From Streptomyces sp. NP160 (GTDB taxonomy: Bacteria; Actinomycetota; Actinomycetes; Actinomycetales; Quadrisphaeraceae), in contig NZ_VDMJ01000021.1 of NCBI RefSeq assembly GCF_006335115.1, positions 1 to 64,000 on the forward strand: a DNA stretch of 64,000 bases. Direction: 5' to 3'. This document shows, one piece after another, positions 1-64,000 of the stretch (positions are counted from its first letter, which is position 1; the number at the start of each line of letters is the position of its first letter). A program made the translations under genes and the position numbers. The notes beneath the pieces are model-generated. The model saw only the letters and a list, made by a program, of their open reading frames with translations. It did not search any database and was not told the origin of the DNA.

Positions 1-2
1 TG

Positions 3-2075
3 CTGCGCGAGGCCGGCGCCGCGTACGCCGCGCTGCTGGCGGAGCGGGCGCTCGCCGGGCAGGACGTGCTCGACGCCGTGCCCGTGGGCCTGGCCGCCGG
101 GTGGGTCGACGCCGCGGTGCGCGCCGCGGCGACCGACGCGCTCGGGGCCGAGCGCGTGCTGCGGCCCGTCGAGGGCGGCGAGCCGCTCCGGCCCGACCGC
201 GCCCAGGCCCTCGACGACGGCCCGCTCGCCGACGACCCGACCGCGCTCGCCGCGCTCGCCGGGCTGGTCGGGGGCCTGGTCGCGGCCCCGCGGCGCGCCC
301 GCGGGGCGCTGGAGGTGCTGGGCGTGCGCCGGGTGGGCCTGGCCGAGGTGGCCGAGGTGCTGCCCGCCGAGCCCGCCGCCTGGTGCGCAGCGGTCGTGGC
401 GCTGGCCCCCGCGGCCGCCGACCCGGCCGCCCGCGAGCAGCTGGCCGTGCTGCGGGTGCCCCTGGCGGACGGGCGCACCGCGCCGTCGCCGCGCGGCGTG
501 GTGCTGCCGCACCCCGCGGTCGCGCAGGGCGCTCTGGTGGAGCTGGCCGCGGCGGGGCTGCGGCTCGCGCACCCCGCGGTGGCCGCCGAGCCCGCCGCCG
601 TGCGGCTGCTCACGGCGCTCGGCGCCCAGCTCGCCGGCCCGCGGGAGCTGCTGGCGGCGCCGGAGGTCGCCGAGCTGGTCCGCGATCTCGACGACGACGA
701 CGGGCGCGTGGGGTCCCTGCTCGCGCTCGTCGCCGACGCCGTGAGCACGCAGGGCCTGGCACCGGGGGACCTGCCCGCCCTCGCGGAGCTGCCGCTGCGG
801 GCCGGCACCGGAGAGGTGCTCCCCGCGGCGGGGCTGGTGCTGCCGGGCTCGGTGGCGGCCGAGCTGCTCGACCCCGACGAGGTGGCCCCGGTCCACCCCG
901 AGCTGCTCGCCCGCTGGGGCGAGCCGGTGCTGGCCGCCGTCGGCGTGGCCGGGGCGCTCGCACTGCTGCCGCTCGGCGACGTCGACCCGCACGACCCGCC
1001 GGAGGAGCTCCTCGACGTGGCCGGCGGCGAGGAGTGGCTGGCGCAGGTGCTGGCGCGCGCCGGTGACGGCGCGGTCGCCACCGGCGTGGTGGCCGTGCGC
1101 GACCTCGACCTGCTGCGCGAGGGCGCGCAGGGGCCGCTGCTGGAGCACCTGGCGTCGGTCCCCGCGCTGCGCACCGCCGTGCTGGGACCCGTGCGTGTGG
1201 TGCGCCCCGACGGGTCCGCGGTGGACGTGGCGACGCCGAGCGCCGGCTGGCTGCGCGCCGAGCTGGGCCTGGCGGGCTGCGCCGGCCCGGGCTGCGGGGA
1301 GGGGCTCGCGGCGGTGCTCCCGCCGGCGCCCGCGTGGGCCCGGGCGGTGGAGCCCGCGCTGGGGCGGGTCCTCGGGATGGTGGCGGACGCGGACGACCTC
1401 GACGCCGACGGCTGGCAGCGGGTGCTCGACGGCGCCTCCGGCCCCGACGGAGGCGCCGCGCCGGTGCCCGCTGCGCTGGCGGGCCCGCTGGGGGCGGCGG
1501 CCCTGCTGCCGCTGTGGCGGGCGCTGGCGCGGGCTGCCCTGGCCGACGGCGACCTGGGGGCCGCGCTCGAGCCGCCCGCGCACGTGCTCGCGCTGGACGC
1601 CGGCGGCGCCGTCGTCGTGGTGCCCGCCGAGGCCGCCGCGGTGGTGGACGACCCGTGCTGGGCTCAGCGCACCGACCTCGGCGCGCGCCTCGTGGCGGGG
1701 GCGGACCTGGCCGCCGCGCTGGCCGACGTGCTCGAGATCTCGCTGTCCAGCGAGCTCGCACCGGGCACAGTGGACCCCGTGGGTCCGACGACGACGGCAG
1801 CGGTGCCGCCGCAGGTGCGCTCCGCGCTGCCCGGCTGCCCGGCGCGCTGGACCGAGCACGACGCGCTGGGGGTGGACGGCCACGACGTGGCGTGGTGGGT
1901 GAGCGGGCGCGGTGAGGCGGCCGACGTCCGCGCCACCACGGCCGACGGGCTGGCCCGCGGCCTGGCGCTCGCGGCGGGACGGTGGGAGGCGCGGGCGCTG
2001 GTGGCCGAGCTGCTCGCCGAGCCCGGCCGCGCGGCCGCCGCGCTGGTCGAGGACGCCGCCGGGGGGCGCGCGTGA
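3..2075 (+). CDS. Sacsin/Hsp90-ATPase-like protein, C-terminal part (5' end outside window)
   Basis: The frame is open from the first bases of the window, so only about 690 C-terminal residues are present and the true start lies upstream. The protein is very rich in Ala, Leu and Gly, with no membrane segment or signal. Phrases such as LADGRTAPSPRGVVLP and a C-terminal AAGRWEARALVAELLAEP resemble the long actinobacterial proteins that carry a sacsin-type N-terminal GHKL ATPase domain; that domain itself would be outside the window, so it cannot be checked here. These proteins are annotated as Hsp90-like chaperones but their clients are unknown. The stop codon overlaps the GTG start of the next gene by four bases (GTGA), so the two are probably co-translated. 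Family assignment is by general resemblance only. Confidence 0.6.
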   Translation: MREAGAAYAALLAERALAGQDVLDAVPVGLAAGWVDAAVRAAATDALGAERVLRPVEGGEPLRPDRAQALDDGPLADDPTALAALAGLVGGLVAAPRRARGALEVLGVRRVGLAEVAEVLPAEPAAWCAAVVALAPAAADPAAREQLAVLRVPLADGRTAPSPRGVVLPHPAVAQGALVELAAAGLRLAHPAVAAEPAAVRLLTALGAQLAGPRELLAAPEVAELVRDLDDDDGRVGSLLALVADAVSTQGLAPGDLPALAELPLRAGTGEVLPAAGLVLPGSVAAELLDPDEVAPVHPELLARWGEPVLAAVGVAGALALLPLGDVDPHDPPEELLDVAGGEEWLAQVLARAGDGAVATGVVAVRDLDLLREGAQGPLLEHLASVPALRTAVLGPVRVVRPDGSAVDVATPSAGWLRAELGLAGCAGPGCGEGLAAVLPPAPAWARAVEPALGRVLGMVADADDLDADGWQRVLDGASGPDGGAAPVPAALAGPLGAAALLPLWRALARAALADGDLGAALEPPAHVLALDAGGAVVVVPAEAAAVVDDPCWAQRTDLGARLVAGADLAAALADVLEISLSSELAPGTVDPVGPTTTAAVPPQVRSALPGCPARWTEHDALGVDGHDVAWWVSGRGEAADVRATTADGLARGLALAAGRWEARALVAELLAEPGRAAAALVEDAAGGRA

Positions 2076-3358
2076 CCCGGCGCCCGGGGCCGCTGCTCGC
2101 CGCGGCGGCGGCGCTGGCGCTCGCGGCCTGCAGCCCCGCCGGCGCCGACCCTGACCCCGACGCCGCCGAGACGCCGAGCAGCGCCGCCACCACCACCGGC
2201 GCCGACGGCGTGGCCCACCAGGGCGGCACGGCCGTGCTGGCCTTCGCCGGGGACGTGCACTTCGAGGGGTCGTCGTCGTCGACCACCGACCTGGGCAGCG
2301 CCTTCGACGTGCTCGCGCAGGCCGACGTGGCCCTGGTCAACCTCGAGACGGCCGTCACCACGGGCGGCACGCGGGTGGACAAGCAGTTCGCGTTCCGCGC
2401 CCCGCCGAGGGCGGTGGCCGCGCTGGAGGCCGCAGGGGTCGACGCGGTGACGCTCGCGAACAACCACGGGATGGACTACGGCGCCTCCGGCCTGCAGGAC
2501 ACGCTGGAGGCCGGGCGCGAGGCGGGGCTGCCGGTGCTCGGCGCCGGCGAGGACGTGGACGACGCCTTCCGCCCGCTGCGCCTGGAGCCGCAGGGCGTGC
2601 CGGTCTCGGTGATCGCCGCCACCGACGTCATCGACACCTCCGTGCAGACGGCGTGGACCGCCACCGCCACCAAGCCCGGCCTGGCCTCCGCCAAGGACTC
2701 CGACCGGCTCCTCGAGGACGTGCGGGACGAGGCGCAGGCGGGGCGCGTCGTCGTCGTCTTCCTCCACTGGGGGACCGAGCGCGTGCAGTGCCCCACCGCC
2801 CGGCAGCGCTCGCTGGCCGCCGACCTCGCCGAGGCGGGGGCGTCGGTGGTGGTGGGCAGCCACGCCCACGTGCTGCAGCCGACCGGCGAGGTCGGCTCGG
2901 CCCTCGTGGCGTACGGGCTGGGCAACTTCCACTTCTACGCCAAGCCCGGCAACACCCTCGGCACGCAGACCGGCGTGCTCACCGTGGAGGTCGGCCGCGA
3001 CGGCGCGCAGGGCAGCCGGTGGCACCCGGCGGTCATCCGGTCCGGCAAGCCCGAGCTGCTGACCGGGGCCACGGCGACCGCCGGCGGGCGCAGCCCCGAC
3101 GAGCTGGTCGACCTCGGGCGCGCGTGCGCCTCGGGGAGCACCCCCTCGGCGCCGGCGCAGCAGCGGGTCACCGGTGACGACGGCGGGGACGGCGGGGACG
3201 GCGGGGACGGCGGGGACGACGGCGGCCCGGGGGCGTCCTCGGCGCCGCCGAGCGCGCCGGCCGGGCCCAGCGCCACCCCGACGGCCTCCCGCACGGAGCC
3301 CGAGCCGCCGGCGGCGAGCCCGTCGGAGCCGGGCGCGTCGGCGTCGGCCTCCGGCTGA
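2072..3358 (+). CDS. CapA/PgsA-family metallophosphatase-like lipoprotein
   Basis: This 428-residue protein starts at the GTG overlapping the upstream stop. Residues 1-25 are a lipoprotein signal with lipobox LAAC, so the mature protein should be anchored outside the membrane. The body carries the CapA set: AFAGDVHFEG near the start, DVALVNLETAVT, ANNHGMDYG, LHWGTERVQCP followed by VVGSHAHVLQP, and YGLGNFHFY. The Asp, Asn-His and His residues in these blocks form the two-metal site of calcineurin-like phosphoesterases. CapA relatives act in poly-gamma-glutamate capsule or cell-surface polymer production; the substrate here is unknown. The last 100 residues are a low-complexity Gly-Asp, Pro-Ser-Ala tail encoded partly by a 9-base tandem repeat. 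It is convergent with the diguanylate cyclase gene, the stops lying four bases apart. Confidence 0.85.
   Translation: MTRRPGPLLAAAAALALAACSPAGADPDPDAAETPSSAATTTGADGVAHQGGTAVLAFAGDVHFEGSSSSTTDLGSAFDVLAQADVALVNLETAVTTGGTRVDKQFAFRAPPRAVAALEAAGVDAVTLANNHGMDYGASGLQDTLEAGREAGLPVLGAGEDVDDAFRPLRLEPQGVPVSVIAATDVIDTSVQTAWTATATKPGLASAKDSDRLLEDVRDEAQAGRVVVVFLHWGTERVQCPTARQRSLAADLAEAGASVVVGSHAHVLQPTGEVGSALVAYGLGNFHFYAKPGNTLGTQTGVLTVEVGRDGAQGSRWHPAVIRSGKPELLTGATATAGGRSPDELVDLGRACASGSTPSAPAQQRVTGDDGGDGGDGGDGGDDGGPGASSAPPSAPAGPSATPTASRTEPEPPAASPSEPGASASASG
3179..3223 (+). repeat. 9-base tandem repeat (GACGGCGGG) inside the CapA-like gene
   Basis: Four exact consecutive copies of GACGGCGGG plus a degenerate fifth encode an Asp-Gly-Gly ladder in the C-terminal linker of the lipoprotein. 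The unit is a multiple of three, so changes in copy number would alter linker length without breaking the frame. Confidence 0.85.
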
Positions 3359-3361
3359 CGC

Positions 3362-4957
3362 TCAGGCCACCGCCCCGGCCACCGCCCCGTCCACCGCCCC
3401 GTCCCCGGAGAGGACGACGCGGTCCCGACCCGCCCGCTTGGCGGTGTAGAGGGCCGCGTCGGCGTCGCGCATGAGCGAGGACGCCGGGCGCCCCACCGCA
3501 GCGGCGACGCCGGCCGAGGCGGTGACGCGGATGACCGCCGCCGTCAGCGGTGACTGCGCGGAGGCGGCGCGCACGCCGGCGAGCACCCGCTCGGCCACGG
3601 CCGTGGCGGCCGGGGCGTCCAGGCCCGGCAGCAGCAGGGCGAACTCCTCCCCGCCCAGCCGGGAGGCGCACGCGCCGTCGGGCAGGTGCTCGACGGCGGC
3701 GTCGGCGAGCACGGCGGACAGGACCAGCAGCACGGCGTCACCGGCGTCGTGGCCGTGCGTGTCGTTGACCGCCTTGAAGTGGTCGACGTCCACGATGACC
3801 ACCGCGAGCGGCGCCCCCGGGGGGAGGGCCGCCGCCGCCGCGTGGAGGCCGCGGCGGTTCAGCAGCCCGGTCAGGGGGTCGCGCACGGCCTCGTCGGCGA
3901 GGCGGCGGGAGGTGCTCTCCGCAGCCAGGCGGCGCTCCACCACCTCGCTGACGTCGCGCAGCAGCACCGCGCGGCCCGCCACGACGCCGCGGCGGGTGCG
4001 GATGGTGCTGACGCGCACGTCGAGGTGGAGCCCGGGCATCGGCGAGACCTGTGCGCCGACCGCCGCCGTCGTGGTGCTCAGCGGGGGGAGGAAGGGCGCG
4101 ACGTCGGCGAGGGGGCGGCCCAGGGCGCCCTCGGGGTCCGGCGCCGCCCCTGGGGCGGCCAGGCGCTCGAGCAGCCGCCGGCCGGAGGCGTTGAGGTCCA
4201 CCACGGTCCCGCGGGCGTCCGTGACGAGCAGGGCGTCCGGGAGGTCCTCGAGCACCTGGGTGCGGACCAGCGGGAGCACGGCGAGCATCTCGCGGCGCAG
4301 CATGCCGCGCACCGCGACCAGGGAGGCCGCCGCCAGGGCGAGGGGTACGAGGTCGACGTGCTGGTCCGCTGTGGTGCGGCCCAGCGAGACGACCACGCCG
4401 GCGGTCACCGCGAGCGCGCAGACCAGCAGCGTGCGCAGGTGCGGCCGGTAGACGGCGGGGGAGCGGACCAGCCCGCGGGCCAGGTGCACCAGCGACAGGC
4501 CGGCCGGGACCCCGAGCGCGGCGACGACCGCCGGGTAGAGCGGTCCGTCGGCCCAGCGGTCCGGCGAGCCCGCCGCGCCGGGGGAGTCGGTGTAGAGCAG
4601 CTGGTGCCACGGGTTGGCCGCCAGCGCGGGCAGCACCAGCAGCGGGGGGAGCACGAGCACGGCCAGGTCGAGCGGGCCGGGGCGCCGGTGGGGCGCGTCG
4701 CCGGTGCGGGCCAGCCAGTACGCGCCGGCCGCCACGGCCAGCGCTCCCGCGGTGGCGAGCAGCCGCAGCGCCGCCACCGTCCGGAGGTCGGTGGCGGTGC
4801 TGAGCCCGGCGCCTGCCGCGCACCACAGGGTGGCGCCGCCGCTGCCGAGGGCGTAGGTCCGGGCCGCGCCGCGCTCGGGGCGCCGCCAGGCGAGGGTCGC
4901 CGCGACGGCGCAGCACAGCGCGCACGCCGTGAGCACTGCCGTCCACGCCACCGCCAC
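3362..4957 (-). CDS. Membrane-bound diguanylate cyclase (7TM-PAS-GGDEF)
   Basis: The 531-residue product has about seven hydrophobic segments in residues 1-225, the layout of the histidine-kinase-type N-terminal 7TM module. A PAS-like region follows at roughly 235-345 (LPDALLVTDARGTVVDLN), then a GGDEF domain at about 365-520. The active-site loop is SRLGGEEFALLLPG, a catalytically competent GGEEF form, and VDVDHFKAVNDTHGH supplies the metal/substrate residues. No RxxD inhibitory site precedes the loop. It should make cyclic di-GMP at the membrane in response to a signal read by the 7TM or PAS part. The GTG start is six bases after the hexamer GATGAT (4964-4969 on this strand), which fits leaderless transcription. 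Confidence 0.9.
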   Translation of the reverse strand: MAVAWTAVLTACALCCAVAATLAWRRPERGAARTYALGSGGATLWCAAGAGLSTATDLRTVAALRLLATAGALAVAAGAYWLARTGDAPHRRPGPLDLAVLVLPPLLVLPALAANPWHQLLYTDSPGAAGSPDRWADGPLYPAVVAALGVPAGLSLVHLARGLVRSPAVYRPHLRTLLVCALAVTAGVVVSLGRTTADQHVDLVPLALAAASLVAVRGMLRREMLAVLPLVRTQVLEDLPDALLVTDARGTVVDLNASGRRLLERLAAPGAAPDPEGALGRPLADVAPFLPPLSTTTAAVGAQVSPMPGLHLDVRVSTIRTRRGVVAGRAVLLRDVSEVVERRLAAESTSRRLADEAVRDPLTGLLNRRGLHAAAAALPPGAPLAVVIVDVDHFKAVNDTHGHDAGDAVLLVLSAVLADAAVEHLPDGACASRLGGEEFALLLPGLDAPAATAVAERVLAGVRAASAQSPLTAAVIRVTASAGVAAAVGRPASSLMRDADAALYTAKRAGRDRVVLSGDGAVDGAVAGAVA

Positions 4958-5041
4958 CCCGTGATCATCGGCAGGTCGCGGGTCTGCCAGGAGGGGGTGC
5001 CGGTCCTCCGAGGTGGGGACGCGGGCGGGGGACGCCGGCGC

Positions 5042-5278
5042 TCAGCGGCGCCGGCGGCGGTTCTCCCGCGCCAGCGCCAGGAGGCCCAGACCGGCGCCGG
5101 CGGCGCAGGTCCACAGCCACCAGGTGCGCCCGGTGCTGCTCAGCCAGCCGTGGAGGAGCAGGCCGGCCACGAGCAGCACCAGCCAGGCGAGGGTGATCGT
5201 GCCGAAGGGGCGGCGGTCGTCGCCGGGCGGTGGCCCGGGGGCGGGGAGGCGCTCCTCGCGCCGCAGGTAGAACCGCAC
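5042..5278 (-). CDS. DUF2530-like small membrane protein
   Basis: A 78-residue protein with two transmembrane segments, around residues 27-45 (TLAWLVLLVAGLLLHGW) and 51-70, separated by STGRTWWLWT, and a basic RENRRRRR tail. The WWLWTCAAGAGLGLL block is what I recognise from DUF2530 proteins of actinobacteria; their function is unknown. The longer frame could begin further upstream, but GTG at 5278 gives the family-like VRFYLRREE beginning and sits seven bases after TAGCCT (5286-5291 read on this strand). It is divergent from the MarR gene, the two starts being about 80 bases apart, so the promoter region is shared. Confidence 0.75.
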   Translation of the reverse strand: MRFYLRREERLPAPGPPPGDDRRPFGTITLAWLVLLVAGLLLHGWLSSTGRTWWLWTCAAGAGLGLLALARENRRRRR

Positions 5279-5331
5279 GCGTACCAGGCTAGGGCGCGGG
5301 CCGGCGGGAATGCGGTGGCCTCGGGCTACCG

Positions 5332-5361
5332 TTAGCAACAGTAATGACTTATGCTCATCAC
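5332..5361 (+). promoter_or_regulatory. A/T-rich promoter/operator region of the MarR-MFS operon
   Basis: A short A/T-rich island in a very G+C-rich context lies between the divergent DUF2530 and MarR genes. The hexamer TATGCT (5350-5355) is close to the -10 consensus and leaves exactly six bases before GTG 5362, so transcription would begin at that start codon. MarR proteins usually bind imperfect dyads over their own promoters. The TTAGCAACAGTAATG stretch just upstream is the likely operator, although its symmetry is weak. Confidence 0.55.
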
Positions 5362-5826
5362 GTGACCCAGGCCGCCGCTCCCGCGCCCCGGGTGGCACCC
5401 ACCCGCTGCAGGCCCGCGCCGCTGGCTGCCGAGCTGCGCGTGGGCGCCATGCGCCTGGCCCGCCGCCTGCGGCGCGAGCGCAGCAGCAGCGACATCACCG
5501 ACGCCCAGTACTCGGTGCTCGCCGGTCTCGACCGCCGCGGGCCGCAGAGCCTGCGCGCCCTGGCCGACCACGAGAACGTCCAGCCGCCCTCCATGACGCG
5601 CACCGTCACCGCCCTTGAGGAGGCGGGCCTGGCCCGCCGCACCCCGCACCCCGACGACGGGCGCCAGCTGCTCGTCGTCCTCACCGAGGCGGGCACCCGC
5701 CACGTCCACGAGACGCGCCGCCGCCGCGACGCGTGGCTCGCCGAGCAGCTCGCCGCGCTCGGCCTCGAGGACCGCGCGACCCTCGCCCGCGCCGCCGCCC
5801 TCCTGCAGGAGATCGCCACCCGATGA
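5362..5826 (+). CDS. MarR-family transcriptional regulator
   Basis: A 154-residue winged-helix regulator from GTG 5362. It has the MarR pattern: dimerisation helices (LRVGAMRLARRLRRE), the region DAQYSVLAGLDRRGPQSLRALADHENVQ, the recognition helix SMTRTVTALEEAGLARR, and the wing HPDDGRQLLVVLTEAG. An in-frame ATG at 5344 would add six residues, but GTG 5362 lies six bases behind the TATGCT hexamer. The stop overlaps the start of the MFS gene (ATGA), a classic arrangement in which the regulator represses its own efflux operon until a ligand, often an aromatic compound, releases it. The ligand is not predictable. Confidence 0.9.
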   Translation: MTQAAAPAPRVAPTRCRPAPLAAELRVGAMRLARRLRRERSSSDITDAQYSVLAGLDRRGPQSLRALADHENVQPPSMTRTVTALEEAGLARRTPHPDDGRQLLVVLTEAGTRHVHETRRRRDAWLAEQLAALGLEDRATLARAAALLQEIATR

Positions 5827-7178
5827 CAGTCCTCGCCAGCACCGGCCGGGCCCTCGCGCCGACCTTCCGCTCGCTCACGGTCCGCAACTACCGGATCTGG
5901 GCGGGCGGCGCCATCGTGTCCAACGTCGGCACCTGGATGCAGCGCGTCGCCCAGGACTGGCTGGTGCTGACCCAGCTCACGAACAACAGCGCGGTGGCCG
6001 TGGGCATCACGACGGCGCTGCAGTTCGGGCCGCAGCTCGTGCTCGGCCCGCTGACGGGCGCCGTGGCCGACAGGTTCCCCCAGCGCGCGGTGCTGGCGGT
6101 GACGCAGGCGCTCATGGGCACCTGGGCGCTGCTGCTCGGCCTGCTCGTGGTGCTCGGGGACCCGCAGCTGTGGCAGGTCTACGTGCTCGCCGGCCTGCTC
6201 GGCGTGACGAGCGCCTTCGACGCCCCGGTGCGCCAGACGTTCGTCACCTCCCTCGTGCCGCACGGCATGCTCGCCAACGCGGTGGGCCTCAACAGCGCCT
6301 CCTTCAACGGCGCCCGGCTCATCGGGCCCGCCGTCGCCGGACTGCTCATCGCCGCCGTCGGCACGGGGTGGGTCTTCCTCATCAACGCCGTCACGTTCGC
6401 CGCCACGTGCACCTCGCTGGCGCTCATGCGCCGCAGCGAGCTGGTGCCCGCACCCCGGCGCGGGCGGGGTCGCGGCGCCACCCGCGAGGGGCTGGCGTAC
6501 GTGCGCAGCCGGCCCGACGTCATGCTCATCCTGCTGGTGGTGGGCCTGGTCGGGGCGTTCGGGATGAACTTCCAGATGACCACCGCGCTCATGGCCAGGG
6601 TGGAGTTCGGCCTGGGGGCGGACAGCTACGGGCTGCTCGGCTCGATCATGGCGATCGGCTCGCTCACCGGAGCGCTCCTGGCCGCCCGGCGCGAGCAGCC
6701 GAGGCTGCGCCTCGTCGTGGGCGCGGCGACGGCGTTCGGCGTCTTCGCGATCCTCGCCTCGGTGATGCCCGGGTACTGGACGTTCGCCGTGGCGCTCGTC
6801 CCCGTGGGCCTGTCGGCGCTCACGCTGATGACCGCCGCCAACGCCACCGTGCAGATGACCACCCCGCCGGAGCTGCGCGGCCGCGTCATGGCGCTGTACA
6901 TGGCCGTCTTCGCCGGCACCACGCCGCTGGGGGCACCGCTGGTCGGCTGGATCGGCGAGGTGGCCGGCCCGCGCTGGTCCATCGCCGTCGGCGGCATCGC
7001 CGCGCTGGTCGCGGCCGCCGTCGTCGTCCTGGTGGTCTCCCGGCGCCAGGAGGTGCACGTGCACTACCGCCTGCACGAGCGGCCCCACCTGCTGGTGGAG
7101 GTCGGCTCGCTGGAGGAGCCCGCTCCGGCGGCGCTGCGCGAGCCGGTCGCGTCCGGCGCGAGGCGGGAGGTGGCCTGA
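5823..7178 (+). CDS. MFS transporter (EntS/MFS_3-like efflux protein)
   Basis: A 451-residue protein with about twelve hydrophobic segments. The N-terminal LTVRNYRIWAGGAIVSNVGTW and the GPLTGAVADRFPQRAVL loop are typical of the MFS_3 family related to the enterobactin exporter EntS. DAPVRQTFVTSLVP and NSASFNGARLIGPAVAG are family blocks between segments 4 and 6. It probably exports a small toxic or siderophore-like compound by proton antiport. It begins with the ATGA overlap at the end of the MarR gene and is followed by a one-base overlap with the methyltransferase gene, so all three are one operon. Residues after about 425 form a short cytoplasmic tail. Confidence 0.9.
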   Translation: MTVLASTGRALAPTFRSLTVRNYRIWAGGAIVSNVGTWMQRVAQDWLVLTQLTNNSAVAVGITTALQFGPQLVLGPLTGAVADRFPQRAVLAVTQALMGTWALLLGLLVVLGDPQLWQVYVLAGLLGVTSAFDAPVRQTFVTSLVPHGMLANAVGLNSASFNGARLIGPAVAGLLIAAVGTGWVFLINAVTFAATCTSLALMRRSELVPAPRRGRGRGATREGLAYVRSRPDVMLILLVVGLVGAFGMNFQMTTALMARVEFGLGADSYGLLGSIMAIGSLTGALLAARREQPRLRLVVGAATAFGVFAILASVMPGYWTFAVALVPVGLSALTLMTAANATVQMTTPPELRGRVMALYMAVFAGTTPLGAPLVGWIGEVAGPRWSIAVGGIAALVAAAVVVLVVSRRQEVHVHYRLHERPHLLVEVGSLEEPAPAALREPVASGARREVA

Positions 7179-8410
7179 TGGCGCTGGTCGAGCTGCCCGA
7201 GGCGCTGGCCGCGGTGAGGTCGTCGCTGCTGGAGGAGTCCTTCGTGCGCGCCACGGCCGGTGGGCGCCGGCGCGGGACCGAGGCGGTGGCGGACCGCCCG
7301 GAGCGGGTGGAGGTGCGTCCGGTGCTGCTGCGCGGCGTGCGGCACCTGCAGGTCACCGAGCGCACCGGTCCCGTGGTCCGCACGCGCAACCTGCGGGTGC
7401 AGGGACCCGCCGGCTCCGTCGACGACGAGGCCCTCGACGCGCTGCTGGCGCTGCCCTTCGCCACCTGGCACGCCGAGACGGCCGCCGGTGCGGTGCAGGT
7501 CCAGGTGACCAAGAAGGGCCTGGCGACCGTCGGCCGGACCGCGGCGACCGCTGGTCCCGGCGCCGGTGCTCGCCCTGGCGGCGATCTCGCGAACGACCGT
7601 CGCAAGGAGCACCTCCTCGACCCCGGCGACCCGCTCTTCGCCGTGCTGGGCGCCGGCGGTGACAAGCGCCGCCAGGTGGACGCGTTCCTGCGCCAGCTCT
7701 CGGCCGCGCTCCCGGAGGGCCTGGCCGCCGACAGGCCCCTGCGCGTGGTCGACCTGGGCTGCGGCAACGCCTACCTCACCCTCGCGGCGCAGCGCTGGCT
7801 CGCCGGCCGTCCCGCCGGGGCGCGGACCGTGGGCGTGGAGCTGCGCGCCGACCTCGTGCAGCGCTCCACCGAGCGCGCTGCGGCGGCGGGCGTGGACGGG
7901 CTGGTCTTCGCGGCCGGCACCATCGCCGACGCCGACCCGACGCACCTGCTCGGCGGTCCGCCCGACGTGGTGCTGGCGCTGCACGCGTGCGACACCGCCA
8001 CCGACGACGCGCTCGCCCGCGCCGCCGCCTGGGAGGCTCCCGTGGTGCTCGCCGCGCCCTGCTGCCACCGCGACGTGCAGCGCCAGCTGGTGGCCGCCGG
8101 CGCGGGCACGGCGGCCTCGTCCCTGCCGGCCGCGCAGGACGCGCTGGTCTCCTCCCCGATCCTGCGGGAGCGCTTCGCCGACGTGCTCACCGACTCCCTG
8201 CGCGCCGCCGCGCTGCGCGCCCGGGGGTACCGGGTGGACGTCGTGGAGTTCGTCGACAGCAGGCACACGCCGCGCAACGCCCTGCTGCGGGCCGTGCTCC
8301 CCCCGCGGCCCGCGCCGGCCGCGGCGCGCGACGCGGCGCAGCGGGAGCTGGAGGAGCTGGCGGCGTCGTGGCGGGTGCGGCCCGCGATCGCCGAGCGCCT
8401 CGCCCCCTGA
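7178..8410 (+). CDS. SAM-dependent methyltransferase (METTL25/GSTCD-like)
   Basis: A 410-residue protein. The central part has motif I of class I methyltransferases (RVVDLGCGNAYLTLAA, about residues 188-203) and an acidic motif II (GVELRADLV). The family-specific blocks LALHACDTATDDALARAA and VLAAPCCHRDVQRQL, with paired Cys and His, mark the subgroup related to eukaryotic METTL25 and GSTCD. An N-terminal region of about 170 residues is less conserved. The substrate is unknown; RNA or protein have been suggested for the subgroup, and the MFS operon context adds little. The start ATG shares one base with the stop of the transporter gene. Confidence 0.8.
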   Translation: MALVELPEALAAVRSSLLEESFVRATAGGRRRGTEAVADRPERVEVRPVLLRGVRHLQVTERTGPVVRTRNLRVQGPAGSVDDEALDALLALPFATWHAETAAGAVQVQVTKKGLATVGRTAATAGPGAGARPGGDLANDRRKEHLLDPGDPLFAVLGAGGDKRRQVDAFLRQLSAALPEGLAADRPLRVVDLGCGNAYLTLAAQRWLAGRPAGARTVGVELRADLVQRSTERAAAAGVDGLVFAAGTIADADPTHLLGGPPDVVLALHACDTATDDALARAAAWEAPVVLAAPCCHRDVQRQLVAAGAGTAASSLPAAQDALVSSPILRERFADVLTDSLRAAALRARGYRVDVVEFVDSRHTPRNALLRAVLPPRPAPAAARDAAQRELEELAASWRVRPAIAERLAP

Positions 8411-8445
8411 CGGGGCGAAAAGGGGAGGCGGGCCGTCGGAGGGCG

Positions 8446-8461
8446 GTTGTAGCGTCACAAC
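8446..8461 (+). promoter_or_regulatory. Dyad GTTGT-N6-ACAAC over a -10-like hexamer
   Basis: A perfect five-base inverted repeat, GTTGT and ACAAC, flanks six bases and overlaps TAGCGT (8450-8455), the same -10-like hexamer seen at other promoters in this window. It lies 60 bases upstream of the ABC exporter start, in the only gap between that gene and the methyltransferase gene. A repressor bound here would block the promoter. The regulator cannot be named. Confidence 0.4.
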
Positions 8462-8521
8462 GGCACCGGGCGCACCGCCGGGGCCTCCCTCCCCCCACCC
8501 GCCCTCCGAGGAGGTCGCCCT

Positions 8522-11500
8522 GTGCGCGAGCACGCGCCGCTGACGTGGCGGCGGCTGTCCGGCTGGGGCAGCGCCACCGCCCTGGCGCTCGCCGTGGTCG
8601 CGGCCGTGGCCGAGACGGTCGGCACCGTGGTGGCCGGCTCGCTGGCGGGCGGACCGACCACGGGCGCCGTCGCGCTGCTCGCGGCGCTGCTCGTCGGCTC
8701 CGCCGTGCTCGACATGGTCGGGCGCACCGGCTTCTCCACCGTGGTCGGCCGCGCCGAGGGGCGGCTGCGCTCGGACCTCCTCGACGCCGCGCTGCGCCAG
8801 CCGCTGACCACCCTGGAGTCCCAGGGCGTCGGCGAGCTGCTCGACAGGGTCGACGACGACACCCGCCAGCTGGCCCAGCTGGTCCGCCAGACCGGCTGGC
8901 AGCTGGGCCGCGCGCTGCTGCGCTCCGTGCTGGCCTGGGTGGTGGCCGGCCTGACGTTCTGGCCCGCCTGGTTCGCCTTCCCGCTGGTCGCGGCCCTCGC
9001 CTACCTGTGGGTGCACCGGCTCACGCCGGTGGTGGCCGCGCGCAAGACGGAGGAGGAGCTGGCCTGGTCCGACTCCGCCACGCAGCTGGAGGAGTCCGTC
9101 GCCGGCCGCGACGACGTCCGCACCTCCCTCGGCCAGGCGCACGTGCTCGCGCAGTTCTCCGCGCGCTCCGCCGAGGTGCTGCGCCGCTGCGCGCGCACCT
9201 GCCGCGCCGCCACCGCCGTCGGCCTGCGCACGGGCCTCGTGCTGCACGCGCTGCTCGCCGCGCTCGCGCTGGTCGGCGTGTGGCTGGTCACCGGCGGGCA
9301 GCTGGGCCTGCCGCTGCTCATCACCCAGTGGCTGCTCGTCACCACCTTCGTCGGCCGCCTCGGGGAGGTGGCCAACCACCTCCCCGAGGTGCAGGAGGGC
9401 CTCGGTGCGCTCACCCGCATCCGCTCGCTCATGGCCGCCGAGCGCGAGCCCTCCGACGGAGCCCCCGTGCCGGCGCCGTCGGGTGACCCGGTGCGCGACG
9501 GCGTGGAGGTCCGCGGCCTGCGCTTCACCTACGGCGAGGGCTTCACCCTGGCCATCGACTCCCTCGTGGTGCCCGCCGGCACCTCCTGCGCGGTGGTCGG
9601 GCGCAGCGGCGCCGGCAAGTCGACCTTCGCCAAGCTGCTCTCGCGGGCCGTGGAGCCGCCGGCCGGCACCGTGCTCGTCGCCGGGCAGGACGTGGTGGCC
9701 ACCGAGCTCGGCTCCCTGCGCCGCGCGGTCGGCGTGGTCACCCAGCGCACCGAGGTGCTCTCGGCGACCCTCGAGGACAACATCACGCTCTTCGCCCCCG
9801 TCCCGCGCGAGCGCGTCGAGCGGGCCCTGGCCGACCTCGGCATCAGCGAGTGGGTCGCCTCGCTGCCGGACGGGCTCGACACCCGCCTCGGCGCGTCCGG
9901 CGCCACCCTGTCCGCGGGGGAGGAGCAGCTGGTGGCCTTCGCCCGGCTGCTCGTGCGCGACGTGCGCGTCGTCGTCCTCGACGAGGCCACCGCCCGCATG
10001 GACCCGCAGACCGAGCAGCTGGTCACCCGCGCCTCCCAGCGCCTGCTGGCGGGGCGCACCGGCGTGGTCATCGCCCACCGCCTGTCCACCACCCGCTGGT
10101 GCGACGCGGTGGCCGTGCTCGACTCCGGCCGGCTGGTCCAGCACGGCCCGCGCGCCGCGCTCGCCACCACGCTGGGACCCTTCCGCGACCTGCTCGTGGC
10201 CTCCGGCTCCGAGCGCGCGCCCTCCAGCGGCCCCGGGACGACGACGAGCGCGGCCGGCGGCGGCGGCCCTGCGGGCGGCGCGACCGCCGTCGCGGTGGCA
10301 GCGCCGGCGCCGTCGGCGGCGTCCGCCGCGCTGGTCACGCGGCGCGAGCGCCGCGAGCCCCGCCCGGCGCCTCCCGCACCCCGCCCGAGCCTGGCGCGGC
10401 AGGTGGCCAAGCTGCTCGTGGTGCACCCGCAGTGGGGCGTGGTCGGCACCTTCGCCTTCCTCGCCGTGACGCTGCTCGGCGCCTACGGCGCGCTGACCGG
10501 CTGGGCGTGGGGGCGCCTCGTCGTCGTGCTCGACGGCCAGCAGGCCGGGCAGCCGTGGCTGCTCGCAGCCCTCGTGGCGACCTGCCTGCTGCTCACCCCG
10601 GTGGGCATCGCGCTCGCGTTCCGCGTCTACCCGATGTGGTGGTCCGCGGCCACGCTGCGGCTGCGGCTGGCGGTGCTGCGCGGCCAGACCGAGCAGCGGC
10701 GCCTGCGCCGCACCCCGCCGGGCGAGGTGGCCGCCCGCGCCCTCGACAGCGACCGGCTGGTCATCTACTGCGACCGCTGGGTGGACGTCTTCATCGGTGC
10801 GGCGGCGGTGCTGGCCACCGGCCTGTTCAACGGCAGCGCCGTCGCGGCCCTCGTGGCGGGCGGCGTGCTGGCGCTGTCGGCGCTGACGGCCGCCGCGGGC
10901 GCCCCCGCCGCGGGCCGCGCCGGCCGCCTGGCCGGTGACGAGCGCGCCCGCTTCGGCAAGGAGCTGGTGAGCGCCCTCGACGCGGTGCGCACGGTGAAGC
11001 TGGCCGCGGCCGTGCACGCCGTCCAGGGCCACCTGCAGGCCGTCGACGCGCGCCGCGTGGAGGCGAGCGTGCGCGAGCAGCGCATCCGCAGCCTCCTGGA
11101 GGGCGTGCCGGGCGTGCTCGTGCAGGTGGGCGTGGTGGCCGCGTGGGTGCTCTTCCTCACGGGCGCGTGGGGCCTGGGGACCGCCCTGGCCGTCTCCACA
11201 GCCGTCTCCGGCTTCGGCTGGTTCGGCATCGTGGCGGGCGCCGCCGTGGTGGAGCTGCCCATCGCCCGCACGTGGCTGCGCGCCGCCAGCGAGCTGGCCG
11301 GCCGCGCCGACCTCGTGGACCTGCCGCCCTCGGTGGACCTGGTGACCGGCGCGGCGCCCGCGCCGGAGCCCGCCGGACGGGTGCCGCTGCAGCGGCTGGT
11401 GCTCGACGGCGTCACCGCCGTCCACGACGACGGCACCGTCGGGGTGCGCGACGTGTCGCTGGAGGTCGAGGCGGGCTCGCTGGTGCTGCTCGTGGGCAGG

Positions 11501-12076
11501 GTCGGCTCCGGCAAGTCCAGCCTGCTGTCCTCGCTCGTGGGCCTGGTCGACCACGAGGGCGCCATCCGGTGGAACGACGCCGAGGTGGGCGACCCGCAGC
11601 TGTTCCTGCGGCCCGGGCAGGTCGCGCACGTCGCCCAGGTGCCGCGCGTGCTGTCCGGGACCTTCACCGACAACGTCACGCTAGGCCACGAGCGCGGCTC
11701 GGTGGCCCTCGGCAGCGCCATCCGCGACGCCCGGCTCGACCGGGACGTCCGCGAGGCCGGCGGCACCGGCGCGCTGGTCGGGCACCGCGGCGTGCGCCTG
11801 TCCGGCGGGCAGGTGCAGCGCCTGGCGCTCGCGCGGGCCCTGGCCACCGAGGCCGAGCTCGTCGTCGCCGACGACGTGTCGTCGGCGCTGGACGCCAGGA
11901 CCGAGCTGGAGCTCTGGTCGGCGCTGCGCGAGCGGGGCGCCACGGTGGTCGGCTGCAGCGCCAAGCGCAGCGCGCTCGCGCTGGCCGACGTCGTCGTCGT
12001 CCTCGAGGACGGCCAGGTGGCGGCCACGGGTGCGTGGTCGGAGCTGTCCGAGGAGTGGGGCCACCTGGCCGGGTGA
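8522..12076 (+). CDS. Fused two-module ABC exporter (TMD-NBD-TMD-NBD)
   Basis: One 1184-residue chain carries two complete half-transporters: membrane domain about 1-300, first ATPase about 325-555, an Ala/Pro-rich linker, second membrane domain about 640-930, second ATPase about 950-1180. ATPase 1 has Walker A VVGRSGAGKST, Walker B VVVLDEAT and H-loop IAHRLS, but its signature is LSAGE. ATPase 2 has Walker A VGRVGSGKSS and signature LSGGQ, but Walker B VVADDVSS lacks the catalytic Glu and the H-loop His is replaced (GCSAKRS). Paired head to tail, these give one working ATP site and one degenerate site, as in heterodimeric exporters. A good Shine-Dalgarno (GAGGAGG, 8508-8514) precedes GTG 8522. 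Substrate unknown; two AfsR-type regulators follow. Confidence 0.9.
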   Translation: MREHAPLTWRRLSGWGSATALALAVVAAVAETVGTVVAGSLAGGPTTGAVALLAALLVGSAVLDMVGRTGFSTVVGRAEGRLRSDLLDAALRQPLTTLESQGVGELLDRVDDDTRQLAQLVRQTGWQLGRALLRSVLAWVVAGLTFWPAWFAFPLVAALAYLWVHRLTPVVAARKTEEELAWSDSATQLEESVAGRDDVRTSLGQAHVLAQFSARSAEVLRRCARTCRAATAVGLRTGLVLHALLAALALVGVWLVTGGQLGLPLLITQWLLVTTFVGRLGEVANHLPEVQEGLGALTRIRSLMAAEREPSDGAPVPAPSGDPVRDGVEVRGLRFTYGEGFTLAIDSLVVPAGTSCAVVGRSGAGKSTFAKLLSRAVEPPAGTVLVAGQDVVATELGSLRRAVGVVTQRTEVLSATLEDNITLFAPVPRERVERALADLGISEWVASLPDGLDTRLGASGATLSAGEEQLVAFARLLVRDVRVVVLDEATARMDPQTEQLVTRASQRLLAGRTGVVIAHRLSTTRWCDAVAVLDSGRLVQHGPRAALATTLGPFRDLLVASGSERAPSSGPGTTTSAAGGGGPAGGATAVAVAAPAPSAASAALVTRRERREPRPAPPAPRPSLARQVAKLLVVHPQWGVVGTFAFLAVTLLGAYGALTGWAWGRLVVVLDGQQAGQPWLLAALVATCLLLTPVGIALAFRVYPMWWSAATLRLRLAVLRGQTEQRRLRRTPPGEVAARALDSDRLVIYCDRWVDVFIGAAAVLATGLFNGSAVAALVAGGVLALSALTAAAGAPAAGRAGRLAGDERARFGKELVSALDAVRTVKLAAAVHAVQGHLQAVDARRVEASVREQRIRSLLEGVPGVLVQVGVVAAWVLFLTGAWGLGTALAVSTAVSGFGWFGIVAGAAVVELPIARTWLRAASELAGRADLVDLPPSVDLVTGAAPAPEPAGRVPLQRLVLDGVTAVHDDGTVGVRDVSLEVEAGSLVLLVGRVGSGKSSLLSSLVGLVDHEGAIRWNDAEVGDPQLFLRPGQVAHVAQVPRVLSGTFTDNVTLGHERGSVALGSAIRDARLDRDVREAGGTGALVGHRGVRLSGGQVQRLALARALATEAELVVADDVSSALDARTELELWSALRERGATVVGCSAKRSALALADVVVVLEDGQVAATGAWSELSEEWGHLAG

Positions 12077-12135
12077 CACCCGCCGGTGGCGGTACGGTCC
12101 GGCCCTGACCAGGACGGTCGCGCGGGGGGACGGCG

Positions 12136-15100
12136 ATGAGGTTCGAGGTGCTGGGAGCGCTGCGCGTCCTGGACGGGGTCGGCGCCGACGTGGGCACAGG
12201 GGCGCCGCAGCAGCGGGCGGTGCTGGCCGCGCTGCTGGCCGACGCCGGCCGCACCGTGAGCACCGCCGCGCTGGTCGACGCGGTGTGGGGCGAGGACGCC
12301 GGCGACGCGGCGGGCACCTCCCTGCAGGTGGTCGTGTCGCGGCTGCGCAAGCGCCTCGGCCCGGCGGGTCCGGCGCTGCTCGTCACCGCGCCCCCCGGCT
12401 ACCGGCTCCAGGTGGACGACGACGACGTCGACGCGCGGCGCTTCGGCGCGCTCGTGGCGCGCGCCCGGGAGCGGTTCGCCCAGAACGCGCTGGTCCAGGC
12501 ACGGGCCGACGTCACCGCCGCGCTGGTGCTGTGGCGCGGTGAGCCGTACGCCGACGTCCGTCCCGGCGTGGTCGACGCCGAGGTCGCGCGCCTGGTCTCG
12601 CTGCGCCTGACCGCGGTGGAGCTGGCCGCCGAGCTGGACCTGGCGCTCGGACGGCACGCCCAGGTGGCCGGCCGCCTGCCCTCCGAGGTGGCCGAGCACC
12701 CGCTGCAGGAGGGGCTGCGGGGCTCGCTGGTCCTGGCGCTGTACCGGTGCGGGGAGCAGGCCCGCGCGCTGGAGGTGTACGAGCAGGGGCGGGAGGGCTG
12801 GCCGAGGAGCTGGGCATCGACCCGTCCCCGCAGCTGCAGCGGCTGCACGCCCTGGTGCTGCGGCAGGACCCGGCCCTCGACCCGCCCGTCGACCGGCCCA
12901 GCCCGAGCACCCCGCCCCCGCCGTCCCCGGTGTCCGGCCAGGTGGCGGCGGGCGCGCCGGACGCGCTCGTGGGCCGCGCGGCCGAGGTCGACGCGTGCAC
13001 CGCGGCCTGGCGGACCGCCCTGTCGGGACGGCCGACGGCGGTGGCCGTGGTCGGGGAGGCCGGGATCGGCAAGACCCGCCTCGCCGAGGAGGTGGGGCAG
13101 CGGGCCAGCGCCGGCGGCGCCGAGCTCGTGTGGGGCCGCTGCCTGGACGGCGGGGGCAGCGCGGCGTACGCGCCCTGGCGGCAGGTGGTGCAGGCGCTCG
13201 CGGACAGCCGCGGGCCGGAGTCCGTCGCCCGTGCCAGCGCTGGCCGCGGGGCCGGGGCCCTGGTGCTGCTGCCCGGTGCCGGAGGCGCCTCCGCCGCGGT
13301 CCCCGCGGCGTCTCCGGAGGTCGCCCGCACCCACCTCTTCGAGGGCGTGACCGCCTTCCTGGAGGTCCTGGCCGCCGAGCGGCCGCTGCTCCTGGTGCTG
13401 GAGGACCTGCACTGGGCCGACCCCGAGACCGTGCAGCTCACCGAGCACGTCGTCTCCCGCGCGGCGCGGGCTCCGCTGTGCGCGCTGCTCACCGTCCGCG
13501 ACCCCGAGCCGGGCGCGGCGGAGGCGACGGACCGGGTGCTCGAGCTGGTGAGCCGGCTGCCCACCGGTGAGCGCGTGCAGCTCGTGGGTCTGTCCCCCGA
13601 CGACGTGCAGCGCTACGCCGCCTCGCGCCTGGAGGTGGCCGTCGACGCGTCCGTGGCGCAGCGCCTGCACGCGCGCACCAACGGCAACCCCTTCTTCATC
13701 GCTGAGCTGGTGCGCCTGCTGGGCGAGGAGCGGGCGGTGGCCGGGCGCGCCGACGTCGAGGTGCCTCGCAGCGTGCACGCCGTGCTGGAGCGGCGCCTGG
13801 CCCACCTCGGCTCCGACCTGCGCGCGGTGCTGAGCGCGGCTGCGGTGCTGGGGCGGGACGTCGACGTCAGGCTGCTCGCCGGTGTGCTGGGCCGCAGCCC
13901 GCTCGACCTCCTGGAGCCGCTGGACGCCGCGGCCACCGCGGGCGTGCTCCGGTCCGCGGGCGCGGCTGGTCAGCAGCAGTTCACCCACGCGCTCGTGCAG
14001 GAGGTCCTGCTGGCGGCCACCGGGCCGATGCGGAGGGCCGCGCTGCACGCCCGCGCCGCCGACGTGCTGGAGGCCCAGTACGCCGGTGACCTCGCCCGGG
14101 TGGCGGCGCGCCTGGCGCACCACCACGTGGCCGCCGGCGCCGTGGGAGACCCCGAGCGCGCGGTGCGGGCCTGCCTGCTCGCCGCCTCGACGGCGCTGGC
14201 CGACACGGCTTACGCCGACGCCGAGCGGCACCTGACCACCGCGCTGGAGCTGGTGCCCAGCGGCGGCGGGTCCCGGTCGAGCGAGCTGGAGCTCGAGGTG
14301 CGGGTGCGCCTGGCCGCCCTGGCCTCGCTCGTCCACGGCTACGGCGCCGCCGACGTGCTGGCCCAGCAGCGCCGCGCGCAGCAGCTGGTGGCGCTCGTGG
14401 GCACCCCGGAGCAGCGGCTGTCGACGCTGTGGGGGGCCATGTGGTCGGCCATCTTCCGCGGCGACTTCACCGCGGCCGACGAGCAGGCCGACGAGATGGG
14501 CCGGGTGGCCGAGCGCTGGCAGGACGACCAGCTGCGCCTGGCCCACCACCACGGCAAGGGCGTCGTGCACGTCCAGACCGGCCGCATCGCCGCGGCCCGC
14601 GCCGAGCTGGAGCTGGCCACAGCGCTCGCGGCGGACCTGGCCGCCGGGCGCCGCGGCGGCGTCACCCCCGTCGAGCTGCTGGAGCACCCGCTGGTGTCCG
14701 CACCCGGGTGGCTCGCCCTGGTGCTCGGCCTGCTGGGCGAGGACGACGCCGCCGACGCCTGCGCCGAGCAGGCCCGCACCGCGGCGCGCAGCCTCGGGCA
14801 CGCCTACTCCGCGGTCTTCCTGGCCGTGCTCGAGGGCTGGCGGCACGTCTTCGCCGACCGGCCCCGGGAGGCGGTGAGGGTCAGCGACGAGGGCCGGGAG
14901 ACCGCCCGCACCCAGGGCTTCCAGCAGCTGGAGGCGTTCTGCCTCGGACCCCACGGGTGGGGGCTGGCGAGGTCCGGGGGACCCGGCGCCGTCGAGACCG
15001 GAGCGGCGGAGATCCGCGCCGCGCTGGAGGTGTTCGAGTCCCTGCCCGGTGGAGCGTCGACGGGCAACCTGCTGTTCGCGCTCTGCGAGGCGCTCGGCGC

Positions 15101-15356
15101 GGCGGGCCGGTGGGAGGAGGCGCTGCAGGCCGGCCGTCGGTCGCTGGCGGCGCTCACCGAGCGCGGCGAGGAGCCCTACCTCCCCGCGGTGCACCGCGCC
15201 CTGGCGGAGTGCCTGCGCCGCACCGGCGCTCCGGCTCGGGAGGCCGCCGAGCACGAGGCGCTGGCCCGTGCGGTCGCCGAGCGCACCGGCGCCGTGGCGC
15301 TCCTGCGGCGCTCGGCAACCGAACGGCAAGGGGTCGGCTCCACCCTCGGAGCATGA
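12136..15356 (+). pseudogene. AfsR/SARP-family regulator with ATPase and TPR-like region, frameshifted
   Basis: Translation from ATG 12136 gives an OmpR-type winged helix (residues 1-95, with DAVWGED and LQVVVSRLRKRLG), then a bacterial transcriptional activation domain to about residue 220. One base is missing after 12796: the paralogue downstream reads GAG GTG CTG GCC where this copy reads GAGGGCTGGCC. The rest continues in another frame: NB-ARC/MalT-like ATPase with Walker A VVGEAGIGKTRL and Walker B LLLVLEDLHWAD, then helical repeats to 15356. The restored protein would be about 1074 residues and has no LuxR-type C-terminal domain. Such proteins activate secondary-metabolism or stress genes after nucleotide binding. 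No further stop interrupts the long 3' part, so the lesion is either recent or a sequencing error. Confidence 0.8.
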
Positions 15357-15499
15357 CCGCACCCGACCCCTTCCCCGACACCCTCGAGCAGCTCTTCGGA
15401 CCCGCACCCGCCGCGGCCCCCGCCGCCCCGGTCGAGCCGCCGAGCGCCGCCGACCCACCCGCCGCGGCAGGAGCGGCCGGCCCCGCCCTCGGGGGCTGA
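15353..15499 (+). CDS. Small Pro/Ala-rich protein coupled to the AfsR-like gene
   Basis: This 48-residue frame starts with ATG inside the ATGA overlap at the stop of the first regulator gene and ends 15 bases before the second one. It begins MTAPDPFPDTLEQLFGP and continues as a Pro-Ala-rich, disordered-looking chain without Cys, signal or membrane segment. The coupling and the position between two paralogues favour expression, but Pro-Ala-rich frames are common by chance at this base composition. I do not recognise the protein. DTLEQLFG could form a short amphipathic helix able to dock on a partner, possibly the neighbouring regulators; this is only a suggestion. Confidence 0.4.
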   Translation: MTAPDPFPDTLEQLFGPAPAAAPAAPVEPPSAADPPAAAGAAGPALGG

Positions 15500-15514
15500 G
15501 CCCCGGTGGACGGC

Positions 15515-18500
15515 GTGAGGTTCGAGGTGCTCGGACCGCTGCGGGTGCTGGACGCCGGCGGGCGCGACCTGGGCACCGGGGCACCGCAGCAGCGGGCGGT
15601 GCTGGCGGTGCTGCTCGCCGAGGCGGGGCGCACGGTCAGCGCGAGCGCCCTGGTCGACGCGGTGTGGGGGGAGGACGCCGGCGAGGCAGCGGTCACGTCC
15701 CTGCAGGTGGTGGTCTCCCGCACGCGCAAGCGGCTGGGTGCCGCCGCCGGTGTGCTCGTGACGGCGCCCCCGGGTACCGGCTGCGCGTGGAGCCGGGCCA
15801 CCTGGACGCCCACCGCTTCGCCGCGCTGCTGACCCGGGCGCGCGAGCGCTTCGCGCAGGACGCCCTCGCGGAGGCGCGCACCGACGTCACCGCGGCGCTG
15901 GCGCTGTGGCGCGGTGAGCCGTACGCCGACGTCCGCGCCGGCGTGGTCGACGCCGAGGTCACCCGCCTGGAGGCGCTGCGCCTGACCGCGGTGGAGCTGG
16001 CCGCCGAGCTGGACCTGGCGCTCGGACGGCACGCCCAGGTGGCAGAGCGGCTGCCGCTGGACGTGGCCGAGCACCCCCTGCGCGAGAGCCTGCGGGGCTC
16101 GCTGGTCCTGGCGCTGTACCGGTGCGGGGAGCAGGCCCGGGCTCTGGAGGTGTACGAGCAGGGGCGGGAGGTGCTGGCCGAGGAGCTGGGCATCGACCCG
16201 TCCCCGCAGCTGCAGCGGCTGCACGCCCTGGTGCTGCGGCAGGACCCGGCCCTGGACCCGCCGCCCGCGGCCCGGCCGACCCGACCGACCCGGCCGGCCC
16301 GGCCGGTCGGTCCCGCCGCGCCCGCCGCCGGGCAGGAGCGGGACGCGCTGGTGGGGCGCTCCGCCGAGATCGCCGCCTGCGGGACCGCCTGGCGCAGCGC
16401 TGCCGCCGGCACCGCGGGCGTGCTGGCGCTGGTGGGTGAGGCCGGCATCGGCAAGACCCGACTGGCGGAGGAGGTCGGACACCAGGCCGCGGCGGACGGC
16501 GGCCTCGTCGCCTGGGGGCGCTGCCTGGACGGCACCGGCGCCGCGCCCTACGCGGCCTGGCGCCAGGTGGTCCGGGCGCTGGCCGACGCCCGGCCGGAGG
16601 CGGTCGAGCGCGCGACGAGCGGCGCCGGGGCCGGTGCGTCCCTGCTGCTCGAGGCGCTGCGCACCGGCGACGAGGCCCGCGGCCCGGCCGGGTCTCCCGA
16701 GGCCGCCCGCACCGCCCTGTTCGAGGGGCTGACGGCGCTGCTGCGGGTGGTGGCGGACTCCGGACCGCTGCTGGTGGTGCTGGAGGACCTGCACTGGGCA
16801 GACCCCGAGACGGTGCTGCTCACCGAGCACGTCGCCGCCCACCTGGTCGCGGCGCCCGTGTGCCTGCTGCTCACCGTGCGGGACCCCGAAGGCCGCGGGG
16901 CCCTGGACGGCGGGTGCCCGTCAGACCGGGTGCTCGCCCTGGTCAGCCGCCTGCCCGGTGCCGTGCGCGTCGACCTGGAGGGGCTGTCCCCCCAGGACGT
17001 GCAGCGCTACGCCGTGCAGGCGCTCGACGCGCCGGTGGCCCTGGAGGCGGCGCAGCGCCTCCACGCGCGCACCAACGGCAACCCCTTCTTCATCGCCGAG
17101 CTGGTGCGCCTGCTGGGCGAGGAGCGAGCCAGCCGCGGCCGCGCCGACGTGGAGGTGCCCCGCAGCGTCCAGGCCGTGCTCGAGCGGCGCCTGGCGCACC
17201 TGGGGGCCGGGCTGTCCGCCGTGCTCAGCGCGGCGGCGGTGCTGGGGCGCGACCTCGACGTGCGGCTGCTCGCCGGGGTGCTGGGGCGCAGCCCGCTCGA
17301 CCTCGTCGACGACCTCGACACGGCCACCGCCGCGGGTGTCGTGCGTCCCGCCCCCGAGGGCGGGCAGCAGTTCACCCACGCGCTGGTCCAGGAGGTGCTC
17401 CTCGCCGCCACCGGCCCGATGCGCCGCGCTGCGCTGCACGCCCGCGCCGCGGACGTGCTGGAGGTCCAGCACGCCGGCGACCTCGCGCGCGTGGCCTCCC
17501 AGCTGGCGCACCACCACGTGGCCGCCGGCGCCGTGGGAGACCCGGAGCGCGCCGTGCGCGCCTGCCTGCTGGCCGCCGAGGTGGCCGAGGCGGAGGCCGC
17601 CCACGACGAGGCCGAGCAGCACCTGCGCACCGCTCTGGAGCAGCTGGGCTCCGTGCCCGGGTCGGTGGCGGCGGAGCTCGAGCTGGAGGTCCGGGTGCGC
17701 CTGGGCTCCCTGCTGACGCTGCTGCACGGCTACAGCGGCACCGCGGTGGCCGCCGAGCGCCGCCGGGCGCTGGAGCTGGTGGCCCAGGTGGGCACCGCCG
17801 AGCACGCCCTGTCCGCCCTGTGGGGCGCCTGGGGCGTCGCGCTGGTCTCCGGCGACTTCCCCGCCGCCGAGCAGGCGGCCTTCGAGCTGGCGCAGGCCGC
17901 GCAGCGGCGCCAGGACGACGTGCTGCTGCTGGCCCACCACCACGCCCTCGGCCAGGTGCGGATGCACCAGGGCCGGCTGCCGGAGGCCGCCGAGCACCTG
18001 CACCGCGCCGGCGTCCTCACCCACGAGAACCTCGAGGGGGTCAACCTCGCGGTCTTCCTGCAGCACCCGGTGGTGACGGCTCCGGCCTGGCTCGCCTTCG
18101 TGCTGACCCTCCTGGGCGACGACGACGCCGCGCACGTCCGTGCCGAGGAGGCGCGGCGGGCGGCCGTGCGGCTCGGCCACGACTACACCTCCGCCTACCT
18201 CACGATCCTGGAGGGCTGGCGCTGCATCTTCCGGCGAGCGCCCGCGGAGGCGCTGGCGACCACCGAGGCGGGCATGGCCATCTCCCGCGAGCAGGGCTTC
18301 GACCAGCTGCTGGCGTTCGCCCTCGCCCCGCACGGCTGGGGGCTGGCGCACACCGGGCGCACCGAGGAGGGCCTCGCCGAGTCGGAGCTGGGGCTGCAGC
18401 TGTTCTCCCAGCTGCCCGGCGGGCACATGTTCGACTCCCCGATGGTCGGCGTGCTGGCCGAGGTGCTCGCGGCGGCCGGCCGCCACGAGGAGGCGCTCGC

Positions 18501-18813
18501 CGCCGCCCAGCGGGCCGTGGCCGACGCCGACCGCACGGGGGAGAGGTTCTACCTGCCGGCCGTCCACCTGCAGGTCGCGGCGCTCGCGGAGCGGACGGGC
18601 GCGGCGGCCGACGTCGTCGCACGCCACCGCGAGATGGCCGAGCGCACGGCGGAGGAGACCGGCGCCGTCGGCCTGCTGCGCCGCGACCCCAGCAGCGCTC
18701 AGGAGAGGGCTTCGACCACGTGGTCGACGCACGCCGTGAGCGCGGAGACGTCGTGCGGGTCGACGGCGGGGAACATGCCCACGCGCAGCTGGTTGCCGCC
18801 GAGCCCGCGGTAG
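15515..18813 (+). pseudogene. Second AfsR/SARP-family regulator paralogue, frameshifted
   Basis: From GTG 15515 (or 15506, three residues longer) the frame encodes the same DNA-binding region as the upstream copy (VRFEVLGPLRVL, DAVWGED). One base is then lost at about 15774: GCGCCCCCGGGTACCGG replaces the expected Gly-Tyr-Arg codons. The downstream frame resumes with GYRLRVEPGHLDAHRF, the activation domain, an ATPase (VGEAGIGKTRL and LLVVLEDLHWAD) and helical repeats. The repaired product would be about 1100 residues. The frame overruns the 3' end of convergent serC by 115 bases, with the stop at 18811-18813; by comparison with the paralogue the folded part should end near 18690. Stretches of the activation domain are nearly identical in DNA to the first copy. 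Confidence 0.8.
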
Positions 18814-19877
18814 GGCTCGACGTCCACCACGCCGTTGGCGCGCAGCACCGCCCGCACCGCGGCGGCGTCGACCGACGGGTCGAGGTCGACGGTGCCGACC
18901 ACCGGTGAGCGCAGCGTGCGGTCCCGCACGGCCGGGCGCGCGTACTGGCTGGCCTCGGCCCACTCGTACAGGCGCGAGGCCGACTCCGCCGACCGCGCCG
19001 CCGCCCACTCCAGGCCGCCCCGGTCGAGCATCCACTCCACCTGCTCGGCGAGCATGAGCAGCGTCGCCACCGCCGGGGTGTTCACCGTCTGCTCGCGCCG
19101 GCTCTCCGACAGCGCCGCGAGCAGGTCCAGCGAGCCGGGCACCCAGCGGCCCGGCTGCAGCTCCTCGGCGCGCGCGACCGCGGCGGGGGACAGCAGCGCC
19201 AGCCACAGCCCGCCGTCGGAGCCGAAGGACTTCTGGGGGGCGAAGTAGTAGGCGTCGGCCTGCGAGGCGTCCACCGGCACGCCGCCAGCGGCGGAGGTCG
19301 CGTCGACGAGCACCAGCGCGTCGTCGTCGTCCGCCAGCCCGCGGGGGCGGACCACCGGGAGCACCACACCCGTGGAGGTCTCGTTGTGCGGGTAGGCGTA
19401 CGCGTCCACACCCGGCTCGGCGGCGACGGCCGGGGCGCTGAACGGCTCCGAGCGGCGCACGTCGGGGGCGGCGAGGAACGGGGCCGCCGCGGTCGCCTTC
19501 GCGAACTTCTCGCTGAACGCGCCCAGCACGAGGTGCTGGGCGCGCTCGCGGACCAGGCAGGTGGTGGCGACGTCCCAGAAGGTGGTCGACCCGCCGTTGC
19601 CGAGCACCACCTCGTAGCCGTCGGGCAGGGAGAACAGGTCCGTCATCCCCGCGCGGGTGCGCGCCACCAGCGAGCGCACCGGCAGCTGGCGGTGGGAGGT
19701 GCCGAGCACGGTGCGGCCGACCCCGGCGATGGCGGCCACCTGGTCGTCGCGGACCTTGGACGGGCCGGAGCCGAACCGGCCGTCGCGGGGCAGCAGCGAC
19801 GGCGGGACGGTGATGGTGGGCACACCCGCGGCAGCGGGGCCCGGACCTGACGTGTCGCGAACGCTCACGGCGTGCAT
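18699..19877 (-). CDS. serC: Phosphoserine aminotransferase
   Basis: The 392-residue protein matches the actinobacterial SerC subgroup: DGRFGSGPSKVRDDQ near the start, GTSHRQ, LGNGGSTTFWD, and the cofactor-binding ADAYYFAPQKSFGSDGG whose Lys would hold pyridoxal phosphate. It transfers an amino group from glutamate to 3-phosphohydroxypyruvate in serine synthesis; in some bacteria the same enzyme also acts in pyridoxal phosphate synthesis. The ATG at 19877 is ten bases from the divergent GTG of pdxH, so the two promoters must overlap each other's coding sequence. A GTG nine bases inside is an alternative start. The pairing with pdxH makes functional sense because SerC needs the PdxH product. 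Confidence 0.95.
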   Translation of the reverse strand: MHAVSVRDTSGPGPAAAGVPTITVPPSLLPRDGRFGSGPSKVRDDQVAAIAGVGRTVLGTSHRQLPVRSLVARTRAGMTDLFSLPDGYEVVLGNGGSTTFWDVATTCLVRERAQHLVLGAFSEKFAKATAAAPFLAAPDVRRSEPFSAPAVAAEPGVDAYAYPHNETSTGVVLPVVRPRGLADDDDALVLVDATSAAGGVPVDASQADAYYFAPQKSFGSDGGLWLALLSPAAVARAEELQPGRWVPGSLDLLAALSESRREQTVNTPAVATLLMLAEQVEWMLDRGGLEWAAARSAESASRLYEWAEASQYARPAVRDRTLRSPVVGTVDLDPSVDAAAVRAVLRANGVVDVEPYRGLGGNQLRVGMFPAVDPHDVSALTACVDHVVEALS

Positions 19878-19887
19878 CCTGCACCGT

Positions 19888-20571
19888 GTGGAGAGCGTGA
19901 GCAGCGAGCTGGCCGAGCACCGCGTCGACTACTCCGACGCCGGCCTGGACGCCACCGACCTCGCCCCGACCCCGCTGGAGCAGTTCCACCGCTGGTGGGA
20001 CGAGGCGAGCTCCGACCCGAGGATCGCCGAGCCGAACGCCGTGGTGCTGGCCACCGCGGACTCCCAAGGCCTGCCCGACGCGCGCACCGTGCTGCTCAAG
20101 GGCGCTGACGCCCGCGGGTTCGTCTTCTACACCAACCTCGGCTCCGCCAAGGCCCGCCAGCTGGCCGCCGTGCCCCACGCGGCGCTCGTCCTGCCGTGGC
20201 ACCCGCAGCAGCGCCAGGTGCGCGTGCGGGGGGCGGTGGAGCAGGTGAGCCGCGAGGAGAGCGCCGCGTACTTCGCCTCCCGCCCGCGCGGGTCGCAACT
20301 GGGCGCCCACGCCTCCCGGCAGAGCGCCGAGGTGGCCTCGCGCGAGGACCTGGCGCGCGCCTACGAGGAGGCGGCCGCCCGCTTCCCCGAGCCGGGCGAG
20401 GTGCCGCTGCCCGACGGGTGGGGCGGGTTCCTGGTGCGGCCGGTGGAGGTGGAGCTGTGGGTGGGGCGCCGCTCCCGGCTGCACGACCGGCTGGTCTACC
20501 TGTCGGTCAGCGGAGGGCCGGCGCCCCTGGACGACGCCGGCGCGTGGCGGGTCGTCCGCCGCCAGCCGTGA
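19888..20571 (+). CDS. pdxH: Pyridoxamine 5'-phosphate oxidase
   Basis: A 227-residue flavoprotein that oxidises pyridoxamine or pyridoxine phosphate to pyridoxal phosphate using FMN and oxygen. Family blocks are PLEQFHRWWDEA, NAVVLATADSQGLPDARTVLLKG (FMN-binding strand pair), FVFYTNLGSAKARQL, FASRPRGSQLGAHASRQS and the C-terminal WRVVRRQP. GTG 19888 gives a normal N-terminus; GTG 19897 is also possible. The start is ten bases from divergent serC. The 3' end is one base from the convergent stop of the PIG-L gene, leaving no room for a separate terminator. Confidence 0.95.
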   Translation: MESVSSELAEHRVDYSDAGLDATDLAPTPLEQFHRWWDEASSDPRIAEPNAVVLATADSQGLPDARTVLLKGADARGFVFYTNLGSAKARQLAAVPHAALVLPWHPQQRQVRVRGAVEQVSREESAAYFASRPRGSQLGAHASRQSAEVASREDLARAYEEAAARFPEPGEVPLPDGWGGFLVRPVEVELWVGRRSRLHDRLVYLSVSGGPAPLDDAGAWRVVRRQP

Positions 20572-20572
20572 G

Positions 20573-21322
20573 TCACTGCTGCAGGGCGAGCTCCACGGCG
20601 AGCACGGCGCGGCCCTCCCAGCCCGGCTCGTCGCGGCGCACCACCTGCCGGTAGACCTCCTCGGCCTGCCGGCGCACGGGGACGTCGGGGTCGAGCGCGC
20701 GGAAGTACTCCTCGTGCAGCGCCAGCGCCGCGATCCCGGCCTCCTCGGTGTCCGTGACGTCGACGACGTGGGTGGGGGCGGTGCTGTTCGCGACGACGAC
20801 GCGGCGCACGCCCTTCCAGGGCGCGAAGCCCTCGTGGCCGAGCTCGGGGAAGATCCAGCGGTTGGCGGCGTCGGCGACGGCGTCGAGCACGGTGCGGCCC
20901 AGCGCCCGGTGGTCGGCGGAGTTCCAGCTGCCGGGGCCCCAGGTGTCGTGGTGGTTGATGGTCACCACGAGGTGCGGGCGGTGCTGCCGGACGGCGCGGG
21001 CGATGTCGAGGCGCAGGTCGATGCTCTCGGTGAGGCGGCCGTCGCGGTGGCGGAAGAACTCCACCTCCCGCACGCCCACGGCACCCGCGCTGGCCAGCTC
21101 CTCGGCCTCGCGCAGCGGGCCCGCCTTCGCCGGCGGGACGGTGTCGATCCCCGCCTCGCCGGAGGTGGCCATCGCGTAGACCACCTGCTTGCCCGCCGCC
21201 GTCCAGCGGGCCACGGCGGCGGCGGTGCCGTACTCGACGTCGTCGGGGTGGGCCACCACGCACAGCACCCGGTCGAAGTCCTCGGGGAGGCCGGGCAGGG
21301 GCGTCGGGGCGGCGTCGCTCAC
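20573..21322 (-). CDS. PIG-L/LmbE-family N-acetylglucosaminyl deacetylase-like hydrolase
   Basis: A 249-residue zinc hydrolase. The metal site block VVAHPDDVEYGTAAAVARW near residue 20 and HDTWGPGSWNSADHRALG near 140 contain the His-Pro-Asp-Asp and Asp-His residues of the family. Members include MshB and Mca of mycothiol metabolism and enzymes that deacetylate sugar precursors. Which substrate applies here is not clear, because the sequence is not an obvious MshB. GTG 21322 was chosen over an upstream start because it gives a compact family-like N-terminus and has CACGAT six bases before it on this strand. The gene is divergent from the MFS leader region. Confidence 0.85.
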   Translation of the reverse strand: MSDAAPTPLPGLPEDFDRVLCVVAHPDDVEYGTAAAVARWTAAGKQVVYAMATSGEAGIDTVPPAKAGPLREAEELASAGAVGVREVEFFRHRDGRLTESIDLRLDIARAVRQHRPHLVVTINHHDTWGPGSWNSADHRALGRTVLDAVADAANRWIFPELGHEGFAPWKGVRRVVVANSTAPTHVVDVTDTEEAGIAALALHEEYFRALDPDVPVRRQAEEVYRQVVRRDEPGWEGRAVLAVELALQQ

Positions 21323-21354
21323 GCGGCCATCGTGGCAGCCGCCGACGGGCCGGG

Positions 21355-21392
21355 AAAAAGGTCTCGACGCCCCGCGGAAGCGGACGTAGCGT
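21355..21392 (+). promoter_or_regulatory. WhiB7-like promoter of the MFS leader transcript
   Basis: Five consecutive A residues (21355-21359) lie four bases upstream of TCGACG (21364-21369), a -35 matching four of six consensus positions, followed after 17 bases by TAGCGT (21387-21392) as the -10. An A/T-rich block immediately upstream of the -35 is the hallmark of promoters activated by WhiB7, the ribosome-stress regulator of actinobacteria. A-runs are rare in this G+C-rich sequence. Transcription would start near 21399. Assignment is from architecture only; whiB7 itself is not in the window. Confidence 0.6.
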
Positions 21393-21398
21393 GGAGGC

Positions 21399-21637
21399 AC
21401 ACGGGAGAGGAGGTGATCCGAGAAGTGGTTGTTCTTCGGACGCGTGAGGTGACTGCCCGCTAGCCGTCAGGCAGCGTGAGCCACCCGGACGGCCTGCTAG
21501 TCCCAGGCAGTCACCGGAGCCCGCGGGAGTCGCGCCCTCGTCCAGCGCGACGCCCCCTCCAGGTCGGAGGGGAGCCCGCGGGCTCTTCCACGCCCTGGGA
21601 GGCGGCGGGGACGCCCCTGACAGGTGCCTGAGGCACC
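21399..21637 (+). ncRNA. Structured leader RNA (candidate ribosome-stall attenuator) of the MFS exporter gene
   Basis: A 240-base leader between the predicted start of transcription and the MFS start codon. It holds a 12-codon uORF and these exact pairings: 21448-21457 with 21506-21515 (10 bp, the 5' arm inside the uORF); 21468-21472 with 21492-21496, stacked on 21460-21463 with 21497-21500; 21517-21527 with 21575-21585 (11 bp), enclosing two hairpins (21529-21534/21546-21551 and 21554-21560/21566-21572) as a three-way junction; and 21623-21628 with 21632-21637 directly before the start codon. A ribosome halted in the uORF would cover the 5' arm of the first stem and refold the rest. The folding was done by eye and is not energy-checked. 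Confidence 0.65.
21425..21463 (+). CDS. 12-residue leader peptide with Arg-Thr-Arg motif
   Basis: The uORF reads M-V-V-L-R-T-R-E-V-T-A-R from GTG 21425. Its ribosome-binding site AGGAGGTGATCC (21408-21419) is perfectly complementary to the last 12 bases of the usual 16S rRNA 3' end, and two further bases pair if one G-U is allowed. This is far stronger than any other site in the window. Residues 5-7, Arg-Thr-Arg, fit the +X+ pattern at which macrolides arrest ribosomes in known leader peptides. The codons after the motif form the 5' arm of a 10-bp stem in the leader RNA. The small size makes coding status uncertain, but site, motif and structure agree. Confidence 0.65.
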   Translation: MVVLRTREVTAR

Positions 21638-22948
21638 ATGGACCCGATGTCCGCGCTGCTCCTCGACACGGCCCCGCTGCGCTCCTCGCCGGAGTACCGG
21701 CGGCTGTGGATCGGTCTCACCCTCGCCGGGGTCGGCAGCCAGCTCGGGGTGACCGCCGTGGCGCTGCAGGTCTACGAGCTGACCCGCTCGTCGTTCGCCG
21801 TCGGCCTGGTGGGTCTGGTCTCCTTCGTCCCGCTCGTGGTGCTCGGCCTCTACGGCGGCGCCCTCGTGGACGCCCACGACCGGCGCCGCGTCATCGTGCT
21901 GTCCTCGGCGGCCCTGCTCGTCGCCTCGGTGCTCATCGCCGGCCAGGCCTGGCTCGACGTCGGCTCCGTGGTCCTGCTGCTGGGGCTGGTGGCCCTGCAG
22001 AGCGCCGCGTTCGCCGTGAACTCCCCGGCGCGCACCGCGATCATCCCCATGCTCGTGCCGGTCGAGCAGCTCCCGGCCGCCAACGCCCTCGGCACGCTGT
22101 CGATGAACCTCGGCGTCACCGTCGGGCCGCTGGTCGGCGGCCTGCTGGTCGGCACGGTGGGCTTCGGGCCCGCCTACACGATCGACGTCGTCACGCTGCT
22201 CGTCGCCCTGGTCACCGTGCTGAGCCTGCCGCCGCTGCCGCCCCTCGGCGGCGCGCGGAAGGCCGGCCTGGCCAGCGTGCTGGAGGGCCTGCGCCTGCTC
22301 AGGGGCTGGCGCAACGTGCGCATGACGTTCCTGCTGGACATCTGCGCGATGGTGCTCAGCCAGCCCCGTGCCCTCTTCCCCGCCGTCGGAGCCGTCCTCA
22401 TCGGGGGAGGGGCGACGACGGCGGGCGTGCTCGCCTCGTCCGTGGCCGTCGGGTCCGTGCTCGCCAGCCTCGTGTCCGGGCCGCTGGGGCGCGTCCACCG
22501 CCACGGCGTGGCCATCGCGGTGTCGGTGGCGGCCTGGGGCGCCGCGATCGTCGCGTTCGGCCTGGTGCTGCTGCTGGCCTCGCCGTCCGCCGCGCACACC
22601 GGGTCGGTCACCTCGACCGCCGTGCCCTGGGCGTCGTGGCACCTGTGGGCGGCCTGCACCGCCCTGGCGGCGGCCGGCGCGGCAGACGCCGTCAGCTCGG
22701 TGTTCCGCCAGACCGTGCTGCAGTCCGCCGCGCCCGACTGGGCCCGCGGTCGCCTGCAGGGCGTCTTCATCGTGGTGGTGGCCGGCGGCCCCCGCCTGGG
22801 CGACCTCGTCGCCGGGGCCGACGCCGACGCGCTGGGTGAGGCGCTGGCGGCGGTGGTCGGCGGCGTGGCGTGCGTGCTCGCCGTCGTCGTCCTCATGGCC
22901 TGGCAGCGGGGGTTCCTGCGGTACGACGCGCGCGACCCCGTCCCCTGA
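21638..22948 (+). CDS. MFS drug-efflux transporter controlled by the leader RNA
   Basis: A 436-residue, roughly 12-segment MFS_3-family exporter: SPEYRRLWIGLTLAGVGSQLG at the N-terminus, GALVDAHDRRRVIVLS in the first cytoplasmic loop, NSPARTAIIPMLVP, and NALGTLSMNLGVTVGPLVGG. It is homologous to the MFS gene at 5.8 kb but clearly divergent from it. It likely exports antibiotics; the upstream promoter and stalling-type leader suggest ribosome-targeting drugs such as macrolides. ATG 21638 follows directly on a 6-bp hairpin and has no Shine-Dalgarno at normal distance, so translation may depend on leader refolding. ATG 21647 is an alternative start. It ends 18 bases before the convergent photolyase gene. 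Confidence 0.9.
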   Translation: MDPMSALLLDTAPLRSSPEYRRLWIGLTLAGVGSQLGVTAVALQVYELTRSSFAVGLVGLVSFVPLVVLGLYGGALVDAHDRRRVIVLSSAALLVASVLIAGQAWLDVGSVVLLLGLVALQSAAFAVNSPARTAIIPMLVPVEQLPAANALGTLSMNLGVTVGPLVGGLLVGTVGFGPAYTIDVVTLLVALVTVLSLPPLPPLGGARKAGLASVLEGLRLLRGWRNVRMTFLLDICAMVLSQPRALFPAVGAVLIGGGATTAGVLASSVAVGSVLASLVSGPLGRVHRHGVAIAVSVAAWGAAIVAFGLVLLLASPSAAHTGSVTSTAVPWASWHLWAACTALAAAGAADAVSSVFRQTVLQSAAPDWARGRLQGVFIVVVAGGPRLGDLVAGADADALGEALAAVVGGVACVLAVVVLMAWQRGFLRYDARDPVP

Positions 22949-22966
22949 CCTCGCGAGGACGGCGCG

Positions 22967-24355
22967 TCAGCTGCGCACCGCGGCGTAGCGGGCCAGGGCC
23001 TCCTCGCGCTCGGCCCTGTGGTCGACGATGCGCTCGGGGTAGCCGTGGTCGTAGCCGCCGGCGTGGTCCCACGGGGAGTGGGCCGCCTTGCCGGCCAGGT
23101 GCCGCAGCTCGGGCACGTAGCGGCGCACGTACTCCCCGTCCGGGTCGAACTTCTCGCCCTGGCTGACGGGGTTGAACACCCGGAAGAACGGCGCCGCGTC
23201 CGTGCCGGAGCCGGCGGTCCACTGCCAGCCGTGGTTGTTGCTGGACAGGTCCCCGTCGCGCAGCCACCGCATGAAGTACCGCGCGCCGTGCTGCCACTCG
23301 AGGTGGAGGTCCTTGACGAGGAAGCTGGCCACCACCATCCGCACCCTGTTGTGCACCCAGCCCTCGGTGCGCAGCTGGCGCATGCCGGCGTCCACGAACG
23401 GGAAGCCGGTGCGGCCCTCCTGCCAGGCCTCCAGGTGCGCCTTCCCGTCACCGCGGGCGGGGGAGTCGAAGCGCATGCCCGCCAGCTGCGGGCGGTAGTA
23501 CTCGCGGGCCGAGTCGGGCCGGTGCCACAGCACGTCGGCGTAGAACTCCCGCCAGACGAGCTCGGTGCGGAACGTCTGGCCGCCCTTCGTGGCGCCGTGC
23601 CGGCTGGCGGCGAGGTCGGCCAGCAGGGTGCGCGGGTGCACCTCGCCGTACTTGAGGTGCGCGGACAGCTGCGAGGTGCCGTCGCGGTCGGGGCGCTCGC
23701 GGTCGGTGTCGTAGTCGTCGAGCCGCTCCTGGAACGCCTCCCAGCGGCGCAGGGCGGCCTCCTCGCCGACGTCGGGGAGCGTGAGGTCCCCTCGCATGAG
23801 CTCCTCGGGGTCGTCCGGGACCTCCTCGCCCTCCACGCGGCGCACCCAGCGCAGGTCCTGCGGGGGCGAGGCGGCGGGCTCGGGGTGGCCGTGCGCCGTC
23901 CAGGCGCGCGAGAACGGCGTGAAGACCTGGAAGGGCGCGCCGTCGCCCTTCACCACCGTGCCGGGGCCGATGGCGTAGGGCGTGCCGGTGCGGACCAGCT
24001 GGACGCCGTCGCCGGCCAGCGCCTCCTCGACGCGCTCGTCGCGGGCGCGGCCGTAGGGGCCCGCGTCAGCGGTGACGTGCACGTGCTCCGCGCCCACCTC
24101 GCGGGCGACCTGCCGCACGACGTCCTCCGGCTTCCCGGACCGGACCACGAGGGCTCCGTCGGCGCTGGCCGACCACGCCCGCAGCGACCGGAACAGCCAC
24201 GCGGTTCGCGTGGGGCCGGCGGGGCCGAGGAGGGCCGGGTCGAGCACGAACAGCGGGAGGACGCCGGAGCCGCCGGCCTCCTCGGCAGCGGCGAGCAGGG
24301 CCGGGTGGTCGCGCAGGCGCAGGTCGCGGCGCAGCCAGAGCACGGTCGAGGTCAC
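22967..24355 (-). CDS. phr: Deoxyribodipyrimidine photolyase (cryptochrome/photolyase family)
   Basis: A 462-residue class I photolyase-type flavoprotein that repairs cyclobutane pyrimidine dimers with blue light. It starts TVLWLRRDLRLRDHPAL, the antenna-domain beginning. The FAD domain has KYGEVHPRTLL, ELVWREFYADVLW, WQEGRTGFPFVDAGMRQL, EGWVHNRVRMVVASFLVKD and LSSNNHGWQW, including the Trp and Asn positions used for electron transfer and flavin binding. GTG 24355 is preferred over ATG 24391, which would add 12 atypical residues; on this strand GACGCT lies six bases before the GTG. It is divergent from prpD, with about 65 bases between starts. Full-length for the family. Confidence 0.92.
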   Translation of the reverse strand: MTSTVLWLRRDLRLRDHPALLAAAEEAGGSGVLPLFVLDPALLGPAGPTRTAWLFRSLRAWSASADGALVVRSGKPEDVVRQVAREVGAEHVHVTADAGPYGRARDERVEEALAGDGVQLVRTGTPYAIGPGTVVKGDGAPFQVFTPFSRAWTAHGHPEPAASPPQDLRWVRRVEGEEVPDDPEELMRGDLTLPDVGEEAALRRWEAFQERLDDYDTDRERPDRDGTSQLSAHLKYGEVHPRTLLADLAASRHGATKGGQTFRTELVWREFYADVLWHRPDSAREYYRPQLAGMRFDSPARGDGKAHLEAWQEGRTGFPFVDAGMRQLRTEGWVHNRVRMVVASFLVKDLHLEWQHGARYFMRWLRDGDLSSNNHGWQWTAGSGTDAAPFFRVFNPVSQGEKFDPDGEYVRRYVPELRHLAGKAAHSPWDHAGGYDHGYPERIVDHRAEREEALARYAAVRS

Positions 24356-24407
24356 GCGGGGAGCGTCGCGCACGGGGAGCGCCTCGGCCACCGCAGCGGA
24401 CCCGGAT

Positions 24408-24413
24408 TAGCGT
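24408..24413 (+). promoter_or_regulatory. -10 hexamer TAGCGT of the leaderless prpDBC transcript
   Basis: TAGCGT ends seven bases before GTG 24420, placing the start of transcription on the start codon of prpD. The photolyase promoter reads out of the same 65-base gap in the other direction. Confidence 0.5.
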
Positions 24414-24419
24414 GACAGC

Positions 24420-25967
24420 GTGCAGACCCACCAGGTCCGAGCCCACCGCAGCGACGAGAACCTGCCGCGCGAGGAGCAGCTGGCGTGGAAGCTGGCGCAG
24501 CTCGCCGCGGACACCACCGCCCTGGCGAGCATCGACGACGACGTCGTCGACATGGTCGTCAACCGCGTCATCGACGACGCCGCCGTGGCCACCGCGTCGC
24601 TGACGCGGGCACCCGTCCTCGCCGCCCGCGCGCAGGCGATGGCCCACCCGGCGTCCGGCGCCGCCCCCAGCCAGGGCACCGGGTCCACCGTCCACGGCGC
24701 CCCCGGGCGCTACGGCCCGGAGTGGGCCGCGTGGGCCAACGGCGTGGCGGTCCGCGAGCTGGACTTCCACGACACGTTCCTGGCCGCCGACTACTCCCAC
24801 CCGGGCGACAACATCCCGCCGGTCGTCGCGGTCGCCCAGCACCTGGCCGCCAGCCAGGGGCCCTTCGGCGGGGTCACCGGCGCCGACGTGGTGCGGGCCC
24901 TGGTGACCGCCTACGAGGTGCAGATCGACCTGGTGCGGGGCATCTGCCTGCACGAGCACAAGATCGACCACGTCGCCCACCTCGGCCCCTCGGCCGCCGC
25001 CGGCCTGGGCACGCTGCTGCGCCTGCCCACCGAGCAGGTCTTCCACGCCATCGGCCAGGCGCTGCACACCACCACCGCCACGCGGCAGTCGCGCAAGGGC
25101 GAGATCAGCACGTGGAAGGCGCACGCCCCGGCCTTCGCCGGCAAGGCCGCCGTCGAGGCCGTCGACCGCGCGGTGCGCGGCCAGACGAGCCCCACGCCCA
25201 TCTACGAGGGGGAGGACGGCGTCATCGCGCGCCTGCTCTCGGGCTTCGGGCACGTCTACGAGGTGCCGCTGCCCGAGGCCGGCGAGCAGCGCCGGGGCAT
25301 CCTCGACAGCTACACCAAGGAGCACTCCGCGGAGTACCAGGCGCAGGCCTGGATCGACCTGGCCCGCCGCCTCGGTGCGGAGCACCCGGCGCTGCGCGAC
25401 CCCGCCCAGGTGCGGTCGATCGTGCTCCACACGAGCCACCACACCCACCACGTCATCGGCTCCGGGGCCAACGACCCGCAGAAATACGACCCCACCGCGA
25501 GCCGCGAGACGCTCGACCACTCGATCCCGTACATCGTGGCGGTGGCTCTGCAGGACGGCGGCTGGCACCACGAGCGCAGCTACACCCCCGAGCGCGCCGG
25601 CCGCCCGGACACCGTGTCGCTGTGGCGGAAGGTCACCACCGTCGAGGACCCGGAGTGGACCCGCCGCTACCACGACCCCGACCCCATGGAGCGGGCGTTC
25701 GGCGGCCGCCTGGAGGCCGAGCTGGCCGACGGGAGCCGGGTGGTGGAGGAGATCGCCGTCGCCGACGCCCACCCCGCCGGCGCCCGGCCGTTCGCCCGGG
25801 CCGACTACGTCGCCAAGTTCCGCACCCTGGCCGAGGGCGTGCTCGACGACGACGAGGTGGAGCGCTTCCTCGACGTCGCCCAGCGCCTGCCCGACCTGGG
25901 GCCCGGTGAGCTGTCGCAGCTGACGGTCCGCGCGCGCACCGCCACCCCGGCGGGAGGGATCTTCTGA
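24420..25967 (+). CDS. prpD: 2-Methylcitrate dehydratase (MmgE/PrpD family)
   Basis: A 515-residue MmgE/PrpD protein that removes water from 2-methylcitrate in the methylcitrate cycle for propionyl-CoA. Recognisable blocks are [76 protein letters not shown] and the Lys/Tyr-rich [14 protein letters not shown]. Identity as PrpD rather than another MmgE homologue rests on the operon: its stop overlaps the start of prpB and prpC follows. The GTG start carries no Shine-Dalgarno but sits six bases after TAGCGT, typical of leaderless genes here. Confidence 0.95.
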
Positions 25968-26887
25968 TGCTCCACGCTGCGAAGACCGCGTCGCAGAAGC
26001 GCCAGGCCCTGCGCGCCGGGCTCGCGAGCGGGCAGCTGCAGCGCTTCGTCGGGGCCTTCACGCCCCTGTCGACGTCGCTGGTGGAGGGCAGGGGCTTCGA
26101 GGGCGTCTACGTCTCCGGTGCCGTGGTCTCCGCGGAGCTGGGCCTGCCCGACATCGGCCTCACGACGCTGACGGAGGTCGCCCAGCGCGCCGCGCAGGTG
26201 GCCCGCACCACCGACCTGCCGGTGCTCGTCGACGCCGACACCGGCTTCGGGGAGCCCATGAACGTCGCCCGCACCGTGCAGGTGCTGGAGGACGCCGGGG
26301 TGGCCGGGCTGCACCTGGAGGACCAGGTCAACCCCAAGCGCTGCGGCCACCTCGACGGCAAGCAGGTGGTCGGCCGGGAGGTGGCCGCGCAGCGCATCGC
26401 CGCCGCCGTGCGCGCCCGGCGCGACCCCGACCTGCTGGTCATGGCCCGCTCCGACGCCCGGGCCGTGGAGGGCCTGGACGCCGCGGTGGACCGGCTGAAG
26501 GCCTACGTCGACGCCGGGGCCGACGCCGTCTTCCCCGAGGCGATGCTGTCGCTGGCCGACTACGAGCGCGTCATCGCGGCCGTCGAGGTGCCCGTGCTCG
26601 CGAACATCACGGAGTTCGGCAAGGCGCCGCTGTTCACCCACGCCCAGCTGGCCGAGGTCGGCGTGCGGATCGCGCTGCACCCCGTCAGCCTGCTGCGGAC
26701 GGCGATGGGCGCCGTCGAGCGGGCGCTGGACGCGCTCGCGACCACGGGGACCCTCGAGGGGGAGGTGCCGTCGATGCTGACGCGAGCGCGGCTGTACGAG
26801 CTCGTCGACTACGCCGGCTACAGCGACTTCGACGCCGACGTCTTCACCTTCGAGGTGCCCGACGGCGAGAAGGGCGTGCAGGCGTGA
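25967..26887 (+). CDS. prpB: Methylisocitrate lyase
   Basis: A 306-residue member of the isocitrate lyase/PEP mutase family that splits 2-methylisocitrate into pyruvate and succinate. The catalytic loop NPKRCGHLDGKQVV contains the Lys-Arg-Cys-Gly-His signature, VDADTGFGEPMNVARTVQ provides magnesium ligands, and LEDQVNPKRC follows directly. FTPLSTSLVEGRGFEGVYVSG forms the substrate end. The start overlaps the prpD stop by one base and the end overlaps prpC by four, so the three genes are translationally coupled. Confidence 0.95.
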   Translation: MLHAAKTASQKRQALRAGLASGQLQRFVGAFTPLSTSLVEGRGFEGVYVSGAVVSAELGLPDIGLTTLTEVAQRAAQVARTTDLPVLVDADTGFGEPMNVARTVQVLEDAGVAGLHLEDQVNPKRCGHLDGKQVVGREVAAQRIAAAVRARRDPDLLVMARSDARAVEGLDAAVDRLKAYVDAGADAVFPEAMLSLADYERVIAAVEVPVLANITEFGKAPLFTHAQLAEVGVRIALHPVSLLRTAMGAVERALDALATTGTLEGEVPSMLTRARLYELVDYAGYSDFDADVFTFEVPDGEKGVQA

Positions 26888-28017
26888 GCGAGCACGAGAT
26901 CAAGCGCGGACTGGCCGGCGTCGTCGTCGACACCACCGGGGTCTCCTCGGTGACCGCGCCGGCCACGGGGCCCTCGGAGCTGCTCTACCGCGGCTACCCC
27001 GTGCAGGACCTCGCCGCCCGCTGCACGGTCGAGGAGGTCGCGCACCTGCTCTGGTACGGCGAGCTGCCCACCACCGAGCAGCTCGTGGCCTTCGAGCGCG
27101 CCGAGCGGGAGCAGCGGGCGCTGCCCGACGCCGTCGTCGCCGTCCTCGACGCCCTGCCGGTGGACTCCCACCCCATGGACCTCGTCCGGACCGCGGTCAG
27201 CGCCATCGGCGCCACCTGGCCGACGCTGGCGCCGGAGGAGCGCACCCGCGAGGACGACCTGGCCCGCGCGCTGCAGCTGTTCGCGCAGCTGCCCGCGGTG
27301 GTGGCGCGGGTCCAGCGGCGCCGGCGCGGCCTGGAGCCGCTGCCGCTGCGCACCGACCTCGGCTGGAGCGCGGCGTTCCTCGCCGCGGCGTTCGGGCAGG
27401 AGGCGGCGCCGGAGGTGGTGCGGGCCTTCGAGGTGTCGATGGTGCTGTACGCCGAGCACTCCTTCAACGCCTCGACGTTCACCGCGCGCGTGGTGACCTC
27501 CACGCTGGCCGACTACCACTCGGCCGTCACCGCCGCCGTCGGCGCGCTCAAGGGCCCGCTGCACGGCGGGGCCAACGAAGCCGTCATGGGTGTGCTCGCC
27601 GAGGTCGGCAGCGCTGACCGGGCCGTCGAGTGGGTGGCGAGGGCGCGGGCCGAGAAGCGCAAGGTCATGGGCTTCGGGCACCGCGTCTACAAGACCGGCG
27701 ACTCGCGCGTGCCCACGATGAAGGCCGCCCTCGACGTCATGGTCGAGCGGGAGGGCCGCCGCGACCTCGCCGAGCTGTACGACGCCGTCGAGCAGGCCAT
27801 GGCCGACGCCACCGGCATCCGCCCGAACCTCGACTACCCCAGCGGCCCGGCGTACGCGCTCATGGGCTTCGACACCGAGCTCTTCACCCCGCTCTTCGTC
27901 ATGGCGCGGGTGCTGGGGTGGACGGCGCACGTGCGCGAGCAGGTGGAGGCGAACGCCCTGATCCGCCCGCTGTCGCAGTACACCGGCCCTGGTCGGCGGT
28001 CGATCACCGGCAACTAG
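26884..28017 (+). CDS. prpC: 2-Methylcitrate synthase (citrate synthase family)
   Basis: A 377-residue citrate synthase-type enzyme condensing propionyl-CoA with oxaloacetate; actinobacterial PrpC proteins often also accept acetyl-CoA. Catalytic residues appear in AEHSFNASTFTARV and GALKGPLHGGANEAVMGVL (His pair), MGFGHRVYKTGDSRV, and the C-terminal GPGRRSITGN. The N-terminal GLAGVVVDTTGVSSV and YRGYPVQDLAARC match the small type II-like synthases of methylcitrate operons. GTG 26884 overlaps the prpB stop. It closes the operon; no propionate regulator (PrpR) is adjacent. Confidence 0.95.
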   Translation: MSEHEIKRGLAGVVVDTTGVSSVTAPATGPSELLYRGYPVQDLAARCTVEEVAHLLWYGELPTTEQLVAFERAEREQRALPDAVVAVLDALPVDSHPMDLVRTAVSAIGATWPTLAPEERTREDDLARALQLFAQLPAVVARVQRRRRGLEPLPLRTDLGWSAAFLAAAFGQEAAPEVVRAFEVSMVLYAEHSFNASTFTARVVTSTLADYHSAVTAAVGALKGPLHGGANEAVMGVLAEVGSADRAVEWVARARAEKRKVMGFGHRVYKTGDSRVPTMKAALDVMVEREGRRDLAELYDAVEQAMADATGIRPNLDYPSGPAYALMGFDTELFTPLFVMARVLGWTAHVREQVEANALIRPLSQYTGPGRRSITGN

Positions 28018-28053
28018 GCTGCTCGCAGGACCGGCACGGAAGGGGTGGGCGGC

Positions 28054-28734
28054 GTGAGCGACCTCATCGACACCACCGAGATGTACCTCAAGACCATCTT
28101 CGAGCTGGAGGAGGAGGGGACGGTCCCGCTGCGCGCGCGGATCGCCCAGCGCCTGCAGCAGAGCGGGCCCACCGTCTCCCAGACGGTGGCGCGGATGGAG
28201 CGCGACGGGCTCGTGGTGGTCAGCGGAGACCGGCACCTGGAGTTCACCGCGCACGGGCGCGAGCGCGCCACGCAGGTGATGCGCAAGCACCGCCTGGCCG
28301 AGCGGCTGCTCATCGACGTCATCGGCCTGGAGTGGGAGTACGTCCACGACGAGGCCTGCCGCTGGGAGCACGTCATGAGCGAGCGCGTCGAGCGCCGCCT
28401 GCTCGACCTGCTCGAGGCCCCCCGGGAGGACCCGTACGGCAACCCCATCCCGGGGCTGGCGGAGATCGGCGGCGTGGACGTCCCCGACACCCTCGACGGG
28501 CTGCGCACGCTCATGGCCGCCGCGTCCAGCGCCCCGGCCGAGGTGCAGGTGCGTCGCGTCGGTGAGCCGGCCCAGGCCGACACCGGCGCCATGCACCGCC
28601 TGTCCGCCCTGGGCCTGCGCCCCGGCGGCACCGTGCGCGTGCAGCGGGTGGCCGGTGGCGTGCTCGTGGGCGACCCCGGCGAGGTGCTGGCCGACGACGT
28701 GGCCGTCCACGTCTTCGTGACCGCCACCAGCTGA
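28054..28734 (+). CDS. ideR: DtxR/IdeR-family iron-dependent transcriptional repressor
   Basis: A 226-residue metal-sensing regulator. It begins SDLIDTTEMYLKTIFELEEEG, with the Met that serves as primary-site ligand, has the winged helix RIAQRLQQSGPTVSQTVARME, and carries ligand residues in HRLAERLLIDVIGLEWEYVHDEACRWEHVMS (His79, Glu83, His98, Cys102, Glu105, His106 in DtxR numbering). A C-terminal SH3-like domain is present, typical of DtxR/IdeR rather than manganese regulators. With Fe(II) it should repress siderophore and uptake genes. GTG 28054 gives the standard N-terminus; GTG 28045 adds three residues. TAGGCT (28015-28020), overlapping the prpC stop, is a candidate promoter element. 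Confidence 0.9.
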   Translation: MSDLIDTTEMYLKTIFELEEEGTVPLRARIAQRLQQSGPTVSQTVARMERDGLVVVSGDRHLEFTAHGRERATQVMRKHRLAERLLIDVIGLEWEYVHDEACRWEHVMSERVERRLLDLLEAPREDPYGNPIPGLAEIGGVDVPDTLDGLRTLMAAASSAPAEVQVRRVGEPAQADTGAMHRLSALGLRPGGTVRVQRVAGGVLVGDPGEVLADDVAVHVFVTATS

Positions 28735-28761
28735 CCGGCCCCGGCGCCGCGACCGCGAGAG

Positions 28762-28777
28762 TGTGACCCAGGTCACG
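28762..28777 (+). promoter_or_regulatory. Crp/GlxR-type binding site TGTGA-N6-TCAC
   Basis: TGTGACCCAGGTCACG contains the two half-sites TGTGA and TCAC(G) with six bases between them, the standard spacing of Crp/GlxR/Cmr sites in actinobacteria. It lies about 100 bases upstream of the c-di-AMP riboswitch of the NlpC/P60 gene. Crp control of cell-wall remodelling genes such as rpfA is known in Mycobacterium and Corynebacterium. The symmetry is strong (GTGACC-CA-GGTCAC). Confidence 0.65.
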
Positions 28778-28865
28778 TTTAGCCACGATCGCGAGTTCCC
28801 GGAACGCAGAGTCACGCGTCACTACTGTCAGTCCTGCCTCGAGAGACACCTCGCGAGGTCCGCAC

Positions 28866-29053
28866 CGGGCGCTGAACCCTGCCACCGGGCGCGGTCGGGC
28901 GGACACCGCTGGCAGGGGCGGGGGACCCACGCACCACGGGGCTCCCAGGCGGAGCTCCTCGGGGTTAAGCGCGCACCCCGCCCGGTGACCCCGGGTGGTG
29001 CGCGCCGGGCGCAGACCTCGCCCGAACCCGACAGCTCACCCCGCAGGCGACGG
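28866..29053 (+). promoter_or_regulatory. c-di-AMP riboswitch (ydaO/yuaA type)
   Basis: The leader of the NlpC/P60 gene contains the conserved pieces of the ydaO class in order: CGCTGAACCCTGCC near 28870, GGCAGGGGCGGGGGACCCA near 28911, a GGGGTTAAGC element near 28960, and the 3' block CCGAACCCGACAGCTCACC followed by GCAGGCG near 29022-29048. This class binds cyclic di-AMP and turns off cell-wall hydrolase and potassium-transport genes. The boundaries are approximate. The 3' end lies only 10-20 bases before the start codon, so it could act on either transcription or translation. Confidence 0.85.
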
Positions 29054-29071
29054 AGAGGCCGAGTGGTCGAG

Positions 29072-29941
29072 ATGTCCGCGAGCAGCCGGACCGCAGCGCG
29101 TCACCGCCGTGCCGTGCGCACCCGCACCCCGCTCACCGTGCTCGGCGACGCCGTCGCCACCAACGCGACCACCGTCGGCCGCCGCTCCGCCGTCATCGCC
29201 GTGAGCGGCGGGCTCCTCGTCACCATGGGCATGCCGGCCGTCGCCGCGACCTCCGACGCCCCGCAGGACCCCTCGACCACCACGCAGAGCGCGGTCGCCG
29301 GCTCCTCCTCGGTGAAGGCCTCCCCGAAGGCGCAGGTGAGCTTCGCGCTCACCTCCCTCACCACGGTCGACGCCGCGCAGTTCCAGCACGACGCGCAGGT
29401 CACCGCCGGTGAGCGCGCGGCCGTCGCCGAGCGCGCCTCGCGCGCCGCCGACAGGTTCCAGGCCGCCAAGGAGGCCCGCGAGGCCAGCCGCGTCGCGAGC
29501 ACCGACTCCACCGCTGACGACCCGGACGTCGACCAGGGCCCCCCGGAGCCCAGCGACGACAGCTCCGCCGCCCCGGCCCCCAGCGCGAACACCGCCGGCG
29601 CCTCGGTGATCGACATCGCCAAGCGCTACACGGGCATCAAGTACCGCTTCGGCGGCACCACGCCCGCGGGCTTCGACTGCTCGGGCTTCGTCCGCTACGT
29701 CTACGCCCAGGTCGGCAAGGACCTGCCCCGCACCGCCTCGCAGCAGGCCACCGCCGGCACCCGCGTGTCCGCCTCCGAGGCCAAGGCCGGCGACATCATC
29801 AGCTTCACCGGCAAGGGCGGGATCTACCACAACGGGATCTACCTGGGGAACGGCAAGATGATCGACTCCCCGCGCTCGGGCAAGGCCATCGACGTCCGCG
29901 ACGTCTGGTCCTCCTCGGTCGTCTTCACCCGCGTCGCCTGA
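29072..29941 (+). CDS. Secreted NlpC/P60-family peptidoglycan endopeptidase
   Basis: A 289-residue exported protein. Residues 1-60 are a long basic leader followed by a hydrophobic segment (VIAVSGGLLVTMGMPAVAA) acting as signal sequence. A central Ala/Ser/Pro-rich linker includes a helical RAADRFQAAKEAREASR stretch. The NlpC/P60 domain occupies the last 115 residues: GGTTPAGFDCSGFVRYVY holds the catalytic Cys and YHNGIYLGNGKMID the catalytic His. It probably cuts stem peptides of the cell wall during growth or resuscitation. ATG 29072 is used; GTG 29063, three residues longer, is better spaced from GGAGAGG (29052-29058). The c-di-AMP riboswitch and Crp-like site upstream link it to cell-wall and osmotic signalling. 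Confidence 0.9.
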   Translation: MSASSRTAARHRRAVRTRTPLTVLGDAVATNATTVGRRSAVIAVSGGLLVTMGMPAVAATSDAPQDPSTTTQSAVAGSSSVKASPKAQVSFALTSLTTVDAAQFQHDAQVTAGERAAVAERASRAADRFQAAKEAREASRVASTDSTADDPDVDQGPPEPSDDSSAAPAPSANTAGASVIDIAKRYTGIKYRFGGTTPAGFDCSGFVRYVYAQVGKDLPRTASQQATAGTRVSASEAKAGDIISFTGKGGIYHNGIYLGNGKMIDSPRSGKAIDVRDVWSSSVVFTRVA

Positions 29942-30013
29942 GCCGCGCCCGGCGTGACCGGGTCGTGACGAGAACAGCGGGTGGAGCGCGGCCACCTCGG
30001 CCCGTGCGCGACG

Positions 30014-30019
30014 TACAGT
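30014..30019 (+). promoter_or_regulatory. -10 hexamer TACAGT of a leaderless small ORF
   Basis: TACAGT matches the -10 consensus at four positions and ends exactly six bases before GTG 30026, the same spacing seen at other leaderless starts in this window. Confidence 0.5.
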
Positions 30020-30025
30020 TCCCCC

Positions 30026-30307
30026 GTGGTGCCGCCACATCCGCTGAGCGGGGCGCTCGCAGGTCCGAGCGTCCTGCGCAGCGCTGCGCCGAGCGGCCTG
30101 GCGTGCAGGCAGCGGCTCCACCATCCGCACCAGCACCACCACGGCAGTCCGCTGCCCGGCAGCAGCGCCAGGTGCAGCGCCGTGCGCAGCAGCGCGCGCC
30201 GCGCCACCAGCCCGGCCAGCCCCACCGCCCTGACCACGACAGGCGCCGTCCCCCGCGGGACGGCGCCTGTCGCCGTTCCGGGGCCCGTCAGCGAGCCCTT
30301 CCGATGA
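30026..30307 (+). CDS. Leaderless small ORF with a His-rich stretch, upstream of the HNH nuclease gene
   Basis: A 93-residue frame from GTG 30026 (next codon is also GTG). It has no recognisable domain. Residues 31-40 read LHHPHQHHHG, six His in eight positions (codons 30119-30142), the kind of run found in histidine-operon leader peptides. About 95 bases further on, the frame crosses a perfect 15-bp hairpin. The gene after it is an HNH nuclease, not a histidine gene, so classic attenuation has no obvious purpose. CAC and CAG triplets can also arise from low-complexity G+C-rich DNA. Existence is supported mainly by the -10 spacing; function is unknown. Confidence 0.35.
   Translation: MVPPHPLSGALAGPSVLRSAAPSGLACRQRLHHPHQHHHGSPLPGSSARCSAVRSSARRATSPASPTALTTTGAVPRGTAPVAVPGPVSEPFR
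30238..30271 (+). terminator. Perfect 15-bp hairpin, terminator-like
   Basis: Bases 30238-30252 pair without mismatch with 30257-30271 around the tetraloop CCGC. There is no T-tract, as is common for actinobacterial terminators. It could end the NlpC/P60 or small-ORF transcript, or act as an attenuator before the HNH nuclease gene, which starts 125 bases later. Confidence 0.65.
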
Positions 30308-30396
30308 CGCGCCGGTGCGTCCCCGCCCCGCGCCCCGAGCGCGAGCAGCACGACCTGCACGAGCCCGCTGACGATCCACGACGAGGAGGTGGCACC

Positions 30397-30897
30397 GTGA
30401 GGACCCTGGTGCTGAACGCCGGCTACGAGCCGCTGGCGGTGGTCCCGCTGCGCCGCGCGCTGGTCCTGGTGCTGGCCGGCAAGGCGAACGTCGTCGTCGC
30501 CGACGAGGTGCCCGTCGCGTCCACCACGGTGACGCTGCCCCGGCCCGCCGTCATCGTGCTCAACCGCTACGTGCGGGTGCCGTTCGGGCGGGCCGTGCCC
30601 GTCTCGCGCCGCGGTGTGCTGCGCCGCGACGGCCACCGCTGCGGCTACTGCGGCCGCCCGGCGTCCACCATCGACCACGTGCTGCCGCGCAGCCGCGGCG
30701 GGCGCGACACCTGGGAGAACCTCGTGGCCTGCTGCCTGCGCTGCAACGGGGTCAAGGGCGACCGGACCCCGGAGGAGATGGGCTGGCAGCTGCACGTGCG
30801 CCTGCGGGCGCCGCACGGCGCCGCGTGGCTGCTGCGCGGCAGCGAGCACCGCAGCCCCCTGTGGGGCGGGTACCTGCCCGAGCTCGACGCCGCCTGA
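30397..30897 (+). CDS. HNH endonuclease
   Basis: A 166-residue protein of the small actinobacterial HNH family. The N-terminal half (RTLVLNAGYEPLAVVPLRRA, VLNRYVRVPFGRAVPVSRR) is typical of these proteins. The nuclease core is RDGHRCGYCGRPASTIDHVLPRSRGG, followed by WENLVACCLRCNGVKGDRTPEE, with two CxxC pairs for structural zinc and the Asp-His, Asn of the beta-beta-alpha metal motif. The biological target is unknown and no restriction partner is adjacent. GTG 30397 has a good ribosome-binding site (GAGGAGGT, 30383-30390), in contrast to the leaderless genes around it. Confidence 0.9.
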   Translation: MRTLVLNAGYEPLAVVPLRRALVLVLAGKANVVVADEVPVASTTVTLPRPAVIVLNRYVRVPFGRAVPVSRRGVLRRDGHRCGYCGRPASTIDHVLPRSRGGRDTWENLVACCLRCNGVKGDRTPEEMGWQLHVRLRAPHGAAWLLRGSEHRSPLWGGYLPELDAA

Positions 30898-30936
30898 GCG
30901 GGCGGGCCGGTGTCGCCGGCGCCGGCGGACGTGGGT

Positions 30937-30942
30937 GACAGT
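30937..30942 (+). promoter_or_regulatory. -10 hexamer GACAGT of the gamma-glutamyltranspeptidase homologue
   Basis: GACAGT ends six bases before GTG 30949 and supports that codon as a leaderless start rather than GTG 30910. Confidence 0.45.
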
Positions 30943-30948
30943 GGGGGC

Positions 30949-32955
30949 GTGCCCCTCACCAGCACCCGCCCCGAGATCACCGGCACCTTCGGCGCCGTCG
31001 CGTCCACGCACTGGCTCGCGAGCCAGACCGGCATGGCGGTGCTGGAGCGCGGCGGCAACGCCTTCGACGCCGCCGCGGCCGCCGGGTTCGTGCTGCAGGT
31101 GGTGGAGCCGCACCTCAACGGTCCGGGGGGCGACCTGCCGGTGGTGCTGTGGTCCGCGCAGGACCGGCAGGCCCACGTGGTGTGCGGCCAGGGCACCGTG
31201 CCGGCCGCCGCGACCCCGCAGGCCTTCGCCGACCTCGGCCTGACCGCCGTCCCCGGTTCCGGTCTGCTCGCCGCCACCGTGCCCGGCGTCTTCGGCGCGT
31301 GGGCGCTCCTGCTGCAGCGGTGGGGCACGTGGCGGCTGCGCGACGTGCTGGAGCCCGCCATCGGCTACGCCCGCCACGGCGCGCCCGTGCTGCCCCGCGT
31401 CGCCGCGACGCTCGCGTCGGTCACACCGCTGTACACGCAGGGCGAGGGCGCCTGGACCACCTCGGCCGCCACCTACCTGACCGGCGACGCCGGCGCGGCG
31501 CGCGCCCCGCAGCCCTGGTCGCGGCTGCGCCTCACGGCGCTGGCCGACACCTACGACCGCGTCGTCGCCGCCGCGGAGGCCGCCGGCTCCGACCGCGACG
31601 CCCAGTACGAGGCGGCGCGCGAGCACTGGTACCGCGGCGAGGTCGCCGACGCCGTCGACAGGTTCTGCTCCACCACCCGCTGGCGCGACGTCACCGGCGC
31701 CGTCCAGCCCGGCCTGCTGCGCGGCTCCGACCTCGCCGGCTGGGAGCCGACCGTGGAGGAGCCCGCGGTGGGGGAGTACCGCGGCGTGCAGGTGGCCAAG
31801 ACCGGCACCTGGGGGCAGGGGCCGCTGCTGCTCCAGACGCTCGCGCTGCTCGACGGCCAGCTCGGAGCGGAGGGGGCCCCCGACCCGCTCGCCGAGGACG
31901 ACGACGCGTGGGTGCACGCGTGCGCCGCCGCCTTCGACCTGGCCAGCGCCGACCGCGAGGCCTGGTACGGCGACCCGGTCGGCGCCGAGGAGGACGGCGT
32001 GGACGTGCCCGACGTCGCCGACCTCCTCGACCCCGCCTACACCGCGTCGCGGCGGGCGCTCCTGGGCGAGCGGGCTGACGCCGCCGGCCACGAGCTGCAG
32101 CCCGGCTGGCCCGGGGGCACCGCACGCCGGCTGCCGCAGCTGCCCGTGCCGCCGCGCGTGGCGGCGGTGGAGGACGGGGACGTCGCCTTCGGCGAGCCCA
32201 CGGTCGACCGCCGGCCGGCCGCTGACGAGCAGGGACGGCGCACCGACCTCTCGCGCGAGGAGCTGGGCCGTGGTGACACGTGCCACGTCGACGTCGCCGA
32301 CCGGTGGGGCAACCTCGTCTCGGCCACCCCCAGCGGCGGATGGCTGCAGAGCTCGCCCGTCATCCCCGAGCTCGGCTTCCCGCTCGGCACCCGCGCGCAG
32401 ATGTGCTGGCTGCCGGCCGGAGCCGGGACCGCGGGGGTGACGGGCGGTGGCTCGCCGCGCTCGCGGGCGGCCGCGGCGCGGTGGGGCTCGGCGCTGGGCT
32501 CGACGCTGCGGCCGGGGCGCCGTCCCCGGACCACGCTGTCCCCGACGCTGCTGCTGCGCGACGGCGAGCCGTGGATGGCGGTCGGCACGCCGGGAGGTGA
32601 CCAGCAGGACGCCTGGCAGGTGCCGTTCGTGCTGCGCCTCGTGCACGCCGCCGAGCGGGCCCGCGCGGGCGGGGAGGCGGTGGAGACGGCGCTGCAGGCC
32701 GCCGTCGACGCGCCGACCTTCCACACCGAGACCGCGCCGAGCTCGTTCTGGCCGCGGCAGGCGCTGCCCGGACGGCTGCTGCTGGAGGACCGGTTCGGGC
32801 CCGGCGTCGCCGAGGGACTGCGGCGGCGCGGCTGGGACGCGCACGTGGTGGACGGCTGGTCGCTGGGCCGCCTGTCGGCGGTGGCGCTCGACGGCGGGTG
32901 GGTCCGCGCGGCAGCGAACCCGCGCGGCGCCCAGGGCTACGCCGTCGGCCGCTGA
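30949..32955 (+). CDS. Gamma-glutamyltranspeptidase-family Ntn hydrolase
   Basis: A 668-residue protein of the GGT family. The large-subunit part has ASTHWLASQTGMAVLERGGNAFDAAAAAGF and EPHLNGPGGDLPVVL; the self-cleavage site is GRGDTCHVDVADRWGNLVS, where Thr after Asp would become the nucleophile. SPVIPELGFPLGTR and PGGDQQDAWQVPFVLR complete the small subunit. There is no clear signal peptide, so it may be cytoplasmic, like GGT relatives that act on intracellular gamma-glutamyl or acyl substrates. GTG 30949 is favoured by the -10 spacing. The stop abuts the convergent stop of the LigD-like gene with no spacer; CGCTGATCAGCG forms a palindrome across the junction. Confidence 0.88.
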   Translation: MPLTSTRPEITGTFGAVASTHWLASQTGMAVLERGGNAFDAAAAAGFVLQVVEPHLNGPGGDLPVVLWSAQDRQAHVVCGQGTVPAAATPQAFADLGLTAVPGSGLLAATVPGVFGAWALLLQRWGTWRLRDVLEPAIGYARHGAPVLPRVAATLASVTPLYTQGEGAWTTSAATYLTGDAGAARAPQPWSRLRLTALADTYDRVVAAAEAAGSDRDAQYEAAREHWYRGEVADAVDRFCSTTRWRDVTGAVQPGLLRGSDLAGWEPTVEEPAVGEYRGVQVAKTGTWGQGPLLLQTLALLDGQLGAEGAPDPLAEDDDAWVHACAAAFDLASADREAWYGDPVGAEEDGVDVPDVADLLDPAYTASRRALLGERADAAGHELQPGWPGGTARRLPQLPVPPRVAAVEDGDVAFGEPTVDRRPAADEQGRRTDLSREELGRGDTCHVDVADRWGNLVSATPSGGWLQSSPVIPELGFPLGTRAQMCWLPAGAGTAGVTGGGSPRSRAAAARWGSALGSTLRPGRRPRTTLSPTLLLRDGEPWMAVGTPGGDQQDAWQVPFVLRLVHAAERARAGGEAVETALQAAVDAPTFHTETAPSSFWPRQALPGRLLLEDRFGPGVAEGLRRRGWDAHVVDGWSLGRLSAVALDGGWVRAAANPRGAQGYAVGR

Positions 32956-33924
32956 TCAGCGCTCGGGCAGGCGGGGGCCGGGCGGCGCGTCGGGCGTCAG
33001 GACGCCGGCCAGCGGGTCGCCGTCGGTGGCGAAGCGCTCCGCGGCCTCGCTCAGCGTCAGCTGGAACAGGTCGTCACCGACCTCGTCCCAGCTGCGCGGC
33101 ACGGCCGCCTGGGGGTGCTCCCGGCCCCGCGGCGACCACGGCGTGATGGTGGTCTTGGCGCCGTTGTTCTGGCTCCAGTCCAGCAGCACCTTGCCGCGGC
33201 GCACCTCCTTCGCCATCACGGCGGTCACCCAGGGGTGGTCCTTCGCGAGGCCCTCGGCGAGCCGCTTGGCGTAGGCCGAGACGACGTCGCAGCCCTGCTG
33301 CCCGCTGATCGGCGCGTACAGCTGCATCCCCTTGCTGCCCGAGGTGACGGGGACGGCGACGAGCCCGTCGTCAGCGAGGCGCTCCGCCACGAGCACGGCC
33401 AGCTCCGAGCACTCCGCCAGGCCCGTCCCGGGCCCGGGGTCCAGGTCGACGACGAGCCGGTCGGGCGCCAGCCGCTCCCCGGGACCGCCGGCGTGGTCCA
33501 GCCGCCACTGCGGCGTGTGCAGCTCCAGCGCCGACAGGTTGGCCAGCCACACCAGGCCGGCCTCGTCGTCGACGAGCGGGTACGTCACGGGACCGCCCCG
33601 GCCGTCGTCGTCCTGGGAGGAGCCCCAGCGCCCGCCACCGGTGCCCTCCAGCTCCGCCGTGCGCACCCACCGCGGCGTGCCGGACGGCGCGTTCTTCTCG
33701 AAGAAGCGCGGACCGCCCACCCCCTGCGGCCACCGCACGCGCGTCACGGGCCGGTCGGCCAGCTGCGGCAGGAGCGCCGGGGCCACGTCGAGCACGTAGC
33801 TGACCAGCTCCGCCTTGGTGGTGGCCCGCCGGCCGGGCCCGCCGGGCCACAGCTCCCGGTCGAGGTGCGTGAGCTTCACGCGGCGCCCCGCGATCTCGAC
33901 CACCTGCGCCGCCGCGTCCACCAC
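32956..33924 (-). CDS. LigD-type primase-polymerase of non-homologous end joining
   Basis: A 322-residue stand-alone polymerase domain of the LigD family. Matching blocks: VKLTHLDRELWPG at the N-terminus, GPRFFEKNAPSGTPRWVR, LANLSALELHTPQWR, the catalytic DRLVVDLDPGPGTGLAEC with the Asp pair, VTSGSKGMQLYAPI, and KVLLDWSQNNGAKTTITPWSPR. It fills gaps with ribonucleotides at broken ends brought together by Ku. Neither a ligase nor a phosphoesterase domain is attached. A Ku gene lies 2.7 kb away on the other strand. CAGGCT six bases before GTG 33924 on this strand fits leaderless initiation. Confidence 0.9.
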   Translation of the reverse strand: MVDAAAQVVEIAGRRVKLTHLDRELWPGGPGRRATTKAELVSYVLDVAPALLPQLADRPVTRVRWPQGVGGPRFFEKNAPSGTPRWVRTAELEGTGGGRWGSSQDDDGRGGPVTYPLVDDEAGLVWLANLSALELHTPQWRLDHAGGPGERLAPDRLVVDLDPGPGTGLAECSELAVLVAERLADDGLVAVPVTSGSKGMQLYAPISGQQGCDVVSAYAKRLAEGLAKDHPWVTAVMAKEVRRGKVLLDWSQNNGAKTTITPWSPRGREHPQAAVPRSWDEVGDDLFQLTLSEAAERFATDGDPLAGVLTPDAPPGPRLPER

Positions 33925-33958
33925 GCGCCCAGCCTGCCCCAGCCGCGGCGGGACGACG

Positions 33959-33993
33959 ACGGCCCCGCCACCTGCGGGAGGTGGCGGGGCCGT
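33959..33993 (-). terminator. 15-bp hairpin terminator of the fasciclin gene
   Basis: Bases 33959-33973 pair perfectly with 33979-33993 around GCGGG. It lies 15-50 bases past the stop of the minus-strand fasciclin gene and before the LigD-like gene, separating the two transcripts. Confidence 0.8.
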
Positions 33994-34008
33994 GCGTCAG
34001 GCCGAGGC

Positions 34009-34689
34009 TCAGGACGGGGGCATGAGCACGCCGTCGATGAGGTAGACGGTGGCGTTGGCGGTCTTCACGCCGCCGCAGATGACCTGGGCGCCGTTGACCT
34101 TGAGGTCGTCCGGCGTGCCGGTCACGTCGACCTGCTGGCCCTCGACGGTGGTCTGCATGCCGACGACCTGCTCGGGGGTGAGCTGGCCGGGCACCACGTG
34201 GTAGGTCAGGACCTTCTGCAGCAGCGCGGAGTCGGTCTTGAGCGTCTCGACGGTGGCCGGGTCGACCTTGGCGAACGCGTCGTCGACGGGCGCGAAGACG
34301 GTGAACTGGCTGCCGTTCAGCGTGTCGACGAGGTTGACGTTCGGGTTCAGCTGGCCGGAGACCGCGGAGACGAGGGTCTTCAGCAGCGGGTTGTTGCTGG
34401 CGGCGGTGGCCACGGGGGCGGTCGCCATGCCCTCGACCGAGCCGGCGCCGCTCGGCACCGCGGCGGCGTAGTCGGCGCAGCCCGGGCCCACGGGGCCGGA
34501 CGCCATGGCGGCGTCGGAGGTCATCGAGTCCGAGGGGCTCATCGAGGAGGACTCCGAGGGCATCGCCGAGGAGGCCGCGTCGCTGGCCGCCGCGCCGGCG
34601 TCGGTCGACCCCCCACCGCAGGCGGCCAGGCCGAGCACGAGGAAGGCGCTGGCGGAGACGGAGAAGGCGGTGGTGAGGGAGCGCTTCAT
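34009..34689 (-). CDS. Fasciclin (FAS1)-domain lipoprotein
   Basis: A 226-residue surface lipoprotein, similar in layout to mycobacterial MPT83/MPT70. The signal ends at the lipobox LAAC (about residue 24); a Ser/Ala/Met-rich linker covers residues 28-65. The FAS1 domain follows with [41 protein letters not shown], the [13 protein letters not shown] motif and [13 protein letters not shown] at the end. FAS1 domains mediate adhesion; the ligand is unknown. ATG 34689 has a strong ribosome-binding site (GGAGG seven bases upstream). TTGAAC and the spacing further upstream hint at a regulated promoter. Hairpins flank it on both sides, so it is transcribed alone. Confidence 0.9.
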
Positions 34690-34815
34690 GGTTCTACCTC
34701 CGGGTCGGGCCGCCGGTCGGCGGCTCGGGCTTGCTGACACCGGGGGTTCGCAGCCGGTCACCGTGCGGATGGGTCACGATCAGGTCACGGGTTGTTCAAC
34801 GCCCGATCGGCGCAG

Positions 34816-34858
34816 CGAGGCCCCGGCCTCCCACGCGGTGTGGGAGACCGGGGCCTCG
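34816..34858 (-). terminator. 18-bp hairpin terminator of the sulfite-oxidase-like gene
   Basis: Positions 34816-34834 pair with 34840-34858 with a single mismatch around a five-base loop. It lies about 85 bases past the stop of the minus-strand molybdoenzyme gene. Confidence 0.75.
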
Positions 34859-34942
34859 TCGTCTCCGACCGGGGTTCGGAGCCCCCCGGCGCGCGGACTG
34901 GTGCTCCTGCGACCGCTGCGCGACTGCGCGGCTGCTGCGCGG

Positions 34943-36568
34943 CTACTGCACGGTCACGGACACGGAGTGCCAGCCGGTGGAGCCGTCCGGCGCCGGCGCG
35001 GCGCGCTCGCCGGTCTGCACCTGGCCGGTGCCGTCCGTCGCGCGCACCCGCAGCGTGTGGGGACCGGCGCCGACCGAGGAGGTGTCCCACGCGTACGACC
35101 ACTGCCGCCACGTGTCCAGGCCGTCCTCGGCGGCCAGGGCCGCCTGCTGCCAGGGGCCGTCGTCGACCTGCACCTCCACCGCGCGGACGCCGCGGGTCTG
35201 CGCCCACGCCACGCCGCCCACCGCCACCGTCCCGCGCGCCACCTGGGCGAAGCCCTTCGGCACGTCGATGCGCGACGCCGTCTTGATGGGGCCCTCGGCG
35301 GACCATCCGCGGGTGGTCCAGTACGCGGTCGCGTCGGCGAAGCGGGTGACCTCCAGGTCGACCACCCACTTGGTGGCCGACACGAAGCCGTACAGGCCCG
35401 GCACCACCATGCGCACGGGGAAGCCGTGCTCCAGCGGCAGAGGCTCGCCGTTCATGCCCACCGCCAGCAGCGCCCCGCGGCCGGGGTCGGTGAGGGCGCC
35501 CAGCGGTGTGGAGGCGCTGAAGCCGTCGCTGCTGCGCGAGAGCACCATGTCCGCCCCGGCCTGGGGGCGCGCTCGCTCCAGGACCCCGGCGACCGGCACG
35601 CCCAGCCAGGTGGCGTTGCCGGCCAGCCCGCCGCCGACCTCGTTGGAGACGCAGGTCAGCGTCACCCGCTCCTCGGTCATGGGCATGGCGAGCAGCTCCT
35701 CGAAGGAGATCTCGACCTCCTCCTCGACCAGCCCGTGCACCCGCAGCGACCACGTGGCCGGGTCGATGGAGGGGACCGTCAGCGCGGTGTCGATGCGGTA
35801 GAAGTCGGCGTTGGGCGTCAGGTAGGGCGTGGTGCCGGCGACGCCGTTCGACACGCCGGCCGGGACGGGGGACGCCGGGGTGGCGGGGGCGGGCAGCCTC
35901 AGCGCGGACCGGGCGGCCACCGCGCTGCGCGCCGCCGAGCCCAGCGCCCGCCCGGCCGCTGCCGCCGCGGCCGCGCCGACGGCCACCCACGCCGTGAGCG
36001 CCAGCACGGCGCGCCGCGTCGGCGAGCCGGCCTCCGGGGTGTCGCGGTCGGCGGCCGCGTCCGCGGCGCGCAGCCTCTCGACGAGCAGCCGCAGCGCCAC
36101 CCCGCCCACCGCGAAGCCCAGCACCGAGGGCGCCGCGTCGAAGGGACCCGCGCCGGCGCGCGTCACGGCGGCGCCCACCGCCACGGCGCCGAACAGCACC
36201 ACGAGCGCCAGCCCCGCGCCGCGGCGCCACCGCTCGGCCACGCCGGCCAGCGCCGCGAGCAGCGCGATGACCAGGGCCATGGAGCCCAGCAGCACCAGCT
36301 TGTCGCTGGTGCCGAACAGGCGGACCGCCGTGTCCTTCAGCCACGGCGGCACCCTGTCGATGAAGGCCGACCCGATCGCCAGCACCGGCGCGGCCTCGGG
36401 CCGGACCAGCGCGGCGACCAGCTGCGCCACGCCCAGCGCGAGGCCCGCGGACACCACGCCCACCAGCGCGGCGACGCCGGTGGACGCGCTCGGCCGGCGG
36501 CCCGGGAGGCGGCGTCGGCGCTGGTCAGAGCCGACCGGCGTCGCAGCGGGTGAGGAGGTGGTGGCCAT
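34943..36568 (-). CDS. Membrane-anchored sulfite-oxidase-family molybdoenzyme
   Basis: A 541-residue protein with about five hydrophobic segments in residues 25-225, followed by a molybdopterin-binding domain at about 250-420 and an immunoglobulin-like dimerisation domain to the C-terminus. Key parts are PNADFYRIDTALTVPSIDPATW, VTLTCVSNEVGGGLAGNATWLG whose Cys should bind molybdenum, and FPVRMVVPGLYGFVSATKWV. The C-terminal GVAWAQTRGVRAVEVQVDDG belongs to the Mo-co dimer fold. It probably oxidises sulfite or a related small molecule on the outer face of the membrane; the electron acceptor is not obvious. It is divergent from ku, 82 bases between starts. Confidence 0.9.
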   Translation of the reverse strand: MATTSSPAATPVGSDQRRRRLPGRRPSASTGVAALVGVVSAGLALGVAQLVAALVRPEAAPVLAIGSAFIDRVPPWLKDTAVRLFGTSDKLVLLGSMALVIALLAALAGVAERWRRGAGLALVVLFGAVAVGAAVTRAGAGPFDAAPSVLGFAVGGVALRLLVERLRAADAAADRDTPEAGSPTRRAVLALTAWVAVGAAAAAAAGRALGSAARSAVAARSALRLPAPATPASPVPAGVSNGVAGTTPYLTPNADFYRIDTALTVPSIDPATWSLRVHGLVEEEVEISFEELLAMPMTEERVTLTCVSNEVGGGLAGNATWLGVPVAGVLERARPQAGADMVLSRSSDGFSASTPLGALTDPGRGALLAVGMNGEPLPLEHGFPVRMVVPGLYGFVSATKWVVDLEVTRFADATAYWTTRGWSAEGPIKTASRIDVPKGFAQVARGTVAVGGVAWAQTRGVRAVEVQVDDGPWQQAALAAEDGLDTWRQWSYAWDTSSVGAGPHTLRVRATDGTGQVQTGERAAPAPDGSTGWHSVSVTVQ

Positions 36569-36650
36569 GGCTGGAGTTCGTCCCCCGGGTGGACTCGGAT
36601 GGGTCAGCAGGGCTGGCGGTCACTCGGCCGGCCGCCGCACCCTGACCAGC

Positions 36651-37547
36651 ATGCGCGCCATCTGGAAGGGAGCGGTGTCGTTCGGGCTCGTCAACGTGCC
36701 CGTCCGCGTGTACGCCGCCACGGGCACCAAGGACGTGTCCTTCCACCAGGTCCACGCCGCCGACGGCGGCCGCATCAAGTACCAGCGCACGTGCAGCGTC
36801 GACGGCGAGCCCGTCGCCTACGGCGACATCGCCAAGGGCTACGAGACCGAGGACGGCGACCTCGTCGTCCTGTCGGACGCCGACCTCGCCGCGCTGCCGC
36901 TCTCGACCGGCCGTGAGATCGAGGTCGTCGAGTTCGTGCCCGAGGCCCAGGTCGACCCGCTGATGTACGACAAGGCCTACTACCTCGAGCCCGAGAAGAC
37001 CGCCGCCAAGCCGTACGCGCTGCTGCGCGAGGCGCTGACCGCCACCGAGCGGGTGGCCGTGGTCAAGGTGGCGCTGAGGCAGCGCGAGACCCTCGCGGTG
37101 CTGCGCGTGCGCGGTGACGTCATCTGCCTGCAGACCGTCCTGTGGCCCGACGAGGTCCGCGAGCCCGACTTCGAGGTGCTGGGCACCGACGTCACCCTCA
37201 AGCCCGCGGAGCTGGCGATGGCCTCCTCCCTGGTGGAGTCCCTGGCCGCCGACTTCGACCCCACCCAGTACGCCGACGGGTACCGCGAGGCCGTCCGGGC
37301 GCTGGTGGAGGAGAAGATCGCCTCCGGCGACGTGCGGCGCGCGCCCGCGGTGGCCGAGGGCTCCGGGAACGGCGACGGCGAGGTGGTCGACCTGCTGTCC
37401 GCGCTGCGCCGCAGCGTGGAGCGCGCCAAGGCGCGCCGCGGGGAGACCTCCGAGGGCGACGAGCCCGCCCCCGAGCCCGTGCCGACCCGCTCGACCACCC
37501 GCAAGCGCGGCGCCCCCACCAAGAAGGGGACCAGCAAGTCCGCCTGA
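36651..37547 (+). CDS. ku: Ku protein of bacterial non-homologous end joining
   Basis: A 298-residue Ku homodimer subunit that encircles DNA ends. The start RAIWKGAVSFGLVNVPVRVY is diagnostic, as are FHQVHAADGGRIKYQRTC, VAYGDIAKGYE, FVPEAQVDPLMYDKAYYLEP and MASSLVESLAADFDPTQYADGY. The C-terminal 45 residues are a basic, Pro/Thr-rich tail (RKRGAPTKKGTSKSA) that can bind DNA and recruit LigD. ATG 36651 is the standard start. Its polymerase partner at 32.96 kb is on the opposite strand, separated by the fasciclin and molybdoenzyme genes. Confidence 0.95.
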   Translation: MRAIWKGAVSFGLVNVPVRVYAATGTKDVSFHQVHAADGGRIKYQRTCSVDGEPVAYGDIAKGYETEDGDLVVLSDADLAALPLSTGREIEVVEFVPEAQVDPLMYDKAYYLEPEKTAAKPYALLREALTATERVAVVKVALRQRETLAVLRVRGDVICLQTVLWPDEVREPDFEVLGTDVTLKPAELAMASSLVESLAADFDPTQYADGYREAVRALVEEKIASGDVRRAPAVAEGSGNGDGEVVDLLSALRRSVERAKARRGETSEGDEPAPEPVPTRSTTRKRGAPTKKGTSKSA

Positions 37548-37588
37548 CCCGCCCGGCCGCGGCATGCTCGGGGCCGGAGGTGGTCGGG

Positions 37589-38476
37589 GTGCACAGGGTC
37601 GTCGTCCTCCTCGCGGCGGTCCTCGTCGCGCTGCTCGCCGGCTGCTCGTCCTCAGGAGCCGTCGACGGCGCGGAGCCTGCGCCCACGGCCGTGCCCGGGC
37701 TGAGCGCCGACCTCGTCCAGCAGCGCGCCGACGTCGAGGCCCGCCGCATCCAGGTGGAGCTCACGCTCGACAGCGGCGCGGCGCCCCTCGACGTCACGGG
37801 CCTGCAGCTGCGCAGCGCCGCCTTCCCCGGCGCGGCGCCCACGGGCCGGGCCGCGGCCGGCGTCCAGGTGCTGCCGGGGGCCGCCGTCGACCTCGCCGTC
37901 GACCTCGGACCCCCCTCCGCGTGCACCGCGCAGGAGGAACGGGACCCCGGCGGTGAGAGCTCCCCGCCGCTCCCGGCCACCGCCGTCCTGGCCCTCGCCG
38001 ACGGCGCCTCCGCGGCCGTCGACCTGCCGGACGCCGATCGCCACCTGGCGCGCGCCCACGCCGAGGCGTGCGCGGTGGCCGCCGCGGCCGCCGTGGTCCC
38101 CGCCCGCTGGGACCCCGCCTGGACCACCACCGGCAGCGGCGCCGACCTGCGCGCGGTCGGGGTGCTGCACCTCGGGCCCGTCGCGCCGGGCGGCACCGCC
38201 GCGCTGGAGGGCGTCGGCAGCACGCCGCTGTTCCACTGGCACCTGCCTGGCGGTCCGGTGCGGTTGGGTGCGGGCCAGAGCGCCGACGTCGCCGTGGTGC
38301 TCGAGCCCGCCCGCTGCGACGCGCACGCCCTGGCCGACGACAAGCGCGGCTTCGGCCCGCAGCTCCAGCTGTCGCTCGACGGAGCCCCGGCGGTCCCCGT
38401 GCGGCTCTGGGTGCCCAGGCCCGACCGAGCGGTGGCCACCGGTGCGCTCGTCGGCGCCTGCGCGGGAGGTCCGTGA
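37589..38476 (+). CDS. Lipoprotein of unknown function
   Basis: A 295-residue predicted lipoprotein: HRVVVLLAAVLVALLAGCSS gives a signal with lipobox LAGC. The remainder is rich in beta-strand-like alternation and contains two similar halves around QVELTLDSGAAPLDVTGLQL and LQLSLDGAPAVPVRLWVP, with Cys residues in CTAQEE, EACAV, RCDAH and GACAGG that could pair outside the cell. No enzyme motif is seen. GTG 37589 is chosen because GGAGG lies eight bases upstream; GTG 37580 is in frame. It is downstream of ku and 67 bases upstream of the polyketide synthase operon, so it could belong to either transcript. Confidence 0.7.
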   Translation: MHRVVVLLAAVLVALLAGCSSSGAVDGAEPAPTAVPGLSADLVQQRADVEARRIQVELTLDSGAAPLDVTGLQLRSAAFPGAAPTGRAAAGVQVLPGAAVDLAVDLGPPSACTAQEERDPGGESSPPLPATAVLALADGASAAVDLPDADRHLARAHAEACAVAAAAAVVPARWDPAWTTTGSGADLRAVGVLHLGPVAPGGTAALEGVGSTPLFHWHLPGGPVRLGAGQSADVAVVLEPARCDAHALADDKRGFGPQLQLSLDGAPAVPVRLWVPRPDRAVATGALVGACAGGP

Positions 38477-38543
38477 CCACGAACAGGGGTGGGGTGGCGC
38501 CGCGGGGCGCTGCCGCGCAGGGTGTGGGCGTGGGGGAGCACCA

Positions 38544-39662
38544 GTGAGCCGCGTCGTCTCCGTGGCGCCCGTGCTGCCCGAGCACAGCTACCCCCAGGAG
38601 GAGATCACCGAGGCCCTCGTCGACCTCGTCTGCCCCCCGGGGTCGCCGGCCGCCGCGAAGGCGCCGCTCCTGCGCCGCCTGCACCGCTCCGGCGGCGTGC
38701 AGCGCCGTCACCTCGTCAGGCCGCCGCAGGAGTACGCCCGGCTCGGGGGCTTCACCGACGCCAACGACGCCTGGCTGCGCGACGGCGCCTCCCTGGCCCT
38801 GCGGGCCTGCCGCGACGCGCTGGCGCAGGCGGGCCTGGCCGCCGACGACGTCGACGTCGTCCTCTTCACCACCGTCACCGGGGTGTCGGCGCCGTCCCTG
38901 GACGCGCGCATCGCCGCCCCGCTGGGGCTGCGGCCCGACGTCAAGCGGCTGCCGCTGTTCGGCCTGGGCTGCGTGGCCGGCGCGTCGGGGCTGGCGCGCC
39001 TGCACGACCACCTCGCCGGGCACCCCGGCGACGTCGCCCTGCTGCTGTCCGTGGAGCTGTGCTCCCTGACGGTGCAGCGCGACGACCCCTCCACCGCCAA
39101 CCTCGTGGCCTCCGGCCTCTTCGGCGACGGCGCGGCCGCCGCGGTGCTCGTGGGCGACGCGCGCGCCGCCGCGATGGGGCTGGACGCCAGGTCGCCGCGG
39201 GTCCTCGCCACCCGCAGCCACCTCTACCCGGGCACCACCGACGTCCTCGGCTGGGACGTCGGCGGGACGGGCTTCCGGATCGTGCTGTCCGCCTCGCTCG
39301 CCGACGTCGTCGAGGCCCACCTCGCCGAGGACGTCAAGCGCCTGCTCGCGCCGCTCGGGCTGGACCGGGACGACGTGACCCGCTGGGTCGCCCACCCCGG
39401 CGGCCCGAAGGTGCTCGAGGCCGCCTCCCGCGCGCTGGCCCTGGAGGAGGGGGCGCTGGCGCCCTCGTGGGCCTCGCTGGCGCGGGCGGGCAACCTCAGC
39501 TCCGCGTCCGTGCTGCACGTGCTCGCCGACGTCCTGGCCTCCGACCGCCCCGAGGAGCAGGACGACGGCGGGGCGCCGCAGCGCTGCGTGCTCTTCGCCC
39601 TCGGTCCGGGCTTCAGCGCCGAGCTGGTGCTCCTGGAGTGGGGCGGGGAGGAGCAGCGGTGA
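38544..39662 (+). CDS. Type III polyketide synthase (alkylresorcinol/alkylpyrone-type)
   Basis: A 372-residue chalcone/stilbene-synthase-fold enzyme. The catalytic triad can be placed: Cys in LFGLGCVAGASG, His in RWVAHPGGPKVLEA and Asn in RAGNLSSASVLHVL. VVLFTTVTGVSAPSLDARI and GLFGDGAAAAVLVGD are further family blocks, and FALGPGFSAELVLL closes the protein. It extends a fatty acyl starter with malonyl units and cyclises the chain. With the methyltransferase and flavoprotein behind it, the closest known arrangement is srsA-srsB-srsC of Streptomyces griseus, which makes methylated phenolic lipids. Its stop overlaps the next start (GTGA). Confidence 0.92.
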   Translation: MSRVVSVAPVLPEHSYPQEEITEALVDLVCPPGSPAAAKAPLLRRLHRSGGVQRRHLVRPPQEYARLGGFTDANDAWLRDGASLALRACRDALAQAGLAADDVDVVLFTTVTGVSAPSLDARIAAPLGLRPDVKRLPLFGLGCVAGASGLARLHDHLAGHPGDVALLLSVELCSLTVQRDDPSTANLVASGLFGDGAAAAVLVGDARAAAMGLDARSPRVLATRSHLYPGTTDVLGWDVGGTGFRIVLSASLADVVEAHLAEDVKRLLAPLGLDRDDVTRWVAHPGGPKVLEAASRALALEEGALAPSWASLARAGNLSSASVLHVLADVLASDRPEEQDDGGAPQRCVLFALGPGFSAELVLLEWGGEEQR

Positions 39663-40198
39663 GCAGCGTCGGCTGGTACGCCCTGCTGCTGCTCGCCGTG
39701 GGCCTGTGGCGGCTGGTGGAGCTGGTCATCAGCGCGCGCAACCGCGCGTGGGCGCTGCAGCGCGGCGGCGTGGAGACCGGGCAGGGGCACTTCCCCGCCA
39801 TGGCCGCCCTGCACACGGCGCTGCTGGTGGGCTGCCTGGTGGAGGTGGTCGTGGCCGACCGGCCCTTCGTGCCGGTGCTCGGCTGGACGATGGTCGCGGT
39901 GCTCGTGGTGACGCAGGCCCTGCGGATGTGGTGCATGCACGCGCTCGGACGGCAGTGGAACACCCGCGTGGTGGTGGTGCCGGGCATGCCGCGGGTGACG
40001 TCCGGGCCGTACCGCCTGCGGTGGCTGCCGCACCCCAACTACCTCGTGGTGGTGGTCGAGGGCCTCGCGCTGCCGCTCGTGCACACGGCGTGGGTGACGG
40101 CGGTGGTGTTCACGGTGCTCAACGCGGTGCTCCTGCTGCGCTTCCGGATCCCCGCCGAGGAGGCCGCGCTGGCCCGGCTCCACGACGCCCGGGCCTGA
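39659..40198 (+). CDS. Isoprenylcysteine carboxyl methyltransferase-family membrane methyltransferase (SrsB-like)
   Basis: A 179-residue protein with four or five membrane segments and the ICMT signature in its C-terminal half: LGRQWNTRVVVVPG, then SGPYRLRWLPHPNYLVVVVEG, where the Arg-His-Pro-Asn-Tyr segment binds S-adenosylmethionine. In srs-type operons this family methylates the phenolic hydroxyl of alkylresorcinols rather than a protein. The GTG start overlaps the polyketide synthase stop by four bases, and the flavoprotein starts four bases after its end. No prenylated-protein system is expected in bacteria, which supports the lipid role. Confidence 0.88.
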   Translation: MSSVGWYALLLLAVGLWRLVELVISARNRAWALQRGGVETGQGHFPAMAALHTALLVGCLVEVVVADRPFVPVLGWTMVAVLVVTQALRMWCMHALGRQWNTRVVVVPGMPRVTSGPYRLRWLPHPNYLVVVVEGLALPLVHTAWVTAVVFTVLNAVLLLRFRIPAEEAALARLHDARA

Positions 40199-40202
40199 CG
40201 CC

Positions 40203-41330
40203 GTGGCCGCCCGGGTGGTCGACCTGGCCGTGGTCGGCGGCGGGCCGGTCGGCCTGGCCGCGGCCCTGCGGGCCGTCGCGGCCGGGCTCGACGCGGTGGT
40301 GGTGGAGCCGCGCGCGCGGCCGGCGGGCGGCGGGGCGGCCACCGGCCTGGAGGTGGTCGACAAGGCCTGCGGGGAGGGCCTGCTCCCGGGGGCGCTCGCC
40401 GAGGTCCTGGCGCTGGGCGCCGACCCGCCCGGGGCCCCGCTGACCGGCATCACGTACGTGCAGGACGGCGACGGCGCGGCGGCCGGCCGCGCGGTCTCCC
40501 ACGACTTCACCGCCGGGGCTGGGCGCGGCGTGCGCCGCACCGCGCTGCACGCCGCGCTCGCGGAGCGCGCCGCCGCCGCGGGGGTCCCGCTGCTGGCGGG
40601 CCGGGTGGTCGAGCTGGTGCAGGACGGCGCACGCGTGCAGCTCGACGTCGCCGTCCCCGGCGCGGCGGGGGTCGAGCCGCTGGTGGCGCGGTGGGTGGTG
40701 GGTGCCGACGGCCTGCACTCCGGGGTGCGGCGCGCGGCGGGCCTGGAGGCCCCCGCGCGCGGGGGAGCGGTGCGCTTCGGGGTGCGGCGGCACGCCGCGC
40801 TGGTGCCGTGGAGCTCGCACGTGGAGGTGCACTGGGGTCGCGGGGTGGAGGGGTACGTCACGCCGGTGGGGCCGCGCGAGGTGGGCGTCGCGGTGCTGGG
40901 GCCGCGCGGGACGACCTTCACCGAGGGGCTCGAGCAGCTGCCCGCCCTCGCGCACCGGCTGGGGGGAGCGCCGTGGACGACCGCAGCGCGGGGCGCGGGG
41001 CCGCTGCGCCAGCGCGTGCGGGCGGTGGCCTCGGGGCGGGTGCTGCTGGCCGGGGACGCCGCGGGCTACGTCGACGCGCTGACGGGTGAGGGGCTGCGGG
41101 TGGGCCTGGCGTCGGCGCGGCTGGCGGTGGAGGCCGTGACCGGCGAGCGAGCCCGCCGGGTGGCCGACGCGTACGCGGCGGCGTGGGCGCGCGAGACCAG
41201 GGCGCACCGGGCGCTGACGGCGGGTCTGCTGGCGGCGGCCGAGCTCCGTCCGCTGCGCGCAGCGCTGGTGCCGGTGGCCGCGGCGGCGCCCGGGGTCTTC
41301 GGTGCCGTGGTCGATCGACTGGCGCGGTGA
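40203..41330 (+). CDS. FAD-dependent monooxygenase/geranylgeranyl-reductase-like flavoprotein (SrsC-like)
   Basis: A 375-residue flavoprotein. The Rossmann motif VVGGGPVGLAAALRA is at residues 9-23, an Arg-Ala-Asp-Gly block WVVGADGLHSGVRRAAG near 165, and the second FAD motif LLAGDAAGYVDALTGEGLRVGL near 285. It probably hydroxylates the resorcinol ring, giving a quinone-type lipid as SrsC does. It is the last gene of the three-gene operon. The C-terminal helix-rich segment RETRAHRALTAGLLAAAELRPLR could sit on the membrane, near its lipid substrate. Confidence 0.85.
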   Translation: MAARVVDLAVVGGGPVGLAAALRAVAAGLDAVVVEPRARPAGGGAATGLEVVDKACGEGLLPGALAEVLALGADPPGAPLTGITYVQDGDGAAAGRAVSHDFTAGAGRGVRRTALHAALAERAAAAGVPLLAGRVVELVQDGARVQLDVAVPGAAGVEPLVARWVVGADGLHSGVRRAAGLEAPARGGAVRFGVRRHAALVPWSSHVEVHWGRGVEGYVTPVGPREVGVAVLGPRGTTFTEGLEQLPALAHRLGGAPWTTAARGAGPLRQRVRAVASGRVLLAGDAAGYVDALTGEGLRVGLASARLAVEAVTGERARRVADAYAAAWARETRAHRALTAGLLAAAELRPLRAALVPVAAAAPGVFGAVVDRLAR

Positions 41331-41453
41331 TCGTTACGGACGAGACCTGTGTGACGTGAGGGACGGGTGGGTTTTAGGTAACGGTTGTGTTGCGATCAGT
41401 CACGAAACAGTCACGGCGCGCTTGAGCTGCGCTCGAACGGGGCATCCGCAGAA

Positions 41454-41990
41454 TCATGATGTGGATGGCCCTGGCCCTTCCCCCGCTGCTCCTCCCCGCG
41501 CTGATGGGCTTCTCGCGGTACGAGGCGCGGATGATGACCTCCTCCCGCGTGCGCTCGGAGCGCGCCGCCGACTGACGCGGCCCGCTGCGGCGGCCACCAG
41601 CACCACCGCGGCGGCCACCGCCCACACCACCGCGAGCACCTGCGCGTAGTCGGTGGGGTGGACCGAGGGGTTGCGCGGCCCCTGGGCACGCGCCACCAGG
41701 CCCGGCACCGCCACCAGGGCGGTGGTCCCCGCCACGGCGGCCGCGGCCACCGCCACCCGGTGGGCCTGGCGCGACCCACCCACCAGCCGCAGCAGGCCCC
41801 GCCCCACCACCGCCACCGCCGGGGCGAGGAGCACGTCGTGCAGGACCACGGCGGCGAGCAGCCACAGCAGCGCCCCCACCAGCGGCCCGCGGTCGAGCAC
41901 CCGGCCCGCCACCACGCCCACCAGCACCAGCAGGACGCCGAGGACCCCCGCCGCCAGGCGCGCGCCCCGGCCCCGCGGCCACCCGGTCAC
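41454..41990 (-). CDS. Membrane protein coupled to the cytochrome-b-type molybdoenzyme
   Basis: A 178-residue protein with four predicted membrane segments in residues 10-140 (LAAGVLGVLLVLVGVVAG, LLWLLAAVVLHDVLLAP, a segment near 85-100, and VVWAVAAAVVLVAAAAG). The VVLHDVLLAP and NPSVHPTDYAQVL phrases recur in small actinobacterial membrane proteins next to molybdoenzymes. The last 40 residues are basic and low in complexity. Its GTG start overlaps the stop of the molybdoenzyme gene (GTGA), so it likely forms a complex with it or helps its electron transfer. Function unknown. Confidence 0.65.
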   Translation of the reverse strand: MTGWPRGRGARLAAGVLGVLLVLVGVVAGRVLDRGPLVGALLWLLAAVVLHDVLLAPAVAVVGRGLLRLVGGSRQAHRVAVAAAAVAGTTALVAVPGLVARAQGPRNPSVHPTDYAQVLAVVWAVAAAVVLVAAAAGRVSRRRAPSARGRRSSSAPRTARSPSARGGAAGEGPGPSTS

Positions 41991-43180
41991 GACAGCACCT
42001 CCACCCGCCGGACCCACTTGGTCTGCAGCACGCCCGGGCGGCCCGGGGCGATGACGCGGGCGGGGTGTCCGTGGTCCAGGTGCAGCGGCTCACCGCCCAG
42101 CGCCAGCGCCAGCAGCGTCCGGGGGTCCTGGGCGTAGGCGCCCCTCATGAGGCTGGTGCGGTACCCGCCCCGCACCTGCAGGCTCGACACCCGCACGTCG
42201 CTGCCGGCCGGTGCCCCGACCAGCGCCAGCAGCTCGCGCAGCCGCACCCCGGACCAGTCGGCGTCCTGGCTCCACCCCTCGACGCAGGCGATCGGCAGGC
42301 GCGCGCCGGTCTGGGGCATGGCCCGCAGCTCCTCGAGGGTGAGCAGCACCAGGGCGCCCCGGCGCTCGTCGACGACCTCCAGGCGCCAGTCCGCAGAGAC
42401 GGCGGTCTGCAGCACACCGGCCTCCCGCGCCGTCCGGTTCACCGGGAGCCCCTGCGGCCCGACCCCCGGGCGGCGCGGTGACAGCAGGGCCAGCGGTGCC
42501 AGCGCGGGCAGCGACTGGCCCACGGTCAGCAGCACCGTCGCCGCGGTCGCCGCTCCCACCGCCGTCAGCGCGGTGCGCCGCGCCACGGCCTCCTCGTCGT
42601 CCTCGTCGTCCTCGTCGTCCGCGTCCTCGTCCTGGGCCGACGGAGCGCGCCAGGAGCCGGCGATGACCGGCAGCTTGACGGCCACGTGCAGCACCACGCT
42701 GCCGAGCAGGACCCAGGAGAGCGCGAGGTGGACCGGCTTGAACGAGAAGGGGAAGGCGTACCACTGGGCGGTGTTCATGACGCCGGTCGCCAGCTGCAGC
42801 AGGGCGGTGGCCACGAGCACGAGCACCGACAGCCGCTCCAGGACCGAGCGCACGCCGGTGACCGGAGGCCACGCGAACAGCCGCGGGTAGACCGCCCACA
42901 GCTTGCCCAGCAGCACCGGGACCAGGGCCAGCCCGACCGCCACGTGCACGCCCTGCGTGGCGCGGTACAGCCACACCGGGCGCGGGGACAGCGGCAGCCA
43001 CGCCGGCTGCTCCTGCACGAGGTGGCTGAACAGGCCGGTGGCGAAGCACACGACCACCCCCGCTCCCAGCAGCCGGCCCAGCACCACGGCGGTGCGGGGG
43101 CTGCGGCCCGGGGAGCTCGCCCGCCGCTGCAGCTCGCGCACCAGCGGCTCGGCGCGGTCCACCAGGCGCGTGCTCGTCAC
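41987..43180 (-). CDS. Molybdopterin oxidoreductase fused to a cytochrome-b-like membrane domain
   Basis: A 397-residue protein. Residues 30-175 hold four membrane segments with His residues in GVHVAVGLALVPVLLGKLW and HLALSWVLLGSVVLHVAVKLP that could bind heme. An acidic loop (DEDADDEDDEDDEE) follows, then another hydrophobic segment, then a sulfite-oxidase-type molybdopterin domain: LPIACVEGWSQDADWSGV with the metal-binding Cys, VRGGYRTSLMRGAYAQDP, and GHPARVIAPGRPGVLQTKWV. The dimerisation domain is absent, unlike the enzyme at 35 kb. It may pass electrons directly to its own heme domain and the respiratory chain. GTG 43180 is family-like. It is divergent from the epimerase operon, 64 bases between starts. 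Confidence 0.85.
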   Translation of the reverse strand: MTSTRLVDRAEPLVRELQRRASSPGRSPRTAVVLGRLLGAGVVVCFATGLFSHLVQEQPAWLPLSPRPVWLYRATQGVHVAVGLALVPVLLGKLWAVYPRLFAWPPVTGVRSVLERLSVLVLVATALLQLATGVMNTAQWYAFPFSFKPVHLALSWVLLGSVVLHVAVKLPVIAGSWRAPSAQDEDADDEDDEDDEEAVARRTALTAVGAATAATVLLTVGQSLPALAPLALLSPRRPGVGPQGLPVNRTAREAGVLQTAVSADWRLEVVDERRGALVLLTLEELRAMPQTGARLPIACVEGWSQDADWSGVRLRELLALVGAPAGSDVRVSSLQVRGGYRTSLMRGAYAQDPRTLLALALGGEPLHLDHGHPARVIAPGRPGVLQTKWVRRVEVLS

Positions 43181-43232
43181 GCGACCAGGGAACACCCCGG
43201 GGCGCCGCCGCGCCGTCGGAACGGTCGCGTGC

Positions 43233-43238
43233 GACAGT
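43233..43238 (+). promoter_or_regulatory. -10 hexamer GACAGT of the leaderless epimerase operon
   Basis: GACAGT ends six bases before ATG 43245. The divergent molybdoenzyme gene starts 52 bases away, so both promoters lie in this short gap. Confidence 0.5.
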
Positions 43239-43244
43239 GCCGGG

Positions 43245-44315
43245 ATGCCCGATGACCTCCTGGTGGTGACCGGTGGCGCCGGCTTCATCGGTTCCGCGGT
43301 GGTGCGCGCCGCCTTCGCCGGCGGGTGGCGGGTGCGCGTGCTGGACTCCGGCCGGCCCGACGTGCACGGCAGGCCCCCGACGCAGGCCGACCTGCCCGAC
43401 GGCGTGGAGCTGGTGGTGGGCGACGTCCGCGACGCGCGGACCCTCGACGCCGTCCTCGCCGGGGCGACGGCCGTCAGCCACCAGGCGGCCAAGGTGGGCC
43501 TGGGGGTGGACCTGCAGGACGCCCCCGACTACGCCGAGACCAACGTGACGGGCACCGCGCAGCTGGTGGCGGCCATGGCGCGCGCGGACGTCGGGCGCCT
43601 GGTCCTGGCCTCCTCGATGGTCGTCTACGGCGAGGGCGCCTACCGGCGGCCCAGCGACGGCGCCGCGGTCCGCCCGGCCCCCCGGGACGAGGCGGACCTG
43701 GCAGCGGGTCGCTTCGACCCGCGCGACCCGGCCACGGGGGAGGAGCTCGAGCCCGACGTCGTCACCGAGGACGCCCGCCTCGACCCGCGCAGCACCTACG
43801 CGCTCACCAAGCTGACCCAGGAGCACCTGGCGGCGGTGTGGGCGCGCGAGACCGGCGGGCGCGTCGCCGCCCTGCGCTACCACAACGTCTACGGGCCGGG
43901 CATGCCCCGCGACACCCCCTACGCGGGCGTCGCCGCGATCTTCCGCTCGGCGCTGGAGCACGGCCGGGCGCCCCGGGTCTTCGAGGACGGCGCCCAGCGC
44001 CGCGACCTCGTGCACGTCGACGACGTCGCCCGCGCGGGGGTGGCGGCGCTGGCCTGGACGGCGCACGCCCCCGCCGGCACGAGCCGCGCCTTCAACACCG
44101 GCAGCGGGACGGTCACCACCGTCCTCGAGCTCGCCACCGCGCTGTCCGAGGCGCTCGGAGGCCCGCCGCCGGAGGTCACCGGCGCGTTCAGGGCCGGTGA
44201 CGTCCGGCACGTGACGGCGTCCTCCCAGCGCGCGGCCGCCGAGCTGGGGTGGCGCGCCGCCGTGCCGGTCTCCGAGGGCCTGCGCGAGTTCGCCGTCGCG
44301 CCGCTGCGCGCGTGA
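43245..44315 (+). CDS. NAD-dependent epimerase/dehydratase
   Basis: A 356-residue short-chain dehydrogenase of the nucleotide-sugar type. The N-terminal VVTGGAGFIGSAVVRAAF binds NAD, SSMVVYGEGAYRRP carries the catalytic Ser, and RSTYALTKLTQEH holds the Tyr-x-x-x-Lys pair. RYHNVYGPGMPRDTPYAGVAAIF and RRDLVHVDDVARA are typical of UDP-glucose 4-epimerases and dTDP-glucose dehydratase relatives. It first gene of a five-gene operon with two glycosyltransferase-like proteins and a methyltransferase, so a nucleotide-activated sugar is a likely substrate. The exact reaction cannot be told from sequence. ATG 43245 follows GACAGT by six bases. Confidence 0.85.
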   Translation: MPDDLLVVTGGAGFIGSAVVRAAFAGGWRVRVLDSGRPDVHGRPPTQADLPDGVELVVGDVRDARTLDAVLAGATAVSHQAAKVGLGVDLQDAPDYAETNVTGTAQLVAAMARADVGRLVLASSMVVYGEGAYRRPSDGAAVRPAPRDEADLAAGRFDPRDPATGEELEPDVVTEDARLDPRSTYALTKLTQEHLAAVWARETGGRVAALRYHNVYGPGMPRDTPYAGVAAIFRSALEHGRAPRVFEDGAQRRDLVHVDDVARAGVAALAWTAHAPAGTSRAFNTGSGTVTTVLELATALSEALGGPPPEVTGAFRAGDVRHVTASSQRAAAELGWRAAVPVSEGLREFAVAPLRA

Positions 44316-45019
44316 GCGTCCCGCAGCCGCCCGGCGGCGGGGTCCGCGTCGACGTGGTGCTGCCCTGCCTGGACGAGGCCGGCGCCCTGCCGGGGGTGCT
44401 GGCGGAGCTGGCGGCCCTGGGACCGGAGTACTCCGCCGTCGTCGTCGACAACGGCTCGACCGACGGCACCGCCGAGGTCGCCCGGGCCGCCGGCGCCCGC
44501 GTGGTGGTGCAGCCCGTGCGCGGCTTCGGCTCGGCCTGCCACGCGGGCCTCGAGGCCGCGACCGCCCCCCTGGTCGCCTTCTGCGACGCCGACGGCAGCC
44601 TGGACCTCGGCGAGCTGCCCCGCCTGGTGGCGCTGGTCGACGCCGGGGCGGCCGACCTCGTCCTGGGCCGGCGGCGCGCCACCAGCCGCTCCGCCTGGCC
44701 GCTGCACGCCCGGGTGGCCGGCGCCGCGCTGTCGGTGCTGGTGCGGATGCGGCTCGGGCTGCGCCTGCACGACCTCGGGCCGATGCGCGTGGCCCGCCGG
44801 GCGGACCTGCTGGCGCTGGACCTGCGCGACCGGCGCAGCGGCTACCCGCTGGAGGCCGTCGCGCGGGCGGTGCGGGCGGGCCTGCGGGTGGCGGAGGTCG
44901 ACGTCGCCTACCGCCCCCGGACGGGCCGCTCGAAGGTCACCGGCACGGTGCGCGGCACCGTGGGCGCCGTGCGTGACATGAGCCGCGTGCTCGCGGCAGC
45001 CGAGGGGGGACGCCGATGA
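44312..45019 (+). CDS. Family 2 glycosyltransferase
   Basis: A 235-residue GT-A fold enzyme. VDVVLPCLDEAGALPGVL opens the domain, SAVVVDNGSTDGTAEVAR follows, the metal-binding Asp-x-Asp region is VAFCDADGSLDLGELP, and SGYPLEAVARAVRAGLRVAEVDVAYRPR is the acceptor-side block of DPM1-like transferases. There is no membrane segment. It probably transfers a sugar from a nucleotide donor to a lipid or small acceptor. The start overlaps the epimerase stop (GTGA) and its end overlaps the next gene, so all members of the operon are coupled. Confidence 0.88.
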   Translation: MSVPQPPGGGVRVDVVLPCLDEAGALPGVLAELAALGPEYSAVVVDNGSTDGTAEVARAAGARVVVQPVRGFGSACHAGLEAATAPLVAFCDADGSLDLGELPRLVALVDAGAADLVLGRRRATSRSAWPLHARVAGAALSVLVRMRLGLRLHDLGPMRVARRADLLALDLRDRRSGYPLEAVARAVRAGLRVAEVDVAYRPRTGRSKVTGTVRGTVGAVRDMSRVLAAAEGGRR

Positions 45020-45696
45020 CGGGTGAGGGACCAGCGCTGGTGGTGGTCGCGAAGGAGTGCGTGCCGGGGCACGTCAAGACACGGCTGGCACCGGCGCTGG
45101 GGCCCGAGGGCGCCGCGCGGGTGGCGGAGGCGAGCCTGCTCGACACCCTCGAGGCCGTCGACCTCACGGCCGACGGCGCTCCCGGGGTGCGCCGCGTCCT
45201 GTTCCTGCAGGGCAGCCCGCCGCGGGCCGCGCAGCTGGACGGGTGGGAGGTCCTCGAGCAGCCGGCCGGCGGGCTGGACGAGCGGCTCGGGCACCTGCTC
45301 GACGTGGTGGCCGGGCCGCTCCTGCTCGTGGGCATGGACACCCCCCAGCTGCGCCCGGAGGACCTCGCCCCGGCGCTCGGGCTGCTGCTGGGCCGGGAGC
45401 GGCCCGGGGGCGCCTGGTTCGGGCCGGCGGCCGACGGAGGCTTCTGGGCCCTCGGCCTGGGCCCCCGGCCCGCTCGCGGCGACCTCGTCCGCGGCGTGCC
45501 CATGTCGCAGGAGGACACCGGCGCCCGCCAGCTGGACCGGCTGCTCGGGGCCGGCCTGCGGGTCGGGCTGCTGGGGGAGCTGCGGGACGTCGACACCCCT
45601 GACGACCTCGCCGCCGTCAGCGCCCTCGCCCCCGCCACCCGCACCGCCAGGGCGTGGGCGCGGTCCGTCGCGGGTGCGGCGGCAGGCGCCTCGTGA
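45016..45696 (+). CDS. DUF2064/TIGR04282-family glycosyltransferase-like protein
   Basis: A 226-residue nucleotidyl/glycosyltransferase-fold protein. LVVVAKECVPGHVKTRLAPALG is the DUF2064 opening, LLLVGMDTPQLRPEDLAPAL carries the Asp used for metal binding, and WFGPAADGGFWALGL and RDVDTPDDLAAV complete the fold, which resembles MobA and CofC. Members are annotated as arsenosugar-biosynthesis glycosyltransferases because some lie beside arsenic genes, but none are present here. ATGA overlap with the GT2 gene before it and GTGA with the methyltransferase after it. Confidence 0.85.
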   Translation: MTGEGPALVVVAKECVPGHVKTRLAPALGPEGAARVAEASLLDTLEAVDLTADGAPGVRRVLFLQGSPPRAAQLDGWEVLEQPAGGLDERLGHLLDVVAGPLLLVGMDTPQLRPEDLAPALGLLLGRERPGGAWFGPAADGGFWALGLGPRPARGDLVRGVPMSQEDTGARQLDRLLGAGLRVGLLGELRDVDTPDDLAAVSALAPATRTARAWARSVAGAAAGAS

Positions 45697-46406
45697 GCCA
45701 CCTCGCCGACGCGCTCCGCCCCGGGCCACCGGTCTTCGGCGAGGGCTGCGACGAGCCCTACCGCCGGCACCTGCGGAGCCGGCGGTCCGGGCGGCTCCAC
45801 CTGCACCGGTCCTCGCCACCGGGGGACGGCGGGCAGCGCCGGGAGACGGGGACGAGCTGGGAGCTCGACACCCTCCGGGCGCCCGCCGACAGCGCCGACA
45901 CCAGCGCCATCGCCGGCGTCGAGGGCCCGCTCCTCGACGTCGGGTGCGGGCCGGGGCGGATGGTCCGCGCCGCCCTGCACCACGGCCTGGAGGCCCTCGG
46001 CGTGGACGTCGCCCCGGAGGCCGCGCAGGCGTGCGCCGACCGCGGCGCCCGCGCGGTGCGCGGGTCGGTCTTCGACGCCCTGCCCCGCGAGGGCCACTGG
46101 CGCACGGTGCTGCTCATGGACGGCAACCTCGGCATCGGCGGCGACCCGGGCGCCCTGTTCGCCCGCTGCGCGGACCTCCTCGCCCCCGGCGGGGTGCTGG
46201 TGGTGGAGGCCGACGCCGACGAGCACGCCGACGAGGACGGCTGGTTCGTCGTCGTCGACGACGACGGCGCCAGCAGCGCCCCGTTCCGCTGGGCGCGCCT
46301 GGGTCTGCGGGCGCTGCGCACGGCGCTGCACCGCAGCGGCTTCGAGGAGGTCGAGGTCCGGCGGGCCGGTGCGCGCTGCTTCGTGCACGCGGGGTGGCAG
46401 CGGTGA
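45693..46406 (+). CDS. Class I SAM-dependent methyltransferase
   Basis: A 237-residue methyltransferase. Motif I is PLLDVGCGPGRMVRAALHHG at about residues 80-99, motif II GVDVAPEAAQACADRG, and VLLMDGNLGIGGDPGALFARC with LLAPGGVLVVEADAD form the rest of the Rossmann fold. An N-terminal extension of 75 residues is Arg- and Pro-rich. In the operon it could methylate the sugar or the acceptor made by its neighbours. GTG 45693 overlaps the preceding stop by four bases, and its own stop overlaps the membrane-protein start. Confidence 0.85.
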   Translation: MSHLADALRPGPPVFGEGCDEPYRRHLRSRRSGRLHLHRSSPPGDGGQRRETGTSWELDTLRAPADSADTSAIAGVEGPLLDVGCGPGRMVRAALHHGLEALGVDVAPEAAQACADRGARAVRGSVFDALPREGHWRTVLLMDGNLGIGGDPGALFARCADLLAPGGVLVVEADADEHADEDGWFVVVDDDGASSAPFRWARLGLRALRTALHRSGFEEVEVRRAGARCFVHAGWQR

Positions 46407-47779
46407 GCCGGGCGGCGGTCCTCGACCCCGTGGCGACGGGCCGGGCGCCGCTGGTCGGGCTGCTCGCCACGCTGCTGCTGGTGGCGGCCGGTGTCCTGGT
46501 GCCCCTGCTGACCGGGTGGCAGGTCCACCCCCGCGACGACGACCTCGGGTTCGCCCCCACCCACGGGATCTGGCAGCCGGGCCTGGGCGTCGGCACACCG
46601 GTGGCGCTGGCGCTCGCCGTGGCGGGCGTCCGCTGGGGCCCGCGGCTGGCCCAGCGCCTGCCCTGGGGGCGGCTGCTGCTGGTCAGCGCCGTCGCGGCGG
46701 CCGCCTGGATGCTCGCGCTCGCGCTGGTGGACGGGCCCTCCGGCCTCACCCGCGCGCTGGGCAACCGCTGGGAGTACCTGCCCACGGCGCGCGAGGTGAC
46801 CTCCGTGCCCGAGCTGCTGTCCACCTTCACCGCGCGCATCCCGTACTCCGCGGCGCCCGACAACTGGGTCACGCACGTCGCCGGCCACCCGCCCGGGGCG
46901 CTGCTGTTCTTCGTCGCCCTCGTGCGGCTCGGGCTGGGCGGTGACCTCGCCGCCGGTCTGGTGGTCACGGCCGTGGCGGCCACGACGGTGCCCGCGGTGC
47001 TCGTGGCCCTGCGCGCCCTGGGGGCGCCGACGGCGGCCCGGGCAGCGGCGCCCTACCTGGTGCTCAGCCCCGCGGCCGTCTACCTCTGCGTCAGCGCCGA
47101 CGCCGTCTTCACCGCGACCGCGGCCTGGGGCCTGGCCACCCTCGCACTGGCGACCACGGCGCGCGCGGCGTCCGCGCGCACGGCCTGGGCGGTGCTGGCG
47201 GGCCTGCTGCTGGGCACCTGCGTGACCTTCTCCTACGGCCTGCCCCTGCTCGGGACGCTGTGCCTGGCCGTCCTCGCGGCCGGGCGCCGCTGGACGCCGC
47301 TGCCCGTGGCCGCGGTGTCGGCCCTCGTCCCCCTCCTGCTCCTGCTCGCGGGCGGGTACGCCATCTGGGAGGCCTACCCGGTGCTGGTGGAGCGGTACTG
47401 GGACGGCATCGCCTCCCGGCGGCCCGCCGCCTACTGGAGCTGGGGCAACCTGGCCGCGCTCGCGGTGAGCGCCGGACCGCTGGTGGGCGCTGGGCTGGCC
47501 GCCGCAGGGAGGTGGGGCCGCGAGGTGACGGCGGCCGGCGACGGCGCAGCACGGGAGCGGCGTGCGGTGGTGCTGCTCGTGGCGGGCGCCGCCGCCTTCG
47601 TCCTGCTGGCCTCGCTGTCGCAGATGAGCAAGGGGGAGGTCGAGCGGATCTGGCTGCCCGTCGTCCCGTGGATGGCGCTGGCGCTGCTCGCCCTGCCGCC
47701 CCGGTGGGCCGGACCGGCCCTCGCCGGCCAGGTCGCGTGGGCCCTCGTGGTGCAGCACCTGCTCTACACGAGCTGGTGA
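46403..47779 (+). CDS. Multi-pass membrane protein, possible lipid-linked-sugar transferase
   Basis: A 458-residue protein with about ten to twelve hydrophobic segments. The first outer loop contains TGWQVHPRDDDLGFAPTHG, an acidic loop placed as in GT-C glycosyltransferases, and later PDNWVTHVAGHPPGALLFFVAL and SLSQMSKGEVERIWLPVVPW resemble blocks of actinobacterial mannosyltransferase-like integral membrane proteins. It could use a polyprenyl-phosphate sugar made by the GT2 enzyme and attach it outside the membrane. That role is inferred. It is the last gene of the operon and ends ten bases before the tRNA on the other strand. Confidence 0.75.
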   Translation: MSRAAVLDPVATGRAPLVGLLATLLLVAAGVLVPLLTGWQVHPRDDDLGFAPTHGIWQPGLGVGTPVALALAVAGVRWGPRLAQRLPWGRLLLVSAVAAAAWMLALALVDGPSGLTRALGNRWEYLPTAREVTSVPELLSTFTARIPYSAAPDNWVTHVAGHPPGALLFFVALVRLGLGGDLAAGLVVTAVAATTVPAVLVALRALGAPTAARAAAPYLVLSPAAVYLCVSADAVFTATAAWGLATLALATTARAASARTAWAVLAGLLLGTCVTFSYGLPLLGTLCLAVLAAGRRWTPLPVAAVSALVPLLLLLAGGYAIWEAYPVLVERYWDGIASRRPAAYWSWGNLAALAVSAGPLVGAGLAAAGRWGREVTAAGDGAARERRAVVLLVAGAAAFVLLASLSQMSKGEVERIWLPVVPWMALALLALPPRWAGPALAGQVAWALVVQHLLYTSW

Positions 47780-47789
47780 CACCACGGAG

Positions 47790-47861
47790 TGCCCCAGGCG
47801 GGACTCGAACCCGCGACCTACCGCTTAGGAGGCGGTTGCTCTTCCGCTGAGCTACCAGGGC
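47790..47861 (-). tRNA. tRNA-Arg (anticodon CCT)
   Basis: The minus strand folds into a full cloverleaf. The acceptor stem GCCCTGG pairs with CTGGGGC counting two G-U pairs. The D-arm contains AGCTCAGCGGAAGAGC, the anticodon stem ACCGC/GCGGT encloses loop CTCCTAA with CCT at the anticodon position, and the T-arm GCGGGTTCGAGTCCCGC is standard. The 3' CCA is not encoded. It reads AGG, a rare codon in this G+C-rich genome. Confidence 0.95.
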
Positions 47862-47960
47862 GCGGGTCCCAGCGTAGCCGGGTGGAGCCCCGTCCCCGCC
47901 GCGCAGGACGCCGCGGTCGCGACGCACCGTTCGGTCGTGCTGACCACGTCCGCGGCGCAC

Positions 47961-47966
47961 TAGCCT
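47961..47966 (+). promoter_or_regulatory. -10 hexamer TAGCCT of the leaderless helicase-like gene
   Basis: TAGCCT ends six bases before GTG 47973, placing the start of transcription on the start codon. Confidence 0.55.
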
Positions 47967-47972
47967 TTCCGA

Positions 47973-50900
47973 GTGACTCAAGGGCTGATGGGCGTGGCGG
48001 GTGGTGCTGCTGGTGCCGGGGCGGCACCGGGTGCAGGGCAGCAGCCGTCGTCCACCCCGTCGCCGGAGGGCGACGGCGGGCGCCCCGACGCACCGGCGCC
48101 GCCCGCCGGCGGTGCCGGCCAGCTCGCCGGCCCCGGTGGTCCGGCCGCCCCGGCCGCCCCGGCCGCCCCGGCCGCCCCGAGGGGAGGGCGCCCCGTGCCC
48201 GCCACCGGCCGGCGCGCCGTCCCCGGCGGCCGCCCCGGCGCGAGCGCCCTCGAGCGGGCCCTCGCGGGCTGGCGCACCGAGCTGGCCTCCCTCGGCGGCC
48301 CCGAACCGCTCATGACCGCGGAGGACCTGCGCGACGGGTCCCTCGAGCTCGCCTCGGCCCACCCCTCCGGCGTCGCCCTGCTCCTGGCCGGCCGTCCCAC
48401 GCGCCTGTCCCACCTCTTCCGCGAGGCGGGAGCGCTCGAGGAGGCGCGCCGGCGGGCGCGCGCCATCCGCGGCGAGGCGTCCGCCCTCGCCGACGAGCAC
48501 GGCCTGCAGGCCTGCGTCCTGGCCGTCGGGCTCGCCTCCTGGCACGACGAGGCCACCGGCCTCACCGTGAGCACCCCGCTGCTGCTGCGCCCGGCCGAGC
48601 TGCACGCCCGCGGCTCCGGCCCGGTGGACTACGAGATCGGCCTGGGTGGCCCGGTGCGCACCAACCCGGCGCTCGTGCGGGAGCTGCAGCGCCGCGGCGT
48701 GCCCGTCGACCCGGCCGGTCTGGCGGCCCTGTCGGTGCACGCCCACGGCTTCGACCCCGCTCCCGCGCTGGAGCGCCTGCGCTCCCTGACCCGCGTCTCG
48801 GCCCCCGACATCCAGGTCAAGCCCGGTCTGCTCGTGACGGTCCTGGTGGACGTGGCCAGGTCCCTCGTGGCCGAGCTGGACCGGGCCGGCGACGAGCTGG
48901 CCGGCTCCGACGTCGCCCTGGCGCTGGCCGGCGACGCCCCCGCGCGCACGCGGCTGCAGAGCCCGGGCGCCGCCGTCGAGCTCCCCGAGGGCGCCCGCGG
49001 GGTGGACCCGGACGACGTGCAGGTGCTCCCGCTGGACGCCTCCCAGCGGCGGGTGCTCGACACCGTGCTCGCGGGCCGCTCCGTGCGCGTGGAGGCCGGC
49101 CCCGGCACCGGGGCCACCCAGGTGGCGGCCACCACCGTGGCGGCGCTGGCCGCCACCGGCCGCAGCGTGCTGCTCGTGGCCGGCCAGCAGCAGGAGGCCG
49201 AGGACGTCGCCCGCCGGCTGGCGGCCCGCGGGCTCGGTGACCTCCTCGTCGACGCGACCGGGTCGGTGGACCCGAACAGCACCGGCCCCCTGCCGGTGAT
49301 TCCGGTGGACGCGCCCGCGCCCGCTCCCGCTGTCGCGGGGGGCGACGGGGACGTGGTGGCCGCGCTGGGGCGCCACCGCGCCGCGCTGCACACCCGCCGC
49401 GGCCCCTGGGGGGTGTCCGCGCTGGAGGCGATGGCGGCCCTCGCCGTCCTGCCGCCCGGGCCCGACCCGGTGCGCCTGGCCCCGGCCGCGCTGCGCGCGA
49501 TGGACGCCGCCGAGCGCGAGAAGGCCGCGGTGGAGCTGCGGGAGGCGGTGGACCTCGGCGCCCTGTCGGCGCGCGTGGGCGACACCGCGTGGTCGGGGGC
49601 GGCGCTGGCCGACCGCGCCCAGGCCGCCGAGGCCCTCGACGAGGCGCGCGCCCTGCGCGACGACCTGCTGCCCGCCCTGCGCCGCCAGGCCACCGTGCTG
49701 GCCGGCGGCAGCGGCCTGCGGGTGCCGGGCTGCGTGGCCGACGCCCAGGCCCAGCTCGACCTGCTGGCGCGCGTGCGCGACTGCCTCGACTCCTTCCTGC
49801 CCGCGGTCTTCGACAGGCCCCTGACGCCGCTCATCGACGCGACCGCGCCGCCGGCGCAGCGGGCCGCCGGCCCGCGCTACGGCGTCTTCGAGCGCCGCCG
49901 CCTCGAGCGCGCCGCGCGGGAGCTGGTGCGCCCCGGCGTGGTCCTCGACGACCTCCACGGCGCCCTCGTCGACGCCGAGCGCGCCCGCCTCGACTGGGAG
50001 GCCTGGCGCGCCCAGGACGCGGCCGGCGCCCCGCCGCGCGTGCCGCAGGGCGTCCCCGCGGCCGAGGTGGTGCTCGACCAGGTGGTCGCGCAGGTCAGCG
50101 CCCTGTCCGCCGTGCTCGCCCCCACCACGGGCGGGGGCGGGCTCGCCGACGAGCCGTGGCACGCCCTCACCGAGCGGCTCGGGGCGCTGGTGGCCGACTC
50201 CGGCACCCTGGCCGACCTGCCGCAGCGCGCGCAGCTGCTCGCCGTCCTCGAGCGCCGCGGCCTGGTGCCGCTGCTGGAGGAGGCGCGCCGCCGCGGCCTC
50301 GACCCCGACCAGGCCGTGGTGGAGCTGCGCCGCTCCTGGTGGCGGTCGGTGCTGGACACGCTCGTGGCCGCAGACCCCGCCCTGGGCGCGCTCGACGCCG
50401 TCGGCCACGCCGAGGCCAGCGCCGCCCTCGCCGCCCGCGAGAAGCAGCGCCGCGCCGCCGCGGTCCACCGCGTGCGCGGGGCCACGGCCCTGTCGGCCAG
50501 CGCCCCGTGCCGCGTGAGCGGCCCGCTCGCCCTCTCGGTCGAGCTCGCCTCGCAGCGCCGCTACGACGTGGTGCTGGTGCTCGCCGCCCACCGCGTCGGG
50601 GTGCCCGAGGCCGTGCTCGCCGCCTCCGCGGGCCGCCAGCTGGTGGTGGTCGGTGACCCCGGCGGCCCCACGCCGGTGCGCGTGGCGCCCCGCCGCTCCG
50701 ACGAGGCGCCCCTGCCGCGCGGCTCGCGGCGCAGCGTCTTCGACGCCCTGGAGCAGGTGCTGCCCACCGTCCGCCTCGCCTGGCAGCACCGGATGCCGCT
50801 GCAGCTGGCGGCGCTGGCCAGCGCCGTGCCCGGCACCACCACGGGGGAGCGGGCCGTGCCCTGCCCGCCCGGTCGCCCGCCGGTGCGGCTGCGCCGCGTC

Positions 50901-51791
50901 AGCGACGTCACCGGCCGCCCCGACGCCGACGGCGTGGTGAACAGCCCGGACGGCGAGGTCGCGGCGGTGGTCGACCTCGTGCTCAGCCACGTGCGCGACC
51001 ACCCGAACGAGTCGCTCGCGGTGGTGGCGCTGACCCGGCCGCACGCGCGCCGCATCGCCGACGCGGTCCGCGCCGCACTGCCGGCCCGCCCCGAGCTGGC
51101 GGCCTTCCTGCGGCGCCGCCGCCGCGAGAGCTTCGTGGTGACCGACGTCGAGCGCTGCGCCGACACCGTGCGCGACGCGGTGGTCTTCTCGGTCGGCCTG
51201 GGCGTCACCCCCCTCGGCCGCTTCGTGCACCGCTTCGGGCCCCTCGACGACGCCGACGGCCACCGCTGGCTCGCGTCGGTGCTCACCCGGGCCCGCAAGC
51301 GGCTCACCGTGGTCAGCTGCGTGGCGGGGGAGGTGCTGGAGGCCTCGCAGTGCACCTCCACCGGCGCCTCCGCCCTGCGGGAGCTGCTGCTGTCCCTGGA
51401 GGAGCCCCCGGCCACGGACCCGTTGGAGCCGCTGCGCGCCCTCGGGGCGCGGCGTGGCCCGCTGGCCGAGGCGCCGGCTCCGGACCCGCTGCTGGCGCGC
51501 CTGTCCGACCGCCTCGGCGGACGCGGTGCGCGGGCGCTCGTCACCGGCTCGGTGCCCGACGTGGTGGTGCTCCCGGCGGGGGCTGACGGCCCGGCCGTGG
51601 CCGTGCTCACCGACATCCCCGCCGGTACCGACGACGACCCGGTGGGCGACCTCGTCCAGCGCGAGCTCGTGGTGCCCGAGCAGCTCGGGCACTTGGGCTG
51701 GGGGGTGGTGCGGGTCAGCGCCCGGGAGCTCTTCGACGACCCGACCGGGCCCGTCGCGGCCGTCCTGCGCGAGCTCTCCAGCGGTGCCTGA
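47973..51791 (+). CDS. Very large superfamily-1-helicase-like protein with degenerate ATPase motifs
   Basis: A 1272-residue protein. Residues 1-95 are a Gly/Pro/Ala-rich disordered region. The overall plan follows the AAA_11/AAA_12-type helicases of actinobacteria: SGVALLLAGRPTRLSHLFRE early, the P-loop region VEAGPGTGATQVAATTVAAL near 370, motif II/III region LVLAAHRVGVPEAV and LVVVGDPGGPTPV near 880, and the C-terminal SFVVTDVERCADTVRDAVVFSVG plus GRFVHRFGPL and LTRARKRLTVVS. The P-loop has Ala where Lys is required, and the Asp-Glu of motif II is absent, so ATP hydrolysis is doubtful. It may act as a structural or DNA-binding homologue. The GTG start has a -10 six bases upstream. No stop interrupts it. 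Confidence 0.8.
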   Translation: MTQGLMGVAGGAAGAGAAPGAGQQPSSTPSPEGDGGRPDAPAPPAGGAGQLAGPGGPAAPAAPAAPAAPRGGRPVPATGRRAVPGGRPGASALERALAGWRTELASLGGPEPLMTAEDLRDGSLELASAHPSGVALLLAGRPTRLSHLFREAGALEEARRRARAIRGEASALADEHGLQACVLAVGLASWHDEATGLTVSTPLLLRPAELHARGSGPVDYEIGLGGPVRTNPALVRELQRRGVPVDPAGLAALSVHAHGFDPAPALERLRSLTRVSAPDIQVKPGLLVTVLVDVARSLVAELDRAGDELAGSDVALALAGDAPARTRLQSPGAAVELPEGARGVDPDDVQVLPLDASQRRVLDTVLAGRSVRVEAGPGTGATQVAATTVAALAATGRSVLLVAGQQQEAEDVARRLAARGLGDLLVDATGSVDPNSTGPLPVIPVDAPAPAPAVAGGDGDVVAALGRHRAALHTRRGPWGVSALEAMAALAVLPPGPDPVRLAPAALRAMDAAEREKAAVELREAVDLGALSARVGDTAWSGAALADRAQAAEALDEARALRDDLLPALRRQATVLAGGSGLRVPGCVADAQAQLDLLARVRDCLDSFLPAVFDRPLTPLIDATAPPAQRAAGPRYGVFERRRLERAARELVRPGVVLDDLHGALVDAERARLDWEAWRAQDAAGAPPRVPQGVPAAEVVLDQVVAQVSALSAVLAPTTGGGGLADEPWHALTERLGALVADSGTLADLPQRAQLLAVLERRGLVPLLEEARRRGLDPDQAVVELRRSWWRSVLDTLVAADPALGALDAVGHAEASAALAAREKQRRAAAVHRVRGATALSASAPCRVSGPLALSVELASQRRYDVVLVLAAHRVGVPEAVLAASAGRQLVVVGDPGGPTPVRVAPRRSDEAPLPRGSRRSVFDALEQVLPTVRLAWQHRMPLQLAALASAVPGTTTGERAVPCPPGRPPVRLRRVSDVTGRPDADGVVNSPDGEVAAVVDLVLSHVRDHPNESLAVVALTRPHARRIADAVRAALPARPELAAFLRRRRRESFVVTDVERCADTVRDAVVFSVGLGVTPLGRFVHRFGPLDDADGHRWLASVLTRARKRLTVVSCVAGEVLEASQCTSTGASALRELLLSLEEPPATDPLEPLRALGARRGPLAEAPAPDPLLARLSDRLGGRGARALVTGSVPDVVVLPAGADGPAVAVLTDIPAGTDDDPVGDLVQRELVVPEQLGHLGWGVVRVSARELFDDPTGPVAAVLRELSSGA

Positions 51792-52017
51792 CCCCACCTC
51801 GACCGGCGGCCCTGCGGGTGGGGGACGCCGCCCGGGGCGCGCGAGGCGCCGCGTGGTGGCGCCCCCGACCGGTGCCCCCGGCGAGGAGGTGGAGGCACCG
51901 ACGCTGCGCGAGCCCGGTCCTCGCGCCACCCCGGCTCCCGGCGGTTCCGAGGACGCGCGGCGCTGGGCGGCTGAGGCGGAGCGGCTGCTCGCCGACCGCC
52001 CGCCCCACTGGGGTTAG
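51784..52017 (+). CDS. Small hypothetical protein downstream of the helicase-like gene
   Basis: A 77-residue frame whose GTG start overlaps the 3' end of the helicase-like gene by eight bases. The first 45 residues are Arg/Pro/Gly-rich. The C-terminus is a well-formed helix, EDARRWAAEAERLLADRPPHWG, of the kind conserved at the end of small actinobacterial proteins in this position. I cannot name the family. Overlap and the specific C-terminus suggest it is real and co-translated with the large gene. Confidence 0.55.
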   Translation: MPDPTSTGGPAGGGRRPGRARRRVVAPPTGAPGEEVEAPTLREPGPRATPAPGGSEDARRWAAEAERLLADRPPHWG

Positions 52018-52129
52018 GCCGCGACGCGCCGTCGCCCCCTTCTCCTCACCGCGGCCGCGGGCTGGCGTGCGGCAAGATCGCGACGTCCGACGAGTACGCC
52101 GCCCGCGCCCAGACCCGCTGAGGGCCGCG

Positions 52130-52867
52130 TCAGGCAGACCGGGCGAGCACGACGCCGCCGTCCGCCGTGGCCGCGGCCACGCGGGCGGCGGCGTCGTCGT
52201 CCAGCGCCAGGACCACCGAGGTGCCGCCGCTGCCGCCGGCGAGCAGGCCCGTGGTGAGCGGGTCGGTGCTGACCACCAGCACCGTCGCGCTGCGGACGAG
52301 CAGCCCGCTGGCGGGCGCGGTGCCCTCCTCGTCCTCCGGGACCGCCGGAGCCTCGGGTGCGGCGGCCAGCACCGCGACCCGCGCACCGGCGACCACCAGC
52401 CCGTCCGGCAGCGGTGAGGTCACCGCCACCGGCACGGCCACCTGACCGGGGGCGAGGGACGCGAGCACGTCGCCGCCGCTGAGGCGGACGTCGGTGATGA
52501 CCTCGCCGGCGCGCACGGGGGCGGCCAGGCGGGCGTCCGCGGCGCGCCCGGAGGCGTCGACGTCGGCGGGCCCCAGGGCGCCGGAGGGCACGGCCGAGGG
52601 CGGGAGGACGGCCACCCGCGAGCCCGCGGCGACCGCGGCGCCGGCCGGCAGGTCGTCCGCGGCCACGAGCACCGGCACCCCGCCCCCGGTCTCCTCGTGG
52701 GGCACCAGCGCCGTCACGCCCAGCGCTGTCGCGCAGGCCAGCAGCACGGCGGCCAGCGGCCGGCGGGAGCGCCGCAGGGCCCGGCGCAGCCTCCGGCGCG
52801 CCGCACCCGGCGCGGGGGAGGACGGGGCGGTGCGCCGCTGCGGGGGCGGCCAGGCGGTGGTGGTCAT
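52130..52867 (-). CDS. SAF-domain (CpaB/RcpC-like) protein
   Basis: A 245-residue protein with a basic N-terminus and one membrane segment (PLAAVLLACATALGVTALVP, about residues 35-54), then a SAF domain with PVLVAADDLPAGAAVAAGSRV and RLAAPVRAGEVITDVRLSG, and the RcpC/CpaB-type second part beginning ASLAPGQVAVPVAVTSPLPDG. CpaB proteins help assemble Flp/Tad pili at the cell surface. No other tad gene is in the window, so it may be an orphan with another envelope role. ATG 52867 is preferred; CACGCT lies six bases upstream on this strand, fitting leaderless initiation. Confidence 0.82.
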   Translation of the reverse strand: MTTTAWPPPQRRTAPSSPAPGAARRRLRRALRRSRRPLAAVLLACATALGVTALVPHEETGGGVPVLVAADDLPAGAAVAAGSRVAVLPPSAVPSGALGPADVDASGRAADARLAAPVRAGEVITDVRLSGGDVLASLAPGQVAVPVAVTSPLPDGLVVAGARVAVLAAAPEAPAVPEDEEGTAPASGLLVRSATVLVVSTDPLTTGLLAGGSGGTSVVLALDDDAAARVAAATADGGVVLARSA

Positions 52868-52966
52868 CGCGGCAGCGTGCCGGCGGGCCCGACCGCCGCG
52901 CGGTGACCGGACCGCCGCCTGTGGACGGACGGGCCGCCCAGGCCGCCTGTGGGCGCACGACAGCAC

Positions 52967-53002
52967 GACGCCCCGCCCGGTGGGAGCACCGGGCGGGGCG
53001 TC
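52967..53002 (-). terminator. 16-bp hairpin terminator of the fmdB-like gene
   Basis: Bases 52967-52982 pair perfectly with 52987-53002 around GGAG, seven bases past the stop of the minus-strand zinc-ribbon gene. Confidence 0.8.
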
Positions 53003-53008
53003 AGGCCG

Positions 53009-53350
53009 TCAGGAGGACGACGAGGAGGAGCTGCTGGCGGGCGCGGAGCTGCTGCTCGCCGAGCTGGAGCCGGAGCTCGAGGAGCTGCCGCTGGACGGCG
53101 TCGAGGACGAGCTGGACGAGCTGGACGAGCTGTCGCTGGAGCCGGTCGAGCTCGACGAGCCGCCCTTGCCCTCGGAGCGGGAGTCGGTGCGGTAGAAGCC
53201 GCTGCCCTTGAACACCACGCCCACGGCGTCGAAGCGCTTGCGCAGGCGACCGGAGCACTCCGGGCACTCCGTCAGCGCTGCGTCGGAGAACGACTGCCGC
53301 ACCTCGAGGCTGTGGTCGCAGGCGGTGCAGGTGTAGGCGTACGTGGGCAC
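53009..53350 (-). CDS. FmdB-family zinc-ribbon protein with Ser-rich tail
   Basis: A 113-residue protein. The first 55 residues are the FmdB zinc ribbon: PTYAYTCTACDHSLEVRQSF, then LTECPECSGRLRKRFDAVG and VVFKGSGFYRTD. The two CxxC pairs bind zinc. From residue 63 on, the chain is almost only Ser with a few Gly, Ala, Thr and Pro. FmdB proteins are suspected regulators, but their target is unknown. GTG 53350 is the only start that keeps the ribbon complete. A strong hairpin terminates the gene. Confidence 0.92.
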   Translation of the reverse strand: MPTYAYTCTACDHSLEVRQSFSDAALTECPECSGRLRKRFDAVGVVFKGSGFYRTDSRSEGKGGSSSSTGSSDSSSSSSSSSSTPSSGSSSSSGSSSASSSSAPASSSSSSSS

Positions 53351-53437
53351 GCTGGAGCTCCTCGGTTCACGACGACGACGAGCGGGCGGGACGCGGTCGC
53401 GCGGGGCGCTGGCACTCCGGCCGCTCGAGTGCCAACT

Positions 53438-54688
53438 CTACCGCTGGTCGTCCTGTTCCTGGGGTGAGCGGACCCGTGCGGCCCACAGGGAGGCGGCCAG
53501 CAGCACGACCACCAGGGCCGCGTGCGGCACCACGGCGGTGCTCAGCGGGACCGCGCGCAGGAGCGCGCCGAGCGCCAGCACCGGTCCCGCCAGACCCGCG
53601 TACGCGGCGAGGAAGACTGCGCGGGCCGCAGCCGCCCGGTTCGCGGGGGCGACTCTGGAGGCCGCCGCCACGGCGGAGGCGAACAGCAGGCCGCAGCCCG
53701 CACCCGCCAGGGGAGCGGCCACCAGGAGGAGCCCCGGGGAGGCGAGCACCAGCGCGGTGGTGGCTGCGACGGTGCCGGCGGTCACGGAGAGGACCCCGGC
53801 CAGCCGGCCGGTCCACCGCTCAGCTGGGAGCAGCTGGGGGGAGAGGGCTCCGGCCAGGAAGACGGACCCGATCGCAGCCCCGGCGGCCAGCGGTCCCGGC
53901 GGCCCGCCCACGGTGCGCAGCGCCTCGGGGGCGAGCCCGCCGTAGAAGCCCGTCACCGTGAAGGCCGTGAAGGCCGTGAGGAGGGGAGCGGCGCCGACGA
54001 CGGTCCCGGCGAGAGGTCGCTGACGGGGCGGAAGCACCTCTCCCGGGCCCGAGCCGGGGGCCGTCTCCGGGAGGCGACCGAGCGCCGCGCAGCAGGCAGC
54101 CAGGGCCACGGCCAGCACCCCGTACACGAGGTGGAGCGGCGCGGGCGCGCTCTGGGCGAGAGCGCCGGCGAGGAGCGGGCCCAGGCCCAGGCCGGCCATG
54201 CTCATGGCTCCCGCGGCCGTCGCCCAGCGGCGCCTCACCGGCTCAGCCGCCCCTGCGACCAGCTCGCGGACGGCGACCGACGCCGTGCAGGCCAGCACAC
54301 CCACCCCCAGCCCGCAGAGCACGCGCCCGGCCACCAGCCCGCCGGTGCCCGGGGCCGCGGCCAGCACGACCGCGGCCGCCGCCTCCAGCAGGCTCGCCAC
54401 CAGCAGCACCCTGCGCCGCCCCCACCTGTCGCTCGACCTGCCGGCGGCGGCGAGGCCCACGACCACGCCGACGGCGAAGACGGCGAACGCCGCGGTGGTG
54501 GCGGTCGTCGTCAGGCCGTCGCGGGCTGCGTAGAGGGGGAACAGCGGGGTGGGAGCGGTGGACAGGGCCGTGGACGCCACCACCACCCCGACGACGGTGG
54601 CCGGTGCGCGCCACGCCGGACTCCCCGGCGCTGCGGGCGCCGGAGAGTCCGGGAGCGGGCGGGCAGCGGTCTGGCCGCCGGTGGTCAC
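53438..54688 (-). CDS. MFS transporter (drug or metabolite efflux)
   Basis: A 416-residue, 12-segment transporter. PTPLFPLYAARDGLT in the first outer loop, AAAGRSSDRWGRRRVLLVAS as the signature loop between segments 2 and 3, and VAGRVLCGLGVGVLACTA in segment 4 are typical MFS features; APANRAAAARAVFLAAYAG appears late. Substrate unknown. It is translated from GTG 54688, overlapping the cysteine hydrolase stop, and would be co-expressed with that gene and the nucleobase permease, so export of a product or toxic analogue from that pathway is possible. Confidence 0.88.
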   Translation of the reverse strand: MTTGGQTAARPLPDSPAPAAPGSPAWRAPATVVGVVVASTALSTAPTPLFPLYAARDGLTTTATTAAFAVFAVGVVVGLAAAGRSSDRWGRRRVLLVASLLEAAAAVVLAAAPGTGGLVAGRVLCGLGVGVLACTASVAVRELVAGAAEPVRRRWATAAGAMSMAGLGLGPLLAGALAQSAPAPLHLVYGVLAVALAACCAALGRLPETAPGSGPGEVLPPRQRPLAGTVVGAAPLLTAFTAFTVTGFYGGLAPEALRTVGGPPGPLAAGAAIGSVFLAGALSPQLLPAERWTGRLAGVLSVTAGTVAATTALVLASPGLLLVAAPLAGAGCGLLFASAVAAASRVAPANRAAAARAVFLAAYAGLAGPVLALGALLRAVPLSTAVVPHAALVVVLLAASLWAARVRSPQEQDDQR

Positions 54689-55395
54689 CGGGCCGTGACC
54701 GCCGGTACGGGGGACCACGCGGCGAGCAGGTCGGACGAGGTGGTCACCAGGCCCAGGTGCAGCGAGACCACGGACAGGGCAGCGGCCTCCAGCGCCTCGT
54801 CGGTGCCGCGCACGAGGTCCTCCAGCACCACGACGCGGTAGCTGAGGTTGTTCGCGTCGAAGGCGGTGTTGAGGACGCAGCAGTCCGCCATGATCCCGTC
54901 CAGCACCACGGTGCGGACGCCCATCTGCCGGAGCAGGAAGTCGAGGTCGGTGGGGTAGAAGGCTGAGAGGCGCTTCTTGCCCGTGACCACCTCGTCGCCC
55001 GGGAGCACCTCGGTGGTGAACCTCGTCCAGCGGCTGCCGGCGAGGGCGTGCTGGTCGGCGCCGGGGATGGGGCCCACCCACTGGGGGAAGGTCGTGCGCC
55101 ACGCGCTGGGGACGCCGCGGACGTCGTCCACGCCGGAGGCCCGGACTTCGGAGCGCACGTGGATGACGGGCACCCCGGCGGCACGGGCCGCGCGGTGGAA
55201 GGCGTCGACCGGCGCCACCACCTCGCGGCCGCGCGGGGCGGGGCACGGGCAGTCGGGCTCCTCGGACAGGTGCCCGTCGTGCATGTCGATGGAGATGACG
55301 GCGGAGCGAGTGGGGTCGAGCCACTCGGCGAAGGCGCCGTCGGTCGCCAGCGGGCGGTGTTCTCCGTACACCCGGTGAGCGGGGGAGGTGGTCAC
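54685..55395 (-). CDS. Isochorismatase-family cysteine hydrolase
   Basis: A 236-residue hydrolase of the nicotinamidase/isochorismatase/N-carbamoylsarcosine amidase fold. The catalytic Asp lies in SAVISIDMHDGHLSE, Lys in VVTGKKRLSAFYPTDLD, and Cys in GIMADCCVLNTAFDANNLSY. Location behind an NCS2 nucleobase permease suggests an amidase of purine or pyrimidine breakdown, for example a ureidoacrylate- or carbamate-type step. This is an inference from neighbours. The gene starts five bases after the permease stop and ends with a GTGA overlap into the MFS gene. Confidence 0.88.
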   Translation of the reverse strand: MTTSPAHRVYGEHRPLATDGAFAEWLDPTRSAVISIDMHDGHLSEEPDCPCPAPRGREVVAPVDAFHRAARAAGVPVIHVRSEVRASGVDDVRGVPSAWRTTFPQWVGPIPGADQHALAGSRWTRFTTEVLPGDEVVTGKKRLSAFYPTDLDFLLRQMGVRTVVLDGIMADCCVLNTAFDANNLSYRVVVLEDLVRGTDEALEAAALSVVSLHLGLVTTSSDLLAAWSPVPAVTAR

Positions 55396-55399
55396 GGGG

Positions 55400-56818
55400 T
55401 CAGGCCTTCGTGAGGTCGTCGGCGGCGCGCTGCGCCTGGGCGGGAAGGACGACCTCGTCGGCAGCCGTGGGCGTCGCCGCGTCGGAGGGGGAGCCGGCGG
55501 ACCGGCGGGCCAGGACGGGGCGCAGGCCGAGGTTGAGCAGAGCGTGCAGGACGAGCAGGAGCACGACGCCCACCATCATCGGGCTCGTGACCAGTCCGGC
55601 GAGGGCCGGCGGGGCCGCGGCGGAGACCTCGGCGGGGAGGAACTGCACCCCCAGCGCCACCAGGATCGAGGGGCCGGCGACGGCCAGGTTGATGTCGTCC
55701 CACTCGACCTCGGCCAGCATCTGGACGCCGCCCACAGCGATGGTCCCGAACAGGATCGTGGAGGCCGCTGCGAGGACCGGGCCCGGCAGGCCGGCGATGA
55801 ACAGGCTGACCGCGGGCACGAAGGCGAGGACGACGGCGAAGGCGCCGGCCGCCATCGTCACGCGGCGGCTGCCGACGCCGGTGACGCGCACGATGCCGGC
55901 GTTCTCCGGGTAGGAGGTGGTGCCGATGCCGCCGAACAGACCACCGACCACGGTGCCCGCGAACTCGGTGAACAGGCCTCGGTTGACGCGCTGGAAGGAG
56001 ACCTTCTGGCCGGTCCAGCCGCCGACGAGGGAGTACATGCCCATCGACTCCGTGCCCGCCTGCAGGAAGGCGAGGAGCATGAGGAGCACCGCCGGCCAGG
56101 CCACGCCGAAGCCGAAGGGCAGCGGCTCGGGGGCCCCGAGGACGGCGGTCGGCGCGGTCGGCGCCCAGGTGCCCATCGCTGCGGCGGCGGCCGTGCCGGC
56201 CGCGATGCCCCAGACGACGGCGCCGCGCTTGACGAGGCCCTCGCGCCCGAGCACGAGGCAGCCCAGCACCACCACGGCCGTGACCGCGGCGACGACGAAG
56301 CTGCGGGTCCCGAAGCCGGGGGTGCCGGGGACGCCGAACCAGTTGGGCAGCCCGATGGCGGCCAGCTGGGCGCCGATGACCACGAACAGCGACCCGAAGA
56401 CCAGCGGGTGGGTGGCCACCCGGGAGACGTGCCCGAAGACACCGAGCCTGCCCAGGGGGACGGTCAGGGCCATGAAGACGAGGCCGGCGACCACCATGGA
56501 GCCGAAGGCGGTGCCCAGGCCGTAGGTGGCGCCGGAGGTCATGAGCGCCACGAAGAAGGCTGCGGTGGGCCCCTGGACGATCGGCAGGCGCAGCAGGCGG
56601 CTCGACTGCAGCACCGTGACGATGCCCGTCAGCAGGAAGCAGGCCTGGACGATCTGGCCCACCTGCGCGGTCTGGAGGTCCAGGGCGCTGCCGAGCAGCA
56701 CCGGGAAGATGAAGATGCCGGTGAGGGCCAGCAGGTGCTGGACCCCGAAGAGCGCGGTGCGGCCGGCGGGGAGCCGGTCCTCGGGACTGACGGCGAGCAC
56801 GCGGGCGGGGGCGGACAT
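55400..56818 (-). CDS. NCS2-family nucleobase (xanthine/uracil) permease
   Basis: A 472-residue protein with about 14 hydrophobic segments. FGVQHLLALTGIFIFPVLLG and LPIVQGPTAAFFVALM are the segment 1 and 3 blocks; FLQAGTESMGMYSLVGGWTG and GIGTTSYPENAGIVRVTGVGSR carry the Glu and Asn residues that bind the base. It imports a purine or pyrimidine base with protons. A ribosome-binding site GAGGTGG lies upstream of ATG 56818. The A/T-richer region at 56840-56960 should hold its promoter. A cupin regulator gene lies directly upstream on the same strand. Confidence 0.92.
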   Translation of the reverse strand: MSAPARVLAVSPEDRLPAGRTALFGVQHLLALTGIFIFPVLLGSALDLQTAQVGQIVQACFLLTGIVTVLQSSRLLRLPIVQGPTAAFFVALMTSGATYGLGTAFGSMVVAGLVFMALTVPLGRLGVFGHVSRVATHPLVFGSLFVVIGAQLAAIGLPNWFGVPGTPGFGTRSFVVAAVTAVVVLGCLVLGREGLVKRGAVVWGIAAGTAAAAAMGTWAPTAPTAVLGAPEPLPFGFGVAWPAVLLMLLAFLQAGTESMGMYSLVGGWTGQKVSFQRVNRGLFTEFAGTVVGGLFGGIGTTSYPENAGIVRVTGVGSRRVTMAAGAFAVVLAFVPAVSLFIAGLPGPVLAAASTILFGTIAVGGVQMLAEVEWDDINLAVAGPSILVALGVQFLPAEVSAAAPPALAGLVTSPMMVGVVLLLVLHALLNLGLRPVLARRSAGSPSDAATPTAADEVVLPAQAQRAADDLTKA

Positions 56819-56961
56819 GGGGCCACCTCGAGTCGTGGGAGCAGGGAGCGAGTCGACTGACTTCGCTGTCAGTGCAATTCCTACAACCGTGTTGTTGCTC
56901 CGGTGTTGCCCGAGCTGCCTGGTGCTGTTACGCCACCGTTACCGGTTCCTCACGGGCGCCA

Positions 56962-57567
56962 TCAGAGGCGACGGACGTTCACCCACACCGCCCGCGCTGC
57001 GCTGGTGCCGGTGTTGCGGATGAGGTGCGCCTGCTTGGCCTCGTAGTGGATGGCGTCTCCCGCCTCGACGCGGTGCACGTCATCGCCCAGCTCCACCTCC
57101 AGGGTCCCCTCGAGCAGCACTCCGTACTCCTGGCCGGGGTGCTGCGAGGGGCGCGAGGCGTGGCTGGTCCCGGGCGCGTACTCGTCGACGTAGACCTCGA
57201 CGTCCTTCTCCGGCTGGAACACCGCCAGGCGCCGCACCAGGCCACCGGGTGTGGTGTCGACGATCTGGTCCGCCCTGCGCAGGACCGGGGACTCGTCGGC
57301 GGGTGCTGCGGAGAAGAGGGACGCGACGCGGACGCCGAGCCCGGCCGCCAGGCGCGCCAGCGTCCCCAGGGAGGGCGCGGTCCGGCCCCGTTCGACGGTG
57401 GACACCATCGACGCGGACAGCCCCGCGGCCTCTGCCAGCTCGGACAGCGTCATCCCCTGCTGGGAGCGGAGTGCGCGCACCCTGGCGCCCACCCCGGCGA
57501 CGAGGACGTCGACGTCGTCCGCGCCGCCGGTCGTCCCGGGGCCGTCACCGTCAGCGCTCAGCGTCAC
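56962..57567 (-). CDS. XRE-family regulator with C-terminal cupin domain
   Basis: A 201-residue regulator. Residues 20-80 are a Cro/CI-type helix-turn-helix (VRALRSQQGMTLSELAEAAG, SASMVSTVERGRTAPSLGTL); residues 110-200 are a cupin (SHASRPSQHPGQEYGVLLEG, DAIHYEAKQAHLIRNTG). The cupin lacks an obvious complete metal set. Such proteins commonly control a nearby transporter according to a small metabolite. The closest candidate is the NCS2 permease operon immediately downstream on the same strand. GTG 57567 lies 16 bases inside the end of the antiporter gene, so it may be co-transcribed with that gene. Confidence 0.88.
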   Translation of the reverse strand: MTLSADGDGPGTTGGADDVDVLVAGVGARVRALRSQQGMTLSELAEAAGLSASMVSTVERGRTAPSLGTLARLAAGLGVRVASLFSAAPADESPVLRRADQIVDTTPGGLVRRLAVFQPEKDVEVYVDEYAPGTSHASRPSQHPGQEYGVLLEGTLEVELGDDVHRVEAGDAIHYEAKQAHLIRNTGTSAARAVWVNVRRL

Positions 57568-59113
57568 GCTGCGGCACTGTACGGTCGCGGCCCGGGGCGG
57601 GGCGGAGCTCCGGCACGCGGGAGGCACCCGGCGTCGTCCAGCCGGCCAGCCTGCCCCGCTCGGACAGCGCGAAGAGGCGCTCCTCGGTGAGCTCGCGCAC
57701 CCCGGAGACGGCCACCACGAGCAGGTCGTCGCCGCGCTGCAGGGTGGTGGTGCGGGTGGGCACGCGGGCACGGCCGTCCCGCACGAGCAGCGAGACCTCG
57801 GCGCCCTCGGGCAGCCGCAGCTCGAAGACCTCCAGGCCGTGCAGGTGCGAGCCCGGGCCCACCTTGACCTGCAGGACGTCGGCGCCGATCTCCTCCAGCG
57901 GGCTCGACTCCACCTCGAGGTCGCGCACGGCCGGCTCGCTGATGCCCAGCCGGCGCGCCACCCACGGCAGCGTCGGCGCCTGCACCAGCGTGAAGGCCAC
58001 CACCAGCACGAACACCATCTCCACCACGCCCTCGGTGCCGGGGACGCCGGCCGCGGCGGGCACGGTGGCCAGCACGATGGGCACCGCGCCGCGCAGGCCG
58101 CCCCAGCTGAGCAGCGCCTGGTCGCGCAGCGGCACACGGAACCAGGAGGTGGACGCCAGCACCGACAGCGGCCGCGCCACCAGCAGCAGCGCGAAGCCCA
58201 CCACCAGCGCCGGCACCACCTGCCCGGGGATCTCCGAGGGCGAGACCAGCAGGCCCAGCAGCACGAACAGCCCGATCTGCGCGAGCCACCCGACGCCCTC
58301 GGCGAAGCCGCGGGTGGCCGGCCGGTGCGGCAGCTCGGCGTTGCCGAGCACCAGCCCGGCGAGGTAGACGGCGATGAAGCCGGAGGTGTGCAGCTCCGCG
58401 CTCAGCCCGTAGGCCAGGGCGCAGACGGCCAGCACGGTGATCGGGTACAGGCCCGAGGCGGGCAGGGCCACGCGCCGCAGGCCCAGCGCGCCGAGCCAGC
58501 CGAGCGCCAGCCCGATGGCCGCGCCGCCCACCAGCTCGGCGCCGGCCTCGAAGACCAGGAAGCCCCACCCGTGGGAGGACTCCCCGCCCAGCACGGCGGT
58601 GAGGGAGACGACGGCGATGACGACGGGTGCGTCGTTGAAGCCCGACTCCGCCTCGAGCAGACCGCCGAGGCGGTGCGGCAGCGGCGCGCGGCGCAGCACC
58701 GAGAACACCGCCGCCGCGTCCGTCGAGGAGACGACGGCGCCCAGGAGCATGCCGGTGGCCCAGTCGACGCCGAGGGCCCAGTGCGCCACCGCGCCGATGA
58801 CGACGATCGAGACCACCGTGCCCAGCGTCGCCAGGAGGGCGGCGGGGGCGATCGACTGCCGGATCGAGGCCCACCGGGTGGTGAGCCCGCCCTCGGCGAG
58901 GATCAGCACCAGCGCGGCGTAGCCCAGCACCTGGGTGAGGTCGTAGTCGTCGAACTGGATGCCCAGCCCGTCCTCGCCCAGCGCCACGCCGAGCGCGAGG
59001 TAGAGCAGCAGCGACGGGGTGCCCGTGCCCACCGACAGGCGCACCGCGAACACGGCCACCACCAGCACGAGCGCGCCGACGAGCACCGCGAGGTCGAGGT
59101 CGTCGACCGTCAT
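57551..59113 (-). CDS. Potassium/proton antiporter (CvrA/NhaP2-like)
   Basis: A 520-residue antiporter. About 12 membrane segments cover residues 1-385, with the ion-binding block LGAVVSSTDAAAVFSVL, AESGFNDAPVVIAVVSL and LSWGGLRGAVPIVLATVP. The C-terminal 120 residues form a cytoplasmic TrkA-C domain (VLQVKVGPGSHLHGLEVFELRLP, RGDDLLVVAVSGVRELTE) that senses nucleotides or c-di-AMP in several relatives. It would export potassium in exchange for protons. ATG 59113 is the natural start. Its 3' end overlaps the cupin regulator gene by 17 bases. Confidence 0.92.
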   Translation of the reverse strand: MTVDDLDLAVLVGALVLVVAVFAVRLSVGTGTPSLLLYLALGVALGEDGLGIQFDDYDLTQVLGYAALVLILAEGGLTTRWASIRQSIAPAALLATLGTVVSIVVIGAVAHWALGVDWATGMLLGAVVSSTDAAAVFSVLRRAPLPHRLGGLLEAESGFNDAPVVIAVVSLTAVLGGESSHGWGFLVFEAGAELVGGAAIGLALGWLGALGLRRVALPASGLYPITVLAVCALAYGLSAELHTSGFIAVYLAGLVLGNAELPHRPATRGFAEGVGWLAQIGLFVLLGLLVSPSEIPGQVVPALVVGFALLLVARPLSVLASTSWFRVPLRDQALLSWGGLRGAVPIVLATVPAAAGVPGTEGVVEMVFVLVVAFTLVQAPTLPWVARRLGISEPAVRDLEVESSPLEEIGADVLQVKVGPGSHLHGLEVFELRLPEGAEVSLLVRDGRARVPTRTTTLQRGDDLLVVAVSGVRELTEERLFALSERGRLAGWTTPGASRVPELRPAPGRDRTVPQRDAER

Positions 59114-59256
59114 GCGGGGCCTCCCGTCGAGGTTCCGGCGGCGGCCGTCCGGCGCGCGAGGTGGGGTAGGGCGCACCGTACCGGCGCGGAGCCTTCCGAA
59201 CGCGGCGATCACCGCAGATCCACCGGCGCAGGGACCGGCGGCCCCGCGCGGGACGG

Positions 59257-59850
59257 TCAGCGCAGGCGGGTCCAGCCGGCGGGGGTCAGCGCCGCGTCGA
59301 CGCCGACGTCGTGGGGCTCGCGCGGGAGCTCGCCCGCGCCCAGCAGCTCCGGCTCGCGCACGACGGCGGCCAGCAGCGGCCGCCCCGGGGCTCCCTCGGG
59401 CGGCAGCAGCGCCAGCGTCCGGTCGTAGTGCCCGCCGCCCTGTCCCAGCCGGGTGCCGCTGCGGTCCACCGCCAGCGCCGGCAGCAGCACCGCGTCGGCG
59501 CCGTCCAGCCCCTCCGGCCGGGCGGGGGAGCCCGGGGCGTCCAGCACCCACCCCAGCGGGGCGGCCCCCACCACCACCGGCAGGACGACGACGACGCCCC
59601 GCGCCGCCAGCGCCGCCCGCAGGCCGCGCGTGCCCGGCTCGGTGGGCAGGGACTCGTACAGCGCCACCACCGCGCCCGGTCCGAGGTCCCGCAGCGGAGA
59701 GCCGTCGGCCAGCGCGGCGCGCGCGAGGGCGGCGTCGAGACCGGCGCGCTCGTCGTCGTCGAGGGCGCGGCGGGCTGCGCGGACCCCGGCGCGCAGGGCC
59801 GCCTTGTCGAGGGCCGGTTGCGCCGGCCGGGTCTGCTGCTGCGCTCCCAC
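59257..59850 (-). CDS. 5-Formyltetrahydrofolate cyclo-ligase
   Basis: A 197-residue enzyme that converts 5-formyl-tetrahydrofolate to 5,10-methenyl-tetrahydrofolate with ATP. KAALRAGVRAARRALDDDE is the N-terminal helix; VALYESLPTEPGTRGL, VLLPALAVDRSGTRLGQGGGHYDRTLALL and EPHDVGVDAALTPAGW are the substrate and nucleotide blocks. GTG 59850 gives a normal start. It is divergent from galU with 47 bases between starts, an arrangement common in actinobacteria. Confidence 0.93.
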   Translation of the reverse strand: MGAQQQTRPAQPALDKAALRAGVRAARRALDDDERAGLDAALARAALADGSPLRDLGPGAVVALYESLPTEPGTRGLRAALAARGVVVVLPVVVGAAPLGWVLDAPGSPARPEGLDGADAVLLPALAVDRSGTRLGQGGGHYDRTLALLPPEGAPGRPLLAAVVREPELLGAGELPREPHDVGVDAALTPAGWTRLR

Positions 59851-59885
59851 GGTCCGCGATCCTGCCTCGCGCCGCCGCTCCCCGA

Positions 59886-59891
59886 TAGCCT
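59886..59891 (+). promoter_or_regulatory. -10 hexamer TAGCCT of the leaderless galU transcript
   Basis: TAGCCT ends six bases before ATG 59898, so transcription should begin at the galU start codon. Confidence 0.55.
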
Positions 59892-59897
59892 CGCCGC

Positions 59898-60872
59898 ATG
59901 AGCCCTGCTGGCACGCCCGCCGGACCGCGCCCGATCCGCAAGGCGGTCATCCCCGCCGCCGGCCTCGGCACGCGGTTCCTGCCCTTCACCAAGTCGACGC
60001 CCAAGGAGATGCTCCCGGTCGTCGACAAGCCGGCCATCCAGTACGTCGTGGAGGAGGCCGTCTCCGCCGGCCTGACCGACGTGCTGCTCGTGGTGGGCCG
60101 CACCAAGCGCCCCCTGGAGGACCACTTCGACGTCGTCCCCGAGCTCGAGCAGAACCTCGAGGCCAAGGGGGACCAGAAGAAGCTGGCCCTGGTGCACGAG
60201 ACCACCGAGCTCGCCGACGTGCACTACGTCCGCCAGCACCAGGCCAAGGGCCTCGGCCACGCGGTGCTCACCGGCAAGGCGCACGTGGGTGACGAGCCGT
60301 TCGCCGTGCTCCTCGGCGACGACCTCATCGACGAGCGCGACCCGCTGCTCGCCCGCCTCGTGGAGGTCCAGCAGCAGCACGGCGGCTCCGTGGTGGCGCT
60401 GCTGGAGGTGCCCCGCGAGAACGTCGGCATGTACGGCTGCGCCGAGCTCGTCGACGACCCGTCCACCGAGGGCGAGGACGACGTCGTGACCCTCAAGGGC
60501 ATGGTCGAGAAGCCGGACCCGGCCGACGCGCCCAGCAACCTCGCCGTCATCGGCCGCTACGTGCTGCACCCCGCTGTCTTCGAGGTGCTCGAGAAGACCG
60601 CCCCCGGCAAGGGCGGCGAGATCCAGCTGACCGACGCCCTGGAGACCCTCGCCGGGATGCCGGCCGAGGCCGGCGGCGGACTGCGCGGTGTGGTCTTCCG
60701 CGGCCGCCGCTACGACACCGGCGACAAGCTCGACTACCTCAAGGCCGTGGTGCGCCTGGCCTCCGGCCGCGAGGACCTCGGCGGGGAGTTCAACGCCTGG
60801 CTGTCCGAGTGGGTCGCGTCCGGCTTCGACACCGAGCAGCCCACGCACTCCGCCGTCGACGCAGGGGCCTGA
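59898..60872 (+). CDS. galU: UTP-glucose-1-phosphate uridylyltransferase
   Basis: A 324-residue nucleotidyltransferase making UDP-glucose. KAVIPAAGLGTRFLPFTKST, PKEMLPVVDKPAIQYVVEEA, KGLGHAVLTGKAHVGDEPFAVLLGDD and GKGGEIQLTDALETL are the GalU family blocks. The product feeds cell-wall and glycoside synthesis and could supply the glycosylation operon at 43-48 kb. It is followed after six bases by moeA, an arrangement common in actinobacteria, so all genes to 63.1 kb may form one transcript. Confidence 0.95.
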   Translation: MSPAGTPAGPRPIRKAVIPAAGLGTRFLPFTKSTPKEMLPVVDKPAIQYVVEEAVSAGLTDVLLVVGRTKRPLEDHFDVVPELEQNLEAKGDQKKLALVHETTELADVHYVRQHQAKGLGHAVLTGKAHVGDEPFAVLLGDDLIDERDPLLARLVEVQQQHGGSVVALLEVPRENVGMYGCAELVDDPSTEGEDDVVTLKGMVEKPDPADAPSNLAVIGRYVLHPAVFEVLEKTAPGKGGEIQLTDALETLAGMPAEAGGGLRGVVFRGRRYDTGDKLDYLKAVVRLASGREDLGGEFNAWLSEWVASGFDTEQPTHSAVDAGA

Positions 60873-60878
60873 GGGCAG

Positions 60879-62111
60879 GTGCGCTCGGTCGAGGAGCACC
60901 TGGCCGCCTGCCTGGCTGCTGTCTCCCCCCTCGCCCCCGTCGACCTGCCCCTCCTGGACGCCGTCGACTGCGTGCTGGCCGAGGACGTCGTCGCGACGTC
61001 CTCCCTGCCCGCCTTCGACGGGTCCGCCATGGACGGGTACGCCGTCCGGCACACCGACGTCGCTTCGGCCGGCACCGGCTCGCCGGTCTCCCTGCCCGTG
61101 GTGGCCGACCTGCCGGCGGGGGTGCGCGAGGTCGCGCCCCTGGCGGGGGGCGCCGCCGCGCGCATCATGACCGGCGCGCCGGTCCCGCCCGGCGCCACCG
61201 CGGTGGTGCCCGTGGAGGACACCGACGGCGGCGTGGCCACCGTCCTCGTGCACCGCGCCGTGCCCGAGGGGCTGCACGTGCGGCGCGCGGGCGAGGACGT
61301 CCGGCCCGGCACCACCCTGGTGGCCGCCGGGACGCGCCTGTCCGTGCGCCACGTCGCGCTGCTCGCCGCGGTGGGCCGCGAGCGCGCCCGGGTGCTGCCC
61401 GCGCCGCGCGTGGCGGTGCTCAGCACCGGCAGCGAGCTGGTCGACCCGGGCCACCCCGCCGGCTTCGGGCAGGTGGTGGACGCCAACTCCACCGCCCTGA
61501 CCGCCGCCGCGCTCGACGTGGGCGCGCGCGCCACCCGCGTGGGCATCGTCGACGACGACCCGCAGCGCCTCATGTCCGTGCTGGAGGGCCAGCTGGAGGG
61601 CGCCGACGTCCTGGTCACCTCCGGTGGGGTGAGCGCCGGCGCGTACGACGTGGTCAAGGAGGTGCTCAGCCGCCTCGGCACGGTGGAGTTCACCAAGGTG
61701 GCCATGCAGCCCGGCATGCCGCAGGGCCTGGGCGTGCTGACGCGCGGCGGGCGCAGCGTGCCGATCTTCACGCTGCCGGGCAACCCCGTCAGCGCGTACG
61801 TCTCCTTCGAGGTGTTCGTGCGGCCGGCGCTGCGCCGCATGCTCGGCGAGGCCGAGCTGCACCGCCCCGCCGTCGTCGCCACCGCCACGCAGGGCTGGTC
61901 GAGCCCGCCCGGCAAGCGCCAGTTCACGCGCGCCGTGGTCACCACCGACGACGACGGCCGCCCCCGCGTGCGCCCCGCCAGCGGGCCGGGCTCCCACCTC
62001 GTCTTCGGGCTGGCCGGCGCCAACGCCCTCGCGGTGACCGGCGAGGACACCACGTCCGTGGAGCCGGGTGACGTCGTGCGGTGCATGCTGCTGGAGCGCG
62101 GGAGACGATGA
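60879..62111 (+). CDS. moeA: Molybdopterin molybdotransferase
   Basis: A 410-residue MoeA protein that inserts molybdate into adenylylated molybdopterin. The N-terminal part has LPAFDGSAMDGYAVRHTD and GAAARIMTGAPVPPGATAVVPVE; the MoaB/Mog-like domain has RVAVLSTGSELVDPG, DANSTALTAAALDVG, VLVTSGGVSAGAYDVVKE and FTLPGNPVSAYVSFEVF. It starts at GTG 60879 six bases after galU and overlaps moaC by four bases. Its product supports the two molybdoenzymes at 35 and 42.6 kb. Confidence 0.95.
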   Translation: MRSVEEHLAACLAAVSPLAPVDLPLLDAVDCVLAEDVVATSSLPAFDGSAMDGYAVRHTDVASAGTGSPVSLPVVADLPAGVREVAPLAGGAAARIMTGAPVPPGATAVVPVEDTDGGVATVLVHRAVPEGLHVRRAGEDVRPGTTLVAAGTRLSVRHVALLAAVGRERARVLPAPRVAVLSTGSELVDPGHPAGFGQVVDANSTALTAAALDVGARATRVGIVDDDPQRLMSVLEGQLEGADVLVTSGGVSAGAYDVVKEVLSRLGTVEFTKVAMQPGMPQGLGVLTRGGRSVPIFTLPGNPVSAYVSFEVFVRPALRRMLGEAELHRPAVVATATQGWSSPPGKRQFTRAVVTTDDDGRPRVRPASGPGSHLVFGLAGANALAVTGEDTTSVEPGDVVRCMLLERGRR

Positions 62112-62608
62112 GCGGTGTGAAGGGCTTCCCGCACCTCGACGCCGCCGGCTTCGCCCGCATGGTCGACGTCACCGGCAAGGACGTCACCGTCCGCGAGGCC
62201 CGTGCTGAGGGCTTCGTGGTCTGCTCCGCCGAGGTGGTCGCCGCGCTGCGCGACGGCACGGTGCCCAAGGGCGACGCCCTCGCGGTGGCGCGGATCGCCG
62301 GCATCCAGGCGGCCAAGCGGACGCCGGAGCTGGTGCCGCTGGCGCACCCGGTGGCGGTGCACGCGGTCGACGTCGTCGCCGAGGTGGTCGGTGGCAGCGG
62401 CGGTGCCGGTGACCGGCAGGGCGTCGCGCTCATGGCGACCGTGCGCACGGCCGACCGCACGGGCGTGGAGATGGAGGCGCTGACCGCCGTCGCCGTGGCG
62501 GGCCTGGCGCTGGTGGACATGGTGAAGGGCCTGGACAGGCGCGCTGAGATCACCGGGGTCCGCGTGGTCGCCAAGAGCGGGGGGCGCTCCGGTGACTGGC
62601 ACCGCTGA
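62108..62608 (+). CDS. moaC: Cyclic pyranopterin monophosphate synthase
   Basis: A 166-residue MoaC, which closes the pyranopterin ring in molybdenum cofactor synthesis. MVDVTGKDVTVREARAEG, PKGDALAVARIAGIQAAKRT, LVPLAHPVAVHAVDV, TGVEMEALTAVAVAGLALVDM and KSGGRSGDWHR are the conserved blocks including the active-site Lys. ATGA overlap with moeA; moaB begins inside the last 17 bases. Confidence 0.95.
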   Translation: MSGVKGFPHLDAAGFARMVDVTGKDVTVREARAEGFVVCSAEVVAALRDGTVPKGDALAVARIAGIQAAKRTPELVPLAHPVAVHAVDVVAEVVGGSGGAGDRQGVALMATVRTADRTGVEMEALTAVAVAGLALVDMVKGLDRRAEITGVRVVAKSGGRSGDWHR

Positions 62609-63110
62609 CGACGGCTCCGCCGCACCGGCGGGCCGGGCGCTCGTCGTCACCGTGAGCAACCGGGCTGCAGCGGGGGTCTACGAGGACACCGCCGGCCCCG
62701 TGCTGGTGGACGGCCTGCGCGCTGCCGGCTTCCAGGTGGACGGTCCCCAGGTGGTCCGCGACGGCGACCCCGTCGGCGACGCCCTGCGCGCCGCCGTGGC
62801 CGCCGGCTACGACGTCGTCGTCACCACCGGCGGCACCGGGCTGAACCCCCACGACCAGACCCCGGAGCAGACCGCGCCCCTGCTCGACCGGCCGGTGCCG
62901 GGGATCGCCGAGGCGCTGCGGGCGGCGGGCCTGGCGAAGGGCGTGCCGACGGCGGCGCTCTCGCGCGGGCTCGCCGGGACGGCCGGCCGCACGCTGGTGG
63001 TCAACGCGGCCGGCTCCCCGGGGGCGTGCCGCGACGCGGTGGAGGTGCTCACGGCGGTGCTGCCCCACGCCGTCGACCAGCGCCGCGGCGGCGACCACCC
63101 GCGCTCGTGA
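62592..63110 (+). CDS. moaB: Molybdenum cofactor biosynthesis protein MoaB/Mog
   Basis: A 172-residue molybdopterin adenylyltransferase-type protein. ALVVTVSNRAAAGVYEDTAGP binds the pterin, YDVVVTTGGTGLNPHDQTPE is the signature, and RPVPGIAEALRAAG with LVVNAAGSPGACRDAVEVL complete the fold. It activates molybdopterin before metal insertion by MoeA. GTG 62592 overlaps the moaC 3' end by 17 bases in another frame. It completes the moeA-moaC-moaB cluster; moaA, moaD and moaE are not in the window. Confidence 0.93.
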   Translation: MTGTADDGSAAPAGRALVVTVSNRAAAGVYEDTAGPVLVDGLRAAGFQVDGPQVVRDGDPVGDALRAAVAAGYDVVVTTGGTGLNPHDQTPEQTAPLLDRPVPGIAEALRAAGLAKGVPTAALSRGLAGTAGRTLVVNAAGSPGACRDAVEVLTAVLPHAVDQRRGGDHPRS

Positions 63111-63114
63111 GCCG

Positions 63115-63711
63115 GTGGTGAGCACAGCCGGCTGGCCCGCCGTCCTCCACGACGGCGAGGTGGTGCTGCGGCCGCTGCGGGTGCGCGACAGCGCCGCGTG
63201 GCGCGAGGTGCGCGCCGCCAACGGCGCCTGGCTGCGCCCCTGGGAGGCCACCAACCCCGACGGCGCCCCGCCCGTGCGCACCTTCGCGGGCCTGGTGTGG
63301 GAGCTGTCGCGCCAGGGCAGGTCGGGGACCGCGATGCCGTTCGCGCTCGAGGTGGACGGCGCCTTCGCCGGTCAGGTCACCGTCGGCGGCATCACGTGGG
63401 GGGCCATGCGCTCCGCGCACGTCGGCTACTGGATCGACGGGCGCCTGGCCGGGCGGGGGGTGGTGCCGCGCGCGGTGGCGCTCGTCGTCGACCACTGCCT
63501 GCGCGTGGGGCTGCACCGCCTCGAGGTGAACATCCGCCCCGAGAACGCCGCGAGCCTGCGGGTGGTGGAGAAGCTCGGGTTCCGGGACGAGGGGCTGCGG
63601 GAGCGGTTCCTGCACATCGACGGCGCCTGGCGCGACCACCGCACGTTCGCGCTGACCCGCGAGGACCTCCCCGGCGGGCTGATGGCCCGCTACCGCTCCA
63701 CCCACCCCTGA
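63115..63711 (+). CDS. GNAT-family (RimJ/RimL-like) N-acetyltransferase
   Basis: A 198-residue acetyltransferase of the RimJ type. VVLRPLRVRDSAAWREVRAANG opens the fold, HVGYWIDGRLAGRGVVPRAV is the acetyl-CoA-binding block, and LHRLEVNIRPENAASLRVVEKLGFRDEGLRER is the characteristic C-terminal part. It may acetylate a ribosomal protein or a small amine. GTG 63115 and GTG 63118 are both possible starts, four and seven bases after moaB, so it is probably in the same operon; linkage of RimJ-like genes to moaC/moeA is common in actinobacteria. Confidence 0.9.
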   Translation: MVSTAGWPAVLHDGEVVLRPLRVRDSAAWREVRAANGAWLRPWEATNPDGAPPVRTFAGLVWELSRQGRSGTAMPFALEVDGAFAGQVTVGGITWGAMRSAHVGYWIDGRLAGRGVVPRAVALVVDHCLRVGLHRLEVNIRPENAASLRVVEKLGFRDEGLRERFLHIDGAWRDHRTFALTREDLPGGLMARYRSTHP

Positions 63712-63716
63712 CCCCT

Positions 63717-63780
63717 CGCACTTTCCGCGGAGGGTGCGCATCCGAGGTCTCCCTTTCCGCACTTTGCGCGGAAAGTGCGG
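63717..63780. repeat. Inverted repeat CGCACTTTCCGCG with terminator-like hairpin
   Basis: CGCACTTTCCGCG (63717-63729) is the exact reverse complement of 63767-63779. The downstream copy also forms a local hairpin, CCGCACTTT (63757-63765) with AAAGTGCGG (63772-63780). It separates the acetyltransferase gene from the convergent CutC-like gene and could terminate both. The runs of T and A stand out in this G+C-rich window. Confidence 0.65.
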
Positions 63781-63792
63781 GTCGGGGAGGGG

Positions 63793-64000
63793 TCAGGGGA
63801 GGGCGTCGAGGGCGTCGAGGGCGTCGAGGGCGTCGAGGGCGGCGCGGACGGCGGCGACCAGGGCGGGGTCGGTCTCGGCGTGGCCACCGTCATCGGCCGG
63901 ACCGACCGCCACCTGCGGTCCGGCGGCGCGCACCGGGCGGCGCGCGGACAGGTGCACGGCGTGCACGCCGGCCCCGACCAGCGCCGCGACCTGCTCCGGC
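63793..64000 (-). CDS. CutC-family protein, C-terminal part (5' end outside window)
   Basis: Only 68 C-terminal residues are visible; the gene runs off the right end. PEQVAALVGAGVHAVHLSARRPV resembles the last helix and strand of CutC-type copper homeostasis proteins, where a His-x-Ser-x-Arg sequence is conserved. Real function of CutC is disputed, and it may be a TIM-barrel enzyme. The last residues are a Leu-Asp-Ala repeat encoded by a tandem repeat, which looks like a species-specific extension. The stop is at 63793-63795, next to the hairpin shared with the acetyltransferase gene. Confidence 0.6.
   Translation of the reverse strand, partial: PEQVAALVGAGVHAVHLSARRPVRAAGPQVAVGPADDGGHAETDPALVAAVRAALDALDALDALDALP
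63802..63841 (-). repeat. 9-base tandem repeat (GGCGTCGAG)
   Basis: Four consecutive copies of GGCGTCGAG, plus a partial fifth, lie in the 3' end of the CutC-like gene and encode Leu-Asp-Ala units on the minus strand. Unit length keeps the frame. Confidence 0.85.

Follow-up and report, generated by a model that had tools for sequence, protein, structure and literature searches.

Upstream of an MFS transporter gene, the 64,000-nt stretch of DNA analysed here (the window) carries a strong Shine-Dalgarno (SD) sequence, a mini-ORF of 12 codons and several helices, all on the forward strand. Is this segment the leader of the transporter gene or an RNA with an identity of its own? The features named by the first-pass annotation, which read them as an undescribed ribosome-sensing leader, are all in the sequence where it had placed them. 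The element is not undescribed: the Rfam scan that the annotation proposed as a check identifies Ms_IGR-5 (RF02471). The match at 21399–21591 (+ strand) scores 71.9 bits against a gathering threshold of 45 (E-value 6e-14), covers model positions 1–184 of 184 and is the only one in the whole assembly (4.77 Mb, 186 contigs). Because this match lies above the threshold in a scan of the whole window, the element is a member of a known family, and 21399–21591 is an Ms_IGR-5 RNA of roughly 190 nt. The family itself is already known. Its Rfam label is "Actinobacteria sRNA", RNA-seq support for it is reported in a reannotation of S. lividans, and in S. avermitilis, where transcripts were also mapped by RNA-seq, one sRNA unit whose start and end were determined is reported to match it. 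The predicted MFE is −104.1 kcal/mol (z −3.44), and an equally good fold was found in 2 of 200 shuffles. The locus is more than a chance arrangement since the Rfam match is full length and since the ORF frame and helix P2 (see below) are kept across ~200 distinct elements.

A match to RF02471 turned up in 57 of the 296 genomes that sample the phylum (26 of them above threshold), in 150 of 396 genomes of the window's order (141 above threshold) and in 270 of 297 Mycobacterium genomes. There is one copy per genome in the phylum and order samples; some Mycobacterium have two and one has four. Two to four matches were seen in G836, G690, G707, G716, G719 and other Mycobacterium genomes, and in four of six genomes inspected the second match is weak, on the other strand and over the P3 hairpin. 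The window RNA had no match among plasmids at an E-value of 0.01, nor did the pattern of the ORF region match in viral contigs. The 221 elements gathered for comparison were reduced to 210 distinct ones, among which many close relatives remain. Two loci were dropped as duplicates (L192 and L193, of L017 and L014) and three were missed by the element pattern (L009, L042, L198). GGAGGTG and GAGGTGRC served as anchors for every element, and L061–L180 are among the matches listed for a pattern that fixed part of the SD and of the ORF tail, so that these letters are conserved there by construction. The start codon, the stop codon, the promoter, the P2 3' arm and the P3 loop lie outside the collection pattern. 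Among the matches from other classes, an SD followed by GAGGT was found in 38 of 39 rows, L248 giving no anchor and L020 not being an other-class locus.

The genes around the RNA speak against a leader defined by a downstream exporter, as the first-pass annotation had it. Crude gene calls made in this analysis for 195 oriented loci give 109 in which the next downstream gene shares the strand of the RNA, 78 in which it runs against it and 8 in which no such gene was seen; the conserved downstream target gene typical of a stall attenuator is thus not found. The neighbours fall into about 30 clusters on each side of the RNA and include, by Pfam labels taken from one protein per cluster, PNPOx, citrate synthase, a metallo-beta-lactamase-fold protein (14 loci) and a GNAT acetyltransferase (7 loci). 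An MFS_3 homolog, 49–95% identical to that of the window, adjoins the RNA in 18 loci, of which 16 have it downstream (the window and five sister genomes, L191, L014 and eight loci of family f82) and two divergently upstream. With an MFS gene downstream at 16 of 195 loci and an opposite-strand gene next at 78, an MFS-specific leader was rejected as the general identity of the RNA. The window RNA and the Ms_IGR-5 family are alike in having no tie to any one downstream gene. From these mixed contexts it follows that some lineages do have a real MFS link, but that the RNA does not owe its conservation to it. In the two loci with the divergent homolog, both from Nocardioidaceae (L112, L139), a second MFS gene of another cluster lies beyond it, and this second cluster is found directly downstream of the RNA in L094 and L148 (Pfam MFS_1 in L148).

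The MFS_3 gene of the window (PF05977) is placed at 21647–22948 (+), its start taken by eye from the comparison with sister genomes. ATG 21638 falls out of frame in sisters L181 and L183, whereas 21647 is shared, and is for this reason an improbable start. The hairpin that had been noted at the exporter start is predicted by folding at 21623–21637 and does abut ATG 21638, but this codon is probably not where the gene begins, and sisters L184 and L185 have, by eye, not retained the hairpin. The protein was rejected as a member of Tap (28 bits against an NCBIfam cut-off of 625) and of Mef (below cut-off); its best NCBIfam match is EntS, with 186 against a cut-off of 324. A cis attenuator, with the exporter transcribed or translated once stalling in the mini-ORF has altered the fold, would account for the close spacing in the window and four of five sisters, where the gene begins ~20–60 nt after P3 and no −10 is visible in the gap (by eye). 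It would also fit the adjacency of homologous MFS genes in three families of the order, divergent in the two Nocardioidaceae, which suggests a functional link. This reading is nevertheless unlikely: conservation of the RNA extends to loci without such a gene downstream (78 of 195 loci with the opposite strand next, 8 with none seen), ~100 extra nt separate P3 from the MFS gene in sister L182, the +X+ motif is not conserved (see below), and a TANNNT right before the MFS start in at least seven of the eight f82 loci (by eye) means that the gene may have its own promoter there. Read-through from the RNA into the MFS gene is possible in the window's genus.

WhiB7 is a main switch of actinobacterial intrinsic resistance to ribosome-targeting drugs, and the sequences upstream of the RNA point to it. 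The window has an A-rich box GAAAAAG of WhiB7/WblC type at 21354–21360, a −35 element TCGACG at 21364–21369 and a −10 element TAGCGT (TANNNT) at 21387–21392, with a −35 to −10 spacer of 17 bp and the RNA start of the Rfam match (21399) 7 nt after the −10. The published WblC motif is reported as GAAAWY, 3 nt, TKGMNN, 16–19 bp and TANNNT (PMC7157823); the box, the spacing and the −10 of the window agree with the regulon motif and the −35 is one base off. With the best match within an 18-nt stretch taken, 183 of the 190 distinct loci have a TANNNT 21–24 nt 5' of GGAGGTG. When loci are aligned on it, A/T reaches 82, 97, 94 and 74% at −31 to −28, the same spacing as in the window, against 54 and 42% at the two edges of this block and 14–31% at most positions beyond, and the first −35 position is T in 89%. 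Judged from these aligned letters, the logo built from the 183 loci reproduces the motif published for WblC. The genome of the window also encodes a canonical WhiB7 with an AT-hook (L231; PRGRPRK after the WGG motif), and the first-pass proposal of a WhiB7-type promoter is therefore upheld by the box, the spacing, the logo and the presence of WhiB7, with one departure in the −35. The region upstream of this whiB7 has the same kind of promoter box as the window RNA; a GAAAAAC-type box and a uORF-like start with a strong SD were seen there by eye, consistent with autoregulation and attenuation.

Co-occurrence sets the bounds of this link. Within the order, all 20 tested genomes that bear the RNA, hand-picked to span families, have a WhiB7 ortholog (E < 1e-23, other WhiB matches being > 1e-13); of the 20 tested genomes that lack the RNA, which were those listed out of 246, four do. 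An RNA search with laxer filters gave 0 of 28 in these 20 RNA-lacking genomes and eight RNA-lacking Mycobacterium; the same kind of search gave matches in 6 of 6 genomes elsewhere in the analysis. All eight tested Mycobacterium genomes without the RNA still carry WhiB7, which is also present in four tested RNA-bearing Mycobacterium and in RNA-bearing G023 and G204. In G006, an RNA-bearing genome of another class, the ortholog search found no WhiB7. Among the other classes a match below 1e-15 was found in only 9 of 38 RNA-bearing genomes (below 1e-23 in five), and WhiB7 is therefore not a universal driver of the RNA; the WhiB7 box seems, by eye, to be retained at several loci of genomes without an ortholog. 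The co-occurrence pattern thus fits WhiB7 control in Actinomycetia, and such control is probable in most of them.

A published transcript brings experimental data close to this element. The ncRNA1 of M. abscessus is reported to have a WhiB7 motif, a WhiB7 ChIP peak and ~100-fold WhiB7 dependence (PMC10727445). RF02471 with a WhiB7 box is found at 690 and 696 kb in two Mycobacterium genomes taken for M. abscessus relatives (L222, L223), and in Mycobacteroides sp. LB1 (L128) its convergent neighbour encodes a heme-binding protein; ncRNA1 is likewise reported to lie between two genes with a convergent neighbour. From position and neighbours in these other genomes, not from the M. abscessus sequence, we infer that ncRNA1 is RF02471. 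It was presented as an antisense ncRNA, and the account of PMC10727445 as consulted in part names neither an ORF nor a structure, whereas the window RNA has both. An antisense RNA that stabilises the mRNA of the convergent neighbour, as suggested for ncRNA1 (PMC10727445), would explain why ncRNA1 is reported to be complementary to the convergent gene's 3' UTR and why that gene is reported to be ~10-fold WhiB7-dependent (PMC10727445). As an account of the family it is very unlikely: only 24 of 195 loci, mostly of mycobacteria and their relatives, have a THAP4-like heme-binding gene as the next gene, convergent with the RNA, and at loci with another neighbour, or with one on the same strand, the RNA is conserved all the same. 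Four intergenic WblC-dependent ncRNAs are also reported in PMC7157823.

What the RNA holds is first of all a translation signal. The SD AGGAGGTGATCC at 21408–21419 (+) is a perfect complement of 12 nt of the own 16S tail (...GGATCACCTCCTTTCT) and the only such 12-nt site on the + strand of the window; the SD consensus of the family, GaaaGGAGGUGGUCC, can pair with the 16S tail over ~15 nt, one of the pairs being G-U. The mini-ORF that follows at 21425–21463 (+), VVVLRTREVTAR, has 12 codons with a GTG start and a TAG stop, and its frame is kept in the family, bearing out the earlier description of a 12-codon uORF with an SD matching 16S rRNA. A stop is found at the sixth codon from the conserved GAG in 210 of 210 distinct elements (TAG 191, TGA 12, TAA 7). 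Base pairing may also keep the TAG; the stop is kept as such, since 19 elements have TGA or TAA in its place. An ATG, GTG or TTG is found at the proper SD distance in 204 of the 210 elements, of which 197 have an ORF of 12 codons, three of 13 and four of 14, while six have no usual start. By eye, the start place near the usual SD spacing is occupied by ATT, ATC or CTG in L234, L235, L239, L243, L245 and L251. Selection on the mini-ORF is supported by these comparisons, and ribosome protection of Ms_IGR-5 homologues in M. abscessus and M. smegmatis is reported from Ribo-seq (PMC4974804).

Codons 2–4 of the mini-ORF vary freely and the remainder reads NGG ACN YGU GAG GUG RCU GNN NGC. The Arg-Thr-Arg that had been singled out as a +X+ arrest signal is present at codons 5–7 (21437–21445, +), but among 197 twelve-codon ORFs the three residues are RTR in 103, WTC in 46, RTC in 15, WTR in 14, GTR in 14 and others in five. 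Arg-Thr-Arg is therefore not a family feature, and +X+ arrest was rejected as a conserved principle. The strong SD and the uORF of a stall attenuator are thus found, with SD and frame conserved, whereas a conserved arrest motif is not. Strict conservation of the ORF could also be read as a sign that the 12-residue peptide is the product; many of the conserved residues fall on bases that pair in P2 and in the pseudoknot, and with codons 2–4 free this is extremely improbable and was rejected for the main product. Another use of the strong SD would be that of a ribosome decoy, in which the anti-16S stretch and an internal SD-like site hold on to 30S subunits or to ribosomes carrying a drug, the ORF being a mere landing strip. 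The complementarity of GaaaGGAGGUGGUCC beyond a normal SD and the GAGGUG 9 nt before the stop would suit it; very high RNA amounts would be required, and the exact ORF length, P2 and the pseudoknot would be left unexplained, which makes it quite unlikely. The internal SD-like GAGGTGA lies at 21446–21452 (+), its GAGGUG being part of the ORF-tail consensus; the motif is shared by the elements and was also an anchor for gathering them. It could hold the terminating ribosome.

The codons of the ORF tail take part in the fold. Codons 8–11 (21448–21457, +) form the 5' arm of P2, a 10-bp helix whose 3' arm GGCAGTCACC lies at 21506–21515 (+); in the family these codons pair with GCAGYCACC. Each of nine pairs is found in 187–203 of 203 elements, a paired fraction inflated by the choice of partners by best pairing score, and 7 of 210 elements had no partner. 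Several pairs show compensatory types (GU 90, GC 70, AU 27; UA 186, CG 5; for the last pair CG 120, UG 38, UA 30, GC 8), and in other classes CUGC:GCAG becomes CCGG:CCGG (by eye). These comparisons show P2 as a conserved helix of the family, and the stem that the first-pass annotation drew from the last uORF codons stands across the 203 elements. Pairing of the SD with CACC was considered as a competitor of P2. The second stem of that annotation, enclosing two hairpins, is also present, with 12 bp and not 11: the outer helix P3 of the last domain pairs 21516–21527 with 21575–21586 (+), the latter placed by the Rfam alignment and folding in an RNA 3' region without a U-tract. By folding, P3 encloses the P3a hairpin with a GUCC loop (21529–21551, +) and a second hairpin at about 21554–21572 (+). 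In two deep variants (L253, L256) a plain terminator-like hairpin replaces the one with the GUCC loop. Five elements of other classes (L234, L235, L237, L238, L245) have, by eye, a strong hairpin some tens of nt past P3, in some followed by a T-run; this is as expected if the RNA is free-standing.

A further pairing would join the ORF to the last domain. GGACG in codons 5–6 (21438–21442, +) is complementary to CGUCC in the P3a loop (21539–21543, +). Among the 190 elements retained (20 of 210 were dropped) the core pairs are GGAC:GUCC in 183, GGAC:GUCG in five, CGAC:GUCG in one and GGAU:GUCC in one, a pairing that is largely by construction because the letters GGAC and GUC(C) served to locate the two sites. 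The fifth pair, between the wobble base of codon 6 and the base before GUCC, is Watson-Crick in 115 of 190 elements against 57.5 ± 6.3 in shuffled data (z 9.2). This register is the best of 14, the 13 others having z of −4.6 to 4.6, and one of three control ORF columns gives z 5.2. Within elements of less than 75% identity the count is 30 of 62 against 17.7 ± 3.4 (1 of 3000), and below 70% identity 18 of 40 against 10.8 ± 2.7 (26 of 3000). A tree count of joint changes at the fifth pair gave no excess over control registers (seven shared branches, three of them restoring the pair), and a sixth pair with the first base of codon 5 showed no covariation (66 of 208 against 60.5 ± 5.9). Some loops behind these counts are mis-picked, for example that of L023. 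In other classes the loop was found in 31 of 38 elements, and 150 of 186 pairs are Watson-Crick against 139.0 ± 3.0 (1 of 5000), with several loops mis-picked (among them L022, L023, L028, L030, L239, L241, L242, L243, L247, L253). The core has changed on both sides to CGAC/U:GUCG in four other-class elements (L019, L021, L233, L236), and L258 has, by eye, UGAC with GUCA. A SD (GUCC)-GGAC hairpin was considered as a competitor for the same bases. These comparisons make a pseudoknot between codons 5–6 and the P3a loop highly likely.

The same loop could be the seed of an ordinary trans-acting sRNA, hidden by the pseudoknot and exposed by ribosomes on the mini-ORF. The stand-alone contexts with an own promoter and the conserved loop sequence would agree with this, and the Ms_IGR family reportedly originated from an Hfq-type pull-down, which was counted in its favour. 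The conservation of the loop is explained by its pairing with the ORF, and we know of no target of the Ms_IGR-5 RNA; a plain sRNA of this kind is doubtful.

The reading preferred here, which we hold to be moderately probable, is that of a mini-mRNA that stands on its own, is induced by WhiB7 and signals through its fold whether ribosomes occupy it or how far they have moved. The WhiB7-type promoter would drive the RNA when ribosomes are inhibited, and ribosomes would load on the exceptionally strong SD and translate 12 codons that form part of the RNA fold, codons 5–6 pairing with the last hairpin loop in the pseudoknot and codons 8–11 making P2. The fold would report occupancy because an initiating, stalling or terminating ribosome must open those pairings: a ribosome on the start codon would be expected to sit over codons 5–6, and one on the stop codon over the P2 5' arm. 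Masking of ribosome footprints in folding removed the 5' pairings or P2 and left P3 in place, for one sequence folded without pseudoknots and with the footprints placed one base late. The shape of the RNA should differ when it is free, loaded, stalled or emptied, and translation status would in this way switch the RNA. The output is probably the RNA itself because most copies are without a shared cis target; it may lie in the RNA's own stability, in an activity in trans or, in this genus, in read-through into the MFS gene that has no recognisable promoter. A tentative extension is that of a phylum-wide translation sensor without a cis target, in which ribosome traffic toggles a closed and an open form in the WhiB7 response, the open form acting in trans or sequestering ribosomes.

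Short ORFs with codons in a stem are known from the erm leader peptides of macrolide attenuation. The window RNA is like them in this respect and differs in that its family has neither a conserved arrest motif nor a conserved downstream gene. The whiB7/wblC 5' leader is reported to have an SD followed by a short uORF and a link to the antibiotic response, as here, together with one fixed downstream gene and a U-rich terminator (PMC4128351), whereas the family of the window RNA has no fixed gene. The peTrpL of S. meliloti (PMC7298713) is a short leader ORF similarly tied to drug-resistance genes; its peptide is said to act in trans (PMC7298713), while the peptide of the window RNA is not conserved outside the paired bases. 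The Rfam consensus of Ms_IGR-5 differs from the structure found here in pairing other bases in the 5' half and in leaving the P2 3' arm unpaired, and it contains neither the mini-ORF nor the pseudoknot. In the literature searched, a body in which most subscription papers lay outside coverage, no mention of the ORF, P2 or pseudoknot of RF02471 was found, and the WhiB7-type, translated, pseudoknotted reading of the family is new as far as these searches reach. If true, an RNA of this kind, which also occurs in genera that have laboratory strains, would be a missing regulatory RNA of the WhiB7 antibiotic response; the reading also suggests that one "orphan sRNA" in Rfam is translated and has a structure absent from the current model.

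On the other side of the RNA in the window, the divergent neighbour is a gene for a PIG-L family deacetylase (PF02585) at 20573–21322 (−), its start deduced from the reading frame and from the relative L182. The PIG-L gene is itself preceded, at window 18699–20571, by genes for a class-V aminotransferase and a pyridoxamine phosphate oxidase. Note that pyridoxamine phosphate oxidase and citrate synthase genes adjoin the RNA in other genomes too, and a site by such genes is perhaps the ancestral site of the RNA.
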